Of a stretch of DNA of 64,000 bases, positions 1 through 64,000 are shown in pieces. The stretch is taken from positions 1-64,000 of the forward strand of contig NZ_CP116221.1 in the NCBI RefSeq assembly GCF_023556315.2, in the 5' to 3' direction. The notes beneath the pieces were generated by a model. It made no database searches, had not been told where the DNA came from, and saw only the letters and a program-made list of their open reading frames with translations. The translations under genes were made by a program, and so were the position numbers. Each line of letters starts with the position of its first letter. The first letter of the stretch is position 1. The DNA comes from Psychroserpens ponticola. GTDB taxonomy: Bacteria; Bacteroidota; Bacteroidia; Flavobacteriales; Flavobacteriaceae.

Positions 1-1048
1 GAGATGTAATGTTTACGATCGCTTTTCCATCACCAGAAAATATTGGACTATCAATGTTTACTGCTCTAGGCTTATCGTAAGTGTCCTTATAATCTGAAGG
101 GTTTTTGGCGTATTCCTTTAAGTAGTTAGGTTTGTCTTTAATGCCCTCAATAGCATTCGTTTTTATTTGATAAGTCTCACCAGTTTTCAAATTTAAAATC
201 CAAGATTCATAAGTGTATTGGTCGCTTCCGACTTTTGGTCTTGCATTTAAATCTTTTATGTAACCACTTTCGGTAACATAATCAGGTACAGTTGTATTTT
301 TATTTTTTGGTGAAGTATACAAACCGTAAATAACATATTTTAAATCTGCTGAAATATTTAAATCAAATAAGTTTTTGTCACCTAAATATACCGTTTCAGG
401 ACGCTCTAAAGTCGTTTGCTCTTTTCTGTACTTTTGAGCTTCAGTTTCGTTTTTACGTTTTTCAAGAATATTAAAATATTGTAATTGGTCGTCTTCTAAC
501 CATTGGTCTTGTGCATTCAGTTTTGCTTCAGATTTATCTTTTCCACTTTTAAAATTAGTAAGCTGTGTTGTTGTACCTTCATTAATATGCCATTGGTATA
601 AATTATTATCTAGTTCATAAATAATAGATTTTTGATCACCAGAAAACACAGGGTTAGACTCTCTAGCATTAGTATTGGTAATTCGTTTTTTGCTGTAGTT
701 AGTTGTATTCATTAAAAACAAATCCCCTTCTTTTTGGTAAACCATCCACTGCTTGTCTTTAGAATATATACCAGCATTTGTTTTTTGTTTGAGATCATCA
801 AAAGTCAGTTTGCTTGTTTTTTTAGAAACAATATCAACGCGATAAGTAGAACGAATAGTATCCTTGTTTGGGTTCCAACTGAAATAAATGTCTTTACTAT
901 CATCAGACCAACTTACATCAGTAGGTAAATAACCAACAAAGTCTTCACCTTGCATGATTTGATCTATGGTAAGTTTTGAATCGTTTTGAACCTGAGCAAA
1001 ACTTAATTTTGTAATTAAAAGTAGTAGGAAAATTGAGGGTAATTTCAT
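1..1048 (-). CDS. S9 family peptidase (prolyl oligopeptidase / DPP-IV type), N-terminal part
   Basis: The reading frame is open from an ATG at 1048 to the window edge, so about 349 N-terminal residues are present and the catalytic C-terminus is missing. It begins with a signal peptide (a run of leucines ending in SFAQ). The rest is a series of blade-like repeats such as 'SWSDDSKDIYFSW' and 'NPVFSGDQKSIIYEL', typical of the beta-propeller that gates S9 serine peptidases. A highly charged linker (ILEKRKNETEAQKYRKE) interrupts the propeller, as in Bacteroidota dipeptidyl-peptidase-IV-like enzymes. Probably periplasmic, trimming peptides. The Ser-Asp-His triad would lie outside the window, so the exact peptidase type is inferred. 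Confidence 0.85.
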   Translation of the reverse strand, partial: MKLPSIFLLLLITKLSFAQVQNDSKLTIDQIMQGEDFVGYLPTDVSWSDDSKDIYFSWNPNKDTIRSTYRVDIVSKKTSKLTFDDLKQKTNAGIYSKDKQWMVYQKEGDLFLMNTTNYSKKRITNTNARESNPVFSGDQKSIIYELDNNLYQWHINEGTTTQLTNFKSGKDKSEAKLNAQDQWLEDDQLQYFNILEKRKNETEAQKYRKEQTTLERPETVYLGDKNLFDLNISADLKYVIYGLYTSPKNKNTTVPDYVTESGYIKDLNARPKVGSDQYTYESWILNLKTGETYQIKTNAIEGIKDKPNYLKEYAKNPSDYKDTYDKPRAVNIDSPIFSGDGKAIVNITS

Positions 1049-1113
1049 TGGAGAATATTAAATGGGTTATTTTTGCCCTAAGTTAAAGTATTTCATAATA
1101 AGTACGAAATGAG

Positions 1114-1509
1114 ATGAGAAAAGATATTGAAATCCCTGAGGTTAAAGACGTTTTTGTAGCAGTAGTTCAAGAGCAGCATCCAGAATACAAAACTGATGAT
1201 TGGAACGCGTATATCATTAATAATAAAGATGTTGATCTAGACACCGTTTTAATTGTTTCAAATGGCTATTCTGAAAAAAAGATTACGCCAACCATGCGTC
1301 ATACTATAAAGTTATTACCTGCAAGAAGCTATGCAAAAATAGAGTTTATGCAGAATGATGTTTTAGAACTTAACAACGAGTTTAAAGTCACTTTTTTTGA
1401 AGGCAATCAAATGTTGGATAAGTCATATCTATTCCGAAAGAATACTATTAATACTAAAGCGTTACAAAGCATTCCTTTAATGCAGTTGAAAGGTGTTTTA
1501 GTGAAATAG
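1114..1509 (+). CDS. Conserved flavobacterial protein of unknown function, 131 aa
   Basis: Soluble protein without signal peptide or membrane segment. The sequence has an alternating strand pattern (YIINNKDVDLDTVLIVSNGYSE, then AKIEFMQNDVLELNNEFKVTFF), suggesting a small beta-rich fold. From memory, close relatives in Flavobacteriaceae are often labelled 'phenylalanyl-tRNA synthetase subunit alpha'. That label cannot be right, because the protein is far too short and has no synthetase motifs. It lies divergent to the S9 peptidase and convergent with gpsA, from which a strong hairpin separates it. Function unknown. Confidence 0.75.
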   Translation: MRKDIEIPEVKDVFVAVVQEQHPEYKTDDWNAYIINNKDVDLDTVLIVSNGYSEKKITPTMRHTIKLLPARSYAKIEFMQNDVLELNNEFKVTFFEGNQMLDKSYLFRKNTINTKALQSIPLMQLKGVLVK

Positions 1510-1515
1510 TAGTCG

Positions 1516-1558
1516 TTAGCTCTTTGCCTTTTGCTAATAGCGAAAGGCAAAGAGCTAA
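1516..1558. terminator. Bidirectional terminator hairpin between the 131-aa gene and gpsA
   Basis: A perfect 16-bp inverted repeat (1516-1531 with 1543-1558, arm TTAGCTCTTTGCCTTT) and an 11-nt loop lie between two convergent genes. No long T run follows on either side, but position and stem strength fit a shared transcription stop. Confidence 0.6.
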
Positions 1559-1568
1559 AAGCTAATAA

Positions 1569-2570
1569 TTAATCCAACTTATCCGTCAGTTTTTTAAATA
1601 CTTGTTTAGGATCTTTATTTTCATATAAAATAGCGTAAACTGCTTCAATGATTGGCAATCTTGTCTTTTTTGCATTTTTAAGATTGATTTCATGGGCACT
1701 TTTTGTTGCATAATAGCCTTCAGCAACCATACTCATTTCCATTTGAGCAGATTTAACAGTGTAGCCTTTGCCTATCATATTTCCAAACATACGATTACGT
1801 GAAAATGTAGAATATCCAGTTACTAATAAATCACCTAGATAAGCTGAATTATTAATATTTCGTTTCATCTTATGCATCTTTTTAATAAAACGCTTCATCT
1901 CACGAATGGCATTACTCATCAATACGCTTTGAAAATTATCTCCATAGCCCAATCCATGAGCCATGCCTGCTGCAATAGCATAAATGTTTTTTAACATTAC
2001 AGCATATTCAGTACCAATAATATCATCACTGATTTTTGTTTTGATATAATCACTAGATAATACATCTGCAATAGCTTGTGCTTTTTCAGCATCTGCACAA
2101 GAAATGGTTAAATAAGATAAACGTTCAAGTGCGACCTCTTCAGCATGACATGGTCCTGCAATAACAGCAATATTTTCAAATGGAATCTTATAAATGTCAT
2201 GAAAATGTTCACCAACCAATAATCCAGATTGTGGCATAATTCCTTTAACAGCTGAAACTATAGTTTTTTGAGAAATATCTACCTTGAGTTTTTCTAATTC
2301 TGAATGCATAAAAGCAGAAGGAATTACAAAAATCAAAACATCTGCCCATTCAGCCAATTCATTAATGTCATTGCTTAATTTGAGTTGATCAATTTTAAAT
2401 TCTACCGAACTTAAATAACTAGGATTGTGTTGTTCTTTTAGTAAATGCTCTTTAGTATACACGCTTCGCATATACCAACCAACTTCATCTAAATTTTCAC
2501 AAAGCATCTTTACAATAGCTGTTGCCCAACTTCCTGCCCCAAAAACGGCATATTTTAAAGGTTGATTCAT
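1569..2570 (-). CDS. gpsA: NAD(P)H-dependent glycerol-3-phosphate dehydrogenase
   Basis: Reduces dihydroxyacetone phosphate to sn-glycerol-3-phosphate, the backbone precursor of phospholipids, in the cytoplasm. At 333 aa it has the usual family length. The N-terminal Rossmann motif is FGAGSWATAI (residues 10-19). The conserved GPCHAEEV stretch is at 139-146, and the catalytic lysine context MLKNIYAIAAG is around residue 194, followed by GYGDN. The start chosen is the ATG just before the Rossmann strand. Stands as a single gene, ending at the shared hairpin. Confidence 0.95.
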   Translation of the reverse strand: MNQPLKYAVFGAGSWATAIVKMLCENLDEVGWYMRSVYTKEHLLKEQHNPSYLSSVEFKIDQLKLSNDINELAEWADVLIFVIPSAFMHSELEKLKVDISQKTIVSAVKGIMPQSGLLVGEHFHDIYKIPFENIAVIAGPCHAEEVALERLSYLTISCADAEKAQAIADVLSSDYIKTKISDDIIGTEYAVMLKNIYAIAAGMAHGLGYGDNFQSVLMSNAIREMKRFIKKMHKMKRNINNSAYLGDLLVTGYSTFSRNRMFGNMIGKGYTVKSAQMEMSMVAEGYYATKSAHEINLKNAKKTRLPIIEAVYAILYENKDPKQVFKKLTDKLD

Positions 2571-2680
2571 AAACGGATCGTCAAATTTTTAGTTATTCAA
2601 AAATACACAAAATATAGAGACTTTTATTTTTGGCACGCGTTTTGGATTACTTGATATAGTAAACCAAAAAACTAAAGATT

Positions 2681-3631
2681 ATGAAAACGATAAAAATACT
2701 TTTAGGCTTTGTGCTTAGCGCAACACTTTTTACGTCTTGTTATACCGAAGAGGTAATTGTTAACGATTTTGATAATCAACCTGGTATTTCTTTACATCAG
2801 TTATTGAGCTCCTATGAACTTTGGTATGTAGATGTCAATCAAACACTAGGACCAGGAGAAACCCCTTTTCTACAAATTGCATTTACGGTATCATTTAGAA
2901 ACGGATTGGTGTATGCGAATAATAATTTGGTAGGGTTTGGAAATCAAGGAAATGGATATGGTATTGATGTTGGGACTTACGATGCATATAATATGATTTT
3001 AGATATTAATCATGACATCGATGGTTATGAAACTTTTGATGTCTATCAAATAGACAATAACACAATTGAATTATATAACCCTTTTAATGACACATCTTAT
3101 TTTTTAAATGGCTACCAAAGAAGCAATTTTGATTATGATTATGTGTTTTATGATAACATTCATTATTTCCTTCAAGAATATGAAGCTTGGGATAAAACAT
3201 ATACAAGTCAAATGGGAATGCTAAATGAATTTGACAATGAAAATTATTTGCAGTTTTTAGCTGGAGGAAATGATTCTGAATTTAGAAGTTCTCAAGACGC
3301 AAACATTGGAAATCCAGATAATATTTACTGGGATTATTCAGGGATTTATGGCGTTGGAAATATGAGTAATAATATGTACTTAAAAACATTAACATTAGAT
3401 TATGACTTTTTTGACAATGAATTCTTCGAATTGAGCGTTATAAATGACCAAAGAATAGAATTGTACCACCCAACATCTAATACTGTTTATGAATTTACAG
3501 GAAGAGGATACATACAATTTTTACGTGAGACTGATGCCGAAGGAAGAAAAATTGAAGGGAAAAAAGAACTTAAAAAGCGTAAGCAGAAAACCGCTAAAAA
3601 AGATAACCCAAGGGTAAACAAAAGGAGCTAA
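2681..3631 (+). CDS. Conserved lipoprotein of unknown function, 316 aa
   Basis: The lipobox LFTSC puts the lipidated cysteine at residue 20, so the mature protein is an envelope lipoprotein. It contains two similar halves, each with a 'YDYDFF/FDYDYVFYDN' motif followed by 'IELYNPFNDTSY' or 'IELYHPTSNTVY', suggesting an internally duplicated beta-rich domain. The C-terminus turns strongly basic (KKELKKRKQKTAKK). I recall relatives in Flavobacteriaceae labelled 'nicotinic acid mononucleotide adenyltransferase'. Nothing in the sequence (no HxGH, no Rossmann fold, a lipobox instead) supports that label. Function unknown. Confidence 0.8.
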   Translation: MKTIKILLGFVLSATLFTSCYTEEVIVNDFDNQPGISLHQLLSSYELWYVDVNQTLGPGETPFLQIAFTVSFRNGLVYANNNLVGFGNQGNGYGIDVGTYDAYNMILDINHDIDGYETFDVYQIDNNTIELYNPFNDTSYFLNGYQRSNFDYDYVFYDNIHYFLQEYEAWDKTYTSQMGMLNEFDNENYLQFLAGGNDSEFRSSQDANIGNPDNIYWDYSGIYGVGNMSNNMYLKTLTLDYDFFDNEFFELSVINDQRIELYHPTSNTVYEFTGRGYIQFLRETDAEGRKIEGKKELKKRKQKTAKKDNPRVNKRS

Positions 3632-3655
3632 ATTTTGGTTGGTTATTTAGCCCAG

Positions 3656-3696
3656 AAACGTCCACCTCATTTATTTGAGTTGGGCGTTTTCTTTTT
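3656..3696 (+). terminator. Intrinsic terminator after the 316-aa lipoprotein gene
   Basis: A 14-bp stem (3656-3669 with 3676-3689, one mismatch and one G-U pair) with a 6-nt loop is followed by TTTCTTTTTG. Confidence 0.75.
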
Positions 3697-3790
3697 GTGA
3701 CTTTTTAAAAATGAAGGTGTCTAAAGAATAGATATAAAAGATATCTTTATCTTTGATAATTAACTATTAACATTAAAACAATATCACATT

Positions 3791-4303
3791 ATGGGATTAT
3801 TTTCATTTATTAAAAACGCTGGAGCTAAAGTTTTCGGAATTGGTAAAACTACAGAAGAAGAGGCAGCAGAAGCTAGAGCAGCAGCAAATGCTAAAGCAGC
3901 AGTTGAAGAATTAAGAATAGAGGAAGCAGCAGCTAGAAATCTTGAAGGAACAATTAACGATTTACAATTACAAGTTGAAGGATTAAGAATATTTGTTGAC
4001 GATGATATGGCTAGGATTTCTGGAATGGCTTACAATCAAGCTACAAGAGAAAAAGTTATTTTAGTTGTTGGAAACACATTAGGAATAGCTACAGTTGACG
4101 ATCAAATGACCGTTGAGCACACAGAACCTGAAGCTCAATTTCATACTGTTGCAAGTGGTGATACATTAGGTAAAATAGCAAAAAACTATTATGGTAATGC
4201 TATGAAATACCCTGTAATTTTTGAAGCTAATAAGCCAATGCTTACAGATCCTGATAAAATTTATCCTGGTCAAGTACTACGTATTCCACATTTGAATTCA
4301 TAA
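3791..4303 (+). CDS. kbp: Kbp/YgaU-like protein with BON-like and LysM domains
   Basis: The start (MGLFSFIKNAGAKVFGIG) and the end (ANKPMLTDPDKIYPGQVLRIP) closely follow E. coli Kbp (YgaU), a cytoplasmic potassium-binding protein made of a BON domain and a LysM domain. Here a BON-like segment (about 50-110, 'GMAYNQATREKVILVVGNTLGIATVDD') precedes a LysM domain (about 116-168, 'HTVASGDTLGKIAKNYYGNAMKYPVIFEANKP'). An alanine/glutamate-rich helical insert (about 20-50) makes it about 20 residues longer than Kbp. There is no signal peptide. A role in potassium or osmotic response is inferred from the homologue. Confidence 0.85.
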   Translation: MGLFSFIKNAGAKVFGIGKTTEEEAAEARAAANAKAAVEELRIEEAAARNLEGTINDLQLQVEGLRIFVDDDMARISGMAYNQATREKVILVVGNTLGIATVDDQMTVEHTEPEAQFHTVASGDTLGKIAKNYYGNAMKYPVIFEANKPMLTDPDKIYPGQVLRIPHLNS

Positions 4304-4315
4304 CATGAATAAAAT

Positions 4316-4346
4316 AAAAAAGCGCAACTATTAGTTGCGCTTTTTT
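4316..4346 (+). terminator. Intrinsic terminator of the kbp-like gene
   Basis: The stem AGCGCAACT/AGTTGCGCT, with A-rich and T-rich flanks that lengthen it, is followed by a run of seven T. It lies 13 nt after the stop codon. Confidence 0.85.
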
Positions 4347-4360
4347 TGTTTCTTGAATAT

Positions 4361-4385
4361 CATTTCGAGTATAGCCAAGAAATCT
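4361..4385. repeat. Degenerate copy of a dispersed flavobacterial intergenic repeat
   Basis: The stretch beginning CATTTCGAG and ending AAGAAATCT resembles, from memory, a short sequence (CATTTCGAG...CGAGAAATCT) scattered through many Flavobacteriaceae genomes. Only one degenerate copy is visible here, so the assignment rests on recollection. Confidence 0.35.
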
Positions 4386-4401
4386 AGCTAAATTCTTTAC
4401 T

Positions 4402-5718
4402 TCACTTTTTCTTTAAAACCTTTTCTAAAGCTTCAAAATCATAAGGTTTTGCTAGTATAGTTTTGTTTTTATCTAACAACACATAAGTTGGTGTAGCTTC
4501 AACGCCATAAGCATTTGAGATCGGATTATCCCATTTTTCTAACCCTAGAACATGTATAAAATCGGGATATTCAGAAATGGATTTTTGCCAACTTTCTGCT
4601 TCGTCCTCAAGACCAATAGCAACCACTTTTAAGTTTGGGTTTGAAGCTAGAATCATTTTTACTTTTGGTAATTCGTCAAGACAATGTCCGCAAGTACTAC
4701 TCCAAAAAATCACTAAGTATTGCTCAGCAATTTCTAAATCGTGAAGTGTTGTTGCTATCGTTTCATCATTTTTACTAATGGCCAAATCAAAGTTTTGAGC
4801 TTTTCTACCAATCTGATTCTTTTGGTATGTTTCAATCCCTTCAGTAAGACTTATATAGTTCCCAATTTTAGACAATTCCATTAAGTACGTATCAGAAATA
4901 TAATTTGCTACTTCAGGATTGTCTATGTCTTTAAAACGACTCCAAACCATTTCTAGAAGCATTGTTTTTATGTTTAAATCGCCTTCGCTAATTTTAGTTA
5001 CCACATAATCTACATTTGCTTTATATGTGTCATTTGTAGTATTTGGAGACATTCCGAAAATGTATGCTAATACACGATCGACAAGAAAATCTGAACTTTG
5101 TAGTAATTCATCACTAAAATCGACATGAGATAAAAAAGTGTGTTTTAAGTTTGAAGAGTATGTGGATACATCTTCATAAACTTCTGGAATATAAGGTGTA
5201 TTTGCTTTAATAAATGTAGAAGCCAATGTTCCTTCTGAAGCCTCTTCAAAAGCAATTTGTGTGTCTTTTAAAGTTTTAAAAATATCGTGAAACCCTTTTT
5301 TGTCAATGTTTTTTTGTGTGTAATAATTGCTAATGGTTCTATTCACCATTTCCATACTGTTTGTATATGACGACCATAATTTATTCTCATTACTGTCGGT
5401 AAATTCCAAACCTTTTTCAATGCTGAATGTAAATGAGACACTTTCTTTACCATTATAAATAAGATTAAAATTATTTTCTTCTGGTGGAAGTGCATAAACA
5501 ATTTTATAAATTCCTGAAGTTATTGAAGAATCTAATGCTATTGTAAACTTGCCATTCTCTTCAATTTTTGCTCTATCTACATAATTTGAACCACTTGGAG
5601 TTGCATGATATAAAAAGGCATACGTATAATCTGATGCTGGCTCAAATGTACCATTGATGCTATGTTGAGAAAACATGCTTAATGGAATTAATAAAAAGAA
5701 TACATATAAATATCTCAT
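4402..5718 (-). CDS. TlpA-like thioredoxin-fold protein, exported
   Basis: Thiol-disulfide oxidoreductase probably acting in the periplasm. A signal peptide (MRYLYVFFLLIPLSMFSQ) leads a long alpha-rich N-terminal region of about 290 residues, as in Bacteroidota TlpA/ResA relatives with a DUF4369-like front. A C-terminal thioredoxin domain follows. Its active site WSSTCGHC lies about 93 residues from the C-terminus, with the cis-proline loop EATPTYVLLD downstream. The start at 5718 is preferred because it begins the signal peptide. An ATG three codons upstream (5727) is also possible. No cytochrome-maturation genes are adjacent, so the partner is unknown. Confidence 0.85.
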   Translation of the reverse strand: MRYLYVFFLLIPLSMFSQHSINGTFEPASDYTYAFLYHATPSGSNYVDRAKIEENGKFTIALDSSITSGIYKIVYALPPEENNFNLIYNGKESVSFTFSIEKGLEFTDSNENKLWSSYTNSMEMVNRTISNYYTQKNIDKKGFHDIFKTLKDTQIAFEEASEGTLASTFIKANTPYIPEVYEDVSTYSSNLKHTFLSHVDFSDELLQSSDFLVDRVLAYIFGMSPNTTNDTYKANVDYVVTKISEGDLNIKTMLLEMVWSRFKDIDNPEVANYISDTYLMELSKIGNYISLTEGIETYQKNQIGRKAQNFDLAISKNDETIATTLHDLEIAEQYLVIFWSSTCGHCLDELPKVKMILASNPNLKVVAIGLEDEAESWQKSISEYPDFIHVLGLEKWDNPISNAYGVEATPTYVLLDKNKTILAKPYDFEALEKVLKKK

Positions 5719-5797
5719 AGTTATCATTTAATTAAAGTGAAACAATTCCTATTTCACAAGCATTATGAATTCAAATATTAAGCCAAATATCTGAATT

Positions 5798-6667
5798 TTA
5801 TTGTTTCGATTTGTTTTTTGACCGGATACTTTCAATGACTACTGTTGAAATTATGAGTGTTCCACCAATAAAAGTATTCCACGAAGGAATTTCATTAAGA
5901 AACAAAAATGCAATTATGATTCCGAAAACAGGTTGCGTACTTGAAATAATACTAGCTGTACTGGCTTTAAAATAGTTTAAACTATTCACAAATAAAGTGT
6001 GACCTATGGCTGTTGTTAGTAAGGCTAAAATTAAAACATAAGGATATTGAGTTTCAATGGCAGAAGTATCCATTATATATAAGAATGGCACCAAAATAAC
6101 AGACAGAATTAATACCTGGTAAAACATCAACATGCTACCATTATATTTTGGCACTTGTTGTTTCAACATTAAGGTTCTAATGGCATAACAAACTGCTGAA
6201 AGTATTCCGAATAAAATGCCTTGTAACGATGTGCTTTCCAAATTAAATTCTGGTGCTAAAAAGTAAATTCCAAGCAATACTAAACCACCAAGTAAAATGT
6301 GAATTGGGTCAAACTTCACTTTTGAAAATAATGGTTCTAAAAAAGCAGTTATCAAAGGAAATGTAAATAATGATAACATCCCAATAGCCACATTTGACAC
6401 TTTTAAGGCATAGAAATAAGTAATCCAATGGCCACCTAAAAAAACAGCAGAAATAATAAAAGTGAGTGTATCAGAACCAGTATAGATCTTGAGTTTAATC
6501 TTTTTGTATTTACAAAACACAAATATAAAAACGGAAGCTAAAGCACATCTCCACCAAATAATTACTGGAATTGGCATATCTATATATTTTCCTAAAGCTC
6601 CAGATGTACTAATAAAGATAGTAGCTACAGTTAACCAGAGCACATGATTTAGATGTGCATTTTTCAT
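5798..6667 (-). CDS. DMT-family (EamA) transporter
   Basis: Inner-membrane protein of 289 aa with about ten hydrophobic segments arranged as two five-helix EamA repeats, as in drug/metabolite exporters. Motifs include 'IWWRCALASVFIF' near the N-terminus and 'SSTQPVFGIIIAFLFLNEIPSW' in the second half. Its ATG overlaps the mfd stop codon (ATGA, 6664-6667), so it is probably translationally coupled to mfd. The substrate cannot be told from the sequence. Confidence 0.85.
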   Translation of the reverse strand: MKNAHLNHVLWLTVATIFISTSGALGKYIDMPIPVIIWWRCALASVFIFVFCKYKKIKLKIYTGSDTLTFIISAVFLGGHWITYFYALKVSNVAIGMLSLFTFPLITAFLEPLFSKVKFDPIHILLGGLVLLGIYFLAPEFNLESTSLQGILFGILSAVCYAIRTLMLKQQVPKYNGSMLMFYQVLILSVILVPFLYIMDTSAIETQYPYVLILALLTTAIGHTLFVNSLNYFKASTASIISSTQPVFGIIIAFLFLNEIPSWNTFIGGTLIISTVVIESIRSKNKSKQ

Positions 6668-9600
6668 ATGTCTTGAAGTCTGCTTAACGCTTGCTTAACC
6701 GATTTTATCTGTTCAAAAGTTAATAGTAAACGCAAACCATTTCTAGTTTGTTTTTCTTTCATTTTACAATCTTTTGGTCTTGTTTGAACATACGCTAAGA
6801 CTTTTGTAAAGTTGGCACTTTGGTAAAACGGACTTTGTTGATCGTTGATAAAATAACCAACTAAGCGGCCTTTTTTCATAATGATTTTTTCTAATCCGAT
6901 TTTTGTAGCAATCCATTTTACACGAACACTGTTTAATAAATCTATCACCTGAATTGGCAGTTCTCCAAAGCGATCAATAATTTCGGTTTCAAAAACTTTC
7001 AACTCTGCTTCGGTTTTAAGTGTGTTGAGTTTGGTGTAAAGATTCAAACGTTCAGTAATATTATTGACATAGTTATCTGGAAATAGTAATTCGAAATCCG
7101 TATCAATTGTAATATCTTTAACGTAATCTTTCTCTTTTCCGTCGTCTTGATATAAGTCTTTAAACTCGTTTTCTTTCAGTTCTTCAATGGCTTCATTTAG
7201 TATTTTCTGATACGTATCAAAACCAATATCATTGATAAATCCACTTTGTTCTCCTCCTAATAAATCACCTGCACCACGAATTTCCAAATCTTTCATCGCG
7301 ATATTGAAACCGCTTCCTAGCTCAGTAAATTGTTCAAGAGCAGTAATTCGTTTTCGTGCATCATTAGTCATTGCCGAATATTCGGGAGTGATAAAATAAC
7401 AAAAGGCCTTTTTGTTACTTCTACCAACACGACCACGCATTTGGTGCAAGTCGCTCAATCCAAAATTATTCGCATTATTAATAAAAATAGTATTGGCATT
7501 TGGAACATCAAGACCACTTTCAACAATTGTAGTACTTACTAAAACATCAAACTCACCATTCATAAAGGCTAACATCAAATGTTCTAGTTTTTTGCCTTCC
7601 ATTTGTCCATGACCAATACCAATTTTGGCATCAGGAACTAAACGCTGAATCATTCCAGCAACCTCCTTAATATTTTCAATTCGGTTATGAATAAAGAAAA
7701 TTTGACCACCACGTTGAATTTCATAAGTCACAGCATCTCTAATGGTTTCTTCACTAAAACGAATCACATTGCTTTCAATAGGATAGCGATTAGGTGGAGC
7801 AGTTGTAATTACTGATAAATCTCGAGCAGCCATTAAACTAAATTGAAGCGTTCTTGGAATTGGAGTAGCAGTCAATGTCAAGACATCCACATTATCTTTT
7901 AGCGTTTTTAGTTTTTCTTTAACTGCGACACCAAACTTTTGTTCTTCATCAACAATTAGCAAGCCTAAATCCTTGAATTTCACTTTTTTATTGACTAGTT
8001 GATGTGTTCCAATGATGATATCCACATGACCTTTTTCTAGTTTCTCAATTGTTTCTCTTTTTTCTTTAGCGGTTCTAAAACGGTTGAGATAATCAACAGT
8101 AACTGGAAAATCTTTGAGTCGTTCGCTAATTGTTTTGTTGTGTTGATACGCAAGAATTGTCGTAGGTACTAAAATTGCTACTTGTTTTCCGTTGTCTACG
8201 GCTTTAAAAGCTGCACGAATAGCGACTTCAGTTTTACCAAAACCTACATCACCACAAACGAGGCGATCCATAGGACGTTCACTTTCCATATCTGCTTTAA
8301 TATCTGCAGTAGATGTGATTTGATCTGGAGTATCTTCATAAATAAAAGACGCTTCTAACTCATGCTGTAGATAACTATCAGGTTTGTATTGATAGCCTTT
8401 TTCTAGTTTGCGTTTTGCATAGACTTTAATAAGATTGAAAGCAATTTCCTTAACTCTAGACTTTGTTTTTTGCTTAAGGGTTTTCCAAGCCTTGCTTCCA
8501 AGTTTATACACTTTTGGAGGCTTACCATCTTTACCATTAAACTTGGTGATTTTATGTAGCGAATGAATGCTTAAATACAACACGTCACGCTCACCATATA
8601 CTAATTTAATAGCTTCTTGTTTTTTGCCTTCTACATCAATTTTTTGAAGTCCACCAAATTTTCCAATTCCATGATCGATATGTGTTACATAATCTCCAAT
8701 ATCTAAATTGGTGAGTTCTTTAAGTGTAATGGCTTGCTTTTTGGCGTAGCCATTTTTAAGATGAAATTTATGGTAACGTTCAAAGATTTGATGATCTGTG
8801 TAGCATGTAATTTTTTGATCATGATCTATGAATCCTTGATATAAGGATAGCACAACTGTTTTGTAATGTACATCTTCTTCAACATCTTCAAAAATATCAT
8901 GAAATCGTTTTGCTTGTTGTTCGCTTACGCAAGCTATGTAGTTTGTATATCCCTTATCATGATTATTGTTAAGGTCTTCAATTAATAAATTGAATTGTTT
9001 GTTAAATGATGGTTGAGGGGAGGTTTTAAACTCAATTAATTTTGAAGCTTGATTGCTGAACGAAGTCGAAGGACCAAATTCAACCAAACTAAAATCGATA
9101 AGTTGACGTTTCAGTAATTCTGAATTACAAAATAGCTCTTCAGGTTCTGAATGTTTTAATTCTGATGATAGCGCTTTGAAAGTGTCTTCTGCTTTTCCGA
9201 AGAACGCATCAATTCTGGAAAAGAGTAAGTCAGTATTTTTTGAAAATACTACAGTTTTTTGTGCGATATATTTCAGGAAACTTTGTCTGTTTTCTTCTAA
9301 AAATTTATTTGCAACATTAGGAATGATGCCAATTTTTTTGATTTGTTCTGTAGAGAGTTGTGTTTCTACATCGAAGGTTCTAATGCTATCTACTTCATCA
9401 CCAAAAAACTCGATACGATAAGGTTCATCATGAGAAAATGAGAAGACATCAACAATACCACCACGAACAGAAAATTCTCCAGGTTCGGTTACAAAATCAA
9501 CACGTTTAAATTTGTATTCAAATAAGACTTCATTAACAAAATCGAGAGATAACTCATCACCAACAGAAATCTTTAAAGTATTCTTTTCCAGTTCACGACG

Positions 9601-10002
9601 CGTAACTACTTTTTCGAACAGCGCATCAGGATAAGTGACAATAATCGCTGGTTTTTTACGAGAGTTAATTCGGTTTAAAACTTCTGCTCTTAATAAGACA
9701 TTTGCATTATCGGTTTCTTCAATTTGATATGGTCTTCGATAACTTCCAGGATAAAATAGGACATCCTTATCATTAAGTAGCATTTCTAAATCATTGAGAT
9801 AAAAAGCTGCTTCTTCTTTATCATTAAATATCAATAAAAAAGGAAGGTCACAAGCTTTAAATGCTTCACTAATAACTAAGGATAATGAGGAGCCAACTAA
9901 ACCTTTTATGTGTGATTTTGCTCCAGTTTGAACAATAGTAGTCTGCAGATTTTGCATTTGCAAAGCCTGTGCATACGTTTGCGAGAGAATGGTTTTACTC
10001 AA
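6664..10002 (-). CDS. mfd: Transcription-repair coupling factor
   Basis: ATP-driven translocase that removes stalled RNA polymerase at DNA lesions and recruits UvrA. At 1112 aa it is near full length. In order: the UvrB-like N-terminal module, the RNA-polymerase-interacting region (about 420-480, 'DIGDYVTHIDHGIGKFGGL'), the RecG-like helicase with Walker A GDVGFGKTE (about 585) and DEEQ box (about 686), 'TATPIPRTLQFSL', 'RGRVGRS', and the C-terminal TRCF domain. Residues about 311-317 (PSTSFSN) are encoded by DNA resembling a dispersed repeat (see findings). Heads a two-gene unit with the DMT transporter. Confidence 0.97.
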   Translation of the reverse strand: MSKTILSQTYAQALQMQNLQTTIVQTGAKSHIKGLVGSSLSLVISEAFKACDLPFLLIFNDKEEAAFYLNDLEMLLNDKDVLFYPGSYRRPYQIEETDNANVLLRAEVLNRINSRKKPAIIVTYPDALFEKVVTRRELEKNTLKISVGDELSLDFVNEVLFEYKFKRVDFVTEPGEFSVRGGIVDVFSFSHDEPYRIEFFGDEVDSIRTFDVETQLSTEQIKKIGIIPNVANKFLEENRQSFLKYIAQKTVVFSKNTDLLFSRIDAFFGKAEDTFKALSSELKHSEPEELFCNSELLKRQLIDFSLVEFGPSTSFSNQASKLIEFKTSPQPSFNKQFNLLIEDLNNNHDKGYTNYIACVSEQQAKRFHDIFEDVEEDVHYKTVVLSLYQGFIDHDQKITCYTDHQIFERYHKFHLKNGYAKKQAITLKELTNLDIGDYVTHIDHGIGKFGGLQKIDVEGKKQEAIKLVYGERDVLYLSIHSLHKITKFNGKDGKPPKVYKLGSKAWKTLKQKTKSRVKEIAFNLIKVYAKRKLEKGYQYKPDSYLQHELEASFIYEDTPDQITSTADIKADMESERPMDRLVCGDVGFGKTEVAIRAAFKAVDNGKQVAILVPTTILAYQHNKTISERLKDFPVTVDYLNRFRTAKEKRETIEKLEKGHVDIIIGTHQLVNKKVKFKDLGLLIVDEEQKFGVAVKEKLKTLKDNVDVLTLTATPIPRTLQFSLMAARDLSVITTAPPNRYPIESNVIRFSEETIRDAVTYEIQRGGQIFFIHNRIENIKEVAGMIQRLVPDAKIGIGHGQMEGKKLEHLMLAFMNGEFDVLVSTTIVESGLDVPNANTIFINNANNFGLSDLHQMRGRVGRSNKKAFCYFITPEYSAMTNDARKRITALEQFTELGSGFNIAMKDLEIRGAGDLLGGEQSGFINDIGFDTYQKILNEAIEELKENEFKDLYQDDGKEKDYVKDITIDTDFELLFPDNYVNNITERLNLYTKLNTLKTEAELKVFETEIIDRFGELPIQVIDLLNSVRVKWIATKIGLEKIIMKKGRLVGYFINDQQSPFYQSANFTKVLAYVQTRPKDCKMKEKQTRNGLRLLLTFEQIKSVKQALSRLQDI

Positions 10003-10047
10003 GACATTTTATTTTATGCAAATATAAAATTTTTGTATCATCTAGTA

Positions 10048-10078
10048 TTGTTAAAATGTTTTAATAAAACTATCTTTG
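10048..10078 (+). promoter_or_regulatory. Bacteroidota-type promoter of the TerB-like gene
   Basis: TTG at 10048-10050, a 20-bp spacer, then TATCTTTG at 10071-10078 match the -33/-7 consensus of the Bacteroidota primary sigma factor. The start codon follows 21 nt later, so the leader is very short. Confidence 0.7.
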
Positions 10079-10099
10079 TGCCACTAAAAATCAAAACCT

Positions 10100-10531
10100 A
10101 TGTCATTTTCAGAATTATTTGAAAGCGGATTTAAGAAGCGTAATGAGGATCATTTCGCAGCAATTGTTAGAGTTGCTATGAGCGATGGTGTTATAACTGA
10201 TGCTGAAAAAGCTTTTTTAGATCGTTTAGCTACACGATTAGATATTACAGAACACGATTATAAAGAAATATTAAAAGACTATCAAAATCATCCAATAAAT
10301 GCACCTCATTCTTACGATCATAGATTAGAGCGTTTATATGATTTATCACGTATGGTTTGGGCAGATGACCTTGAAGGACCAAATCAGCATTGGCTTTTAG
10401 AAAAGCTTTGTGTTGGTTTAGGATTTCATGCTCAAAATGTAAAGTATATTGCAGACAAAGCTCTAGCACTTGCATATGAAAAAGTAGATGCTGATACGTT
10501 TATTGAAGAAATGAAAAACATGAATAAGTAA
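10100..10531 (+). CDS. TerB-like domain protein, 143 aa
   Basis: All-helical cytoplasmic protein. Residues 10-60 (DHFAAIVRVAMSDGVITDAEKAFLDRLATRLDIT) carry the acidic 'A-x-SDGxI-x-xE' signature of the TerB/DjlA-N fold, which is linked to metal or tellurite stress in other bacteria. No other ter genes are nearby, so a tellurite role is not supported, and a general stress or housekeeping role is as likely. Single gene with its own promoter, divergent from mfd and sharing a terminator with fbp. Confidence 0.8.
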   Translation: MSFSELFESGFKKRNEDHFAAIVRVAMSDGVITDAEKAFLDRLATRLDITEHDYKEILKDYQNHPINAPHSYDHRLERLYDLSRMVWADDLEGPNQHWLLEKLCVGLGFHAQNVKYIADKALALAYEKVDADTFIEEMKNMNK

Positions 10532-10555
10532 TAGTTTATTACTCATAAAAAATTG

Positions 10556-10584
10556 AAAAGGCAACCTATATTAGGTTGCTTTTT
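10556..10584. terminator. Bidirectional terminator between the TerB-like gene and fbp
   Basis: The stem GCAACCTA/TAGGTTGC, flanked by A and T runs on its two sides (AAAAG...CTTTTTTT), can stop transcription in both directions between convergent genes. Confidence 0.8.
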
Positions 10585-11589
10585 TTATGCATTACGCATA
10601 AATTCTTCGGCTTTTGAAACCATGTTTTTACTTCCACAAATAAAAGGAACACGTTGGTGGAGTTCGGTAGGTTTAATATCCATGATTCTCGTAAATCCAT
10701 CACTAGCTTTACCATTAGCTTGTTCTGCTAAGAAAGCCATCGGATTACATTCGTAAAGTAAACGTAATTTACCATTAGAATTCATCGAGCTTTTAGGATA
10801 CATATAAATACCACCTTTAATCATGTTTCTATGAAAATCAGAAACTAGTGATCCAATATATCTACTTGTATAAGGTCTGTCTCCTTCTTCTTGTTGGCAG
10901 TATTTGATGTAATTCTTAATGCCTTGCGGAAAGTGGATGTAATTTCCTTCATTTACTGAATAAATTTTCCCATCTTCTGGGAATTGCATATCAGGATGTG
11001 ATAGATAGAATGTTCCAATTGCAGGATTCAATGTAAATCCGTTTACACCATGACCAGTTGTGTAAACTAACATCGTTGAGGTTCCGTAAACCACATATCC
11101 AGCAGCTACTTGCTGATTTCCTTTTTGAAGAAAATCTTCAATTGTAACAGGAGTTCCTACTGGAGTTACACGTCTGTAAATTGAAAAAATAGTTCCTACA
11201 GAAACATTTACATCAATGTTAGACGAACCATCTAAAGGGTCAATTAGAACAATATATTTATTTTGGTGGTTTTCATCTTGACTATTGATTGATATAAAAT
11301 CGTCTTCTTCCTCACTTGCAATTCCGCAAACAATATTTCGTTTAGTCATCGTTTGAATAAACTTATCATTAGCATAAACATCAAGTTTTTGTTGATCTTC
11401 ACCTTGTATATTTGTGTCACCAGCAGTGCCAATAATATCAACCAAACCAGCTTTGTTTACTTCGTGATTAACTACTTTTGCAGCCAATCGAATAGAATTT
11501 ATAAGTCTAGATAATTCTCCAGATGTATATTTAAAAGACGATTGATTTTCGATGATAAACTCACCAAGTGTTTGATTTTTCTTAGACAT
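10585..11589 (-). CDS. fbp: Class 1 fructose-1,6-bisphosphatase
   Basis: Hydrolyses fructose-1,6-bisphosphate to fructose-6-phosphate in gluconeogenesis. At 334 aa it has the usual length. The metal-binding loop [10 protein letters not shown] is at residues 117-126, preceded by the acidic ASEEEDD at 91-97. The substrate-binding stretch is around '[22 protein letters not shown]', with '[21 protein letters not shown]' near the C-terminus. Single gene, divergent from the GNAT-aspartate kinase operon. Confidence 0.97.
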
Positions 11590-11714
11590 TTACTTTGAAT
11601 AATTGGTTTTTACAAATATCGTATATTTTAATAAACTATAACGTTTTCGTTATCTTTTAATGTTTTATTAAACTTAACTTTTAAACTATCTTTACCTAAA
11701 TTAATGCACAATAA

Positions 11715-12194
11715 ATGGATTTAAACATTAGAGATGCAGTCAAAGGTGATATGCCAAGAGTTCACGAATTGATTACAGAACTTGCTGTTTTTGAAAAGGA
11801 GCCAGATGCTGTGAAAATAACTGCTGAAGACTTGGAGGTTTTTGGATTTGGAATCGACCCGAAATTTCATTGTTTTGTTGCTGAAGTTAATAATGAAATT
11901 GAAGGAATAGCATTGGTGTATTCACGTTTTTCAACATGGAGTGGTGTTGTGTTGCATCTTGAAGATTTAATTGTAAGTCAGAATAAAAGAGGACTAGGAT
12001 TAGGAACAAAGCTATTAGATACCGTTGTAAAATATGCTGAAGATTTAGGAGTTAAGCGTGTGAGTTGGGAAGTGATAGATTGGAACGAACCTGCAATTGC
12101 TTTTTATGAAAAAAAAGGAGCTAACGTGATGAGAGATTGGGATGTGGTGCAATTAGATGAAGAAGGAATTAAAAATTATTTATCAAAAATATAG
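11715..12194 (+). CDS. GNAT-family N-acetyltransferase (diamine/polyamine acetyltransferase-like)
   Basis: Single GNAT domain of 159 aa. The acetyl-CoA pyrophosphate loop KRGLGLGTKLL is at 91-101. The segment 'WEVIDWNEPAIAFYEKKGA' (118-136) is characteristic of the spermidine/spermine N1-acetyltransferase-like branch. The substrate is probably a small amine, but this is an inference from the branch. First gene of a tightly packed operon: the aspartate kinase starts one nucleotide after its stop codon. Confidence 0.8.
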   Translation: MDLNIRDAVKGDMPRVHELITELAVFEKEPDAVKITAEDLEVFGFGIDPKFHCFVAEVNNEIEGIALVYSRFSTWSGVVLHLEDLIVSQNKRGLGLGTKLLDTVVKYAEDLGVKRVSWEVIDWNEPAIAFYEKKGANVMRDWDVVQLDEEGIKNYLSKI

Positions 12195-12195
12195 T

Positions 12196-13446
12196 ATGCA
12201 AGTATTTAAGTTTGGAGGTGCTTCGGTTAAAGATGCCGATGGCGTAAAAAATTTGGCTTCCGTTTTAAATCAGGTAGGTTTTGAAAACACATTAGTTGTC
12301 GTTTCTGCAATGGGAAAAATGACTAATGCTCTTGAATTAGTTATTAAAAATTATTTTGATAATAAAACCGAATTGCAAAGCTCGATTCAAGATGTAAAAA
12401 AATATCACAACGAAATTTTATTAGATCTTTTTGATAATACTCAGCATCCAATATTTAAAAAAGTAGCTTCTGTTTTTGAAGATTTAGATCATTTTTTAAA
12501 ACATAATAAATCTCCAGATTACAATTTTGTGTATGATCAAACGATAGGTTTTGGTGAATTGCTTTCTACTATAATTATTAGTGAATATTTAAATTCTATA
12601 GGCATCAAAAATAATTGGAAAGATGTTCGAGATTTTATTAAAACAGATAACTATTACAGAAGAGCAAACGTGAATTGGGAGCAAACTCAAGTAGCTATTA
12701 GGAACAATTTTGATAAAAAGTTATTAAATATTACTCAAGGCTTTTTAGGAAGTGACTCTAATAATTTTACGACCACTTTAGGACGAGAAGGAAGTGATTA
12801 TACTGCTGCAATTTTTGCGTATTGTTTAAATGCTCAAAGTGCAACAATTTGGAAAGATGTACCAGGAATATTAAATGCAGATCCACGTTATTTTGAAAAT
12901 GCCCAATTACTTCATAGTATTTCTTATCGAGAAGCTATCGAGTTGGCATTTTATGGAGCATCTGTTATTCATCCAAAAACATTACAACCTTTACAACAAA
13001 AAGAAATTCCTTTATTTGTGAAATCATTTTTAAGCCCTAGAGACGAAGGCACAAAAGTCTGTAAAGACATTGGAATAACACCTAATATACCATGCTTCAT
13101 CGTTAAGAAAAATCAAGTTTTAGTATCATTATCATCCTTAGATTTTAGTTATATCGTTGAAGAAAATATAAGTGAGATTTTTAAGTTATTACATTATTAT
13201 AAGATGAAAGTTGATGTCATACAAAATTCAGCAATTAGTTTTTCGGTGTGTTTTGAAAATTCATATAATAATCTTGAGCGATTGCTTCAGCATTTAAAAG
13301 CAAAATTTAAAGTAACATTGAATGAAAATGTCAGTCTTTATACTGTGAGACATTATAATGAACAAGCGATAACGTCTATAGAGAAGGGTAAAACCTTGTT
13401 ATTAAAACAATTAACACAAGAAACAATTCAGATCGTAACTAAATAA
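12196..13446 (+). CDS. Aspartate kinase
   Basis: Phosphorylates aspartate, the first step towards lysine, threonine and methionine. The start was set at 12196, where the protein begins directly with the nucleotide-binding KFGGASV motif; an upstream in-frame ATG lies inside the preceding gene. Conserved stretches include TTLGREGSDYTAA and WKDVPGILNADPRY. The C-terminal about 140 residues resemble degenerate ACT domains, but the protein is short (416 aa) for the family, so allosteric control may be reduced. Monofunctional, without a homoserine dehydrogenase. Sits between a GNAT gene and olsF. Confidence 0.88.
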   Translation: MQVFKFGGASVKDADGVKNLASVLNQVGFENTLVVVSAMGKMTNALELVIKNYFDNKTELQSSIQDVKKYHNEILLDLFDNTQHPIFKKVASVFEDLDHFLKHNKSPDYNFVYDQTIGFGELLSTIIISEYLNSIGIKNNWKDVRDFIKTDNYYRRANVNWEQTQVAIRNNFDKKLLNITQGFLGSDSNNFTTTLGREGSDYTAAIFAYCLNAQSATIWKDVPGILNADPRYFENAQLLHSISYREAIELAFYGASVIHPKTLQPLQQKEIPLFVKSFLSPRDEGTKVCKDIGITPNIPCFIVKKNQVLVSLSSLDFSYIVEENISEIFKLLHYYKMKVDVIQNSAISFSVCFENSYNNLERLLQHLKAKFKVTLNENVSLYTVRHYNEQAITSIEKGKTLLLKQLTQETIQIVTK

Positions 13447-13467
13447 CAATTTAGTACATTTACAGTC

Positions 13468-15306
13468 ATGACCAAACAACCAGACATAGGATTAGTTACC
13501 GCAAAAGAAGTTGCAAAAGCCATTCATGTTGACAAGTATGGATTTATTGGAACTTTTGTTGGTTGGGTATTGATGAAAGTTCTCAAGATATCTACACTTA
13601 ATAAAATCTATATGCGCAATAAACATTTAAGTGATGGTGCTTTTTTAGATGGAATTCTAGATGACTTTCAAATTAAATTCGAAATTCCAGAAGCCGATTT
13701 AAAACGTCTTCCAAAAGATGGTGCATACATTACGGTTTCTAATCATCCTTTAGGAGGAATAGATGGCATTCTATTATTAAAGCTAATGATAGAACAACGT
13801 AAAGATTTTAAAATTATAGCTAATTTTTTATTGCATAGAATAGAGCCATTAAAGCCTTATATAATGCCTGTTAACCCTTTTGAAGACCGAAAGGATGTGA
13901 AGTCGAGTATTACTGGTTTTAAAAACTCATTATTACATTTAAGAGAAGGTCATCCTTTGGGTATTTTTCCAGCAGGAGAAGTGTCTACATATAGAGATGG
14001 AAAACTTGTAGTTGATAAACCTTGGGAAGAAGCTGCAATGAAGCTCATTAAAAAGGCTGAAGTTCCTGTGGTACCTATTTACTTTCATGCTAAGAATAGT
14101 AAATTGTTTTATAAACTTTCAAAAATTAGTGATACGTTTAGAACCGCAAAATTGCCATCAGAACTTTTGACTCAAAAACATAGAATTATTAAAGTAAGAA
14201 TAGGTCGTCCAATTTCTGTTAATGATCAAAAAGAACACAGTTCACTTGCTAGTTTTTCAGAATTTTTAAGACGAAAAACATACATATTATCAAATGCTTT
14301 TGAAGACAAACCTAAACGTTTAGATCATCTTTCTAATACTTTAAAAACACCTCCAAAATCTCCAAAGCGTATTGTTGGATCTGTTAGTCAGGATGTCATG
14401 ATTTCTGAAGTTGAAGCATTAAGAAAAAAGGATTGTAGACTACTGCAAAGTAAAAATTACGAAGTATTTTTAAGCAGCGCAAAACAGATTCCAAATATAT
14501 TACGTGAAATTGGTCGTTTACGTGAAATCACATTTAGAGCTATAGGAGAAGGCACAAATGAAGCTATTGATTTAGATGATTTTGATACGTATTATCATCA
14601 CATGTTTTTATGGGATACTGACACCAATAGATTAGCTGGAGCCTACAGAATGGGATTGGGTTCTCAGATTTTTGAAAAGTATGGTATTGACGGATTTTAT
14701 TTACAGGATTTATTCCGTTTTGAACCAGAATTGTATAAAATGATGAGTCAATCTATCGAAATGGGTCGTGCTTTTATCATTAAAGAATATCAACAAAAAC
14801 CAATGCCTTTGTTCTTACTTTGGAAAGGGATTGTTCATACAACGTTGCGTTATCCAGAACATAAATACCTAATTGGTGGTGTGAGTATAAGTAATCAGTT
14901 CTCTAACTTCTCAAAATCGTTGATGATTGAATTTATGAAATCTCATTATTACGATCCTTATGTAGCACAATATGTACATCCTAAAAAAGAATTTAAGGTG
15001 ATACTAAAAGATGCAGATAAAGATTTTGTTTTTGATGAAACCGAAGCCGATTTAAATAAGTTTGATAAGATTATTGATGAAGTTGAACCAGGAGCATTGC
15101 GATTACCCGTTTTACTCAAAAAATACATCAAACAGAATGCAAGATTAGTGGCATTTAATGTCGATCCTTTATTCAATAATTCTGTTGATGGATTGATGTA
15201 TATTAAAATTGCTGACTTACCAGAGAGTACGGTTAAACCCGTAATGGAAGAATTTCAAGCCGAGTTGGAGCGTAAATTTTCTAATGGAACAAATGATGAA
15301 ATTTAG
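13468..15306 (+). CDS. olsF: Bifunctional acyltransferase of ornithine-lipid synthesis (OlsF type)
   Basis: Two acyltransferase modules in one 612-aa protein. The N-terminal PlsC-like module has the NHPLGGID catalytic motif (92-99) and the 'FPAGEVS' substrate motif. The C-terminal module (about 310-590) is a GNAT-like ('hemolysin'/OlsB-type) domain with 'EGTNEAIDLDDFD', 'LAGAYRMG' and 'YLIGGVSISNQF'. This architecture is that of OlsF, which in Serratia and Flavobacterium makes ornithine lipids by N- and then O-acylation of ornithine. The product is inferred from the architecture, and other amino acids are possible. It follows aspartate kinase by 21 nt, in the same operon. Confidence 0.82.
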   Translation: MTKQPDIGLVTAKEVAKAIHVDKYGFIGTFVGWVLMKVLKISTLNKIYMRNKHLSDGAFLDGILDDFQIKFEIPEADLKRLPKDGAYITVSNHPLGGIDGILLLKLMIEQRKDFKIIANFLLHRIEPLKPYIMPVNPFEDRKDVKSSITGFKNSLLHLREGHPLGIFPAGEVSTYRDGKLVVDKPWEEAAMKLIKKAEVPVVPIYFHAKNSKLFYKLSKISDTFRTAKLPSELLTQKHRIIKVRIGRPISVNDQKEHSSLASFSEFLRRKTYILSNAFEDKPKRLDHLSNTLKTPPKSPKRIVGSVSQDVMISEVEALRKKDCRLLQSKNYEVFLSSAKQIPNILREIGRLREITFRAIGEGTNEAIDLDDFDTYYHHMFLWDTDTNRLAGAYRMGLGSQIFEKYGIDGFYLQDLFRFEPELYKMMSQSIEMGRAFIIKEYQQKPMPLFLLWKGIVHTTLRYPEHKYLIGGVSISNQFSNFSKSLMIEFMKSHYYDPYVAQYVHPKKEFKVILKDADKDFVFDETEADLNKFDKIIDEVEPGALRLPVLLKKYIKQNARLVAFNVDPLFNNSVDGLMYIKIADLPESTVKPVMEEFQAELERKFSNGTNDEI

Positions 15307-16317
15307 ATCATTTGTTTACACCACGATAATTTTATTTTAGTATGCTTTAACAGCCCAAAGTATCAAAGGAATTGTTCTTGATGCTAAAACCAATCTACCT
15401 ATAGAAAGTGCTTCAATATATTTTGATAATACCTCTATTGGTACTTCAACTAATAACAAAGGAGCGTTTGAGATTAAACAAAGAGAAGGGATTTCATCTG
15501 CTTTGGTAGTTTCATTTTTAGGATATGAAAAAGTAGTAATTGACACGTATGATTCGAATGAGTTTTATGACATTTTGCTCAATGAATCTATTGATTCGCT
15601 AGACGAGATTGTTATTTCGACAAATGATGGCATGCCTAGAGAAATTAAATTAGAACAGTTTAGAAAGCAGTTTCTTGGGTTTTCAAAATTTGCGAAATCC
15701 TGTAAAATCTTAAATGAATATGATGTGATTCTTCGGTATAAAAAGAGTAGTAAAGAGTTAATAGCTACTGCAAAGTCTCCTATTATAATTCAGAATGAAG
15801 AATTACAATATTTAGTTTGTTTTGATATTAAATCTTTTGTCATTGAATATAACTTTGTTTAAATAGAAAATAAAACATTTAAGATTAAGGGAGTTTCTTA
15901 TACAGGTACAACTTTTTATGAATCTCAAACTCATAAAAATGATAAAAAAGTAGACAAAAAAGAGCAACGGCTTACAAAGGATCTGTTTTGCATTTTATGA
16001 GAGCATTATCTCAAGAACGGATTGAAGAAGAGGGTTTTGAAATATATAGTAGTGGATTTCGAGTTAAGCCAATTAATTATATTTTTCTTAGAAATTTAGA
16101 AGATCATCCTGGTTATGTAAATGTGAGTTTGTTAAAACCACTTAATATTTTATATAAAAGAAAGTGACAATCAGCTATGGTGTAGAGAGTTAAAGGTTTT
16201 ATTATAGATCCTTATGGAAGTTATTCACCACTTACCATACTTTTTGGAGGCGATATGGGAAATCAACGCGTTGGTGATTTATTACCTTTTGATTATAATT
16301 TACCTGTAGATAAATAA
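15296..16317 (+). pseudogene. Decayed carboxypeptidase-regulatory-like domain protein
   Basis: Begins at an ATG overlapping the olsF end. The signal peptide (MKFRSFVYTTIILF) is cut by TAG at 15338, and the frame then continues as YALTAQSIKG, NLPIESASIYF and SFLGYEKV, a carboxypeptidase-regulatory-like beta-sandwich. A second stop lies at 15860 (TAA), a frameshift near 15970, and stops at 16165 (TGA) and 16183 (TAG). Beyond these the frame still reads 'ILFGGDMGNQRVGDLLPFDYNL', the usual C-terminus of this envelope protein family. Five independent lesions argue for genuine decay over a sequencing error. A 119-aa internal frame (15503-15862) remains but is unlikely to make a product. Confidence 0.82.
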
Positions 16318-16559
16318 AATTTTAATTCAAACTAGAAAACAGATACTTCATTTCTATAGCTTTTTGTAAACTTTGGTTTGTTGTGATGTACATTCAGATA
16401 TTTTGGGTTTTCATTTCGTCTACTTCAATTAAAACAGCTAATATTCAGTCAGATGTTTCATTTTAAAGGTTGCGGTAAGAGACCTTCCTCAAAGTTGTAT
16501 ATGGATTCAATCTATTGATCTAAATGACTTCCGAAGTCTAATGACTTGAAGAAATATAT
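16318..16559. other. Non-coding gap between the pseudogene and arsR
   Basis: About 240 bp without a credible gene. A short reverse-strand frame near 16322-16395 (ending KYLFSSLN) could be the last remnant of a decayed gene downstream of arsR, but it is too short to assign. Confidence 0.4.
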
Positions 16560-16883
16560 TTAACAACAGTTGCTAGCTGTCTTTTTTAAAAAGGAATTTA
16601 ATACCATTTGAGCTTCTTCAAAGCGATTAATATTTAAGCAATAGTATTTTTTCTTCCCTTCAAAACGCCCTTGTAGAAATCCTGCATTACCAATAACTGT
16701 TAAATGTTGCGATATTGTTGCTTGAGATAATCCAATTTCATTTACTAAGTCATTGCATATACAGCCTTCTTGTTCGCTTATATATTTTAAAATTGCAACA
16801 CGTGCAGGATGTGCAAATACTTTGGCGAAATTTGCAATATCGTTAATTTGATCTGTAAAAATAAATCGTTTAGTAACACCCAT
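16560..16883 (-). CDS. ArsR-family transcriptional repressor
   Basis: Winged-helix repressor of 107 aa. HPARVAILKYI precedes the recognition helix region 'IGLSQATISQHLTVIGNAGFL' (50-70). A CIC pair (C41, C43) sits where arsenic/antimony sensors carry ELCVC, and two more cysteines end the protein (C106, C107), so thiol-based metal(loid) sensing is likely but unproven. It has a well-formed promoter and palindrome directly upstream. No transport or reductase gene follows, so it is either an orphan regulator or the remains of a resistance operon. Confidence 0.88.
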   Translation of the reverse strand: MGVTKRFIFTDQINDIANFAKVFAHPARVAILKYISEQEGCICNDLVNEIGLSQATISQHLTVIGNAGFLQGRFEGKKKYYCLNINRFEEAQMVLNSFLKKTASNCC

Positions 16884-16900
16884 TATTTAAAATTATAATA

Positions 16901-16929
16901 CAAATATACATGATATAGTAATATTGCAA
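16901..16929 (-). promoter_or_regulatory. Promoter of the arsR gene
   Basis: On the reverse strand, TTG (16927-16929), an 18-bp spacer and TATATTTG (16901-16908) match the Bacteroidota consensus. The TTG lies inside the operator palindrome. Confidence 0.75.
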
Positions 16930-16935
16930 TATTAC
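16918..16935. promoter_or_regulatory. ArsR operator palindrome
   Basis: A perfect 18-bp palindrome, GTAATATTGCAATATTAC, extended by two more matching pairs beyond one mismatch. It covers the -33 box of the arsR promoter, as expected for autorepression by a dimeric winged-helix repressor. Confidence 0.8.
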
Positions 16936-16985
16936 GATTATAAATATCTAAGAAAAGCCAGATTATAAGTTCTGGCCTTTTTAGT

Positions 16986-17489
16986 TTATAATGATTTAAA
17001 CCAATCTTGAAAGAGTGATCCTAAAGCAGGTACTAATTTTTTTTCTCCACTTAGCGAGCCAATTAAACTCATGATCCATAAAACAAATATTCCTAAATTT
17101 AATAACCATCCTACCATAGGAATAAAGCTTAATACCAAACCACAAAGTGCTAATCCTAGCATTTGTCTAATATAAAAAGATCCATATTCTGACTTTTTAT
17201 CTCCACTATTCATTACTAAGGCTATAATCCATCCAATAATGGTAATATGAGCAATTATGGCAACATTTTTACCATCACTTAAAGTGTCTTTAACATCGTT
17301 TGCAAACTCAGATGCTTTTTCTTTTGCATCACCAGCAAATTCTTTAGCGTCATCTGCAAATTCACTAGCTTTCTCTTTTGCTTCACCAGCAAGTTCACTT
17401 GCTTTATCCGCTGCTTTTTTTGCACCTTCTTTTGCATCTCCTAACATATCGTTAAGATCGTCACTTAAATTTTTGTTATCGTCAGACAT
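16986..17489 (-). CDS. LEA-like repeat protein with C-terminal DUF4870-type membrane domain
   Basis: 167 aa in two parts. Residues about 8-70 are a hydrophilic alanine/lysine/glutamate helix of 11-residue repeats (GEAKEKASEFADDAKEFAGDA and variants), as in group 3 late-embryogenesis-abundant proteins. Residues about 75-160 hold three to four membrane segments (NVAIIAHITIIGWIIALVMN; QMLGLALCGLVLSFIPMVGWLL) resembling DUF4870/Tic20-like proteins. No signal peptide. The LEA part would lie on one face of the membrane and may protect it during drying, freezing or salt stress. The domains are seen; the role is inferred. Confidence 0.78.
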   Translation of the reverse strand: MSDDNKNLSDDLNDMLGDAKEGAKKAADKASELAGEAKEKASEFADDAKEFAGDAKEKASEFANDVKDTLSDGKNVAIIAHITIIGWIIALVMNSGDKKSEYGSFYIRQMLGLALCGLVLSFIPMVGWLLNLGIFVLWIMSLIGSLSGEKKLVPALGSLFQDWFKSL

Positions 17490-17568
17490 AGATTTATGAT
17501 TTTAAATTGGTTAGGTTATAAATTTAACAAATTTGTTCAAGATATTAGTCTATAATTGAAATCAATTG

Positions 17569-17955
17569 TTACATAAAGGCTTTGTCTATAGGTTCCCATA
17601 ATTCGATTTTATTACCATCATTGTCAAGAATCCAACCAAATTTACCATAGTCATACTCTTGCATTTCACCTACGATTGTAACACCTTCTTCTTTTAAAGC
17701 TGCTAATAATTCTTTTAAGTTTTCAACACGATAGTTAAACATGAACTCTTTTTTTGAAGGTTCAAAGTATTTAGTGTCTTTTGGAAACGTGCTCCATTGT
17801 GTTGAGCATTCTTTTCCTTTTTTGTCTTTCCACCAAAATGTACAACCATAGTCGTCTGTATTAAAACCTAAATGTTTCCGATACCAATCTTTTGAAGCTT
17901 TAGGGTCTTTACTTTTAAAAAATAATCCACCTATTCCTGTTACTCTATTCTTCAT
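17569..17955 (-). CDS. VOC-superfamily (glyoxalase/bleomycin-resistance fold) protein
   Basis: A 128-aa single VOC domain pair: 'IGGLFFKSKDPKASKDWYRKHLGF' opens the first beta-alpha-beta-beta-beta unit and 'GWILDNDGNKIELWEP' closes the second, including the usual metal-ligand glutamate (IELWE). Dioxygenase, isomerase and resistance roles all occur in the family, so the substrate is unknown. It follows the DUF1801 gene by 14 bp across a TTTA repeat, probably in one operon. Confidence 0.82.
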   Translation of the reverse strand: MKNRVTGIGGLFFKSKDPKASKDWYRKHLGFNTDDYGCTFWWKDKKGKECSTQWSTFPKDTKYFEPSKKEFMFNYRVENLKELLAALKEEGVTIVGEMQEYDYGKFGWILDNDGNKIELWEPIDKAFM

Positions 17956-17957
17956 TA

Positions 17958-17982
17958 TTTTTTATTTATTTATTTATTTATT
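17958..17982. repeat. TTTA tetranucleotide tract
   Basis: About five tandem TTTA units cover the DUF1801 stop codon and the leader of the following VOC gene. Copy-number change would alter the spacing upstream of the VOC start without touching its frame. Confidence 0.7.
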
Positions 17983-18425
17983 GCTGTTTCATAAATATCA
18001 ATCCATTCTTCTACAGACATTTTTCCTAAAAGTTGCTCTATTAAGTCATAAGGAATATCATCCATTTTTTTGAAGCGAACACAACTTTTGCCCATATCTA
18101 ATTTATATTTGCAGTGTTTTGGATATTCTGATACAAACCAGTCGTATAATTCTTTTTTGGCATACATGCCAGAATGATATAAGGCAATAAAATTCTTTTG
18201 TGAAGCCAGGTTTATAAAAGGTAAAGGAGGAAATGGTTTACAGTGGTATCCGTTTGGATATATTGATTTTGGAACATAGTATGCTAACATGCCATAACCC
18301 ATTCCAGCTTCTAAGTCTTTAGGCATATGTTTTTTAATAAGGTTGTTTAATTTTGTAATTGGAGCCTTTCTGTCTTCTGGTAATTGAAGAATGTAGTCTT
18401 CTGGAGAATCAGCTTTGTATTGCAT
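17970..18425 (-). CDS. DUF1801 (YdhG-like) domain protein
   Basis: A 151-aa soluble protein. 'SPEDYILQLPEDRKAPITKLNNLI' at the N-terminus and 'GMGYGMLAYYVPKSIYP' with 'FINLASQKNFIALYHSGMY' are hallmarks of the DUF1801/YdhG fold, related to iron-chaperone-like frataxin folds. Biochemical function unknown. Starts 6 bp downstream of the DUF4199 gene, in an apparent operon. Confidence 0.82.
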   Translation of the reverse strand: MQYKADSPEDYILQLPEDRKAPITKLNNLIKKHMPKDLEAGMGYGMLAYYVPKSIYPNGYHCKPFPPLPFINLASQKNFIALYHSGMYAKKELYDWFVSEYPKHCKYKLDMGKSCVRFKKMDDIPYDLIEQLLGKMSVEEWIDIYETAINK

Positions 18426-18431
18426 AATATT

Positions 18432-18893
18432 TTATTTACGTTGAAGTATTAATCCTGAAATTAAAGATATAATAAATCCGATAATAGTAACAAGTACAAG
18501 CATAAATAATGCTGCAGTTGTGCTAGTCATTTTGATGATTTCATTTTCTCTACCTTTTTCGATAAGTTGTTGTTCATAGTTGCTAAAAAAAGATGGATCA
18601 ATAAATTTAGTATATATGAAATCTGCAATTGAAATTCCAATTCCAACTAAAACTGAAATGAGAATGCCTATTACAATTGCTTTTCCAAATGAAATCACAC
18701 CATTGTTAATATGGTCTCTATAATGTTTGATACCAAAAAAGATAAATGAAAGCGATAAGAAAATAGACACATAACCTAACACTTCATTTGTAGAATAGTC
18801 TAGATTTTCAATACCAAAAATTAAGTGTATGGTAAAAATAATGAAGCCTGTAAGTAATCCATAAAGACCGTATTTGAGAACTGTTTGTTTCAT
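18432..18893 (-). CDS. DUF4199 family membrane protein
   Basis: A 153-aa inner-membrane protein with four predicted helices (about 8-28, 40-58, 75-98 and 125-148). 'FFGIKHYRDHINNGVISFGKAIVIGILISVLVGI' is typical of DUF4199, a Bacteroidota-specific family. Function unknown. The C-terminus ends in basic residues (LQRK). Confidence 0.8.
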   Translation of the reverse strand: MKQTVLKYGLYGLLTGFIIFTIHLIFGIENLDYSTNEVLGYVSIFLSLSFIFFGIKHYRDHINNGVISFGKAIVIGILISVLVGIGISIADFIYTKFIDPSFFSNYEQQLIEKGRENEIIKMTSTTAALFMLVLVTIIGFIISLISGLILQRK

Positions 18894-18923
18894 AATAGGA
18901 TGGTTTTAAATTATTGCTAATGT

Positions 18924-19295
18924 TTAAACATGTTGATCTATGAGAATAGTATTCCCGTCAGGATCATAAAACACAATACTTGCTGGACCAGATGTACTTT
19001 CATCTGTTTCATTTTCTAGTTTCACAGCTTTAGATTTAAGATGTTTTTGTATTGCTCTAACATCGTCATAAGATTCTAAGGTATTTGCGTTTTGGTCCCA
19101 ACCAGGATTAAAAGTTAAAATATTGTTCTCAAACATGCCTTGAAAAAGACCAATAATGGAGTCGCCATTTTTCATAATTAAGTAATTGCGTTCAAGATCT
19201 CCTGCAAATACTGAAAAGCCTAAAGTTTCATAAAATATTTTTGAAGCATGAATATCTTTCACATTCAAACTCACAGAAAACGCACCTAATTTCAT
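18924..19295 (-). CDS. VOC-superfamily protein
   Basis: Single glyoxalase/bleomycin-resistance fold. '[27 protein letters not shown]' opens the domain and '[22 protein letters not shown]' closes it. The start was set at 19295, where the domain begins; a longer frame from 19325 would add ten residues (including two cysteines) with no domain match. Substrate unknown, and not closely similar to the VOC protein at 17.6 kb. Confidence 0.82.
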
Positions 19296-19401
19296 AAATA
19301 TTGGTTTTAGATTAATACAACACAAAACTATGAGAAGCCCATGAAAAACAGTTCATACTAAAGTACCAAACTACTCATGCTTTAGTATAAAAGTAGGCTT
19401 T

Positions 19402-19812
19402 TTATATAATATTGAAGTTTTTTGCGATTTGCAAGGCTTGTGTTCTACGTTTGGCATTAAGTTTTGAAAGAAGATTTGAAACATGAGTTTTTATGGTGCT
19501 TTCTGAAATAAAAAGCTTCGCTCCAATTTCTTTATTTGAAAGTCCTTCGGAAATGCCTAAAAGGACTTCATATTCGCGTTTGCTGATTTCTAAATCTTCT
19601 ATTTTTTTATGATCAATATCTTCTGAAATAGTTGCACGTTTGTGAAGGCTTTTTTTGTTCAAATACACACCAACAAAAAAGAAGACAATAGCAATGATGG
19701 CAATTGCAAATTCTGAATTTAAATCGCCAGAAATTACTGCATATTTACTAAACTGAAATAGTAAAAGCAGAGCAAGAATGAGTAATCCAAAAACAAGAAT
19801 GATTTTTTTCAT
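19402..19812 (-). CDS. Membrane-anchored LuxR-type DNA-binding protein
   Basis: 136 aa. Two hydrophobic segments (about 4-24 and 36-52) are joined by a short linker to a LuxR/GerE helix-turn-helix (about 72-133, 'ISKREYEVLLGISEGLSNKEIGAKLFISESTIKTHVSNLLSKL'). There is no receiver or sensor domain. The DNA-binding domain would face the cytoplasm while tethered to the membrane. Relatives in Bacteroidota are usually annotated only as LuxR-family regulators. The signal and target are unknown, but the neighbouring small stress genes are natural candidates. Confidence 0.82.
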   Translation of the reverse strand: MKKIILVFGLLILALLLLFQFSKYAVISGDLNSEFAIAIIAIVFFFVGVYLNKKSLHKRATISEDIDHKKIEDLEISKREYEVLLGISEGLSNKEIGAKLFISESTIKTHVSNLLSKLNAKRRTQALQIAKNFNII

Positions 19813-19821
19813 GTTTTAAAT

Positions 19822-20778
19822 TTAGCAAAATTCTGCTTTAATCTTGTCTACAATTGTTTGCGCTAATTTTTCCTTACTTTCGATAGTCCATCCTGCAACA
19901 TGTGGAGAAAGCAATACATTTTCTGCTAAAATGAGATATTTAAAAGCTTCTGGTATCTCGACTGTGCTCGATGTGATAGAAGGCTTAAATAAATTTTCAA
20001 ACGACGATTTTTCATATTCAAGAACATCTAATCCTGCTCCTAAAATTTTACCCGTTTGTAACCCTGAAACTAAATCTTCGGTTACTACACTTTTTCCACG
20101 AGCCGTATTAATTAGCCAAAAAGGCTTTTGAAATGCATCGATGAATTCTGTATTAACCATGTTAATAGTTGAGCATGTCTCTGGAGTATGTAAGCTTAAT
20201 ACATCTGCTTTTTGTTGTAGCTCCTCTAAACTAACTTGCTTTGCATTTTGATCACTAACATTGGTTTTTAGATCATAGCATAAAACTTCTACGTCAAAAC
20301 CGCTCAGTTTTTTAGCAAAGGCTTTTCCCATATTTCCATAGCCAATGAGCCCAATGGTTTTTCCGTCAAGTTCTAATCCACGATTGTCTTCACGAAGCCA
20401 TTTGCCATTACGAACCTCACGATCTGCTTTATTGAGTTTATTAAAAAGAGATAATAACATGGCTAAACTATGTTCACCTACAGCATTACGATTACCTTCT
20501 GGAGCAGCAATGAGTTTGATGTCTTTTTGCTCTGCATATTCACAATCGATATTTTCTAATCCTGCTCCAACACGACCTATAAATTTTAGATTTTGGGTGG
20601 CATCTAGGAATTGTTTATCGATTTTAAATCGGCTACGAATGATAAAACCATCATATTGATGAATAACATTTTGAATGTCCTCTTTTGAAGATGTATAATC
20701 TTCATGATTTGTAAATCCTAATGCATTGAGTTGTTCAATGAGGAGTTTATGATTGTTATCTAAGTGGAGTATTTTCAA
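19822..20778 (-). CDS. D-isomer 2-hydroxyacid dehydrogenase (phosphoglycerate dehydrogenase-like)
   Basis: NAD-dependent oxidoreductase, 318 aa. The dinucleotide-binding motif 'GKTIGLIGYGNMGKAFAKKL' lies mid-protein, and the catalytic region shows 'FWLINTARGKSVVTEDLVSGL' with the arginine, then 'LLSPHVAGWT' with the histidine. Without a C-terminal ACT domain it is the short type, so serine biosynthesis is possible but not certain. Its ATG overlaps the stop of the upstream cupin gene (20775-20778), suggesting translational coupling. Confidence 0.88.
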   Translation of the reverse strand: MKILHLDNNHKLLIEQLNALGFTNHEDYTSSKEDIQNVIHQYDGFIIRSRFKIDKQFLDATQNLKFIGRVGAGLENIDCEYAEQKDIKLIAAPEGNRNAVGEHSLAMLLSLFNKLNKADREVRNGKWLREDNRGLELDGKTIGLIGYGNMGKAFAKKLSGFDVEVLCYDLKTNVSDQNAKQVSLEELQQKADVLSLHTPETCSTINMVNTEFIDAFQKPFWLINTARGKSVVTEDLVSGLQTGKILGAGLDVLEYEKSSFENLFKPSITSSTVEIPEAFKYLILAENVLLSPHVAGWTIESKEKLAQTIVDKIKAEFC

Positions 20779-21140
20779 ATTTCAGGATATTCGGTTTGCG
20801 TTTTTTCTGCAATAACTTTTCCTGTATGTGCAGTACTTAATTTTTCAAATAAAAGCAGATGAACTTCTTCATCATCTTTTGTACGCGGATTATGTTCTAC
20901 ACCTTTTGGAACAACAATAATCTCACCTTCGTTAACCACTTCTGTTCGATCTCTAAATTGCATGTAAAGTGTGCCTTTAATGACTTGGAACAGTTCGTCT
21001 TCATCGTCGTGACTATGCCAAACAAATTCGCCTTTTATTTTGGCTAAAATCACTTGCATATTATCTACAGTTGCAATACGATGTGGATGCCATTGTTTGG
21101 AAAATAACGTGTGTTTTTCTTTAATATTAATTGGTTTCAT
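20775..21140 (-). CDS. Small cupin-domain protein
   Basis: A 121-aa single-cupin protein. Motif 1 is 'GEFVWHSHDDEDELFQVIKGT' and motif 2 'EIIVVPKGVEHNP', retaining the metal-binding H-x-H, Glu and distal His. The start at 21140 (MKPINIKEKH) is preferred over an upstream ATG that would add 24 unrelated residues. Function unknown. Coupled to the dehydrogenase by a 4-bp overlap. Confidence 0.85.
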   Translation of the reverse strand: MKPINIKEKHTLFSKQWHPHRIATVDNMQVILAKIKGEFVWHSHDDEDELFQVIKGTLYMQFRDRTEVVNEGEIIVVPKGVEHNPRTKDDEEVHLLLFEKLSTAHTGKVIAEKTQTEYPEI

Positions 21141-21178
21141 AATGAAATGACTTTGTGTGTTTAAAGTTACGAAGTTTT

Positions 21179-21256
21179 GCGTTAGTGATTGTAGTGGAAA
21201 TCCTTTTGTCATAGCAAAAGATTGTAACGGAAAGCACGACCTGAAAGGGAACGCCC
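21179..21256. repeat. Dispersed palindromic repeat of Flavobacteria (mgtE-cupin spacer)
   Basis: A structured element of about 78 bp. The outer arms are GCGTT (21179-21183) and AACGC (21250-21254). The inner hairpin is CTTTTG/CAAAAG. Between them lie paired-looking motifs GATTGTAGTGGAAATCC and GATTGTAACGGAAAGC. From memory, elements with this pattern (GGGCGTT...GGTC.GGCTTTCCG...ATCTTTT...AAAAGGAT...CCCTAACGC on the other strand) occur in many copies between genes of Flavobacteriaceae. Only one copy is in this window, so the repeat nature rests on recollection. Confidence 0.55.
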
Positions 21257-21259
21257 AAA

Positions 21260-22633
21260 TTATATACCTAAAATCAATTTAGCAATCCAGAAATAAATTA
21301 AAATACCCAAGATATCATTACTTGTTGTAATAAATGGTCCTGTCGCGATAGCAGGATCAATACCTCGTTTGTCTAAAAATAATGGAATAAATGTGCCAAT
21401 TAAACCTGCAATAATAATTACAGCTACGAGTGATATTGAAATGGCAAGAGCTAGTTTAAAATCTTGTTCCCAAGCAAAAACAAAAAGAAATAAAAAGAGT
21501 GACAAAATGAAACCATTAAGTGTAGCCAATAACATTTCTTTTATAAGTCGGCTATTAATGCTTCCTTTTACATCATCATTAGCTAAACCTTGTACAATAA
21601 TTGCACTAGATTGAACACCTACATTACCTGCCATTGCAGCAATTAATGGTGTAAATAGAAATAAGATGATAGCTTCTTTGGGTAAGTTCTCTTCGAAGAA
21701 ATACATGATAATAAAAGCACCAACACCACCAACAAGGCCTAGAAATAGCCAAGGCAATCGTGCTCTGGTGAGTTCTAAAATACTATCATCTGCTTCAACA
21801 TCACCTGTAATACCTGCTGCCATTTGGTAATCTTTTTCGGCTTCTTCTTTTAAAACATCTACAATATCATCAATGGTAATTCTACCTAATAATTTTTGGT
21901 TGTTATCTACGACTGGAATGGCTTCTAAATCATATTTAGACATGACTTTAGCAACATCCTCTACATCATCATTTACGTTAACCCAATCTACATTATCTTT
22001 AGCAATGTCAGCAATTTTTTGTTCGCTTTTGGCAACAATTAAATCTTTAAGAGATAAGCGACCAATTAGTTTTTCTTCTTTATTGACCACATATATCGAG
22101 TGCACTCTAGTGACTTCGGCTGCTTGTCCTCTAATTCGCCGTAAGCATCCAGCAACGGTCCATGTTTCATAAACTTTTACCAGTTCTTTAGCCATGAGAC
22201 CACCTGCAGTATCTTCATCATAAGCTAAAAGTTCGGTAATTTCCTCTCTATGCTCATCATCTTCAATCCTTGAGATTACTTCAGCTTGACGTTCTTCAGG
22301 TAATTCGGAAATAATATCTGCAGCATCATCAGTATCTAATTCTTCAACTTCTTCTGCAATTTCTTTTGCTGAAAGATTTTCGAGGACTTTCTCTCTGGTA
22401 TCTTCATCAAGTTCTGTTAGAATATCAGCAGTCGTTTCAGAATCTAATAATTTGATAACGTAAACCGAATCATCTAAATCTAATTCATCTAAAATTTCGG
22501 CAACATCTGCAAAGTGAAATTCATTTAAAAGCGATTTTAACTTTTTGTCTTCAGCATTGGAAACCAAAAGTTCTACTTTTTCAATGAGTTCATCGGTAAG
22601 TTCAAATTGGATATTTTCTTTGTCTTCTACCAT
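21260..22633 (-). CDS. mgtE: Magnesium transporter MgtE
   Basis: Mg2+ channel of the inner membrane, about 457 aa. In order: the MgtE N-terminal superhelical domain ('EFHFADVAEILDELDLDD', 'DTDDAADIISELPEER'), a CBS-domain pair ('TRVHSIYVVNKEEKLIGRLSLKDL', 'DLEAIPVVDNNQKLLGRITIDDI') that senses Mg2+, and five membrane helices with the signature 'PLIAAMAGNVGVQSSAIIVQGLA'. The start was set at the ATG at 22633; the longer frame would begin with TTG. Lies downstream of rsmA on the same strand. Confidence 0.95.
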   Translation of the reverse strand: MVEDKENIQFELTDELIEKVELLVSNAEDKKLKSLLNEFHFADVAEILDELDLDDSVYVIKLLDSETTADILTELDEDTREKVLENLSAKEIAEEVEELDTDDAADIISELPEERQAEVISRIEDDEHREEITELLAYDEDTAGGLMAKELVKVYETWTVAGCLRRIRGQAAEVTRVHSIYVVNKEEKLIGRLSLKDLIVAKSEQKIADIAKDNVDWVNVNDDVEDVAKVMSKYDLEAIPVVDNNQKLLGRITIDDIVDVLKEEAEKDYQMAAGITGDVEADDSILELTRARLPWLFLGLVGGVGAFIIMYFFEENLPKEAIILFLFTPLIAAMAGNVGVQSSAIIVQGLANDDVKGSINSRLIKEMLLATLNGFILSLFLFLFVFAWEQDFKLALAISISLVAVIIIAGLIGTFIPLFLDKRGIDPAIATGPFITTSNDILGILIYFWIAKLILGI

Positions 22634-22709
22634 TAGATGTAATGCTTCTCGATACAATTTTATAGATTCTGAATGATTTCAAAATCATAAAATGACTCGA
22701 AGTGACGTT

Positions 22710-23486
22710 CTAAGTATTGTCGTTTTCAATGTGTTGTGTTAATTCTAAAAACGAATCTACACTGAGTTGTTCAGGACGTTTGTCAAATATAACATTTGCT
22801 TTTAAATTATCTGAAAGATTGAATGTTTTTAAACTATTGCGAAGTGTTTTTCTACGCTGTTGAAAGGCTGTTTTTACGACTCTAAAAAATAGTTTTTCAT
22901 CACAATTTAAGCTAAAATTTTCTTTGCGTTTCAAACGTAAAACGCCTGAATCGATTTTTGGTGGTGGATTAAAAACCGTTGGTGGAACCGTAAATAAATA
23001 TTCTGCCTCATAGAATGCTTGTGTTAAAACCGAAAGAATACCATAAACTTTACTGCCTTCTTTTGAACAAATTCGTGCTGCGACTTCTTTTTGAAACATA
23101 CCAGAAAACTCAGGGATTTGCTCACGCATCTCTAAAGTTTTAAATACAATTTGTGTAGAAATATTATAAGGGAAATTACCAATGATTGCAAAAGGTTCAT
23201 CTTTAAAGATCTCAGTTAAATCATATTTCAAAAAATCCTTTTCATAGACGCGATCTGCTAAGTTGAGATAATTTGCTTTGAGGTATTCTACAGATTCTGG
23301 ATCAATTTCTATGACATGTGTTTTGATGTCTTTTTTTAGCAAATATTTGGTGAGCACACCCATTCCTGGACCAATTTCTAACACATGCTTATAGCCATCA
23401 AAACTTAAGCTATTTGCTATTTTTTCTGCAATAGTTTCGTCGGTTAAAAAGTGCTGACCTAAATGTTTTTTTGCTCTTACTGACAT
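22710..23486 (-). CDS. rsmA: 16S rRNA (adenine1518/1519-N6)-dimethyltransferase
   Basis: KsgA-type enzyme that dimethylates two adjacent adenines in helix 45 of 16S rRNA late in 30S assembly. At 258 aa it has the usual length. '[10 protein letters not shown]' is near the start, SAM motif I '[11 protein letters not shown]' at 36-46, and catalytic motif IV NFPYNIS at 104-110. The C-terminal part shows '[18 protein letters not shown]' and '[17 protein letters not shown]'. A heptanucleotide tandem repeat lies about 130 bp upstream. Confidence 0.96.
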
Positions 23487-23615
23487 GTAGTAGTTAATTG
23501 ATAGTTTTTATAGTTAGTTTGTAAACGATAAGCTTATTAGCACGAAGATATGAAAGATTTTTTCGGGAAGATGTTTATATAGTAAAGTTGTTGAGTTGAT
23601 TGAAATTGAATATTT

Positions 23616-23671
23616 CACCAAACACCAAACACCAAACACCAAACACCAAACACCAAACACCAAACACTAAT
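23616..23671. repeat. 7-bp tandem repeat CACCAAA, seven copies
   Basis: Seven perfect CACCAAA units (23616-23664) and a degenerate eighth (CACTAAT, to 23671) directly abut the stop codon of the DUF4286 gene, in the spacer upstream of rsmA. On the transcribed strand the unit reads TTTGGTG. Confidence 0.95.
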
Positions 23672-23995
23672 TCACGTAAACTTCACTGAATATTCATCTA
23701 CAACTTGAAGCTCTGTTCTAAAGGCTAATGATTTTCCTGCAAATCGTTTCAAGCCTTCTTGACGTAATTTATCGGCATCTTCTCTGTAATAGGCATCAAG
23801 TGCTTCTCTTGAATACGAACGGTATTGAATAGAGTAGGTTTGTCCACCCAATTCTTCTTCAACCAAAACTTTTGTTAAAGTAGCTTTTTCAAATTTCCCT
23901 GTAGAAAGTACTTGAGGAATGTGTTCTTTTATCCAAAGCAGCCATTCGTCATGTATACTGTCTTCAACATTAACAGTTACGTTATATATGTACAT
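23672..23995 (-). CDS. DUF4286 family protein
   Basis: A 107-aa soluble protein beginning MYIYNVTVNVEDSIHDEWLLW, with 'YSIQYRSYSREALDAYYREDADKLRQEGLKRF' in the middle and 'FRTELQVVD' near the end, the pattern of DUF4286 (a ferredoxin-like, dimeric alpha/beta-barrel type fold). Function unknown. It starts 10 bp after the upstream GNAT stop and lies upstream of rsmA. Confidence 0.85.
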   Translation of the reverse strand: MYIYNVTVNVEDSIHDEWLLWIKEHIPQVLSTGKFEKATLTKVLVEEELGGQTYSIQYRSYSREALDAYYREDADKLRQEGLKRFAGKSLAFRTELQVVDEYSVKFT

Positions 23996-24005
23996 GTGTT
24001 TTTAA

Positions 24006-24518
24006 TTATAAATCTTTTGCAAATAACAGAAGTTCTTTATTGTCTTCAAAGGGTTTTATTGTTTTTTGGTAAGATAAGCCTAATTTTTCCAACAGATTAA
24101 TGGAAGGTTGATTAATTGGAAGCGTAATAGCACTTATGGTTTTTAAATTGAACGTGTTTTTTGCGAGGTTCATAATTTCAGTAGCTGTTTCAAAACCATA
24201 GCCTTTACTATGGTATTCTGGAAGCAATGAAAAACCAATATCAACATGTTCTAAATTATCCCGTTTTAATAAACCACTAGTACCTATAGTTTTTAAATCT
24301 TCGTCTTTTAATTGAATCTTATAATAACCAAAACCATGATTTTCATAGCATTTGAGTTGGTTGTTTTTGACATGAGTTATAGCCTGTTCAAGATTTTTTA
24401 CATTGCGATCGCCATTATATTTAAGCCAACCTGGAGTATTCATCAATTCTAAAAGAAAAGATGCATCCTCAACTGTGATTTTTGAAAGAATTAATCTGTT
24501 AGTTTCGGCTATGATCAT
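24006..24518 (-). CDS. GNAT-family N-acetyltransferase (RimJ/RimL type)
   Basis: A 170-aa single GNAT domain. 'AETNRLILSKITVEDASFLLELMNTPGWLKYNGDR' at the N-terminus and 'DIGFSLLPEYHSKGYGFETATEIMNLA' (acetyl-CoA loop) match the ribosomal-protein/amino-acid acetyltransferase branch. 'PINQPSINLLEKLGL' completes the fold. The substrate cannot be assigned. It lies between a TPR gene and DUF4286 on the same strand with short spacers. Confidence 0.85.
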   Translation of the reverse strand: MIIAETNRLILSKITVEDASFLLELMNTPGWLKYNGDRNVKNLEQAITHVKNNQLKCYENHGFGYYKIQLKDEDLKTIGTSGLLKRDNLEHVDIGFSLLPEYHSKGYGFETATEIMNLAKNTFNLKTISAITLPINQPSINLLEKLGLSYQKTIKPFEDNKELLLFAKDL

Positions 24519-24539
24519 AAATTTTTGATAAAAACAGAC

Positions 24540-26318
24540 TTAATTTATAGCGTCACCACGTAACATTCTGAAGCGTTTTCTTGCTTCAATGAAATAGATA
24601 CTATCTTCATGATTAAAAATAATATTCTCATAAAGAGGTTTTGCTTTTTCTGGCTCACCAAGTTGAGTCTGGTATAATTGTGCTAAATAGAAATGCGCAT
24701 CATCAGCTAAAATTTCATCTCTGTAATTGGCAATAATATATTCGTAATTGGCAACAGCCTTATCAAATTGCTTAGTATTTTCAAATAATTTGGCTTGCAT
24801 AAACAACGCTTGATCTTCTATGGTTTCACCTTTGTGTTCTGTTAAGATTTTACCTAAAAGAGAAATAGCTTCTTCGTTTTTATTCTGAAATGCAAATAAA
24901 TCGGCTTTGGAGTATAAACGAAGTGCTGTATGCAATGAATCTTCTTGAATATTATCTGAAATTAAAAGCTTTAAATCCAAAGCATCGTTTGCAATTAGTT
25001 GAGATGTAGATGATTTTAAAATTTTAAGTTGCGATTCTGCCCATTTAAAATCACCTTTATAATAACTTGTTTTTGCTACCTTATATCTTGCTTGTTGTGA
25101 AATGGTGCTATTTTTTAAGTTTGCTTGAATTTGTGAATAGTAAATTAAGGCTTCATTAAATTTTTCTTGAAAGACTAAAATGTCTCCCAGTTTTAATTTT
25201 ACAGTAGCTTCTTGAAATGATGATAATTCTAATTCAAGACTTTCTTTTAAAAATAAACTAGCGTTTTCAGGTTCATGAAGATTGAACGCTAGAAAATCAC
25301 CATAGGCAATTTGAAGCGCAATAGTTTGTTCGTAAGTGCCATATTGTTTAAAAAGGGTTTGATATTTATCTTGTATGTCTTTTAGTTCTTTTTTGCTAGC
25401 ATTTGTAATTTCAATATCTAAAAGGTATTGATGTGCTGTAAGGCGAGTTTCAATGTCTTGTGAATTCTCTAAGATATAATTGAATATAGAATTAGCAGTG
25501 TCATAGTCTTTTTCGTTGATGGCCGTAAGTGCCAAATCTGTAATACGTGATAAGCTTTCAGGATTTCGTTTGTATAACGCTTTTTCTTGTATAAAGGCTT
25601 TGTTGTATGCTTTCTCCTGTATATAAAGCCAACTTAGCATGTCATACCAGATTTGGTCTGGTTGTGCCTGAATCTTTTTAAGTAACAGTTTTCTTAGAGA
25701 AACATTATTTTCATTGTCGCTGTTTTCGGAAATAAAGTCACTAAAAGCTCGCTTACCATTATTAAGATATGTGGGTTTTGATTCAATATAATCGATGTAA
25801 TTGGAAAACATTTGTTCAATATTTCCTAATTCACCATAAATACGTGCAAGTTGAACATTAAAGTTTTGTTTTGGGTTGAGTGCCATTCCTTTTTTGTAAG
25901 CTATAATTGCTTTTTCTAAAAGACTATGGTCTTGAAGTCGTTTGGCTACACCATATGAAAAAGCAGGATTTTCGTCAATTGCAATTAGAGCATCTGTATA
26001 ATAAGTTTCTGAAATATCGAGATTGCCTTTTAATTGATAATTATAACCTAATTCGACTAGAAGTGACGGATTATTACTTTTTGAAATCCGTTGTAATAAA
26101 AGAATTTGAGCATTATCATATTGTTCAAGTTGTTGATACGTTTCAACAAGTTTATAAATGTATTTGTAGTTACCTTGATTTTTTTCGTATAATTTTTGGT
26201 AGGAAATAAGAGCCTTTTCAAACTCACCACGTTTGAAATAGTTATCTGCTAGTTGTTCATTTTGTGAAAAACCAAATACACAACTTAAAAGTAAGATTAT
26301 AAGTAAAAACTGCTTCAT
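24540..26318 (-). CDS. Exported tetratricopeptide-repeat protein
   Basis: 592 aa with a signal peptide (MKQFLLIILLLSCVFGFSQ) followed by about twelve TPR-like helical pairs across the whole length ('YFKRGEFEKALISYQKLYEKN', 'KKGMALNPKQNFNVQLARIYGELGN', 'YYSQIQANLKN', 'AQLYQTQLGEPEKAKPLYENII'). It has no catalytic domain and ends shortly after the last repeat, so it is probably a periplasmic scaffold. It may belong to cell-envelope assembly, but the neighbours give no specific hint. Confidence 0.85.
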   Translation of the reverse strand: MKQFLLIILLLSCVFGFSQNEQLADNYFKRGEFEKALISYQKLYEKNQGNYKYIYKLVETYQQLEQYDNAQILLLQRISKSNNPSLLVELGYNYQLKGNLDISETYYTDALIAIDENPAFSYGVAKRLQDHSLLEKAIIAYKKGMALNPKQNFNVQLARIYGELGNIEQMFSNYIDYIESKPTYLNNGKRAFSDFISENSDNENNVSLRKLLLKKIQAQPDQIWYDMLSWLYIQEKAYNKAFIQEKALYKRNPESLSRITDLALTAINEKDYDTANSIFNYILENSQDIETRLTAHQYLLDIEITNASKKELKDIQDKYQTLFKQYGTYEQTIALQIAYGDFLAFNLHEPENASLFLKESLELELSSFQEATVKLKLGDILVFQEKFNEALIYYSQIQANLKNSTISQQARYKVAKTSYYKGDFKWAESQLKILKSSTSQLIANDALDLKLLISDNIQEDSLHTALRLYSKADLFAFQNKNEEAISLLGKILTEHKGETIEDQALFMQAKLFENTKQFDKAVANYEYIIANYRDEILADDAHFYLAQLYQTQLGEPEKAKPLYENIIFNHEDSIYFIEARKRFRMLRGDAIN

Positions 26319-26380
26319 GCCACTAATTTATGTAAAAATAAGGTATGCAGTGCTTACATATTGTGAATGTTTTTATAAAA

Positions 26381-26406
26381 AATGCCCAAACATGAGTTTA
26401 GGCATT
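26381..26406 (-). terminator. Terminator-like hairpin after the 22-aa micro-ORF
   Basis: An 11-bp stem with one mismatch (26381-26391 with 26396-26406) and a 4-nt loop. On the reverse strand it is followed by ATTTTTTAT, a good intrinsic terminator. Confidence 0.65.
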
Positions 26407-26505
26407 ACCAACCAAAATAAATGTGCTATTAATCACTAAATAAAAATGATTCAATTATTCTGCTGTGGCTATTTTTGGGGATTATCTAATAAAGTAATGC
26501 GACTA

Positions 26506-26574
26506 TTACAGTAATACTTTGCTGGCCATAACAATTAAACTTACAAGAAGTACGATGCGTTTGATATTTTTCAT
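26506..26574 (-). CDS. Putative 22-residue membrane micropeptide
   Basis: ATG at 26574 to TAA at 26506. The peptide starts MKNIKRIVLLVSLIVMASK, a basic N-terminus followed by one hydrophobic helix. It has an A-rich upstream region as is usual here, and a terminator about 100 bp downstream, so a discrete short transcript is plausible. A peptide this short could be chance, and comparative evidence is needed. Confidence 0.35.
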   Translation of the reverse strand: MKNIKRIVLLVSLIVMASKVLL

Positions 26575-26711
26575 AATAAGTAGGTATTCGTGATTTGGGA
26601 ATACTAACTTCTTTATTATTCTTGAAAAATCAAAAGAAATTGACAATTATTCGTTGAACAACGTCTTTTTTTAGCATTTAAACGATTGGATGTGTGATTA
26701 TTCTTACAAAA

Positions 26712-27980
26712 TTAAATTTTATCGAATCCTGTATAAGGAATCAAAACCTCAGGGATTTGGATGCCATCTTCAGTTTGATAATTCTCTAAAATACCAGCTA
26801 GCACTCTTGGTAAGGCAAGTGAACTTCCGTTTAATGTATGTGCTAATTCGTTTTTACCATTACTGTTTTTAAAACGTAAGCGTAAACGATTCGCTTGATA
26901 AGATTCAAAATTTGAAACACTTGAAATCTCTAACCAACGATCTTGAGCCGTAGAAAACACTTCAAAATCATAAGTCATCGCAGAAGGAAAACCAGTATCT
27001 CCACCACACAAACGTAAAATTCTATATGGTAATTTTAGCTCACGTAAAATGCCTTTTACATGATTAATCATACCTTCAAATGCCTTGTAAGAATTGTCAG
27101 GATGCTCAACACGTATGATTTCAACTTTATCAAATTGATGTAGTCTATTTAATCCTCTTACGTGAGCGCCATAACTACCAGCTTCTCTTCTAAAACAAGG
27201 TGTATAGCCTGTAATTCCAATGGGTAACTCACTTTCAGCTAATAAAACATCTCTAAACACATTAGTTCCTGGAACTTCTGCTGTAGGTATTAAATATAAA
27301 TCATCACGAGAGTCGTGATACATTTGTCCTTCTTTATCTGGTAATTGACCTGTACCATAACAAGACGCCTCATTTACTAAATGTGGTAATTGGTATTCGG
27401 TATAGCCAGCAGAAGTATTTTTATCTAAAAAATAGGCAATTAATGCACGTTGTAATTTGGCACCTTTTCCTTTGTAAACAGGAAATCCAGCTCCAGATAT
27501 TTTATTCCCTAATTCAAAATCGATGATGTCGTATTTTTTTGCAAGCTCCCAGTGTGGAAGTGCATTATCATGAAGTTTTGGAATATCACCTTCGTAAAAT
27601 ATTTCTTCATTGTCTTCATCTGTGTTTCCAGAAGGCACACTTTCATGAGGTACATTGGGTATTTTATAAAGTAATGCTGTAAGTTCTTCGGCTGTGGTAT
27701 CTAGTTGACCACTTAAAGTGACTTTATCTTCTTTAAGTTGTACCGTTTTTTCTTTTAATAGGTTTGCTTCAGCAGCTTTTCCAGATTTAAACAAATCGCC
27801 TATTTCTTTTGAAATGGTATTAGATTCCGCTAAAGTGTTGTCCAATTGAGTTTGTAAAGCTCTTCGGTTTTCATCTAAAGCGATTACGTCTTCAATCATT
27901 TTAGTGGCATCAATATTTCGTTTTGCCAATCTTTTAATGACGTCCTCTTTGTGTTCTCTAATAAAAGCAACTTGTAACAT
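26712..27980 (-). CDS. serS: Seryl-tRNA synthetase
   Basis: Charges tRNA-Ser. 422 aa. The N-terminal long coiled-coil arm (about 30-105) is followed by class II motifs: motif 2 'TPCFRREAGSYGAHVRGLNRLHQFDKVE' and motif 3 'LNGSSLALPRVLAGILENYQTEDG'. The length is normal and every expected motif is present. One cognate tRNA (GGA anticodon) is in this window at 40.9 kb. Lies 35 bp downstream of the HTTM gene. Confidence 0.97.
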   Translation of the reverse strand: MLQVAFIREHKEDVIKRLAKRNIDATKMIEDVIALDENRRALQTQLDNTLAESNTISKEIGDLFKSGKAAEANLLKEKTVQLKEDKVTLSGQLDTTAEELTALLYKIPNVPHESVPSGNTDEDNEEIFYEGDIPKLHDNALPHWELAKKYDIIDFELGNKISGAGFPVYKGKGAKLQRALIAYFLDKNTSAGYTEYQLPHLVNEASCYGTGQLPDKEGQMYHDSRDDLYLIPTAEVPGTNVFRDVLLAESELPIGITGYTPCFRREAGSYGAHVRGLNRLHQFDKVEIIRVEHPDNSYKAFEGMINHVKGILRELKLPYRILRLCGGDTGFPSAMTYDFEVFSTAQDRWLEISSVSNFESYQANRLRLRFKNSNGKNELAHTLNGSSLALPRVLAGILENYQTEDGIQIPEVLIPYTGFDKI

Positions 27981-28015
27981 GAGTAAAAAATTTAAGCAGC
28001 AAATTTAATAAATTG

Positions 28016-29338
28016 TCAGTTATTCTCGTCTTGTTTTGAAGGTAAAATCCACTCTTGATGTTTAAAAGGATTCCATTTCTCTCTCGCTAAGTCCACTTTA
28101 GGGTCAATTAGCTGTTGTCTCGGTTTCCCATTGACACTTAGTAATGCATTCACATACACTTCAATGTCAATTCCTTTTTTAGAATATTCCTGTTTTAAAT
28201 GTTGAGCAAACTGCCACATAACATCAGGTTTTGTGCTAACTGATCTACGTTGTTTTTTTGAAAGATAATCATCAAAATTAATACGTGTCGAATTGCCTGT
28301 TGCTTTATCTATTACTGTAAAAGTTGTATTACTATTTTTTGAACGCAGCATCATTCGCCATGACATTCTATGTCCTTCTTCGGTCCAAAGAACATCACCT
28401 TTAATAAAATGGTGCCTTAAAGGAAGCGCGATTTGCACTATAAAATAGAGAATAAAAATCGTTTTAAAAATTGGAGCATAACGTGGTATTATAATTTCAG
28501 ATGCTTCATAAAGTGGTTTTTTCTTCAAGAAGAAATTCTGAATAAATTTAGGTTCAAAAAAGAATACAGCAAAGGCTAATGACAAATACGGAAAAATTCC
28601 AACCTGAAAAATGATGGAGTTAAAGAGGTGAAAAAACACAGAAACAAAAAAAGCAATTTTACGAGATGGTTTCCATAATAACAATGGAATTATAAGTCCG
28701 TCAAATAAAATTCCACCATAAGCAACAAAATAATGGACAGCTTTATGTTGAAGAAGGTCACCAATTAAATAATAATGCTGTTTACTTTGCATTAATAACT
28801 CTGGAAACGTAAGATCTAACCAATCAGGATATAATTTAGCTATAGATGCGTATGTATATAAAATGAATAATTGAAAAACGAAATACAATTTGCACCATTG
28901 AGGCATTGAAATGCTTTTTATACTTGGATTTAGTTTAGCATCTATAGAAGCAAATCGATGTGCAGGCATAACAATCATCGCAGCACTTAAAATCATTAAA
29001 AAATAATAATGATTATTGTATGACGATTTTTGCATAAAATAAACGCCAGCCCAAAGCAATGTAAAGCTTAAGATACTTAGCCTATACTTATAGCCAATCA
29101 TTACGAAAATTCCAAAGATTCCCATTACAGCATAATAGATATACATCCAAGGTCCTGGTAAAGGTTGCAGCCAATCAAAACCAATAAAATTAAATGTAAA
29201 CTGAGGATCAACAAGCGTTCGCTTAATCCAGCCAGTTGCAATAGCTCCAAAGCTTTCTAGTGCTAAAAAAGCTCCAAAAAGCATTCTAAATGTAATTAAT
29301 GCAGTATTATCTATATGTTTAAATAAAAGTTTATTCAT
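28016..29338 (-). CDS. HTTM-domain membrane protein (vitamin K-dependent carboxylase-like)
   Basis: 440-aa integral membrane protein. The start 'FKHIDNTALITFRMLFGAFLALESF', the multiple helices and 'YFVFQLFILYTYASIAKLYPDWL' match the horizontally transferred transmembrane (HTTM) domain related to vitamin K-dependent gamma-carboxylases. A soluble C-terminal part (about 300-440) follows ('WRMMLRSKNSNTTFTVIDKATGNS'). Actual carboxylase activity in bacteria is unproven. The start overlaps the ribF end by 8 bp, so the two are probably co-transcribed. Confidence 0.82.
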   Translation of the reverse strand: MNKLLFKHIDNTALITFRMLFGAFLALESFGAIATGWIKRTLVDPQFTFNFIGFDWLQPLPGPWMYIYYAVMGIFGIFVMIGYKYRLSILSFTLLWAGVYFMQKSSYNNHYYFLMILSAAMIVMPAHRFASIDAKLNPSIKSISMPQWCKLYFVFQLFILYTYASIAKLYPDWLDLTFPELLMQSKQHYYLIGDLLQHKAVHYFVAYGGILFDGLIIPLLLWKPSRKIAFFVSVFFHLFNSIIFQVGIFPYLSLAFAVFFFEPKFIQNFFLKKKPLYEASEIIIPRYAPIFKTIFILYFIVQIALPLRHHFIKGDVLWTEEGHRMSWRMMLRSKNSNTTFTVIDKATGNSTRINFDDYLSKKQRRSVSTKPDVMWQFAQHLKQEYSKKGIDIEVYVNALLSVNGKPRQQLIDPKVDLAREKWNPFKHQEWILPSKQDENN

Positions 29339-30260
29339 ATTTATGAATAAACTTTAAGGCGTGTACTTGATCTAATTTAAGTTGTTTTTGAAGTAAGGTA
29401 AGAGATTCAAATTTATGTTCGTTTCTTAAGCGATTTAAAATATTGACCTTAATGGTATCGTCATAAAGGTTTTTATCTAAATTAAAAAAATGAACTTCAA
29501 TCGATTGCTTTGTGCCATTAACAGTAGGATTTGTGCCAATATTCATCATGCCGTAAACCGTTGTATTATTAATTATTGAATGCACAACATAGACTCCGTT
29601 TTTGGGGATGAGTTTATAATCTTCCTTGATTTGAATGTTTGCTGTTGGAAATTGAATTTGTTTGCCAAGACCTTTTCCTTTAATGACAGTTCCAGTTAGA
29701 AAATAAGGAGCGCCTAAGTACGAATTTGCAGTTTGTAGATCTCCATCTGAGATGGCATTTCTGATTTTTGTTGAACTTACAGCAACGTCTTTAATATCTT
29801 GAGCAGAAATTTCTTCAACTTCAAATCCGAACTCAATTCCAAAGACTTTTAAATCATCAATATTTGCACTTCGGTTTTTGCCAAATCGATGGTCATAACC
29901 AATAATAATATGTTTTGCATTAAGCTCATCTACTAAAATACTTTTCACATAATCTCTAGCTGAAAGATTTGCGAAATCTTTATCAAACATTTTAATTACA
30001 AGTGCATCTAGACTTAGCTTTGAAAGTAAATCTTTACGTTCGTCAATAGTATTTAAAAGCTTAATAGAAGATTCTTTTTGAAGCACCATTCTTGGGTGAG
30101 GAAAGAACGTTAAAACGACAGATTCAATGGTTTTATTCTGACTAACTTTAACTAATCGCTCAATTATTTTTTGATGACCAATATGAACACCATCAAATGT
30201 TCCAATTGTAATCACTGAAGGTTTTTTGGGATATGTATTTTGAGAATTATAAAGTTTCAA
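29331..30260 (-). CDS. ribF: Bifunctional riboflavin kinase / FAD synthetase
   Basis: Converts riboflavin to FMN and FMN to FAD. 309 aa. The N-terminal nucleotidyltransferase domain carries 'TIGTFDGVHIGHQKII' (H26-x-x-H29) and 'HIIIGYDHRFGKNR'. The C-terminal kinase domain (about 180-309) carries 'GTVIKGKGLGKQIQFPTANI' with the PTAN motif and 'NGVYVV...GMMNIGTNPTV'. The length is usual. First gene of a unit with the HTTM protein. Confidence 0.96.
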   Translation of the reverse strand: MKLYNSQNTYPKKPSVITIGTFDGVHIGHQKIIERLVKVSQNKTIESVVLTFFPHPRMVLQKESSIKLLNTIDERKDLLSKLSLDALVIKMFDKDFANLSARDYVKSILVDELNAKHIIIGYDHRFGKNRSANIDDLKVFGIEFGFEVEEISAQDIKDVAVSSTKIRNAISDGDLQTANSYLGAPYFLTGTVIKGKGLGKQIQFPTANIQIKEDYKLIPKNGVYVVHSIINNTTVYGMMNIGTNPTVNGTKQSIEVHFFNLDKNLYDDTIKVNILNRLRNEHKFESLTLLQKQLKLDQVHALKFIHKYE

Positions 30261-30539
30261 ATCAGAAAAATATTTTGGTAAAAATAATCATAAACCTAAA
30301 ACCTAAGAAATATTAGTTTCTACATTGATTATTTTAATTTTATTAAAAAGACGTAATATTTTGAAAGGAAAAGGATATTGTACTTAAAATTAAAAGTCAA
30401 TAAAAACATGGTGCCAACTGTTAAAACCTTGTTTTTTGTTAAAAAAAACATAAAAAAACCATATGATTTCATTAGATTTGGAGGCACTATTTATAAAAAT
30501 GTAGTGAAGAGAAAAATTTTTAACTAATAATATTTACCC

Positions 30540-32636
30540 ATGAAGAACTTTACTTTAAAATCAATTTTTACAGTTTTAGCACTGATGCTTGCTGTGACTA
30601 GTTATTCCCAAGATCGTACTTGTGGAATGATGGAGTACATGGAAGAAATGAAAAAAGATCCAGTTTTATTAAAAGAATATCAAGAAAACCAGAGAAAATT
30701 TAAAGCTGAATTGGCTAAACGATTACGTTCTGATTTTCAGGCAAGAGGAGGGGCTACAATCGAAATCCCAGTTGCGGTGCATTTTATGACTGGAAACACT
30801 AATGATAGAGCTTGTTTAGAAGCTTTAGCACAAAGACAAATCGATGTTTTAAATGCAGATTATAGCGCTTCAAATACTGATATTTCAACTTGGAATGCTA
30901 TCGCTGATAATTACGTTGGTTTAGATGCTCCTGGAGTGGCTAATATCACATTTTGTTTAGCTACATCTAATCACCCTGCTGCTGTACCTCAATTAGTGGA
31001 AGGGCAACCTGCTGTAACAATTGGATATAATTTTGCAAATGGTAGTGGATTTCCCGAAACAGATGTTAATTTTCAAGGTTACATGAACTTTGTTGTAAAG
31101 CCACTTAATGGGTTATTAGGTTACTCGCCATTAGGAGGTAGTGTTGCAAATGGTGCAGCTGTAGTTATTGATCCAAGTACTTTTGGAACTGGCGGTGGAT
31201 GTGCTAATGGAATTGCTCCTAGTTCACCATACAATCTTGGTAGAACAACGACTCACGAATTAGGCCATTTTTATAGTTTGCGTCATACTTTTAATGGTGA
31301 TGCTACACAAGGTGATCCTAATGCAGTTTGCGGAAGTGGTACTGGAGACGGCATTGCAGATACTCCTGAAGTTGCCAGCGCAACTTATGGTTGTCCTTCT
31401 AATCCAACACCATTTGCATGTAATGCACCAGAAAGACGGTTAACTATGAATTATATGGATTATGTAAATGATGCATGTATGTACATGTTTACACCTGGAC
31501 AAGCAAATCAAGTTGATGCTTATATTGCAGGTGTTTTGGCTAGCGCTTTTAAACCTAATGTTTGTGGAGCTGCTAATCCTGGATTTGCATTAACAGCTAA
31601 CGATAGTCCTGTTTACAGTTGTCCCGATATAGATACTGAGGCTGTTTTTAATCTTAGTTATACGACAATTTTAGACTTTAATGAAACGACCACTTTTTCA
31701 GCAACAGGATTGCCTGCTAATGCTACAGTGAATTTCACGCCTTCATCGTTAAGTAATGATGGGGATTTTGTGATGACTGTAGGAGGTATAGGTGCTACTG
31801 CATTAGGTGTGTATACGATTACAGTTACTGGTACTTCAAACTCTGTAGTAGAAACTGTAGATGTTGTGCTCAATAATAACTGTACAGAAATTGATTGTAT
31901 ACCATTTACACCAGACCCTATGAATTTTCCTCTTAGTATTACAGATGGTCTAGCAGGTGGAGGTGTAGGACAGCCATTAGCTCAATTAACGATTAATGTT
32001 CCAAACTCGTCTATCATTGATGGTATGACCGTTAGTGTCGATCTTACACATACGTATACTCAAGATTTAATTCTACAATTATTACATCCTGATGGTGCAA
32101 CATTTGTAAATCTTTTAGGCCAGGATTGTGGATCTGAGAATTTGAATAATACTTTAATAACTTTTGACGATGAAGGAAGTACTATTACTTGTCCAGGTGG
32201 AGATAACGATATTATTCCATCAGGAACTTATGCGCCTTCTGATCCGTTAAGCACTTTTGATGGTTTAGATGCTCAAGGAGATTGGACGCTATTCGTTGCA
32301 GATGTATTTGAGGGAGATATTGGTCAGTTAAATAGTTTGACATTATCAATTTGTAGCGAACAACAGCTAAGTGTTGATAAATTCTCGTTAGATAGCTTTG
32401 CTATTTTCCCTAATCCTAATAATGGAGAATTCACAATTAAATTGAATTCTAACTCTGGGAATGATATTAAAGTAGATGTGTTTGATATTAGAGGTCGAAG
32501 AATCTTTAATAATATATATGCAAATACAGGTGATTTTAGTGAAACAGTTAATCTAAATAGCGTTCAATCTGGAATGTATTTAGTGACTGTTAATGATGGA
32601 AATAATGAAATTACAAAACGAATTATCGTAGAATAA
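30540..32636 (+). CDS. Secreted M43-like metalloprotease with P domain and T9SS sorting domain
   Basis: 698 aa. Signal peptide (ends SYSQ), then a zinc-metalloprotease domain with the extended motif H239-E-L-G-H243-x5-H249 and a Met-turn region NYMDY, as in pappalysin/cytophagalysin M43 enzymes. A beta-sandwich linker (about 345-445) and a proprotein-convertase-type P domain (about 460-610, 'IDGMTVSVDLTHTYTQDLILQLLHPDG', 'GDWTLFVADVFEGDIGQLNSLTLSIC') follow. It ends with a type A sorting domain ('FAIFPNPNNGEFTIK' to 'KRIIVE'). Exported through the T9SS, probably to degrade protein substrates. The neighbouring protease shares its last two modules. Confidence 0.9.
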   Translation: MKNFTLKSIFTVLALMLAVTSYSQDRTCGMMEYMEEMKKDPVLLKEYQENQRKFKAELAKRLRSDFQARGGATIEIPVAVHFMTGNTNDRACLEALAQRQIDVLNADYSASNTDISTWNAIADNYVGLDAPGVANITFCLATSNHPAAVPQLVEGQPAVTIGYNFANGSGFPETDVNFQGYMNFVVKPLNGLLGYSPLGGSVANGAAVVIDPSTFGTGGGCANGIAPSSPYNLGRTTTHELGHFYSLRHTFNGDATQGDPNAVCGSGTGDGIADTPEVASATYGCPSNPTPFACNAPERRLTMNYMDYVNDACMYMFTPGQANQVDAYIAGVLASAFKPNVCGAANPGFALTANDSPVYSCPDIDTEAVFNLSYTTILDFNETTTFSATGLPANATVNFTPSSLSNDGDFVMTVGGIGATALGVYTITVTGTSNSVVETVDVVLNNNCTEIDCIPFTPDPMNFPLSITDGLAGGGVGQPLAQLTINVPNSSIIDGMTVSVDLTHTYTQDLILQLLHPDGATFVNLLGQDCGSENLNNTLITFDDEGSTITCPGGDNDIIPSGTYAPSDPLSTFDGLDAQGDWTLFVADVFEGDIGQLNSLTLSICSEQQLSVDKFSLDSFAIFPNPNNGEFTIKLNSNSGNDIKVDVFDIRGRRIFNNIYANTGDFSETVNLNSVQSGMYLVTVNDGNNEITKRIIVE

Positions 32637-32656
32637 TTTTTTAGTGAATATACTTT

Positions 32657-32684
32657 AAAAAAGAGGCTTTTTAGCCTCTTTTTT
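32657..32684 (+). terminator. Terminator between the two metalloprotease genes
   Basis: AAAAAAGAGGCT/AGCCTCTTTTTT, a 12-bp perfect stem with a TTTT loop, 21 nt after the first protease stop. The two proteases are therefore probably separate transcripts. Confidence 0.85.
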
Positions 32685-32744
32685 AGTGCGTAAAAGTTTT
32701 TGAAAATTTATAGTATCTTTAAAAAATAAATTTAAAAAATTCAC

Positions 32745-35700
32745 ATGAAAATTACTCTCCACTTAACCAAGGTTTTATTGTTCTTTTTAGGAACATTTTC
32801 GATGTTTGCGCAAGAGAATACTTGGGAAATTTCAGAATTCAGAAATGGAACTAATGATGTTACTTTAGAACATTTAGATTCTAAAAATTACATGGTTTTT
32901 CAATTAAACATTGAGAACTTAAAACAACAATTGCTTAATGCACCACACCGAAAAGATTCCAATGGACAATCAAACACTATTGTTCAGTTTCCTAATTTTA
33001 AAGGAGAATTAGAATCATACCGAGTAGTTGAAACTGCAATATTTTCTTCTGAATATGGAGCGAATGCCTTTCCAAATATCAAAACATATTTGGGTTCTAG
33101 AATTGACAATTCAGGAACTCGTTTAAGATTTAGCGTCACACCTTTAGGATTGAAAGCAATGATTTCAGAACCTGGTAAAGACCCATTTTACATTCAACCT
33201 GTAACTAAAGTATCTAATGGTCAATATTTGATTTATAATAGAGCTGCAAAAGTTGATTCTTCTGAAACCTTTGAATGTTTAACAGAAGATTTGGAAGTGC
33301 TTTCAAGAACTACAAGTACACCTTTAGAAAGAGATGCAAATGATCAGCTTCTAAGAACATTTAGAATAGCGATCTCTACAACGTCTCAGTATACAGCTTT
33401 CTGGAATGATGGAAATGCAGGAAATGGAAACGCTCAAGAAGATGCTTTGGCTCAAATGATTTCAACATTAAATAGAGTAAATGAAGTTTTTGAAGTTGAT
33501 ATGGCTATTACCTTTCAATTAGTTAATACCGCTAACGATTTAGCAATAGATTTAGTGTATTCTGGAACTGATCCTTACGGTAATGATTTAAATGGTGACT
33601 TACAAGATAATTTAACAGATGAAGTTGGTGAATTGGATTACGATATTGGTCACTTATTTCATTACGATGATAATAACGGAAATGCTGGTTGTATAGGATG
33701 TGTTTGTGAAAATGGAGAAAAAGGGAGTGGATTTTCTTCTCACTTGTTTGAAGATAATGATGGTGGACCATTTATGGCTGATTTTTTTGATATTGATTAT
33801 GTTCCACATGAAATGGGGCATCAAATGGGAGCCAATCACACATGGTCATTTGGATCTGAAGGCACTGGAGTTAATGCCGAACCTGGAAGTGGAACATCTA
33901 TTATGGGTTATGCAGGAATAACAGGATCTGATGATGTGCAAGATCATTCCGATCCCTATTTTCATTACTATAGTATTTTTCAAATTTTAGGAAATGTTGC
34001 TTCTTCACCAAATAATTGCGCAACAACGACAAGTATTACTAATAGTCCACCAGATGCAGATGCAGGTATAGATTATACAATTCCTAATGGAACAGCTTTT
34101 GTTCTTAAAGGAAGCGCAACTGATGCTAATGGTTCAGATGTATTAACCTATTGCTGGGAACAAATAGATGATGGTGTTACCACTGATAATAATTTCGGAC
34201 CAACAAAGACTTCAGGAGCATTATGGAGATCAAGACCACCAAGTACGTCGCCAGATAGATATATGCCAATTTTTGAACGTGTATTAAATGGAGAGCTTAC
34301 AGAAACAAACCCTGTTGAGACTGTCGATAATAGTTCTTGGGAAACCGTTTCTACTGTTGGTCGAGATTTAAATTTCGCCTTAACGGTTAGAGATCGTTCT
34401 GAAGCTGGAGGAATAGGACAGACACCACAATCTAATTATGATACCATGACGGTTACCGTTGATAATACTAGTGGTCCTTTTGTAGTGACTTCTCAAACGA
34501 CTAATGAAAGTTGGGATGCAGGAACTTCACAAACCATAACTTGGGACGTTGCTGGAACAGACACAGGAAACGTAAATACACCAACAGTAAATATTTTATT
34601 ATCAGTAGATGGAGGTCAAACATTTCCATTTACAATGGCTACTAATGTTCCTAATGATGGTTCTCATGATGTTACTGTACCATTTACTGGAGGTGATACA
34701 TCAATGGCAAGAGTAATAGTTGAAGGGAGTGACAATATATTTTATGCTGTGAACTCTTCTAATTTTAGTATTCAAGCTTCTGAATTTATTTTAACTGTAG
34801 ATACTACTGAATTAGATATATGCCAACCAAATAGTTTAGTGTATAATTTTACTTACAATACTTTTTTAGGTTTTAGTAATACAACTAATTTTTCGGTGAC
34901 AGGATTACCTGCTGGAGCTTCTGCAGTTATAAATCCAACTTCTGCTACTGCTGATGGTACACTAGGAACAATTACAATAAACGGAACAGGAAGTTTAACT
35001 GTTGGAAGTTATCCATTTACATTTGATGGCACTTCTGGAACTGCTTCGCAAGATGTAGATTTGATAATGAATGTGTATAGTGATTCAGTTAATACAGCAA
35101 TTCTTACGTCTCCAAATAATGGAGCTGCTAATCAAAGTACAGCACCAGAATTGATGTGGACAGGAAGTGACAATGTGCAAGATTATTTAGTTGAAGTAGC
35201 TACAGATATTAATTTCACAAATATTGTAGATAGTGGAACAACTCAATCATTAGCATATACAGTAGGTGATTTGAATACTAACTCAACATATTATTGGAGA
35301 GTTACTGCTTCTAATTTATGTGATACTGCTCCTGTGTCTTCTGTCTTTAGTTTTACTACAGCTAATATATCATGTAATAGTTTTTTGGATGATGTACCAC
35401 AAAACATATCCGAATTTGGTTCTGGAAACACAGTTGTTTCAACTATAAATATAGGTCAAGACCTTCTTGTTACAGATGTTAATGTCACAGTTAATATAAC
35501 ACATACTTGGACTGACGATTTAGAGATTACGCTTACAAGTCCTTCAGGTACAGTTGTAGATTTAATATTTGATGAAGGTGATGATGGAGATGATTTAATA
35601 AATACAACATTTGATCAAGAAGGTGTAGATGGTCCTATAACAGGAGCTTCTCCACCTTTTACAGGAAGTTTCCTTCCAGAAGGTGACTTGTCAACAATTT

Positions 35701-36083
35701 ATGGTGAAACTTCAGGAGGAGATTGGGTATTGACTATTGTTGATGATGCTAATCAAGATGGAGGAACTTTTAATAGTTTTAGTCTTTATTTATGTTTAGA
35801 AGGAACGCTTTCAGTTGGCGAAGAAAATAGTAGTCTTTCAGACTTTGTAATTTACCCTAATCCAAATAAAGGAACCTTTAATGTGGTATTTAATAATTCT
35901 AATTCTGATAACGTAAAAATTTCAGTATTTGATATTAGAGGAAGACAAATTTTCAATAATATTTATGATGGATCTCCAACATTTAATCAATCGGTAAGCT
36001 TAGAGAATGCACAATCTGGAGTGTATCTAGTTACTGTAGAAAACGGAACAAATAAAGTTACTAAACGAGTTATAATCGATTAG
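32745..36083 (+). CDS. Secreted reprolysin-like metalloprotease with P domain and T9SS sorting domain
   Basis: 1112 aa. Signal peptide (ends FAQ), a propeptide-like region (about 24-195), then a metzincin catalytic domain with H355-E-M-G-H359-x5-H365 and a Met-turn 'SIMGYAG' (387). Next come a PKD/Ig-like part (about 430-680), a module like that in the upstream protease (about 690-775, 'NTTNFSVTGLPAGASAVINPTS'), a fibronectin-III-like domain (about 785-875), a P domain (about 880-1020) and a type A sorting domain ('FVIYPNPNKGTFNVVF' to 'KRVIID'). The catalytic domain is of the M12B-like type and differs from its neighbour's. Confidence 0.9.
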   Translation: MKITLHLTKVLLFFLGTFSMFAQENTWEISEFRNGTNDVTLEHLDSKNYMVFQLNIENLKQQLLNAPHRKDSNGQSNTIVQFPNFKGELESYRVVETAIFSSEYGANAFPNIKTYLGSRIDNSGTRLRFSVTPLGLKAMISEPGKDPFYIQPVTKVSNGQYLIYNRAAKVDSSETFECLTEDLEVLSRTTSTPLERDANDQLLRTFRIAISTTSQYTAFWNDGNAGNGNAQEDALAQMISTLNRVNEVFEVDMAITFQLVNTANDLAIDLVYSGTDPYGNDLNGDLQDNLTDEVGELDYDIGHLFHYDDNNGNAGCIGCVCENGEKGSGFSSHLFEDNDGGPFMADFFDIDYVPHEMGHQMGANHTWSFGSEGTGVNAEPGSGTSIMGYAGITGSDDVQDHSDPYFHYYSIFQILGNVASSPNNCATTTSITNSPPDADAGIDYTIPNGTAFVLKGSATDANGSDVLTYCWEQIDDGVTTDNNFGPTKTSGALWRSRPPSTSPDRYMPIFERVLNGELTETNPVETVDNSSWETVSTVGRDLNFALTVRDRSEAGGIGQTPQSNYDTMTVTVDNTSGPFVVTSQTTNESWDAGTSQTITWDVAGTDTGNVNTPTVNILLSVDGGQTFPFTMATNVPNDGSHDVTVPFTGGDTSMARVIVEGSDNIFYAVNSSNFSIQASEFILTVDTTELDICQPNSLVYNFTYNTFLGFSNTTNFSVTGLPAGASAVINPTSATADGTLGTITINGTGSLTVGSYPFTFDGTSGTASQDVDLIMNVYSDSVNTAILTSPNNGAANQSTAPELMWTGSDNVQDYLVEVATDINFTNIVDSGTTQSLAYTVGDLNTNSTYYWRVTASNLCDTAPVSSVFSFTTANISCNSFLDDVPQNISEFGSGNTVVSTINIGQDLLVTDVNVTVNITHTWTDDLEITLTSPSGTVVDLIFDEGDDGDDLINTTFDQEGVDGPITGASPPFTGSFLPEGDLSTIYGETSGGDWVLTIVDDANQDGGTFNSFSLYLCLEGTLSVGEENSSLSDFVIYPNPNKGTFNVVFNNSNSDNVKISVFDIRGRQIFNNIYDGSPTFNQSVSLENAQSGVYLVTVENGTNKVTKRVIID

Positions 36084-36109
36084 GTATTTAAAGTACATAA
36101 TTTAAACTT

Positions 36110-36139
36110 AAAAAGAGAGGCTAATTAGTCTCTCTTTTT
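36110..36139. terminator. Bidirectional terminator between the protease and pth genes
   Basis: AAAAAGAGAG/CTCTCTTTTT, extended inward by three pairs, with A and T runs on opposite sides. It serves the convergent protease and pth genes and overlaps the last bases of the pth stop codon. Confidence 0.85.
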
Positions 36140-36704
36140 ATTTACCATTGAATGTGTTCATGGTATTATTAATGCCTGCTGTACCAAAAGATTTTATGAG
36201 TTCTATCGACTTTTCTAATCGTTCTGTGAGTTTCTCTGACTCTTCATTTGACCATTCGCCTAACACATAATCTACTTGTCTTCCTTTGCCAAACTTATCA
36301 CTAATGCCAAACCTAAATCTGTTGTATTTATTGGTTTGTAATTTGTCTTGTATGTCTTTTAATCCGTTATGACCACCATCACTTCCTTTGATTTTTAAAC
36401 GAAGACTACCAAATGGAAGATTAAGATCATCAGTTATAATAAGCAAATTCTCTAAAGGGATTTTCTCTTTTGTTAACCAATAGAGTACTGATTTTCCGCT
36501 TAAATTCATAAACGTACTTGGTTTTAAGAGTATAAACGTTCTTCCCTTAAATTTATACGTAGTTAAATCACCTAATTTTTGTGTTTCAAATACGAGATCT
36601 TCTTTTTCTGCTAAGGCATCTAAAACCTTAAAGCCAATATTATGTCTGGTGTTTGCATATTGACTTCCAATATTACCGAGTCCAACAATTAGAAATTTTT
36701 TCAT
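36138..36704 (-). CDS. pth: Peptidyl-tRNA hydrolase
   Basis: Releases peptides from peptidyl-tRNA that drops off the ribosome. 188 aa, the normal size. 'FLIVGLGNIGSQYANTRHNIGF' contains Asn11 and the catalytic His21. 'LLKPSTFMNLSGKSV' and 'IITDDLNLPFGSLRLKIKGSDGGHNGLKDI' hold the other conserved active-site residues. Downstream of rplY, a common arrangement, but a terminator separates the two. Confidence 0.97.
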   Translation of the reverse strand: MKKFLIVGLGNIGSQYANTRHNIGFKVLDALAEKEDLVFETQKLGDLTTYKFKGRTFILLKPSTFMNLSGKSVLYWLTKEKIPLENLLIITDDLNLPFGSLRLKIKGSDGGHNGLKDIQDKLQTNKYNRFRFGISDKFGKGRQVDYVLGEWSNEESEKLTERLEKSIELIKSFGTAGINNTMNTFNGK

Positions 36705-36796
36705 AAGATTAGTGTCTTCGATGTCTAAAGGAGTCGAATTCCATGTAAACAGGTTTTTAATAAACGTCCAGATAACACAAAGTTTTTGTAAAAATA

Positions 36797-36828
36797 AAAA
36801 AGCATTCTAATATAATAGAATGCTTTTT
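36797..36828 (-). terminator. Intrinsic terminator of rplY
   Basis: The stem AGCATTCTA/TAGAATGCT plus flanking A/T pairs, with a 6-nt loop. On the reverse strand, T residues follow the stem. It is about 25 nt downstream of the rplY stop. Confidence 0.8.
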
Positions 36829-36850
36829 ATATATATAGAATAAGTAAGTT

Positions 36851-37501
36851 TTATTCTTGAGCTTCAGATGCTTCTGCTGCTGGAGTTTCTCCTCCTTCAG
36901 TAGTTGCTTCTGCTCCTTCTTCTAATTCTTCTTCATCATCGTCATCAACAACAGCTGTTCTAGCAGTCTTGATTTGAACAACAACAGTATTCTCAGAATG
37001 TAATATTGAGTATCCTTCACCTTCAAGTGCGGCAACATATAATTTACTTCCAATTTTTAATGGTGTAATATCTGCTTCTAAGAAATCAGGTAAATTTTTA
37101 GGTAAAGCTTTTACTCTTAATTTACGTCTGTTCTTACGAAGAATACCTCCATTTAAAACACCTTTAGATGTTCCAATAACATGTACTGGAATATTCATTG
37201 CAATTTCTTTGTCTTCGAATAAACGGTAAAAATCTACATGTAAGATTTTATCGGTTACTGGATGAAATTGAATGTCTTGTAATACGGCATCAAATGTAGT
37301 ACCATTGTCTAAGGCAATCACAACTGTATGCGCATTAGGCGTGTATACAAGTTTAGAGAATGCTAATTCAGCTGCTGAGAAATGCACTGTTTCGTTTCCT
37401 CCGTATAATACGCAAGGAACCTGACCAGCATTACGTAAGGCTTTTGTTGCTTTTTTGCCTACGCTTTCTCTTTGAGATCCATTGATTGTAATTGATTTCA
37501 T
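36851..37501 (-). CDS. rplY: 50S ribosomal protein L25 / general stress protein Ctc
   Basis: 5S rRNA-binding protein, 216 aa, of the long (Ctc/TL5) type. The N-terminal L25 domain (about 1-95) starts '[33 protein letters not shown]'. The C-terminal TL5 domain (about 96-185) includes '[31 protein letters not shown]'. The protein ends in a very acidic tail ([20 protein letters not shown]). Placed after prs, the conserved order in this phylum. Confidence 0.96.
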
Positions 37502-37532
37502 TATTGAAATTTTAATTTAATATTTAGTAAAT

Positions 37533-37558
37533 CCCTCGTTTTGAGGGCTGCAAATTTA
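37533..37558 (-). promoter_or_regulatory. Candidate rplY promoter -7 box and 5' hairpin
   Basis: On the reverse strand TAAATTTG (37551-37558) matches the -7 consensus, but no TTG lies at the right distance. The predicted transcript would begin almost at a hairpin CCCTC-AAAAC-GAGGG (37533-37547). The box is tentative. Confidence 0.4.
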
Positions 37559-37671
37559 GTAATATATATTGAAAAGCACCACCTTTTACTGCAATTTTTA
37601 AAAAGGCATAAATTTTGCACATAGAATTGCTTTGTAGTCACCTTAAGCAAGAAAAGGTTTTTGTCGTAGAA

Positions 37672-38613
37672 TTACATGACAAATTTAGAGCTAATTGATT
37701 TGTTATAATGTACATTGTGCATTACGTCTGCAAAAAGTTCGGCACAACTTAAAACCTTAATTTTTTTATTTTGCTCTTTTAGAGGAATCGAATCTGTGAC
37801 TATTAATTCTTCTAATTTAGAGTTGTTTAACTTTTTATAAGCGTCACCAGACAAAATAGGGTGTGTACAGATTGCTCTGACACTTAGAGCTCCTTTTTCT
37901 ATCATTAAATCGGCGGCTTTTGTTAACGTTCCTGCCGTGTCTACCATATCATCGACCAATACTACGTTTTTTCCTGTAACGTCTCCAATGAGTTCCATAT
38001 GTGAAATCACATTGGCTTTTGCACGTTGCTTATAGCAGATAACAACATCACTTGCCAATGCTTTTGAATACGCGTAAGCTCTTTTAGATCCACCCATATC
38101 TGGAGAAGCAATGGTTAGATTATCTAAATTAAGTTCTTTTAAATAAGGCAAAAATATAGTAGATGCAAACAAATGATCCACTGGTTTTTCAAAAAAACCT
38201 TGAATTTGATCTGCGTGTAAATCCATTGTAATAATACGAGTAGCTCCAGCTGCTTCTAGCATTTTTGCAACTAATTTTGCTGCAATTGGAACTCTTGGTT
38301 TGTCTTTTCTGTCTTGTCTTGCCCAACCAAAATAAGGAAGCACAGCTGTAATATGTCTTGCTGAAGCACGTTTTGCTGCATCAATCATTAATAGCATTTC
38401 CATTAAATTTTCTGGTCCAGGATGTGTAGAACCAATAATAAAAACACGAGTTCCTCTTATAGATTCTTCGTAAGATGGTTGAAATTCACCATCGCTATAT
38501 GTTGATGTGATAACGTTACCTAATTTAACTCCATAAGCTTTAGCGATTTGTTCTGCTAAGTCGCGGCTTTGAGTACAAGTAAATATTTTGGCTTCAGTAT
38601 TTTCGTATGACAT
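37672..38613 (-). CDS. prs: Ribose-phosphate pyrophosphokinase
   Basis: Makes PRPP from ribose-5-phosphate and ATP for nucleotide, histidine and NAD synthesis. 313 aa. 'SYENTEAKIFTCTQSRDLAEQIAKAYG' starts the fold. The ATP loop region is 'YFGWARQDRK', the catalytic region 'MDLHADQIQGFF', and the PRPP-binding loop 'VVLVDDMVDTAGTL'. Upstream of rplY on the same strand with a 170-bp spacer. Confidence 0.97.
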   Translation of the reverse strand: MSYENTEAKIFTCTQSRDLAEQIAKAYGVKLGNVITSTYSDGEFQPSYEESIRGTRVFIIGSTHPGPENLMEMLLMIDAAKRASARHITAVLPYFGWARQDRKDKPRVPIAAKLVAKMLEAAGATRIITMDLHADQIQGFFEKPVDHLFASTIFLPYLKELNLDNLTIASPDMGGSKRAYAYSKALASDVVICYKQRAKANVISHMELIGDVTGKNVVLVDDMVDTAGTLTKAADLMIEKGALSVRAICTHPILSGDAYKKLNNSKLEELIVTDSIPLKEQNKKIKVLSCAELFADVMHNVHYNKSISSKFVM

Positions 38614-38713
38614 TTGTTTTCAGTGGTTTAGTCTCTTGTTGGTTGATTTAGTTCAAAGTTCAAATTTAGAAAATTATTTTCCTTCAAAAAATTATAAATC
38701 CCACTATTTTTAA

Positions 38714-38743
38714 TTGATTGCCCAAAATATTTTTCTATTTTTG
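38714..38743 (+). promoter_or_regulatory. Promoter of the tRNA-Leu gene
   Basis: TTG (38714-38716), a 19-bp spacer and TATTTTTG (38736-38743) match the Bacteroidota consensus. The mature tRNA begins 12 nt downstream. Confidence 0.75.
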
Positions 38744-38755
38744 CAGTCCAAAATT

Positions 38756-38837
38756 GCTCAAGTGGTGGAATTGGTAGACACGTTGGATTCAAAATCCAAT
38801 GTCGCAAGACGTGTGGGTTCGATTCCCACCTTGAGTA
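38756..38837 (+). tRNA. tRNA-Leu (anticodon CAA)
   Basis: An 82-nt class II tRNA. The acceptor stem is GCTCAAG with CTTGAGT (one G-U), the D-loop contains GGTAGACAC, and the anticodon arm TTGGA-TTCAAAA-TCCAA has CAA at 38790-38792. A long variable arm (TGTC-GCAA-GACG) and the T-loop GGTTCGATTCC follow. CCA is not encoded. Confidence 0.96.
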
Positions 38838-38840
38838 CTT

Positions 38841-38870
38841 AAAAGCTTCAGGTTTTACTTGAAGCTTTTT
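38841..38870. terminator. Bidirectional terminator between tRNA-Leu and umuD
   Basis: AAAAGCTTCA/TGAAGCTTTT, a 10-bp stem starting 3 nt after the tRNA, with TTTTTGTTTTTT following on the + strand. Confidence 0.8.
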
Positions 38871-38875
38871 GTTTT

Positions 38876-39325
38876 TTACATCTTCTTAATCACATGAGTC
38901 ACAATTCCCCAAATTTGAAAATCATTGCTTTCGGTCACTAAAATAGGGTCGTAAACTGGATTTTCAGGTTGTAGATATACGCCTTCAGAAGTTACTTTTA
39001 AACGTTTTACAGTAAACTCACCATCAATAAAACACACTGCAATTTTGTTATGCGTAGGCTCTAAACTTTTATCAACAACGAGTAAATCGCCATCATCGAG
39101 TCCAGCTCCAATCATTGATTGTCCGCTAACTCGAGCATAAAATGTAGCCTCTTTATTTTTGACCAGAGTTTTGTCTAAACTAATTTTGTTTTCTTTAAAA
39201 TCTTCAGCAGGAGAAGGGAAGCCAGCCGAAATACCTGTTTGAGCTAAAACAATTTCTAGAGATTGTGTGTCATCTGGAGTGTAAAACTCAAGCGCATTTT
39301 TTGGTGTTAAAAATTTTAAAGACAT
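38876..39325 (-). CDS. umuD: UmuD-like autoproteolytic subunit of DNA polymerase V (LexA family)
   Basis: 149 aa. The self-cleavage site is A34-G35 (GISAGFPSP). The serine nucleophile is S70 (SGQSMIGAG), and the general base K107 (FTVKRL) is 37 residues later, the same spacing as in E. coli UmuD. After cleavage it activates the translesion polymerase. Its start lies within the end of umuC (10-bp overlap), so it is translated after umuC, the reverse of the E. coli umuDC order. Confidence 0.94.
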   Translation of the reverse strand: MSLKFLTPKNALEFYTPDDTQSLEIVLAQTGISAGFPSPAEDFKENKISLDKTLVKNKEATFYARVSGQSMIGAGLDDGDLLVVDKSLEPTHNKIAVCFIDGEFTVKRLKVTSEGVYLQPENPVYDPILVTESNDFQIWGIVTHVIKKM

Positions 39326-40584
39326 TTTACTTTAAGTATTTCGTTAATATTAGTTGTATATTTTAGTGATAATCGTTCTTGGCGCATTTTCCATGTGCGT
39401 TTTAAATCTTGACTACCCAATTTTATTTTATGAGATTCATATTTTTCATTAAGACTATCAATAGTTCTCATTAATGGTTGGTGTTTTGGGTTTTCAGTTA
39501 CAAATAAGTTAAGCTGTCGTTCGTTTTTTGGAACCAAACCCATTAATACTACTCCAGCTTTTTTGTAATGTAAGCCTTTTTTATAAATATCCTTCATGGC
39601 TTCAGTAGCATATTTACTAATAATTAAACTTGAGTCTGTTGAATAAGGTAAATTTACAATAGTACTGAAAGATTCATAGCGTTCACCAATTTTGTTATGC
39701 CTGTTATTTTTGATAAATACATAAATCATATTACAGCATGAATGTTGCTTGCGTAATTTTTCGGCACAACTGGTTGCAAATGTTGAGATACGTTCTTTTA
39801 AATTGTCAAGATCAGAATACGTATGTTCAAAACTACGTGTTGTAGCAATCGCTTTTTTTTGTCGAATAGGTTCTTCTAATGTTAATGTAGAAATGCCTAA
39901 GAGTTCTTTTTTTAAACGTAAACCGACAATTGCCATATTTGTTTTTACCCATTCATCACTAAGTTGTGTGAAATCATAAGCATTAATACAATTTCTAGAT
40001 TTTAATCGTTTTTGTAAACCTCGACCAATTCCCCAAACAGATTCTATTTTCATCCACTTTAATGCTTTGATTCGTTTGTCTTCAGAATCTATAACGTATA
40101 CGCCATTGGTTTGCTTCTGAAATTTCCTAGCAATTTTATTGGCAACTTTAGATAAGGTTTTAGTTGAAGCAATACCTACAGATGTTGGAATGCCTGTCCA
40201 TTTCAAAACACGTTGTCGAATCTGAAGCCCATAATCGTTGAAATCATAATTATCGAATCCTCTAAACTGTAAAAATGCTTCATCAATACTATATACTTCT
40301 ATGTCTGGTGTAAATTGTTCTAAAATAGACATCACACGACTACTCATGTCGCCATATAACGGGTAATTTGATGAAAACACACGAATATTATGTGCTTTAA
40401 AAAAACTTTCATATTTGAATGCAGGAGCTCCCATTGGCAAATCCAATGCTTTGGCTTCATCGCTACGCGAAATCACACAACCATCATTATTAGATAAAAT
40501 GGCAACGGGTTTATTGTTGTATTGTGGTTGAAAAACGCGTTCACATGACGCATAAAAATTATTACAATCTACAAGTGCGAACAT
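39316..40584 (-). CDS. umuC: Y-family DNA polymerase, UmuC subunit of Pol V
   Basis: Error-prone translesion polymerase, 422 aa. The catalytic acidic residues are in 'FALVDCNNFYASCERVF' (D6) and 'EVYSIDEAFL' (D101, E102). 'PTSVGIASTKTLSKVANKIARKF' and the HhH region 'ESVWGIGRGLQKRLKSRNC' follow. The C-terminal UmuC tail is present (MGLVPKNERQLNLF). It precedes umuD in the operon. I could not identify an SOS-type operator upstream with confidence. Confidence 0.95.
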   Translation of the reverse strand: MFALVDCNNFYASCERVFQPQYNNKPVAILSNNDGCVISRSDEAKALDLPMGAPAFKYESFFKAHNIRVFSSNYPLYGDMSSRVMSILEQFTPDIEVYSIDEAFLQFRGFDNYDFNDYGLQIRQRVLKWTGIPTSVGIASTKTLSKVANKIARKFQKQTNGVYVIDSEDKRIKALKWMKIESVWGIGRGLQKRLKSRNCINAYDFTQLSDEWVKTNMAIVGLRLKKELLGISTLTLEEPIRQKKAIATTRSFEHTYSDLDNLKERISTFATSCAEKLRKQHSCCNMIYVFIKNNRHNKIGERYESFSTIVNLPYSTDSSLIISKYATEAMKDIYKKGLHYKKAGVVLMGLVPKNERQLNLFVTENPKHQPLMRTIDSLNEKYESHKIKLGSQDLKRTWKMRQERLSLKYTTNINEILKVKCL

Positions 40585-40696
40585 GATATAAAGATAAGAT
40601 AAAAACGTTTCCTTTGAGTTCTGTTTTTATAATAGGAATGTTAAAGTTTGGAGTAATTAACTTTATAACTGGGCTCGACTAATATAGTTATAGTAT

Positions 40697-40723
40697 CCTG
40701 CAAGGTTTTTGATACCTTGTAGG
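40697..40723. repeat. REP-like hairpin (CCTGCAAGGT / ACCTTGTAGG)
   Basis: A 10-bp stem with one G-U pair and a 7-nt loop. The 'ACCTTGYAGG' palindrome is, from memory, one of the small dispersed repeats of Flavobacteriaceae. Only this copy is in the window. Confidence 0.45.
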
Positions 40724-40815
40724 TATTGACATGTTAAATTATTTAGGGATTAGCTTCGCTGTTCCCAGAAGGTTATGCTGGCAATACATGATAATCACAA
40801 ACTAACGTTTGTTAA

Positions 40816-40875
40816 TTAAAATACACAACCAAATTTGCTGAAGCTTGCTTCGACAAATTTGGTTGTGCATTTTAA
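40816..40875. repeat. Long near-perfect inverted repeat downstream of tRNA-Ser
   Basis: The arms of 22 bp (40816-40837 and 40854-40875) match at 21 positions. The 16-nt centre can itself pair (GAAG/CTTC). It begins 9 nt after the tRNA-Ser 3' end and could act as its terminator, although no clean T run follows. It is much longer than the other terminators here, so a mobile or structural role is also possible. Confidence 0.7.
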
Positions 40876-40883
40876 TCTATTCG

Positions 40884-40968
40884 CAGAGAGGAAGGGATTC
40901 GAACCCTCGATACGTTGCCGTATACACGCTTTCCAAGCGTGCGCCTTAAGCCACTCGGCCACCTCTCT
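40884..40968 (-). tRNA. tRNA-Ser (anticodon GGA)
   Basis: An 85-nt class II tRNA on the reverse strand. The acceptor stem is AGAGAGG/CCTCTCT with discriminator G. The D-arm contains GGCCGAGTGGCTTAAGGC. The anticodon arm is ACGC-TTGGAAA-GCGT with GGA (complement at 40932-40934). The long variable arm is TATACGGCAACGTA and the T-loop GGTTCGAATCC. CCA is not encoded. Confidence 0.96.
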
Positions 40969-41021
40969 CTTTAATGTTGTGAGTGCAAAGAACTATAAAA
41001 TTTTTTAAAGCTTAAAATTTA

Positions 41022-42053
41022 TTAATTCATTTCGCCACGTAAAGACGTTTCAAAAATAGTTTTAAACGTTTTCATAGAAATGTCTTCACCTAACATAAAC
41101 ATCAATTTGGTCAATGCCGCTTCAGTAGTGATGTCTTTTCCAGAAACCACACCTATTTGTTTTAGTTGAGAACTGGTTTCATATTGTCCCATCATGACGC
41201 TTCCGCCAGAGCATTGCGTTACATTTATAATTGGAATTCCTCTTTTTATGGTTTGCTTCAAAAGTGCGATAAACCATTGTCCTGTGGTTGTGTTTCCGGC
41301 GCCATAAGTTTCTAAAATCACACCTTTTAGGTTAGCTGTATTTAAAATGCTTTTAAGTATAGGTTCAGAAATACCAGGAAACAATTTTATTAAAGCAATA
41401 TTGGTGTTAAATGATTTATGAACGATAAGTTTTTTTCTAATATTTGGCTTGAATAAGGCGTTTTCGGAAACATTTAAGTGCACACCAGATTCTGCTAAAT
41501 GTGGATAATTTAAAGATTCAAAGGCCTCAAAATGTTCAGCATTTAGTTTGGTTGTACGATTGCCTCTATATAATTTGTATTCAAAATAAAGCCCAACTTC
41601 ACGAATAACAGGTTTCCCATTTTTTTGAAGCGACGCCATTTGTATGGATGTGATTAAGTTTTCTTTAGCATCAGTTCTTAAATCTCCAATAGGTAGTTGT
41701 GATCCTGTGAAAATGATTGGCTTTGCTAAATTTTCAAACATAAAACTCAAAGCAGAAGCTGAATAACTCATGGTATCACTTCCGTGTAAAACTACAAATC
41801 CATCAAAAGCGCTGTATTTATTTTCGATAATTTCTGCAATCTGAATCCAATATTCAGGACTCATATTACTAGAATCAATTGGGTCGTCAAAAGAGATGGT
41901 GTTAATATTACAATCTAATAATTTTAATTCAGGAATGCGATCTAACAAATTTTCAAAATCAAAAGCTTTTAATGCTCCAGTGTCAGGATCTTTAATCATA
42001 CCAATGGTACCTCCTGTATAAATTAATAAAATGTTAGGTTGTGATTGCGACAT
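41022..42053 (-). CDS. ansA: Type I L-asparaginase
   Basis: Hydrolyses asparagine to aspartate and ammonia. 343 aa, cytoplasmic (no signal peptide), matching E. coli AnsA in layout. The first catalytic threonine is in 'IYTGGTIGMIKDPDTGAL', the second in 'VVLHGSDTMSYSASALSFMF'. 'IIFTGSQLPIGDLRTDAKENL' and 'NVTQCSGGSVMMGQYE' are further conserved segments. Starts 2 bp after the tatD stop, so both are one transcript. Confidence 0.93.
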   Translation of the reverse strand: MSQSQPNILLIYTGGTIGMIKDPDTGALKAFDFENLLDRIPELKLLDCNINTISFDDPIDSSNMSPEYWIQIAEIIENKYSAFDGFVVLHGSDTMSYSASALSFMFENLAKPIIFTGSQLPIGDLRTDAKENLITSIQMASLQKNGKPVIREVGLYFEYKLYRGNRTTKLNAEHFEAFESLNYPHLAESGVHLNVSENALFKPNIRKKLIVHKSFNTNIALIKLFPGISEPILKSILNTANLKGVILETYGAGNTTTGQWFIALLKQTIKRGIPIINVTQCSGGSVMMGQYETSSQLKQIGVVSGKDITTEAALTKLMFMLGEDISMKTFKTIFETSLRGEMN

Positions 42054-42055
42054 GA

Positions 42056-42823
42056 TTAAATACTAAAAATTTCTTTTGAGTTCTGTGTTGTAATTTCGGC
42101 AATTTTTTCTTCGGAAACGGCATAGATTTCAGACAATTTTTCTAAAACCTTTGTAACATAGGAACTTTCATTGCGTTTTCCTCTGTATGGTTTAGGAGCG
42201 AGATAAGGCGAATCGGTTTCTAAAACAATGTGTTTTAAATCAATTTGATTTAAAAACTGATCGATTTTTCCGTTTTTAAATGTAGCAACACCTCCAATAC
42301 CTAATTTCATATTATAAGATATGGCTTTTCGAGCTTGTTCTAAAGTTCCTGTGAAACAATGAAAAATTCCGAAAAGGTCATCATCTTTTTCAGTTTCTAA
42401 GATTTCAAATATTTCATCAAAAGCGTCTCTACAATGTATAACAATTGGTAATTTGTACTGTTTTGCTAGCTGTATTTGATGTTTAAATGCTTTCTTTTGG
42501 ATGTTTAAAGTTGAAGTGTCCCAATATAAATCAATACCAATTTCGCCAATAGCGTAAAATTGACGTTGTGTTAACATCTCTTCAACATGTTGTAATTCGT
42601 CTTTATAATTATCTTTTACAGATGTTGGATGTAAGCCCATCATTAAATACATGTAATTTGGATAGTCAGCTTCAAGTTGAAACATCGCTTCCGTATGAGA
42701 CGAATCTATAGCTGGAATAAAAAAACGAGAAACATTAGCATCTAAAGCACGTTGAATCATATCTTTTCTATCGTCATCAAAAGCTTCGCTGTATAAATGA
42801 GTATGTGTATCAGTAATAATCAT
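42056..42823 (-). CDS. TatD-family metal-dependent hydrolase
   Basis: A 255-aa TIM-barrel nuclease-type hydrolase. 'ITDTHTHLYSEAF' gives the first metal site, 'AIGEIGIDLYWD' the bridging glutamate, 'LPIVIHCRDAF' and 'FGIFHCFTGTLEQA' two more histidines, and 'IVLETDSPYLAPKPYRGKRNE' the conserved aspartate. Family members act as 3'-5' DNases or in tRNA-linked repair; the exact role here is open. First gene of the tatD-ansA unit. Confidence 0.93.
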   Translation of the reverse strand: MIITDTHTHLYSEAFDDDRKDMIQRALDANVSRFFIPAIDSSHTEAMFQLEADYPNYMYLMMGLHPTSVKDNYKDELQHVEEMLTQRQFYAIGEIGIDLYWDTSTLNIQKKAFKHQIQLAKQYKLPIVIHCRDAFDEIFEILETEKDDDLFGIFHCFTGTLEQARKAISYNMKLGIGGVATFKNGKIDQFLNQIDLKHIVLETDSPYLAPKPYRGKRNESSYVTKVLEKLSEIYAVSEEKIAEITTQNSKEIFSI

Positions 42824-42874
42824 AATGCAAAAATAAATGTTTTATAAGACTATATTTGTAAAAAAGAAAATGAT

Positions 42875-43315
42875 ATGGATACCTTGCAGGAATACCTTTT
42901 AAACAAAGGCTATACCAAAATAAAGTTACATTTAACAAAGACCAACCATTTCGAAATTATAGCTAAAATAAATGGAAAAAAAGGGTTGTTTATTTTAGAC
43001 ACTGGAGCTTCTAGTTCTTGTGTAGGTTTTGAAGCTATAGATACATTTAATCTTAAAGCAAAGGATAGTGATATTAAAGCCGCAGGTGCAGGCGCCACAG
43101 ATATGCTAACTCAGATTTCTAAAAAAAATAAATTAAAAATAGGAAAGTGGAAGAAAGATAAAGTTGCACTTATTCTGTTTAATTTAACTCACGTCAATGC
43201 GGCATTAACAAATCATAATTCTAAACCCGTTGATGGTATTATTGGAGCAGATGTTCTTAAAAAGGGAAAAGCTGTCATTGATTATGAAAAAAAGTATTTA
43301 TATCTAAAGTTGTAG
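42875..43315 (+). CDS. Small retropepsin-like aspartic protease
   Basis: A 146-aa clan AA protein. The catalytic motif LDTGASSS (D42-T43-G44) is followed by 'GIIGADVLKKGKAVIDYEKKYLYLKL', the C-terminal flap/strand pattern of bacterial retropepsin-like proteins, which work as dimers. No signal peptide is visible, although related proteins in other bacteria are often periplasmic. Substrate unknown. It directly precedes the response regulator (41 bp), so the two may be co-transcribed. Confidence 0.8.
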   Translation: MDTLQEYLLNKGYTKIKLHLTKTNHFEIIAKINGKKGLFILDTGASSSCVGFEAIDTFNLKAKDSDIKAAGAGATDMLTQISKKNKLKIGKWKKDKVALILFNLTHVNAALTNHNSKPVDGIIGADVLKKGKAVIDYEKKYLYLKL

Positions 43316-43356
43316 GATTTTATTTATCTTTATAAAAATCCCTCAAACTAATCCAA

Positions 43357-43989
43357 ATGCCTACAATATTAATAGCAGATGATCATCCATTAATTCTTAA
43401 AGGACTTAAAGATTTCCTTCTTGAAAAAGAATATAATGTTATTGCAAGTGCAAAAAATGGAAAGGAAGCTTTTACGCTAATTAAAGCACATCAGCCAGAG
43501 ATTGCTATTTTAGATATTCAAATGCCTTACCTTACAGGGTTACAAGTTGCTAAAAAATGCAAAGAAGAAGGTCTTACAACGAAAATCATAATTATTACTT
43601 TTGAAAAAAGTGAAGCCATTTATAAAGAAGCGAAGGCACTTGGAATTTATGGGTATATTTTAAAAGAATTTGCGATTGAAGAAGTTGAACATTGTATTGC
43701 GAATGTTTTGCAGGAGAAATCTTATTTTAGTCCAGAGCTTATAGAGTATTTAGAAATAAAACAAACACCTGATGAGTTAAAGTCGCTTACTGTTACTGAG
43801 ATGAAAGTTCTTCAGCTTACTGCTGAAAATATGACTGCTAAGGAAATTGGAGCGATTATAGGTTGCTCAAATCGAACAGTTGAAAAACACAAAAGTCACA
43901 TTCGTTCTAAATTAAAATTGTCTTCTAATTCAAATAGTATAGCAATTTATGCTAAAGGGCAAGAAGAATTTTTATCAAAATATACGTAG
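43357..43989 (+). CDS. NarL/LuxR-type response regulator
   Basis: 210 aa. The receiver domain (1-120) has acidic D8-D9, phospho-acceptor D53 (ILDIQMP), T81 and K103. A LuxR-type helix-turn-helix (about 144-203) follows: 'LTVTEMKVLQLTAENMTAKEIGAIIGCSNRTVEKHKSHIRSKL'. No histidine kinase is in the window. Its stop codon lies inside the first of three identical palindromes that recur downstream, which makes it the natural candidate to bind them. The target assignment is inference. Confidence 0.92.
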   Translation: MPTILIADDHPLILKGLKDFLLEKEYNVIASAKNGKEAFTLIKAHQPEIAILDIQMPYLTGLQVAKKCKEEGLTTKIIIITFEKSEAIYKEAKALGIYGYILKEFAIEEVEHCIANVLQEKSYFSPELIEYLEIKQTPDELKSLTVTEMKVLQLTAENMTAKEIGAIIGCSNRTVEKHKSHIRSKLKLSSNSNSIAIYAKGQEEFLSKYT

Positions 43990-44029
43990 TTCTACGTATT
44001 GTTTGGTATCAAATTAATAGCGAAGTTTG
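43983..44029 (+). promoter_or_regulatory. Repeated regulatory unit 1: palindrome plus promoter-like boxes
   Basis: The palindrome TACGTAGTTCTACGTA (43983-43998) is directly followed by TTG (43999-44001), 20 bp, and GAAGTTTG (44022-44029). The -7-like box keeps TTTG but lacks the leading TA, as expected for a promoter that needs an activator bound just upstream (palindrome centre near -43). It overlaps the regulator's last codons. Confidence 0.7.
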
Positions 44030-44031
44030 TC

Positions 44032-44101
44032 TTGCTATTAATTCTTTAGGGAGAATTATTTTACAAAAGGCCTTGAATTGTCATTGATTCAAGGTTTTTT
44101 T
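44032..44101 (+). ncRNA. Candidate small RNA 1 of a sibling set
   Basis: Predicted to start a few nucleotides after the unit 1 promoter. The 5' segment TTGCTATT leads into a small hairpin AATTCT/AGAATT (44040-44057) and then a terminator hairpin CCTTGAAT/ATTCAAGG (44071-44094) with seven T. It has no ORF and is about 70 nt. The start site is inferred from the boxes. Confidence 0.55.
44069..44101 (+). terminator. Intrinsic terminator of candidate small RNA 1
   Basis: Stem CCTTGAAT/ATTCAAGG with an 8-nt loop, followed by TTTTTTT. Confidence 0.8.
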
Positions 44102-44119
44102 ATGTAAAAAATCGAAATA

Positions 44120-44166
44120 TACGTAGAACTACGTATTGCGCTACATTGATTAAATACCGAAGTTTG
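44120..44166 (+). promoter_or_regulatory. Repeated regulatory unit 2
   Basis: The palindrome TACGTAGAACTACGTA (44120-44135), TTG (44136-44138), exactly 20 bp, then GAAGTTTG (44159-44166): the same parts and spacing as unit 1, although the spacer sequence differs almost completely. Its spacer end (CATTGATTAAATACCGA) is identical to that of unit 3. Confidence 0.7.
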
Positions 44167-44168
44167 TA

Positions 44169-44239
44169 GTGCTATTAATCAATTTTCCTTTTGAAATAAA
44201 GGATTAAGGCTCTGAGTTTTAAAGCTCAGAGCTTTTTTT
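44169..44239 (+). ncRNA. Candidate small RNA 2 of a sibling set
   Basis: 5' segment GTGCTATTAATC (sharing TGCTATTAAT with small RNA 1), a hairpin TCCTTT/AAAGGA (44186-44203), then a terminator GCTCTGAG/CTCAGAGC (44209-44232) with seven T. No ORF. Same two-hairpin architecture and length as small RNA 1. Confidence 0.55.
44209..44239 (+). terminator. Intrinsic terminator of candidate small RNA 2
   Basis: Stem GCTCTGAG/CTCAGAGC followed by TTTTTTT. Confidence 0.85.
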
Positions 44240-44309
44240 ATGCGTTTTAAAATTTTAACACTTACTAAGTTGTTGTTTATTAGTGTTTTAAAAATAAAAT
44301 TGTACTCTA

Positions 44310-44356
44310 TACGTAGTTCTACGTATTGTGTTGCATTGATTAAATACCGAGTTTTA
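44310..44356 (+). promoter_or_regulatory. Repeated regulatory unit 3
   Basis: The palindrome TACGTAGTTCTACGTA (44310-44325), TTG (44326-44328), 20 bp, then GAGTTTTA (44349-44356). The -7-like box has diverged from units 1 and 2, but spacing and palindrome are kept. Confidence 0.65.
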
Positions 44357-44358
44357 CA

Positions 44359-44464
44359 GTATGTTATTTATATAGGGATTATGAATAGCAACTAATTAAT
44401 CTTAATTAACAAGTTAATTAGTTATAGGGTTTAAAGTTCTGGGATGCCTCATCCCAGAACTTTA
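44359..44464 (+). ncRNA. Candidate small RNA 3 or structured leader of the 36-aa ORF
   Basis: Downstream of unit 3 are two hairpins: AACTAATTAA/TTAATTAGTT (44390-44423) and a perfect 15-bp stem with a 3-nt CCT loop (44432-44446 with 44450-44464). The second is followed by TCAAAAAA, without a T run, so it may not terminate on this strand. It could be the end of a third sibling RNA or a leader for the micro-ORF at 44501. Confidence 0.4.
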
Positions 44465-44500
44465 TCAAAAAAGCAAAAGACAATTTAAAATTGAAATAAA

Positions 44501-44611
44501 ATGGATACAATGAAACACAAAACGAGTCTAACCAACAAATTATTTATAACCGGCTTAATTGTTAGTGCTGTTGTAATCATTGCCGTAAATATTCTTGTTA
44601 ATTTTTTTTAG
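44501..44611 (+). CDS. Putative 36-residue membrane micropeptide
   Basis: ATG at 44501 (or M4 at 44510) to TAG at 44609. The N-terminus (MDTMKHKTSLTNK) is polar and basic, and the rest is one hydrophobic helix (LFITGLIVSAVVIIAVNIL) ending NFF. It is preceded by the A-rich ATAAA context usual for starts here and followed by a strong terminator. It lies downstream of regulatory unit 3, so it may be controlled by the response regulator. Coding status is not proven. Confidence 0.5.
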   Translation: MDTMKHKTSLTNKLFITGLIVSAVVIIAVNILVNFF

Positions 44612-44640
44612 TTATTAGTTAGTAGTTATTTTTATTAGGA

Positions 44641-44678
44641 AAAAAAGCGCATTCCAAATCTTCGGAATGCGCTTTTTT
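44641..44678 (+). terminator. Terminator after the micro-ORF (copy A of an identical pair)
   Basis: Stem GCGCATTCC/GGAATGCGC with an 8-nt loop, six A before and six T after. All 38 bp recur exactly at 48424-48461. Confidence 0.9.
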
Positions 44679-44779
44679 AAAAACATTTTAATAATAATAA
44701 TTTAACTTTTCAAACCACATACCATAGAATATTTACTGTATATTTATAATTGGATTAAAATAAATAAACTAAATCTAAT

Positions 44780-45268
44780 ATGATGAAAAACTTAACCTTT
44801 TTAGTATTACTAATTTTATTATCGAGTTGCAAAAATGATGACGATAGCAGCACACCAACTAATCCTGTAGATCAACTACCATCTGCTACACAGACAGGTG
44901 AAAATACGTTTGGTTGTTTGGTTAATGGTGAGCCTTTTGTGGTCACAAATTCAAATGACCAAGTGGCAATATATCAACAAGGTCAACTTCAGTTTGGAGG
45001 TGGAGGTATTTCAATGATTATAAATGAACCTTTTTCAACAAATGTTGAAGCCGATTTAGTTGGTAGGGCAAGGTATATTGTTGACCCAAATCCTCAGGTA
45101 GGTTGTCATTATGAATTTGAAGACAGTTATGAAGGTTTCGTTATTTTCACTAAAATTGACCAAATAAATTATATAGTTTCAGGAACTTTTGAATTTTCTA
45201 CTGTCAATGATGATTGCGAAAACATCAACATAACAAATGGTCGTTTTGACTTACAATACATACCATAA
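44780..45268 (+). CDS. DUF6252-like lipoprotein
   Basis: 162 aa. Lipobox LLSSC (cysteine at 17) followed by an acidic tether KNDDDSST. The mature part has the pattern 'LPSATQTGENTFGCLVNGEPFV' and a closing 'SGTFEFSTVNDDCENINITNGRFDL', typical of DUF6252 envelope proteins of Bacteroidota. Function unknown. It stands 37 bp before the esterase gene, and both lie between the paired identical terminators. Confidence 0.8.
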   Translation: MMKNLTFLVLLILLSSCKNDDDSSTPTNPVDQLPSATQTGENTFGCLVNGEPFVVTNSNDQVAIYQQGQLQFGGGGISMIINEPFSTNVEADLVGRARYIVDPNPQVGCHYEFEDSYEGFVIFTKIDQINYIVSGTFEFSTVNDDCENINITNGRFDLQYIP

Positions 45269-45305
45269 CAATTTTTTAACTATTAATCTTAAAAACCAAT
45301 CACTT

Positions 45306-48300
45306 ATGAAAAAACTACTCGTTTTTACACTATTTTGTATTGCCTTTTTTCAAGGGTATACACAGAACACCGATTATTATGACCGTATGGAGCACGTCTT
45401 TGGCAGCATCAATAAAACCAAAGTAACCACAGGTTTTCTTAAGGAATTTGGCATCCGTTTTAATGAAGTGGAAGCTTATAACGGAATCATTAGTACTAAC
45501 AACCTTGTAGATAAAACACAATGGCAATCGCTCTATAGTTCGCTCTACACCATGCGTGTAGGTACGGTAGCCCAAAGTATAATAGTACCCAATGTAGTGT
45601 TTAACACTCTTGAAACCCAACAAGATAATGTCGCCGAAGATGTGCTCTTGGCAGCACTCTACTATAATTACCAACAGTACAAAACCAATGCCTATACCAA
45701 TGGCGATGTTACCATTAGTAATGACCAAATTTTTGATGTCTCAGGTCGTAACCCTTATGATACCAAGACTGTTTTTGGTGTAGCACCACTTAAAAAACAA
45801 TTACAAGGTGATACCTTTACTTTTAAACTGCCAAGTGGACTTATTTACACCAACACCAGTTTGTCCCTTAGCCAAGTACAGGTCAATTTTGATGATGGCA
45901 ATGGTTACCAAACCATTTCCTTAAATACAGCCAAAAGTGTGACTTACACTTCTGGTGGTGAAAAGGATATTACCGTAAAATTTGTTTATACCAATGGGCC
46001 AACCTTATATAGTAAAAGTAAGATTTCGGTGGACTATATCGCCTCTGGTGGTGGCGCACAGGCACGTTACAATGGTATTGGTTTTCTTAATGAGAATGGT
46101 ACTACGTGGTTTAACAATCCTGTACCTGGTGCTACTTATAATGGTAGTTCTGCCACAGGCTTGGTGACTATAGAACTGGCACCAGACCATACCGAGCTTA
46201 CCAAACCCTTGATTGTTGTGGAGGGCTTTGATCCAGAAGATGATGTTAATTATTTTACCTTTATAAATACTGATAATGGTGGAGGTATTTTTGTTGACAT
46301 AGACCCAACAGGTAATATAAACACCCTCAACCAAGCCATAGAAGACGAGGATTACGATTTGGTCTTTATAGATTTTGAGGACAGTACCACACATATACAA
46401 CGTAATGCCTATATGGTAGAGGAGGTAATACGCCAAATTAACCAACTAAAAGTAGGTAATGAGCAAAATGTGGTCTTGGGTATGAGTATGGGAGGCCTTG
46501 TGGCACGTTATGCACTTAGACACATGGAGATAGATAATGACCCAACCACCAACCACGACACCAAACTTTATATTAGCCATGATGCTCCACACCAAGGAGC
46601 TAATATACCATTGGCTTATCAGGCTTTTGTAAGGCATTTAGTTGGTGAAGAAATTAGTCTACCTGTTCTTTTTTCTTTAATAGACATCAATATTGTTGAT
46701 TTAGTAGATCTAGCACCTGAATTAGAAGAAGGTTTATCCTTATTGCAAACACCTGCGGCAAAGCAAATGCTTATTTATCAATTACAGGGTTTAGGCAATA
46801 ACGTGTCGATAAATAATGCCACATTACAGAGCAGTTTTTTAACAGAATACAGTAGTATGGGTTATCCACAACAAAATGGTATCCGAAATATTGCTATTAC
46901 CAACGGTTCGGAATGTGGTACACCTTTGGAGTTTTCAAACTATTCAACTTTAGTAGATATCAATGAACGTATTGATTTACCAGCGTTTCTGACAAATATA
47001 GTTCTAGCAGCAATTAATGGTTTTTCTTTAAACCCATTGAGATACCTTAGTTCTGTTTTTTCAACCGACACCGACATTAAAATACAATTCAATTTAAGAG
47101 CTCTGCCAAATCAACAGTCTAAAAGAATATATAAAGGGAAAATATTTATTGAGAAAACAATATTGTTTTTAATAGATGTTGAAGAACCCTTAATAGATGA
47201 AGAATCTGTTTACTCATCATCTTCTATGCTTCCTTTGGATAATGCTAATGGTGGTGTTTTTGACTTAGAAGGTTTTACAACATTACCTCCAGAGTTTGAG
47301 CAATTTGTAATTGAACGTAAATTCAATTTTATACCTGCTTACAGTAGTTTAGATGTTGGCAAAGGAAACGTAATAATTACAAAAGAAGATTTAGAAAAAA
47401 GCTACAATCCGTTTACCCCTCCTTTTGCTCCAAAAGACATCCCATTTGATAACTTTTTTGCTAATCCAACTATAAGTGAACAGCATATACAATATACACT
47501 TGATAACGGCAACTGGCTTATGACTGAGTTATCACACACTCCTGAAACAAGATCTTGTATATTCGTATGTAGTACAGCGGAAATTGCTGGACCTGATCGC
47601 TTTTGTTCTGGTAGTAGAACATATAATGCTCCTTTCGGTGGAGATACCTATCAATGGAGAATTGAAGGTAATGCAGCCTTTATTCAATCAGGAGTCACAT
47701 CAAACAGCGTTACAATCGCAAAAAGCCAGCTCAATGAAGGTGGATGGGTTACTCTTGTAGTAGATATTACTAGCACTAAATGTGGTGATGCAACCATAAC
47801 AAAACATATCTATATTGGTGTTCCAAGTTATGAATCTATCGAAGAAGTAAATACTTTAGAAACTGGGTTAACCGATCCTATTGCTCCAATAGGTTCTTGT
47901 GACGATTTTGGTTTTAAACTCAACATAGCACCTTCTAATCAAGAAGTATTAGAAGTAGAATGGGAAAAGGTAACAACAAATTATGAATGGAGTCATGAAG
48001 ATGATGAATATGTTATTATTACTCCAGCGTGTAATGAACCTATTGAGTTTAGAGTTCGTTTTAGAAATAATTGTGGTTGGTCGTCTTGGCAAAATATAAC
48101 TTATGATATTACTCAGTGTTCATCGAATTGCTCAGGAAAATCTGGTAATATAACTAGCGATGATTTTATAATTTATCCAGTACCTGCCGATACGTCTTTA
48201 ACAGTAAAACTTAAAAATGAACCGGTTGGTTTATTACAAAATGGAGACACATTAAATATTAAACTTTATAATATCAGTAGTTGGCTTGTATATAACATCA

Positions 48301-48413
48301 ATGCTGTAGCAACCCAAACAACTATAGACATTTCGAGTTTAGTTTCAGGAACTTATACTTTGGTTTTAACATATAATGGTCAAGCAGAAAGCCATCAAAT
48401 TGTTATAAATTAA
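45306..48413 (+). CDS. Secreted alpha/beta-hydrolase (lipase/esterase-like) with T9SS sorting domain
   Basis: 1035 aa. Start set at 45306, where a signal peptide begins (MKKLLVFTLFCIAFFQGYTQ). An alpha/beta-hydrolase core (about 290-460) has the nucleophile elbow GMSMGG with S394 and 'SHDAPHQGANIPLAYQ' after it, as in GPI-deacylase or lipase-like esterases. Ig-like regions follow (about 755-950), then a type A sorting domain ('FIIYPVPADTSLTVKL' to 'SHQIVIN'). Secreted or surface-bound; the ester substrate is unknown. Codons in roughly the first 1.3 kb are visibly richer in C (ACC, GCC, CTC) than the rest, suggesting a mosaic origin. Confidence 0.82.
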   Translation: MKKLLVFTLFCIAFFQGYTQNTDYYDRMEHVFGSINKTKVTTGFLKEFGIRFNEVEAYNGIISTNNLVDKTQWQSLYSSLYTMRVGTVAQSIIVPNVVFNTLETQQDNVAEDVLLAALYYNYQQYKTNAYTNGDVTISNDQIFDVSGRNPYDTKTVFGVAPLKKQLQGDTFTFKLPSGLIYTNTSLSLSQVQVNFDDGNGYQTISLNTAKSVTYTSGGEKDITVKFVYTNGPTLYSKSKISVDYIASGGGAQARYNGIGFLNENGTTWFNNPVPGATYNGSSATGLVTIELAPDHTELTKPLIVVEGFDPEDDVNYFTFINTDNGGGIFVDIDPTGNINTLNQAIEDEDYDLVFIDFEDSTTHIQRNAYMVEEVIRQINQLKVGNEQNVVLGMSMGGLVARYALRHMEIDNDPTTNHDTKLYISHDAPHQGANIPLAYQAFVRHLVGEEISLPVLFSLIDINIVDLVDLAPELEEGLSLLQTPAAKQMLIYQLQGLGNNVSINNATLQSSFLTEYSSMGYPQQNGIRNIAITNGSECGTPLEFSNYSTLVDINERIDLPAFLTNIVLAAINGFSLNPLRYLSSVFSTDTDIKIQFNLRALPNQQSKRIYKGKIFIEKTILFLIDVEEPLIDEESVYSSSSMLPLDNANGGVFDLEGFTTLPPEFEQFVIERKFNFIPAYSSLDVGKGNVIITKEDLEKSYNPFTPPFAPKDIPFDNFFANPTISEQHIQYTLDNGNWLMTELSHTPETRSCIFVCSTAEIAGPDRFCSGSRTYNAPFGGDTYQWRIEGNAAFIQSGVTSNSVTIAKSQLNEGGWVTLVVDITSTKCGDATITKHIYIGVPSYESIEEVNTLETGLTDPIAPIGSCDDFGFKLNIAPSNQEVLEVEWEKVTTNYEWSHEDDEYVIITPACNEPIEFRVRFRNNCGWSSWQNITYDITQCSSNCSGKSGNITSDDFIIYPVPADTSLTVKLKNEPVGLLQNGDTLNIKLYNISSWLVYNINAVATQTTIDISSLVSGTYTLVLTYNGQAESHQIVIN

Positions 48414-48423
48414 TTATATCAAA

Positions 48424-48461
48424 AAAAAAGCGCATTCCAAATCTTCGGAATGCGCTTTTTT
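48424..48461. terminator. Terminator between the esterase and sucB (copy B of an identical pair)
   Basis: Exact 38-bp copy of the hairpin at 44641-44678, with nine A upstream and six T downstream, so it works both ways between convergent genes. Confidence 0.9.
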
Positions 48462-48485
48462 ATTTAAAATATGTTGTGAAATGAT

Positions 48486-49700
48486 TTACATTTCCAAAGC
48501 TTTCTTAATGTTGTTGTCCATTAATAATTCTGTTGGATTTTCTAAAGCTTCTTTTACAGCCACTAAGAAACCTACAGATTCTTTACCATCAATAATTCTG
48601 TGGTCATAAGATAAAGCCACAAACATAATTGGTCTAATTTCTACTTTGCCATCAATGGCAACTGGTCGTTCAACAATATTATGCATTCCTAAAATACCAC
48701 TTTGTGGCGGATTAATAATTGGTGTCGATAACATACTTCCAAAAACACCACCATTAGAAATGGTAAATGTTCCTCCAGTCATTTCATCAACAGTTATTTG
48801 TCCGTCACGAGCACGAATAGCTAAGCGTTTAACTTCAGCTTCAACACCTCTAAAACTTAAGTTTTCAGCATTTCTAATTACTGGAACCATTAATCCTTTT
48901 GGACCAGAAACAGCAATAGAAACATCAACAAAATCATAGGTTAACATTTCTTTTCCGTCTATCATTGAGTTAACAGCTGGATACATTTTTAATGCACGAA
49001 CTACTGCAAGTGTAAAGAAACTCATAAACCCAAGTCCTACACCATGCTTTGCTTTAAAGTCTTCTTTATATTGTTTACGTAATTCAAAAATAGGTGACAT
49101 GTCAACTTCGTTAAACGTCGTTAACATTGCTGTTGTGTTTTTAGCTTCAACTAAACGTTCAGCGACTTTACGACGTAGCATAGACATTTTACTGCGAGAT
49201 GAACCACGATTTCCTCCTGTTGGAGTTCCCATAGATGGTACTGCATTTACAGCATCATCTTTAGTAACACGACCATCTTTTCCTGTTCCTGAAATAGAAG
49301 ATGCATCCATTCCTTTTTCGGCTAAAACCTTTTTGGCAGCTGGGCTCGCAGTTCCTGTAGCGTACGTTTTAGATTCTGCAGCAGGTTTTGGCGCTTCCGT
49401 CTTAGGTGTTTCTTCTTTTTTCTCTTCTTTTGCAGGAACAGTACCACTACTTTCGGGTTTTGTTGCACTTGTATCTATTAAACAGACAACAGCTCCAACT
49501 TCAACAGCATCACCTTCTTCAGCTTTAAGCGTAATAGTTCCACTGGCTTCTGCAGGTAATTCTAAAGTTGCTTTATCGCTGTCGACTTCAGCTATGGCTT
49601 GATCTTTTTCAACATAATCTCCATCAGAAACTAACCATTCTGCAATTTCTACTTCTGTGATTGATTCTCCTGGAGAAGGAACTTTCATTTCTAAAATCAT
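48486..49700 (-). CDS. sucB: Dihydrolipoyllysine-residue succinyltransferase (E2 of 2-oxoglutarate dehydrogenase)
   Basis: E2 core of the 2-oxoglutarate dehydrogenase complex (TCA cycle), 404 aa. The lipoyl domain has K43 in '[13 protein letters not shown]'. A linker rich in Ala/Pro/Lys/Glu precedes the E3/E1-binding domain (about 115-150, '[32 protein letters not shown]'). The acyltransferase domain ends with the catalytic '[10 protein letters not shown]' (H367, D371). It follows sucA by 71 bp on the same strand. E3 (lpd) is not in the window. Confidence 0.96.
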
Positions 49701-49771
49701 CGTTCTGTAATTTTATTTTAAGCGTTTATTTTAAATATATTCTTTATTCCATTTAAAAGGAATGGCATTAT

Positions 49772-52528
49772 CTAACGTTGGTTGTTTTTGGTTTTGTCAA
49801 ATACGAAATCGATAACTTCTTGATGACGTATTTTAGAACGCACACTACTACCAGCTGCAGGAGCTCCATATGGTCGTCGTGTTGCTGCTCTAAATGTTTT
49901 TGCTTCGTCTAAATGCATGAGCATATGGCTGTATGCACCCATGTTTCTTGGTTCTTCTTGAGCCCAAACAATATCAGTTGCATTTTTATATTTTGCAATA
50001 ATATCTTTAATTTGTTTTTCTGGTAATGGGAATAATTGTTCTATTCTTACCAATGCAACATCGTCTCTTTTAAGAGTTTCACGTTGTTCTAATAAATCAT
50101 AATAGAATTTTCCAGTCACAAAGACTAAGGTTTTGGTTTTATTTGCTTTTACCACACTATCATCAATGAGCATTTGGAAACTTCCGTTAGCAAACTCATC
50201 AACAGTAGACACTACTAAAGGATGACGTAATAAACTTTTTGGTGTAAAGACAATTAAAGGCTTTCTAAATTCTGCTTTCATTTGCTTACGTAACAAATGA
50301 TACATATTTGCAGGTGTTGTACAGTCCATAACAAACATATTGTCCTTTGCACATAGCTGTAAATAGCGTTCCATTCGACCTGAAGAATGCTCAGCACCTT
50401 GACCTTCATAACCATGAGGTAATAGCATTACCAATCCGTTTTGAAGCATCCATTTATCTTCTGCAGCAGAGATGTATTGATCTAGCATAATCTGTGCACC
50501 ATTACTAAAGTCTCCAAATTGTGCTTCCCAAATCACTAACGTGATTGGACTAGCCATGGCATAACCATAATCGAAACCTACAACACCATATTCTGATAGT
50601 AATGAGTTGTAAATAAAGAATCTACCTTGCTTGTCGCTTATTTGATTCAGTAATAAAATTTCTTCTTCACTGTCTTCAACTTTTACTACAGCATGTCTAT
50701 GAGAAAATGTTCCACGTTCTACGTCCTGTCCAGAAACACGTACATCATATCCTTCTTCTAGCAAAGTTCCGTAGGCTAAATGCTCAGCCATTGCCCAATC
50801 TAATTTATCTTCATCAAACATCGTTTGACGTGATTGTATGAGACGTTCTATTTTACGAATGAATTTTTTGTCTTTTGGTAAATTTGAAATCACTTTTGTG
50901 ATTTTTGCAAGACCTTCTTTTGGATAAGTTGTATCAATGGGCTGCATCATTTTATCTTCAACAACTGTTTGATAGTTTACCCATTCATCTTCCATAAATG
51001 GTGTGATGACTGTTTTGTCTATTTTTCTAGAGTCTTCTAATTTAACTTCTAGTTTGTCTTTGTATGCTTTTTCTAATTTTGCAACATAACCATTATCAAT
51101 TACTCCTTCAGCAATCAATTTTGCAGCGTAAATATCTCTTGGGTTTTGATGTTTTGAAATGGCTTTGTACAGTTTAGGTTGTGTGAAACGAGGTTCGTCA
51201 CCTTCGTTATGACCATATTTTCTGTATCCTAATAAATCAATAAACACATCACGTTTAAACTTCATTCTAAAATGGAGTGCAAATGACATGGCATGAACAA
51301 CAGCTTCTGGGTCATCAGCATTAACATGCATAACAGGTGATAAAGTGACTTTTCCAACATCTGTACAATAGGTACTTGAACGACCATCAAGATAGTTTGT
51401 TGTAAATCCAATTTGATTGTTTACTACAATGTGTATTGTTCCATTGGTCTTGTAGCCATCTAATTGTGCCATTTGAACCAATTCATAGACAAGGCCTTGC
51501 CCAGAAATCGCAGCATCGCCATGCACTATAATTGGTAATACTTGCGAAGGGTTTTCACTGTATTTATCGTCTTGTTTTGCTCTAACAATCCCTTCTACTA
51601 CAGCACCAACAGTTTCTAAGTGAGAAGGATTTGGAGCAATATTTAAATTAATTTTCTTTCCGCCATCAGTCACACGATTACTCGTCCATCCTAAATGATA
51701 TTTTACATCACCATCAAATACTTTTTGTTCATAATCTTTACCATCAAACTCACTAAAGATATCTTCAGCAGATTTGCCAAAAATATTTGTTAGTGTGCTT
51801 AAACGACCACGATGTGCCATACCCATGACAAATTCTTTTACACCATGGTTTGCAGCATCTTCAATAAGAGAATCAAGAGCAGGAATCAAAGATTCATTTC
51901 CTTCTAGAGAAAAACGTTTTTGACCAACGTATTTTGTATGTAAAAAGCTTTCAAACGAAACAGCTTCATTTAATTTTTTTAGAATATATTTTTTTTCTTC
52001 TGGAGAAAATTGTGGTTGATTATCGTTTACATTTAATTTATTTTGAATCCACTGAATTTCTTCAGGTTTTCTAATGTACATGTATTCAATACCAATAGAT
52101 TCACAGTAGATTTTTTCTAAATGGTCAACAATATTTTGAAGTGTTGCTTTACCAAGACCTAAAATTTCTCCAGCAGAAAAAATGGTACTCATATCACTTT
52201 GTGAGAGTCCGAAATTTTCAATCTCAAGTGTTGGTGCATATTTCCTTCTTGCTCGAACAGGATTGGTTTTAGTAAATAAATGACCTCGATTTCTGTAGCC
52301 ATCAATAAGCTTTACGATTTGAAATTCTTTTTGAACATGTTCGGGAATTTGAGTCGTAACACCTTCCGTAATTTCACCATCCATTCCATAGTTCTCGCTT
52401 CCAAAATCGTAGCCTTGAAAAAAGGCTCTCCAACTTGGTTCAACAGAATCAGGGTTTTTTAGGTATTGTTCGTATAAATCAGCAAAGTATGCTGTATGTG
52501 CTGCGTTTAAAAAGGAATATTTATCCAT
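49772..52528 (-). CDS. sucA: 2-oxoglutarate dehydrogenase E1 component
   Basis: Thiamine-diphosphate-dependent decarboxylase of the TCA-cycle complex, 918 aa. The N-terminal E2-binding peptide 'FLNAAHTAYFADLYEQYLKNPDSVEPSWRAFF' is typical. 'MGMAHRGRLSTLTNIF', 'PIIVHGDAAISGQGLVYE' and 'VVNNQIGFTTN' form the ThDP/Mg2+ site. 'TFSHRHAVVKVE' and 'LLPHGYEGQGAEHSSGRMERYLQL' belong to the transketolase C-half. Co-transcribed with sucB. Confidence 0.97.
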   Translation of the reverse strand: MDKYSFLNAAHTAYFADLYEQYLKNPDSVEPSWRAFFQGYDFGSENYGMDGEITEGVTTQIPEHVQKEFQIVKLIDGYRNRGHLFTKTNPVRARRKYAPTLEIENFGLSQSDMSTIFSAGEILGLGKATLQNIVDHLEKIYCESIGIEYMYIRKPEEIQWIQNKLNVNDNQPQFSPEEKKYILKKLNEAVSFESFLHTKYVGQKRFSLEGNESLIPALDSLIEDAANHGVKEFVMGMAHRGRLSTLTNIFGKSAEDIFSEFDGKDYEQKVFDGDVKYHLGWTSNRVTDGGKKINLNIAPNPSHLETVGAVVEGIVRAKQDDKYSENPSQVLPIIVHGDAAISGQGLVYELVQMAQLDGYKTNGTIHIVVNNQIGFTTNYLDGRSSTYCTDVGKVTLSPVMHVNADDPEAVVHAMSFALHFRMKFKRDVFIDLLGYRKYGHNEGDEPRFTQPKLYKAISKHQNPRDIYAAKLIAEGVIDNGYVAKLEKAYKDKLEVKLEDSRKIDKTVITPFMEDEWVNYQTVVEDKMMQPIDTTYPKEGLAKITKVISNLPKDKKFIRKIERLIQSRQTMFDEDKLDWAMAEHLAYGTLLEEGYDVRVSGQDVERGTFSHRHAVVKVEDSEEEILLLNQISDKQGRFFIYNSLLSEYGVVGFDYGYAMASPITLVIWEAQFGDFSNGAQIMLDQYISAAEDKWMLQNGLVMLLPHGYEGQGAEHSSGRMERYLQLCAKDNMFVMDCTTPANMYHLLRKQMKAEFRKPLIVFTPKSLLRHPLVVSTVDEFANGSFQMLIDDSVVKANKTKTLVFVTGKFYYDLLEQRETLKRDDVALVRIEQLFPLPEKQIKDIIAKYKNATDIVWAQEEPRNMGAYSHMLMHLDEAKTFRAATRRPYGAPAAGSSVRSKIRHQEVIDFVFDKTKNNQR

Positions 52529-52643
52529 TATTTGATGTAAGTCGTTTTCGCTTCAACAATATTTAGTCAAAAATACAACTTTTAGTAAAAACAGGTGTGT
52601 TTTTGGTATATTTATAGATGTAATTTAACTCAAATTTTAAATA

Positions 52644-53171
52644 ATGAAATTTTCATCGCTTTTTCATCGTAATACTTGCCTTATTGTTTGTTTAATCTGC
52701 TCGTTTTTAGCTTTTTCTCAAAATCAGGACGATACTAATGATTTTTGGAGGCATGTGCGCTTTGGAGGCGGTCTAGGATTAAGTTTTGGTGACGGCTTTT
52801 TTAGTGGTACAATTGCACCAAGTGGAATTTATGAATTTAACTCCCAATTTGCAGCAGGATTAGGTTTAAATGCAACCTATAACAAGCAGGATGATTTTTT
52901 TAAGTCTACTATTTTTGGAGCAAGTCTTATTGGTTTATTTAATCCAATAAGAGAGTTACAATTGTCTACAGAATTTGAGCAACTTAATGTTAATCGTAAA
53001 TTTGATGATTCAAATTATGAAAATCAAAACTATTGGTATCCAGGTTTGTATATGGGAATAGGTTATAGAAGTGACAATGTTACTTTTGGTATAAGATATG
53101 ATGTGCTTTATGATAAAGATAAGAGTATTTATGCTGATCCTTATATTCCTTTTGTTAGAGTGTATTTTTAA
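52644..53171 (+). CDS. Small outer-membrane beta-barrel protein
   Basis: 175 aa with a signal peptide (ends FLAFSQ). Alternating amphipathic strands rich in Gly and aromatic residues ('FGGGLGLSFGDGFFSGTIAPSGIYEF', 'YWYPGLYMGIGYRSDNVTFGIRYDVLYD') and a C-terminal phenylalanine (VRVYF) fit an eight-strand-type outer-membrane barrel. From memory, relatives are often labelled 'alpha-ketoglutarate decarboxylase' because they sit next to sucA; the sequence does not support that. Divergent from sucA. Its last 4 bp overlap the convergent 116-aa gene. Confidence 0.8.
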   Translation: MKFSSLFHRNTCLIVCLICSFLAFSQNQDDTNDFWRHVRFGGGLGLSFGDGFFSGTIAPSGIYEFNSQFAAGLGLNATYNKQDDFFKSTIFGASLIGLFNPIRELQLSTEFEQLNVNRKFDDSNYENQNYWYPGLYMGIGYRSDNVTFGIRYDVLYDKDKSIYADPYIPFVRVYF

Positions 53172-53518
53172 GAATATGCATTTCTGAACCATACTTTTTG
53201 CCACTCACGTTGTAAGATTAAAAAAGTAACGTCTTCAGATAATTTTAGAGTATCACTACCATCAAGTTGCTTTATTTTGTTTTCTGAAACATCAATGATG
53301 TATAGTAGGTTGAGGTATTCAGCAAATTTTTCTTGTATAAGTTTAAAAACAATCTCATGCATTAGGTATTTTAAACTTGAGGGTAATATGTTTTCGTCAA
53401 AATCAAGGTCAATATTTGATAATAAAAAATCTTTATTGATTTGTTGTATTAGTTTTTGATAGAGCTTTAAGCTTTCAGCTTCAGAAATTAAATTTTCAAA
53501 GGTTTGTGGTAGCTGCAT
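53168..53518 (-). CDS. Conserved hypothetical protein, 116 aa
   Basis: Soluble, helical, acidic protein with no recognised motif. The start overlaps the polyprenyl synthetase stop by one base (TAATG), so translation is coupled to it. It ends in 'LILQREWQKVWFRNAYS'. I do not recognise the family. Coupling to isoprenoid synthesis is the only contextual hint. Confidence 0.7.
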   Translation of the reverse strand: MQLPQTFENLISEAESLKLYQKLIQQINKDFLLSNIDLDFDENILPSSLKYLMHEIVFKLIQEKFAEYLNLLYIIDVSENKIKQLDGSDTLKLSEDVTFLILQREWQKVWFRNAYS

Positions 53519-54492
53519 TATACATTTCTAGTCATTAAATCGTTTCCAAATGCTATTAATGCATTTTTATTGTCTTCAGAAATTTTTATACTTTCTAAAA
53601 CAGAAAATGCTTTTTTAGTATAATTTTCAATTTCTTTTTTAGTTGCTTCGGCCGAACCGCTAGCTATGAAGAATTGTTTTACCGTTTCTATTTTTTCACT
53701 TGGATCTGAAGGGTTTACACTGTATAAATGTTCTAGTTGTTTTCTGTCATTTTGACTTGAAAACGCTAAGCATTTCAAATATAAATACGTTTTTTTGTTT
53801 TCAATAATATCACCTCCAACTTGTTTACCAAAAGTTTCAGGATTTCCAAATGCATCTAAATAGTCATCTTGTAACTGAAAAGCAATTCCTAAATTTTTTC
53901 CAAAGTCATAAATCGAATTTTGACAATCTTCCGAAGCATTTGCAACAATAGCACCCATTTTCATTGCAGCTCCAACTAATACTGCAGTTTTATATTCTAT
54001 CATTTTTAAATACTCAGAAATAGTGACATCATCACGAGTTTCAAAATCGACATCATATTGTTGTCCTTCACATACTTCAAGCGCAGTTTTACTAAATAAT
54101 TTAGCTAAATTTTGAAATGTGTTTGGATCGTAGTTTTCAAATAATTGATATGCCATAATAAGCATGGCATCACCAGAAAGGATTCCTGTGTTAATATCCC
54201 ATTTTTCGTGAACCGTTTCTTTTCCTCGACGTAAAGGCGCATCATCCATAATATCATCATGGACTAATGAAAAATTATGAAATACTTCAACACTTAAAGC
54301 AGCATTAAGTGCTTTTGTGTAATGACTACCAAATATTTCGGCAGTCATTAAGGTTAAAATAGGCCGTAAACGTTTTCCTCCAAGTTGAATAATATAATTA
54401 ATCGGGTCGTAAAGCGTAGAAGGCTCTTTGGGTTTTGTAAACGTGTCGAGGTGTTTTAAAAATGCCTCATGATGGGATTGGATATTCTGCAT
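53518..54492 (-). CDS. Polyprenyl (isoprenyl diphosphate) synthetase
   Basis: Head-to-tail condensation of isopentenyl diphosphate with an allylic diphosphate, 324 aa. The first aspartate-rich motif DDIMD is at 79-83 ('HNFSLVHDDIMDDAPLRRG') and the second DDYLD at 209-213 ('GIAFQLQDDYLDAFG'). 'GGKRLRPILTLMTAEI' binds IPP. The first motif lacks the two-residue insertion of bacterial farnesyl diphosphate synthases, so a geranylgeranyl or longer product is possible. Chain length cannot be fixed by eye. Confidence 0.9.
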   Translation of the reverse strand: MQNIQSHHEAFLKHLDTFTKPKEPSTLYDPINYIIQLGGKRLRPILTLMTAEIFGSHYTKALNAALSVEVFHNFSLVHDDIMDDAPLRRGKETVHEKWDINTGILSGDAMLIMAYQLFENYDPNTFQNLAKLFSKTALEVCEGQQYDVDFETRDDVTISEYLKMIEYKTAVLVGAAMKMGAIVANASEDCQNSIYDFGKNLGIAFQLQDDYLDAFGNPETFGKQVGGDIIENKKTYLYLKCLAFSSQNDRKQLEHLYSVNPSDPSEKIETVKQFFIASGSAEATKKEIENYTKKAFSVLESIKISEDNKNALIAFGNDLMTRNV

Positions 54493-54565
54493 TGTACAAA
54501 AATAATGTAATTGACTAAATCTGCAATCACAGTTTAACTATATGTTAAAAAAACACTAAAACTTT

Positions 54566-54593
54566 GGAAACTTTTTTTGTTTTTAAAGTTTCC
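54566..54593. promoter_or_regulatory. Probable TetR operator
   Basis: Inverted repeat GGAAACTTT (54566-54574) and AAAGTTTCC (54585-54593) with a 10-bp spacer. It straddles the TTG of the tetR promoter, as an autorepressor site would. Confidence 0.7.
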
Positions 54594-54606
54594 TATTGTA
54601 GATTTG
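54577..54606 (+). promoter_or_regulatory. Promoter of the tetR-tolC-adaptor-RND operon
   Basis: TTG (54577-54579), a 19-bp spacer and TAGATTTG (54599-54606) match the Bacteroidota consensus. The start codon lies only 11 nt after the -7 box, so the mRNA is nearly leaderless. Confidence 0.75.
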
Positions 54607-54616
54607 CACTCAAATT

Positions 54617-55222
54617 ATGAGAGAACAAATTATACATAAGTCAGCTGAACTGTTTTTAAATCTAGGGTTTAAAAGCGTAACAATGGACGATATTGCTAGT
54701 GAAATGGGTATTTCTAAGAAAACCATTTATGTGCATTTTCCAAATAAAACAAAACTTGTAGAAGCTGTTGCCTTTAATCTATTTGATACCATTTGTAGTG
54801 GAATAGATTGTATATGTGATAATGCTCCAAATCCAATTGAAGAATTATACTCTATAAAAATGTTTGTAATGCAACACTTAAAAAATGAAAAGGCATCACC
54901 TCAATATCAATTAAAGAAATATTACCCGAAAATTCATCACGAGCTAAAATTCAAACAATTTGAAAAAATGCATCAGTCTGTTCAAGAAAGCTTAGAACAT
55001 GGAGTAGATACAGGCGTTTTTAGGAGCACAATAGATGTAGATTTTATATCTAGAATGTATTTCACAGGAATGACAGGGATTAAGGATAATATGTTTTTTC
55101 CAACAGAACAATTTAAGATGGAATATCTTATGGAAAGTTATCTAGAGTACCATTTAAGAGCAATCGTTTCTGAAAAAGGAATGACCATATTAAATAATTT
55201 TATCAACAAGAACCAATCATAA
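54617..55222 (+). CDS. TetR/AcrR-family regulator of the efflux operon
   Basis: 201 aa. The N-terminal helix-turn-helix (about 1-48, 'AELFLNLGFKSVTMDDIASEMGISKKTIYVHFPNKTKLVEA') is typical. The C-terminal ligand-binding helices include two cysteines (DTICSGIDCICDN), a possible reactive or ligand site. First gene of the operon, 3 bp before tolC. The inverted repeat over its promoter suggests that it represses itself and the pump until an inducer binds. Confidence 0.92.
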   Translation: MREQIIHKSAELFLNLGFKSVTMDDIASEMGISKKTIYVHFPNKTKLVEAVAFNLFDTICSGIDCICDNAPNPIEELYSIKMFVMQHLKNEKASPQYQLKKYYPKIHHELKFKQFEKMHQSVQESLEHGVDTGVFRSTIDVDFISRMYFTGMTGIKDNMFFPTEQFKMEYLMESYLEYHLRAIVSEKGMTILNNFINKNQS

Positions 55223-55225
55223 ATC

Positions 55226-56560
55226 ATGAGACAATCACTCATATTAATTATAAGTTTAATCACAGTTTCTTTTGGGTTTTCACAAGAGGGTACAAATAGT
55301 TTTACGCTCCAACAAGCTATAGATTTTGCTTTAGAAAATAACAGACAAGTTAAAAACGCAACTCGAGATATTGATGCTGCAGAAAAACAAAAATGGGAAA
55401 CGACTGCATCAGGTTTGCCACAACTGAATGCAGATGTTGGTTACAACAATTGGATAAAACAACAGGTTATTATTTTCGATATAGATAATGATGGCAACCT
55501 TGATGCAATTCCTAATGGAGCAAAACAATCTATTAATGCAACAGCAACGTTAAGTCAGAAATTGTTTGATGGCTCATATTTAGTAGGCTTGCAATCAGCA
55601 AAAGTCTTTCTAGAAATATCTAAAAATGCAAAAGTAAAAACAGATCTTGAAGTTAGAAAGGCAGTTATTGAAGCTTACGGAAATGTGCTTTTAGCCGAAG
55701 AAAGTATTTTAATATTAGAACGCAATATAGATGTGCTTGAAAAAAATCTATTCGAAACCAATAAAATTTTTGAAAATGGTCTAGAAGAAGAAGAAAGTGT
55801 CGAGCAGTTACAAATAACCTTATCTGGAGTTAAAAGTAGTTTAAACAACACTAATAGATTAAAGAAGTTAGCCTATCAAATGTTAAATATTACTCTAGGA
55901 TTAGACATCAATTCTCAAACGATTCTAACAGATAATCTTGAACGTTTAACGTCTTTAAATATGGATTTAAATCTATTAGCAGTAGAAGATAATATTGAAA
56001 ATACAATAGATTACAAAATTGCTGAAAATGATAAAACCTCTAAAGGATTGCTTTTAAAATTAGAAAAAAGCAAAGCACTTCCCACTTTAAATGCCTTTAT
56101 TAATGGAGCTTATTCAGGTAATAGTAATAGCTTTACATTTACTCATAATGATCAAAAGTGGTTTGGGTCTTCGTTGTTTGGTATTAATTTAAATATCCCA
56201 ATTTTTAGTTCAGGTATGAGAAATGCAGCTACGCAACGTGCAGCAATTAATCTTGAAAAATCTGAAGAAGATCTAAATGAAATTCAGCAACAATTAAAAC
56301 TTCAAATAGCTTCAGCAAAAAGCAATTATCAATTTGCTATTGACGATTACGACAACAAGAAAGAAAATTTAGGACTAGCAGAGCGTATTGAGCAAAAAAA
56401 TCAAACTAAATTTTTTGAAGGTATCGGTTCAAGTTTTGAGCTCAGACAAGCACAAACACAATTATATGTAGCACAACAAGAATTATTGCAAGCCATGCTA
56501 GATGTCATAAATAGCAAAGCTGAATTAGAAACTGCACTAAACACGATAACACTAAACTAA
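55226..56560 (+). CDS. TolC-family outer-membrane efflux protein
   Basis: Outer-membrane exit duct, 444 aa. Signal peptide (ends FGFSQ), then two repeats of the outer-membrane efflux (OEP) family: 'TLQQAIDFALENNRQVKNATRDIDAAEKQKWETTASGLPQLNADVGY' starts the first, and a long coiled-coil region with 'FFEGIGSSFELRQAQTQLYVAQQELLQAMLDVINSKAELETAL' closes the second. Second gene of the RND efflux operon. Confidence 0.94.
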   Translation: MRQSLILIISLITVSFGFSQEGTNSFTLQQAIDFALENNRQVKNATRDIDAAEKQKWETTASGLPQLNADVGYNNWIKQQVIIFDIDNDGNLDAIPNGAKQSINATATLSQKLFDGSYLVGLQSAKVFLEISKNAKVKTDLEVRKAVIEAYGNVLLAEESILILERNIDVLEKNLFETNKIFENGLEEEESVEQLQITLSGVKSSLNNTNRLKKLAYQMLNITLGLDINSQTILTDNLERLTSLNMDLNLLAVEDNIENTIDYKIAENDKTSKGLLLKLEKSKALPTLNAFINGAYSGNSNSFTFTHNDQKWFGSSLFGINLNIPIFSSGMRNAATQRAAINLEKSEEDLNEIQQQLKLQIASAKSNYQFAIDDYDNKKENLGLAERIEQKNQTKFFEGIGSSFELRQAQTQLYVAQQELLQAMLDVINSKAELETALNTITLN

Positions 56561-56578
56561 TCAATCATAAATCAAATC

Positions 56579-57769
56579 ATGAAAAATATATATTCACTAT
56601 TTATTATCACCTTTCTTTTGGTTTCTTGCGGAGGCGAAAAGAAGAATTCTGTAGCGAACGTTTTAGAAAGTAATAGTTTAGAAACTATTCGTAAAAAACG
56701 GGGCGAATTAGTTAATGAGCAACAAGCAATTAACGAACAAATTAAATTGTTAGATGAAAAAATCAAAGCAATTGATACCACTAAACATGTACCATTAATT
56801 ACAACGTTTACTGCCAAGACTGAAAAATTTGAACACGTTTTAGAACTTCAAGGAAACGTTACTACAAAAAACCTTTTAGTTATAACACCAGAATACAATG
56901 GAATTTTAACTCACGTTTACGTTAAAGAAGGACAAAAAGTAACCAAAGGACAAGTCCTTGCTAAAATTGATGATGGTGGATTGAGTCAACAAATAGCACA
57001 ACTCCGTATTCAATCTGACTTGGCTAAAACAACTTACGAACGTCAAAAACGTCTTTGGGAACAAAATATTGGTAGTGAAATTCAATATTTACAAGCAAAA
57101 TCAACCTACGAATCTCAGCAAGAAGCTGTAAATCAAATACAACAACAAGTTGCTAAAACAATTGTAAGAGCACCATTTAATGGAACAATAGATGATGTTA
57201 TTACAGAGCAAGGAAGCGTCGTTGCAGCTGGACAATCACAATTAATGCGTATCGTAAATCTTGATAATATGTATATAGAAGTTGAAGTTCCTGAAGGCTA
57301 TGTTTCTAATGTTGTTAAAGGTAAAAAAGTACTAGTTGACCTTCCTGTTTTAGGGAAAACTATAGAAACAAAAATTCGTCAGGCTAGTGATTTTATAAAT
57401 CCTGCTAATAGAACATTTAAAGTAGAAATTGAAGTGCCCAATAAAGATAAAAATATCAAGCCGAATCTAACTGCTCGATTAAAGATTAACGATTACACAA
57501 GTGAAAATGCTGTTTTAATTCCACAAAGTGTGATTTCTGAAAATGCAGAAGGTGAACAATATGTATATATCGTAACTGATAAAAATTCAGAAAGTATTGG
57601 TACTGCCAAACGTTTGATCATTGAAACAGGAAGAACGCAAGGCGATGTGATTGAAGTTTTAAAAAATCTTGAAAAAGGCGTTGAAGTCATTAAAGAAGGA
57701 GCACGTAGTGTTAAAGACGGACAATCAGTTGAGGTAATTAACTATAAAGAAAACGAGAATGACAACTAA
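56579..57769 (+). CDS. RND efflux periplasmic adaptor (membrane-fusion lipoprotein)
   Basis: 396 aa. Lipobox LLVSCGGEK (Cys 17) anchors it as an inner-membrane lipoprotein. A coiled coil (about 30-62), then the lipoyl/barrel-sandwich domain 'GILTHVYVKEGQKVTKGQVLAKIDDGGL', a helical hairpin, 'VRAPFNGTIDDVITEQGSVVAAGQ', the beta-barrel and the membrane-proximal part follow. Links the pump to TolC. Its end overlaps the pump gene by 11 bp. Confidence 0.94.
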   Translation: MKNIYSLFIITFLLVSCGGEKKNSVANVLESNSLETIRKKRGELVNEQQAINEQIKLLDEKIKAIDTTKHVPLITTFTAKTEKFEHVLELQGNVTTKNLLVITPEYNGILTHVYVKEGQKVTKGQVLAKIDDGGLSQQIAQLRIQSDLAKTTYERQKRLWEQNIGSEIQYLQAKSTYESQQEAVNQIQQQVAKTIVRAPFNGTIDDVITEQGSVVAAGQSQLMRIVNLDNMYIEVEVPEGYVSNVVKGKKVLVDLPVLGKTIETKIRQASDFINPANRTFKVEIEVPNKDKNIKPNLTARLKINDYTSENAVLIPQSVISENAEGEQYVYIVTDKNSESIGTAKRLIIETGRTQGDVIEVLKNLEKGVEVIKEGARSVKDGQSVEVINYKENENDN

Positions 57770-60700
57770 GAAAAAGAAAAATACCGAAAAAGAGTTTGGT
57801 ATGTCGTCGTGGGCAATAAACAATAAAACCACGATGTATGTGCTTATCGCTGTCTTTTTCTATTTAGGTGTTTCCGCGTTTTTTAGCATGCCTAGAGAGA
57901 ATTTTCCAGAAGTTAACGAAACTAAAATTTATGTTAGTACAATCTATCCTGGAAACACAGCCGAAGATATAGAAAAACTAATAATAGATCCCTTAGAAGA
58001 TAAACTGAAAACAGTTAGTAATGTTGTTGAAACCACCTCTACTTCACAAGAGGATTATGGGATGTTGATTGTTGAGTTTGATGAGCATATTACCGTTGAA
58101 AGAGCTCTGCAAAAAGTAAAAGACGAGATTGATACGGAAACCTCAAGTGAGGATTGGCCATCATTTAATGGCGCTAAAGTAGAACCAGATGTTTTTGAAT
58201 TAAGTCTTTCTGAAGAAATGCCAATTTTAAATATTAATATTTCTGGTGATTATCCAATTGAAAAATTAAAAGATTTTGCTGAATATCTTCAAGATGAAAT
58301 TGAAGATTTACAGGAAATTAAAAAAGCAGATATTAGAGGTGCTCAGGAAAAAGAGGTAGAAGTCGCAGTAGATATTTACAAAATGATGGCAGCTAAAGTG
58401 ACCTTTAGTGATATTCTTGGAGCTATTGGCAATGGAAATATTACCCAATCTGCTGGAAATTTAAAAGCAAGTGGACAACGACGTACGATAAGAATTATTG
58501 GTGAAATTGAAAAACCTTCAGAATTAGAAAACTTCGTAGTTAAAGCTGAAAAAGGCAATGCTATTTACTTAAAAGACGTAGCGACAGTTTCTTTTCAAGA
58601 AGAAGATAAAACAACGTTTGCTAGAAAATCTGGTAGTCCTGTGGTCATGCTCGATGTTAAAAAACGTGCAGGTAAAAATATGGTTGCTGCAGCTGAGCAA
58701 ATTCAAGAGATTGTTAAAAATGCTACGATGAATGTGTTTCCGCAAGATTTAGAAGTCTCAATTACTAATGACCAATCCGAAAAAACGATAGGTCAAGTTG
58801 ATGACTTGGTTAATAATATCATTTTTGGTGTTATCCTTGTTGTAACCGTTTTAATGTTCTTTTTAGGATTTAAAAATGCCTTATTTGTCGGATTTGCTAT
58901 TCCAATGTCAATGTTTATGTCGCTGATGGTATTAAGTCTTATAGGTTATAGTTTAAACACTATGGTGCTTTTCGGATTAATTATGGGACTAGGAATGCTC
59001 GTAGATAACGGAATTGTCGTTGTTGAAAATGTCTATCGATTAATGGATGAAGAAGGCATGAGTCGCATTGAAGCTGCTAAAAAAGGGATTGGAGAAATTG
59101 CATTTCCAATTATTATTTCAACGTTAACAACTGTGGCAGCCTTTGTTCCATTAGGTCTTTGGCCAGGGATTATGGGAGAATTTATGAAGATTTTACCTAT
59201 TACTTTGTCTATTGTTCTCGGGTCTTCATTATTTGTAGCTATATTCTTTAATTCGGTTTTAGTCTCTAGGTATATGACTATCGAAGATAAAGATATGCCG
59301 ATAAGTCAAATTATTAAAATTACAGTGATTGTTGCTGTTATAGGGACACTTATTCTTTTATTTGGTGGTGCATATAGAGGTTTAGGAACCATTATGATAT
59401 TTACAGCGATTATGCTTTGGGCATATCGTTTTTTCATTAGAAAATGGGCAAATAGTTTCCAAAATAAAGCGTTGGTGAAACTAGAAAGTTGGTACGAAGG
59501 TCAACTACGTTGGGCTTTATCTAAAAAACGACCTTATATTTTAAGTATTGGTACATTTTTATTACTAATTGCGGCTTTTATAGCCTTCGGAATTTCGCTA
59601 GGCACACAACGTACAAAAGTTGAATTTTTTCCAGATAATAAACCAAATCAAATTATTGTTTATATCGAATATCCTGAAGGTACTGCAATAGAAAAAACAA
59701 ATGAGATTACTCGTCAAATTGAAAAACGAGTTTACGATGTAGTTTACGATGATAAATACATTATTGATGGTGAAAATTTTTTAGTTGAAAGTGCTGTTTC
59801 TCAAGTTGGTGAAGGTGCTGGGAATCCGCAAACTGATGCTGGTTCTTCTGCAGAAATGCCACATAAAGCTAAAATAACTGCGTCAATGCGAGAATACAAG
59901 TATCGTCGTGGAGAAGATAGTGAGCTTTTACGTCAAAAGGTTCAGAAAGCTTTGGTCGGGATTTATCCAGGGGTTTTAATTTCTGTAGAAAAAAATGTAG
60001 ATGGTCCACCTGCTGGTTCTCCTATTAATATAGAAATTGAAGGCGATGATTATAACGAGCTTATTTCAACCGCAGAAAAAATGCGTGAATTTATCAATTC
60101 AAAAAATGTTGCTGGTATTGATGAACTTAAAATAGATGTCAATAAGGACAAACCAACAATGCAAGTTCAAATTGACAGAAAAAAAGCCGGTGAGTTAGGT
60201 GTAAGTGCCAAACAGATTGGAGATCAATTACGAAATTCAATTTTTGGTGCAAAAGCCGGAATTTATAAAGAAAGTGGTGACGATTTTGATATCTATGTAC
60301 GGTTTAATGAAGCAAATAGATACAATACTAGTGCGCTTTTTAATCAAAATATCACCTTTAGAGATAATACGGGACAAATTAAAGAAATACCATTGTCTGC
60401 AGTAGCAACACAAAAAAATAATTCTGGATTTAGTGCTATTAAGCACAAAGATACGAGACGAGTTGTAACGGTTTATTCTGCATTAGCACCTGGTTATACT
60501 GATGCTGGAGCTATTGTAACTCAAATTCAGAATGAAATGAAAAGTTACGAGGGTTTACTTGAAGGTATAAAAATAGATTATACAGGTCAAATTGAAGAGC
60601 AAAATAAGCAAATGACTTTTCTTATGGGAGCGTTTTTTACTGGATTAGGTTTAATTTTCTTCATTCTTATATTTCAATTTAATTCCGTTTCTAAGCCAGC

Positions 60701-61286
60701 AATTATTATGCTCGCTATATTTTTAAGTTTCATAGGTGTGTTTGGCGGTATTGTGCTTTCAGGAAGTGCCTTTGTAATTATGATGACCATGGTTGGGATT
60801 ATTTCACTTGCCGGAATTGTAGTCAACAATGGAGTTGTCCTTTTAGATTATGCTCAGCTTTTAATAGATAGAAAGAAAAATGAACTCGATTTGGATGAAG
60901 ATGAATTTCTAACAAAAGAAGACCTTTTTGAAAGTATTGTAAAGGCAGGTAAAGCACGTTTGAGACCAGTGTTATTAACAGCTATCACAACTATTTTAGG
61001 ATTAATTCCGTTGGCTATAGGCTTAAATATTAATTTCTTTACACTGTTTGCTGATTTTAATCCTAACATTTATATGGGTGGAGATAACGTAGTGTTTTGG
61101 GGACCTTTGGCTTGGACTGTCATTTACGGATTATTTATAGCAACCTTCTTGACATTAATTGTTGTACCAATTTTGTTTTTCTTAGTAACTAGATTTAAAA
61201 TGTGGATTAAAGGTTCAAAGACCTCTACTGAAGTTGTTTCTCAAGAAATATTTGATACAGATAAGAGAATTGAAACTCAATTCTAA
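57759..61286 (+). CDS. RND efflux pump, inner-membrane permease
   Basis: Proton-driven pump of 1175 aa with 12 membrane helices and two large periplasmic loops (AcrB/HAE family). 'NFPEVNETKIYVSTIYPGNTAEDIEKLI' is the porter start. The TM4 motif reads 'GMLVDNGIVVVENVYRLMDEEGMSRIEAAKKGIGEIAFPII', so the second of the two classical TM4 aspartates is Asn. About 100 residues longer than AcrB, with a charged C-terminal tail. The substrate is unknown; drugs, bile salts or solvents are all possible. Confidence 0.94.
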   Translation: MTTKKKKNTEKEFGMSSWAINNKTTMYVLIAVFFYLGVSAFFSMPRENFPEVNETKIYVSTIYPGNTAEDIEKLIIDPLEDKLKTVSNVVETTSTSQEDYGMLIVEFDEHITVERALQKVKDEIDTETSSEDWPSFNGAKVEPDVFELSLSEEMPILNINISGDYPIEKLKDFAEYLQDEIEDLQEIKKADIRGAQEKEVEVAVDIYKMMAAKVTFSDILGAIGNGNITQSAGNLKASGQRRTIRIIGEIEKPSELENFVVKAEKGNAIYLKDVATVSFQEEDKTTFARKSGSPVVMLDVKKRAGKNMVAAAEQIQEIVKNATMNVFPQDLEVSITNDQSEKTIGQVDDLVNNIIFGVILVVTVLMFFLGFKNALFVGFAIPMSMFMSLMVLSLIGYSLNTMVLFGLIMGLGMLVDNGIVVVENVYRLMDEEGMSRIEAAKKGIGEIAFPIIISTLTTVAAFVPLGLWPGIMGEFMKILPITLSIVLGSSLFVAIFFNSVLVSRYMTIEDKDMPISQIIKITVIVAVIGTLILLFGGAYRGLGTIMIFTAIMLWAYRFFIRKWANSFQNKALVKLESWYEGQLRWALSKKRPYILSIGTFLLLIAAFIAFGISLGTQRTKVEFFPDNKPNQIIVYIEYPEGTAIEKTNEITRQIEKRVYDVVYDDKYIIDGENFLVESAVSQVGEGAGNPQTDAGSSAEMPHKAKITASMREYKYRRGEDSELLRQKVQKALVGIYPGVLISVEKNVDGPPAGSPINIEIEGDDYNELISTAEKMREFINSKNVAGIDELKIDVNKDKPTMQVQIDRKKAGELGVSAKQIGDQLRNSIFGAKAGIYKESGDDFDIYVRFNEANRYNTSALFNQNITFRDNTGQIKEIPLSAVATQKNNSGFSAIKHKDTRRVVTVYSALAPGYTDAGAIVTQIQNEMKSYEGLLEGIKIDYTGQIEEQNKQMTFLMGAFFTGLGLIFFILIFQFNSVSKPAIIMLAIFLSFIGVFGGIVLSGSAFVIMMTMVGIISLAGIVVNNGVVLLDYAQLLIDRKKNELDLDEDEFLTKEDLFESIVKAGKARLRPVLLTAITTILGLIPLAIGLNINFFTLFADFNPNIYMGGDNVVFWGPLAWTVIYGLFIATFLTLIVVPILFFLVTRFKMWIKGSKTSTEVVSQEIFDTDKRIETQF

Positions 61287-61358
61287 CACCATACTTTGAT
61301 TTTTTGTCAAAGTGCGAAAAACCTTTTTAGGGAATTAGGAAAGGTTTGATTAATAGCA

Positions 61359-61391
61359 GAAAAAGTCATAATGTAATGTTATGGCTTTTTC
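61359..61391 (+). terminator. Terminator of the efflux operon
   Basis: A 13-bp stem (61359-61371 with 61379-61391, one G-U pair), arm GAAAAAGTCATAA, followed by ATTTTTA. It lies between the pump gene and aspS. Confidence 0.7.
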
Positions 61392-61441
61392 ATTTTTATA
61401 GTCCGTTAACTTCATTAAATTTGCATTTCAAATTTTTTACT

Positions 61442-63196
61442 ATGTACAGAAGTCATAATTGTGGTGAATTAAGAGCATCACACATCAATACAGAAGTTAC
61501 CCTTTCAGGTTGGGTTCAAAAATCGCGAGATAAAGGATTTATCGTTTGGGTAGATTTGCGTGATCGCTACGGAATGACACAATTAGTGTTTGATGAAGAA
61601 CGTACTTCAAAAGAAATGATGACACAAGCTCAAGGTTTAGGACGTGAGTTTGTGATTCAAGTGAAAGGAAAAGTGATAGAGCGTGCCTCTAAGAACCCAA
61701 ATATGCCAACTGGTGATATTGAAATTCTAGTTTCTGAATTAACCGTTTTAAACGAAGCACAATTACCACCTTTTACCATTGAAGATGAAACCGATGGTGG
61801 TGAAGAACTACGTATGAAATATCGCTACTTAGATATCAGACGTAATCCAGTAAAAAATAGTTTGATCTTTAGGCATAAAGTAACTCAAGAAGTTAGAAAC
61901 TATTTATCTAAAGAAGGATTCATTGAAGTTGAAACACCTTATTTAATAAAATCAACTCCTGAAGGTGCTCGTGATTTCGTTGTGCCTTCTCGAATGAATG
62001 AAGGTCAGTTTTATGCACTACCACAATCACCACAAACGTTCAAGCAACTTCTAATGGTTGGCGGAATGGATAAGTATTTTCAAATTGTAAAATGCTTTAG
62101 GGATGAAGATTTACGAGCAGATAGACAGCCTGAATTTACGCAAATAGATTGTGAAATGGCATTCATTGAGCAAGAAGATATTTTAAATGCTTTTGAAGGT
62201 TTAACGCGTCACTTATTGAAAGAAGTAAATGGCGTTGAAGTAGAAAAATTTCCAAGAATGCTCTATGATGATGCGATGCGTCTCTACGGAAATGACAAAC
62301 CAGACATTCGCTTCGGAATGGAATTTGGTGAGTTAAATGATGTTGCTCAACATAAAGAGTTTAACGTGTTTAATTCTGCTGAATTAGTAGTTGGTATTGC
62401 AGTTCCTGGAGGAAATAGCTACACAAGAAAAGAAATAGATAAATTAATCGATTGGGTAAAACGTCCGCAAGTTGGTGCTTTAGGAATGGTTTATAGTAGA
62501 TGTAATGATGATGGAAGTTTTAAATCTTCAGTAGATAAATTTTACGATCAAGATGATTTAGCAAAATGGGCTCAAGTTACTGGAGCAAAACCAGGAGATT
62601 TAGTATGTGTACTTTCAGGAAATACAAATAAAGTCAGAGCACAATTAAGTGCCTTACGTATGGAATTGGCCGAACGTTTAGGGTTAAGAGATCCTAAAAC
62701 TTTCGCTCCACTTTGGGTAATGGATTTTCCATTATTAGAATGGGATGAAGATACAGAGCGTTATCATGCAATGCACCATCCATTTACGTCTCCAAAACCT
62801 GGACAGTTAGAATTATTGAAAACCAATCCAGGAGATGTAAAAGCTAATGCTTACGATTTAGTCCTTAACGGAAATGAAATTGGTGGTGGTTCGATTCGTA
62901 TTCACGATAAAGAAACACAAGCTTTAATGTTTGATTATTTAGGGTTTACGCCTGAAGAAGCTAAAGCTCAATTTGGTTTTCTTATGGATGCTTTTCAATA
63001 TGGAGCGCCTCCTCATGGTGGATTAGCTTTTGGATTGGATAGATTGGTTGCAATTCTTGGCGGACAAGAAACGATTCGTGATTTTATTGCATTCCCTAAA
63101 AATAATAATGGTCGAGATGTCATGATTGATGCTCCTGCTTTAATAGACGATGAGCAACTAACAGAGTTGAGTTTAAAACTTAATCTAAAATCATAA
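61442..63196 (+). CDS. aspS: Aspartyl-tRNA synthetase
   Basis: Class IIb synthetase, 584 aa, bacterial type with the large GAD insertion. Start set at 61442 ([15 protein letters not shown]), directly before the OB-fold anticodon-binding domain; the longer frame would start with TTG. '[50 protein letters not shown]' has motif 1, '[23 protein letters not shown]' motif 2, and '[15 protein letters not shown]' motif 3. A -7-like TAAATTTG at 61416-61423 may drive it. Confidence 0.97.
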
Positions 63197-63201
63197 ATTA
63201 A

Positions 63202-63226
63202 AAATCCTGCTTCTTGCAGGATTTTT
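63202..63226 (+). terminator. Terminator of aspS
   Basis: AAATCCTGC/GCAGGATTT stem with a 5-nt loop followed by a T run. Confidence 0.85.
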
Positions 63227-63241
63227 TAGTAGATTTAATAT

Positions 63242-63793
63242 ATGGCAACAAAAAGAATTTTAAAGTATATAGGAATTGTACTTGGTATATTAGTTATTGC
63301 TTTTGCTTGTTTTATTGCCTATGGCTATTATATGTTCAACACGAGTTTACTGCCAGATAACGAGCCTTTTGAGCATGCGTCTCATTATATCGATCCAGAA
63401 ACAGCTTTATTAAATGAAGGATTTAATATTTGTGATGAAAATTACATTTTACAATATTATAATACTCAAGAATTACCTTATCCCAATGGGAAAAATGGAT
63501 TTAGAAATTATATCAATTTAGCGTATGTGAATGATAATTATCCAGATTCTGGATATTTAAATATAAGATTCATCATTAATTGCGAAGGTGAAGTTGGTCG
63601 ATTTGTAATTCACGAAAATAATTTAGATTTAGAACCCAATACATTCAGTGAAAATTTAAAGAATCAATTATTTAAACTCACTTCAGAAGCCAAAGGATGG
63701 AAACCAATCTTTTTACACGAAGACAATAGAGATTCATATATGTATGTATCATACCGAATAGAACATGGAGAGATTACTGAAATTATTCCTTAG
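63242..63793 (+). CDS. Membrane-anchored protein resembling a TonB C-terminal domain
   Basis: 183 aa with one N-terminal membrane helix (about 9-31) and a periplasmic domain. 'SGYLNIRFIINCEGEVGRFVIHENNLDL', 'LTSEAKGWKPIF' and 'MYVSYRIEHGEITEIIP' follow the strand-helix-strand pattern of TonB C-terminal-like domains of Bacteroidota. It lacks the proline-rich linker of a true TonB, so energy transduction is doubtful. Overlaps the next lipoprotein gene by 29 bp. Confidence 0.72.
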   Translation: MATKRILKYIGIVLGILVIAFACFIAYGYYMFNTSLLPDNEPFEHASHYIDPETALLNEGFNICDENYILQYYNTQELPYPNGKNGFRNYINLAYVNDNYPDSGYLNIRFIINCEGEVGRFVIHENNLDLEPNTFSENLKNQLFKLTSEAKGWKPIFLHEDNRDSYMYVSYRIEHGEITEIIP

Positions 63794-64000
63794 TATAGTT
63801 GTTGTTTTCTCAGTACTGTCTTGTGATAGTAAACGAGAACGCGCTGAAGCAGTTTATAAAAGAGCCATTCATTATCCTCAAGGATCAATGATGAGTATCA
63901 ATGGGATTAAAAAAGCAACTGAAATTGATTCCACTTACCAACAAGCAGTTTATGAACTTTCCGTAGCCTATTTAAAACGCGGCTTACCTCATAAATGGAA
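63765..64000 (+). CDS. Lipoprotein with TPR-like repeats, N-terminal part
   Basis: The frame starts with ATG at 63765, inside the end of the preceding gene, and is open to the window edge. Lipobox FSVLSCDS (cysteine at 20). The mature part begins with helices like a tetratricopeptide pair ('ERAEAVYKRAIHYPQG', 'ATEIDSTYQQAVYELSVAYLKRG'). Only about 78 residues are visible, so the family is not certain. Confidence 0.7.
   Translation, partial: MERLLKLFLSIVVVFSVLSCDSKRERAEAVYKRAIHYPQGSMMSINGIKKATEIDSTYQQAVYELSVAYLKRGLPHKW

Follow-up and report, generated by a model that had tools for sequence, protein, structure and literature searches.

Downstream of the gene for a response regulator (RR1), the 64-kb window (by which we mean the whole stretch of 64,000 nucleotides that was analysed) carries a tandem array of operator–promoter units, and this array is a strong candidate for a form of RNA-based control that has not been described before. 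The reading that we favour, with moderate confidence, is that phosphorylated RR1 drives tandem small RNAs (sRNAs) together with a membrane microprotein, that the sRNAs feed back on RR1, and that the RNA acts as a hub shared with other regulators. The RNA of units 1 and 2 probably represents a new sRNA family, in which a known logic is built from new parts in a new layout. Comparison of sequences establishes the anatomy of the array, its conservation and spacing, covariation in the terminator, the presence of the RNA behind three regulators and complementarity in many genera, and from these we infer binding, transcription, start sites, pairing and repression. No regulator-linked sRNA in Flavobacteriaceae and no account of this system were found in the open-licence literature. 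With regulator, operator, promoter, conserved sRNA and likely target in one small locus, the array would offer a compact and testable model of RNA control in the Bacteroidota.

The array behind RR1

The original prediction placed three exact copies of a 16-bp palindrome, each followed by TTG, 20 nt and a promoter box, behind a NarL/LuxR-type response regulator, and these elements were all recovered with 0 mismatches in the palindromes (Table 1). When up to three mismatches were allowed, shuffled windows averaged 0.52 palindrome matches, with three matches attained in 1 of 100 shuffles. Four exact sites occur in the 4.03-Mb genome, three of them in the array, and 0 sites were found in the whole genome with the reversed pattern as a control; the fourth site, at 581257, lies 256 nt ahead of a lipoprotein-like ORF. 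The class assignment of RR1 agrees with the original prediction, as Pfam finds both a receiver domain with its acceptor Asp and a GerE helix-turn-helix, and the phosphorylation-site residues (D8, D9, D53, T81, and K103) are invariant in 78 of 78 aligned loci.

Table 1 Features of the RR1 locus in the window, with the basis of each assignment.
Feature	Position	Strand	Details
Retropepsin-like aspartyl protease gene (PF13650)	42875..43315	+	Pfam; neighbour of RR1 in the sRNA-bearing clade
Possible RR1 promoter box TATCTTTA and short leader	43325..43343	+	Box 43325-43332; UCCCU 43339-43343
RR1, NarL/LuxR-type response regulator (REC + GerE), 210 aa	43357..43989	+	Pfam
Operator 1	43983..43998	.	TACGTAGTTCTACGTA; overlaps the stop codon of the regulator
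Promoter 1	43999..44029	+	TTG (43999-44001), N20, GAAGTTTG (44022-44029); read from sequence and family profile
Predicted sRNA 1 (A type)	44034..44101	+	GCUAUUAAU 5' end, UAGGG hairpin, terminator; start predicted
Operator 2	44120..44135	.	TACGTAGAACTACGTA
Promoter 2	44136..44166	+	TTG, N20, GAAGTTTG; read from sequence
Predicted sRNA 2 (B type)	44171..44239	+	5' end GCUAUUAAUCAAUU, hairpin CCUUU/AAAGG, 7-T terminator; start predicted
Operator 3	44310..44325	.	TACGTAGTTCTACGTA
Promoter 3	44326..44356	+	TTG, N20, GAGTTTTA; read from sequence
Structured leader of microprotein mRNA	44361..44500	+	Three hairpins predicted in 44360-44470; genus alignment n = 17
Microprotein MDTMKHKTSLTNKLFITGLIVSAVVIIAVNILVNFF	44501..44611	+	36 codons/aa, one hydrophobic helix
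Terminator-like hairpin after the microprotein gene	44641..44679	+	Read from sequence; similar in genus copies
odhB-like gene (presumably 2-oxoglutarate dehydrogenase E2)	48486..49700	-	Convergent neighbour

Units 1 and 2, which had been described as short RNA-like units with seven-T terminators, each end in a hairpin followed by 7 T, and the folding of each beats all 200 of its own shuffles (z ~−4.1 each); they look like ~70-nt intrinsically terminated sRNAs. Against a covariance model of the RNA (R1, see below), sRNA 1 scored an E-value of 1.4e-6, being itself a row of the model's alignment, and sRNA 2, which is absent from that alignment, scored 8.9e-4. The search of Rfam 15, including the Flavo-1 check that the original prediction had suggested, gave no family at gathering score for the units in the window; all matches at E ≤ 1 were below gathering scores, were scattered across families and were treated as chance, so membership of a known Rfam family was rejected.

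The original prediction counted three sibling structured RNAs, and this stands for units 1 and 2 but not for unit 3. We read unit 3 as the structured leader of the mRNA for a one-helix membrane microprotein, not as an sRNA, because a conserved 36-codon ORF lies downstream; its last hairpin is followed by TTTATC and no T-run. The fold of this leader (44360-44470) has a z of −6.5. All 20 same-genus clusters examined contain the microprotein ORF, and in 21 sequences it shows a pN/pS of 0.18 and mean entropies of 0.36, 0.09, and 0.78 at the three codon positions, which is the pattern of a translated gene. Pfam gave no match for it at E ≤ 0.001, and this conserved membrane microprotein thus has no assigned Pfam family. 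A wider set of 75 microproteins was chosen by hydrophobicity and a pattern requiring Asn near the C-terminus, so that the constant Asn of this set is there by construction. The terminator scan did not pick up the hairpin that follows the microprotein gene. The microprotein mRNA shares its strand with units 1 and 2, and the promoters are siblings, an arrangement that gives no hint of an antisense (type I toxin–antitoxin) pair.

A predicted RNA shared across Flavobacteriaceae

The original prediction expected the unit beside orthologous regulators in related genomes, and the operator with its TTG was found in 21 of the 57 genomes searched, namely in 21 of 23 from the genus (own included) and 0 of 34 outside it. 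The system extends well beyond the genus, with varied operators, into many genera of the Flavobacteriaceae, which is a large family of marine and host-associated bacteria. The RR1 protein as query matched 94 of 199 family genomes at E ≤ 1e-30, and 90 RR1 loci, a part of these regulator matches, were studied. The aspartyl protease gene is present in 60 of the 90, and odhB lies within the retrieved stretch in 69 (51 + 18 + 0 by set). The 60 protease-bearing loci contain the RNA core GCTATTAAT in 59 cases, at least two cores with operators (presumably under RR1 control) in 39, the strict palindrome in 41, a microprotein-like ORF in 52 and convergent odhB in 51. The set with odhB and without the protease (n = 18, hereafter the sRNA-free clade) has the strict palindrome in 18 of 18 loci and a microprotein-like ORF in 17, with the RNA core in 1, and the set with neither gene (n = 12) has the palindrome in 5 and the RNA core in 0. 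Five loci of the sRNA-free clade were inspected, and each has a long kinase-like ORF whose end lies 8–11 nt before the start of the regulator match; the one that was scanned carries HisKA_3 and HATPase_c, plus a sub-cutoff TPR match, and the 64-kb window has no match to a kinase of this kind. On the regulator tree the protease-bearing, sRNA-bearing set forms one group arising by a single change (support 92/66), which argues for one lineage event over repeated co-gain, and by the same token the link between sRNA and leader described below does not represent many independent events.

The promoter anatomy was resolved from two selections. Starting from the palindrome alone and not from the RNA, 76 strict palindromes in the protease-bearing loci were followed by GCTATTAAT exactly +51 from the palindrome start in 60 cases (38 of 41 loci). 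None of the 19 strict palindromes of the sRNA-free clade showed this spacing, by which GCTATTAAT was rejected as a promoter element, and none of the 5 in the remaining set did. Starting from exact GCTATTAAT, 109 units were collected, of which 99 have a good operator 40–65 nt upstream and 94 have one that starts exactly 51 nt before. In these 94 units A(−11) and TT(−8,−7) are invariant and T(−6) reaches 95%, giving TAnnTTTAC at −12 to −4, which is close to the Bacteroidota −7 box. The inner half-site positions frequently agree with a dyad, being G..C in 38, A..T in 12, T..A in 5 and C..G in 4 of the 99 operators, but they are G..G in 27, mostly in an asymmetric TACGTAG-AA-GTGCGTA form. The operator centre lies at −43.5 from the inferred start and adjoins the −33 TTG, at fixed spacing, which bears out the activating position near −40 that had been proposed; a dyad so placed would be where a contact-type activator is expected.

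For the RNA itself, an alignment (A1) of 46 A-type rows was built from 45 of 49 candidates, with four near-duplicates omitted, plus the window copy. Because the pattern used to select its rows requires GCTATTAAT, TTCTT, and AGGGAG, these letters are constant in A1 by construction. The A-type structure consists of a single-stranded 5' GCUAUUAAUU, a UAGGG hairpin and a terminator hairpin. All 12 pairs of the terminator helix (12/12) show changes on both sides, and each whole-structure measure was reached by 0 of 500 shuffles, a control that does not remove relatedness; slid structures scored far lower. Support for the first hairpin is weaker, since it varies on one side only. The B-type RNA (unit 2), taken by operator position, starts with GCTATTAATCAATT, and the 17 genus copies all agree in their first 14 letters; most of them also have the CCUUU/AAAGG hairpin. 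The covariance model R1 matched 93 of 199 family genomes at E ≤ 0.01, with 55 having a match at E ≤ 1e-5. Among 148 order-level genomes 31 matched at E ≤ 0.01; the best match outside the family (7.1e-5, in genome G309) was read, with the others, as chance or terminators, and an occurrence of the class outside the family was rejected.

The RNA is found behind other regulators as well. The 105 R1 matches at E ≤ 1e-5 in the 55 genomes comprise 74 behind RR1, 18 behind a 256-aa PAS + GerE regulator (PAS-LuxR), 4 behind a 221-aa response regulator (RR2) and 9 elsewhere, where "behind" RR1 means within 1.5 kb and the regulator lists were restricted to those of interest; three of the 9 lie at the odhB locus without the regulator. 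Among the 30 PAS-LuxR loci returned by the search, the palindrome TACTCAAWTTGAGTA lies no more than 400 nt downstream of the regulator in 29 and upstream in 0. A loose RNA start follows 44–54 nt on in 28 of 30 loci, exactly 50 nt on in 26, and 22 loci satisfy a stricter pattern in which AGGG(A/G) is required as well; the distance from palindrome end to RNA start is 35 nt, equal to that behind RR1. Among the 30 RR2 loci, likewise those that the search returned, TTACGGNNNNCCGTAA with an RNA start at the matching distance occurs in 9 (control 0/30) and the strict pattern in 6, and a loose palindrome search was unspecific (23/30 downstream vs 12/30 upstream), so that the link of RR2 to the RNA is weak. 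The window genome has a PAS regulator with a palindrome and a related RNA start (GTTATTAAT..AGAGGGA), and a search of this genome for RR2 at E ≤ 1e-40 was negative.

Since related RNAs stand behind PAS-LuxR and RR2 with palindromes of their own, several signals may feed one sRNA class. In its full form, which we hold tentatively and rate a shade below an even chance, this would be an undescribed Flavobacteriaceae class that serves as a signal hub: RR1, RR2 and PAS-LuxR would each have a private operator and a copy of the shared sRNA directly behind them, the sRNA would contact the RR1 leader by base pairing at both its 5' end and its hairpin loop, and the sRNA cassettes and the microprotein would be alternative or joint outputs of one duplicating promoter–leader unit. 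Signals to other regulators could then also damp RR1, as the sRNA would pair with its leader. If true, this would mean that regulators carry private operator–sRNA cassettes that converge on one RNA output.

Possible pairing with the RR1 leader and competing explanations

RR1 leaders in the sRNA-bearing clade often carry, near the start codon, two exact complements, ATTAATAGC to the 5' end of the RNA and TCCCT to its loop. Among 59 RR1 leaders, ATTAATAGC is present in 17 (mean 0.2 and maximum 2 over 100 shuffle rounds), AATAGC in 29 and absent from 30 (shuffles mean 2.8, max 6), and TCCCT in 26 (shuffles mean 4.9, max 9); all three were found in 0 of 16 leaders of the sRNA-free clade. In 20 of 58 loci, no more than 5 of 100 shuffles equalled the energy of the duplex between sRNA and RR1 leader, and the other 38 fall outside this best 5%; leaders of the protease gene fall within it in 4 of 58. 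In many RR1 leaders the order of the elements precludes one continuous antiparallel duplex, and a loop-plus-tail (kissing) geometry would be needed.

Two genomes were sampled over 400 kb each, and in both samples RR1 alone has AATAGC together with TCCCT (1 of 314 and 1 of 294 genes); by duplex energy alone it ranks 5/314 and 21/294. One gene, which we take to be cytochrome-oxidase-subunit-I-like by its N-terminus, is among the top eight target ranks in both samples; it is only a lead, because homologous leaders are not independent. A strict two-part target pattern run over 40 genomes returned 44 hits vs 17 for the reversed control, seven of them RR1 leaders by position; among the 30 hits that were read, nine start a plausible ORF, five of these being RR1, and no gene other than RR1 recurs. 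The leaders of PAS-LuxR and RR2 were rejected as feedback targets, with AATAGC in 0 of 30 and 2 of 30, respectively. In the window genome itself, UCCCU, the complement of the AGGGA loop in sRNA 1, is all that the RR1 leader retains; its pairing with the sRNA is no better than that of shuffles (78 of 100 as good), and RR1 ranks 21st of 53 window genes as a predicted sRNA target. The leader complements in many genera point to a negative feedback like that of Qrr on luxO, and in many genera the RR1 mRNA leader is a likely target of the sRNA.

In the circuit that we favour, phosphorylated RR1 would bind TACGTA palindromes centred at −43.5 and adjoining the −33 TTG, and so activate weak Bacteroidota-type promoters in the tandem array downstream of its own gene. 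From units 1 and 2 would then come ~70-nt intrinsically terminated sRNAs, and from unit 3 a structured leader with the 36-aa membrane microprotein. The sRNAs would pair in trans through their single-stranded GCUAUUAAU 5' end and UAGGG hairpin loop, with the translation start of the RR1 mRNA as one ancestral target, giving negative feedback as in Qrr–luxO, and they may act on further targets as well. PAS-LuxR, and in some genomes RR2, would fire the same sRNA class via their own palindromes, which would make the sRNA a signal hub.

The units could instead be copies of the microprotein mRNA leader, with units 1 and 2 as ORF-less by-products that are inert in trans and the microprotein as the true output. 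The sRNA-free clade fits this explanation, as it keeps the palindrome in all 18 loci and a microprotein-like ORF in 17, and so do five loci in which unit 1 retains its own microprotein-like ORF (L086, L087, L089, L092, and L095). We nevertheless regard it as unlikely, given that the 5' domain is repeated in different genera much more often than shuffles would give (after selection by the 5' end only, 45 of 108 units, in 40 of 59 loci, have the 13-mer TTCTTAGGGAGAA downstream, with 0 in shuffles), stands also behind PAS-LuxR and RR2, and persists at L105, L119, and L163 without a recognised intact microprotein ORF.

A further explanation, in our judgement quite unlikely, is that the RNAs titrate a protein via the UAGGG hairpin loop, in a CsrB- or 6S-like manner and with no mRNA pairing. 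Under the same 5'-end-only selection, 63 of 108 units have AGGGA no more than 36 nt on (mean of 17.7 and maximum of 26 in shuffles), the stem around it is nearly invariant in A-type copies, and the dose would rise with tandem copies. Titration leaves the complements in RR1 leaders unexplained, however, and the candidate partners were rejected within the two families that the search covered, CsrA (PF02599, for a CsrA sponge) and RRM (PF00076, for an RbpB-like partner), each found in 0 of 12 genomes with working controls (matched in 3 and 2, respectively). Finally, it is very improbable that the palindromes serve autoregulation or insulation only and that the hairpins are terminators of the regulator and microprotein transcripts, since, even though operator 1 overlaps the RR1 stop codon and T-run hairpins follow the operators, operator and RNA lie at a constant distance of 51 nt (in 60 of the 76 strict palindromes), promoter boxes are present, and single operators precede other ORFs in other genomes of the genus.

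Comparison with known systems

LuxO is an NtrC-type regulator and Qrr activation is sigma-54-dependent, whereas RR1 is NarL-type (REC + GerE), with a palindrome at −43.5 and a promoter of the TTG/TAnnTTT type. The present array also differs from LuxO–Qrr in that its sRNAs form a tandem series downstream of the regulator, joined by a microprotein, and in that the RNA is common to other regulators. Rfam holds a Qrr model, which had no match at gathering score in the window, nor up to E = 1 in 43900-44700; the RNA of the units is thus not a member of the Qrr family by this search, though its logic would be LuxO–Qrr-like. The likeness would lie in a response regulator that drives several sibling sRNAs and in repression of the regulator's own mRNA, which is described for Qrr and luxO in Vibrio (PMC3262071) and is probable here in many genera. 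The LuxO–Qrr-like scheme of the original prediction is supported in part by comparison, with possible feedback on the RR1 mRNA; its third sRNA gives way to the microprotein leader, and the system extends beyond the genus.

Small membrane proteins made under two-component control are known from the MgrB type. Our microprotein is likewise a short one-helix protein, apparently under a response regulator and possibly a feedback part; it has no Pfam match at E ≤ 0.001, and the comparison with MgrB is one of general features. Flavo-1 (RF01705), a flavobacterial sRNA, occurs in the same window, at 21174, and differs in that the Rfam search did not report it at the units. FopS was not among the Rfam matches for the units either, on the assumption that the release contains a FopS model.

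The FopS/GibS sRNAs of Bacteroides are, as described in the available portion of their source, paralogous, multi-copy and short, with a conserved 5' seed and a terminator, and act with RbpB (PMC11697453). FopS genes are, within that same portion, not tied to a neighbouring regulator (PMC11697453), and an RbpB-like arrangement further differs from ours in that the 12 genomes examined here are all without an RRM match. What the two share is a set of multi-copy short Bacteroidota sRNAs with a conserved 5' seed and terminator, and FopS is the nearest analogue found within the phylum.

Palindromes within the arrays and beside paralogues

In four loci of the same genus (L047, L048, L050 and L054), the arrays of operator–promoter units also contain a palindrome of a different kind, AGGTAnnnnTACCT, followed by ATTG. 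At L048/L084 this palindrome precedes a related RNA (CTATTAAT..AAGGGAGAATT), which is possibly driven by a fourth regulator. Palindromes of the TACGTA type were also located just 3' of the stop codon in the paralogous regulators of L167, L170 and L171.

Gene neighbourhood and other features of the window

Two loci, L211 (genome G165) and L213 (G241), keep the protease gene, the predicted sRNA and the odhB-like gene with no regulator gene between them, and are apparent natural losses of that gene; the palindrome is retained in L213 and absent from L211. In the window's own genome, the gene for a large protein with PGAP1-like and Por secretion-tail domains (see table) sits between the 36-aa microprotein and the odhB-like gene. 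Rfam scans of the window and of the unit region reported no Flavo-1 RNA at the three units.

Other annotated features of the window
Feature	Position	Strand	Evidence
Flavo-1 RNA (RF01705)	21174..21245	+	Rfam scan, 58.4 bits
Large protein, PGAP1-like and Por secretion-tail domains	45306..48410	+	Pfam scan

Predicted targets and candidate regulon

One gene, which we take to be cytochrome-oxidase-subunit-I-like, was among the top eight predicted sRNA pairing partners in both sampled genomes (L322 in G219, L347 in G105), and its leader contains CTCTCTAATTAACTAATT. Lone operator + TTG sites lie 5' of various ORFs in the genus (own genome, 581257, minus strand; loci L064–L082 except L065). These ORFs, presumably lipoprotein-like, SIR2-like, TIR-like and others, judging from impressions of their N-termini, constitute a candidate regulon.
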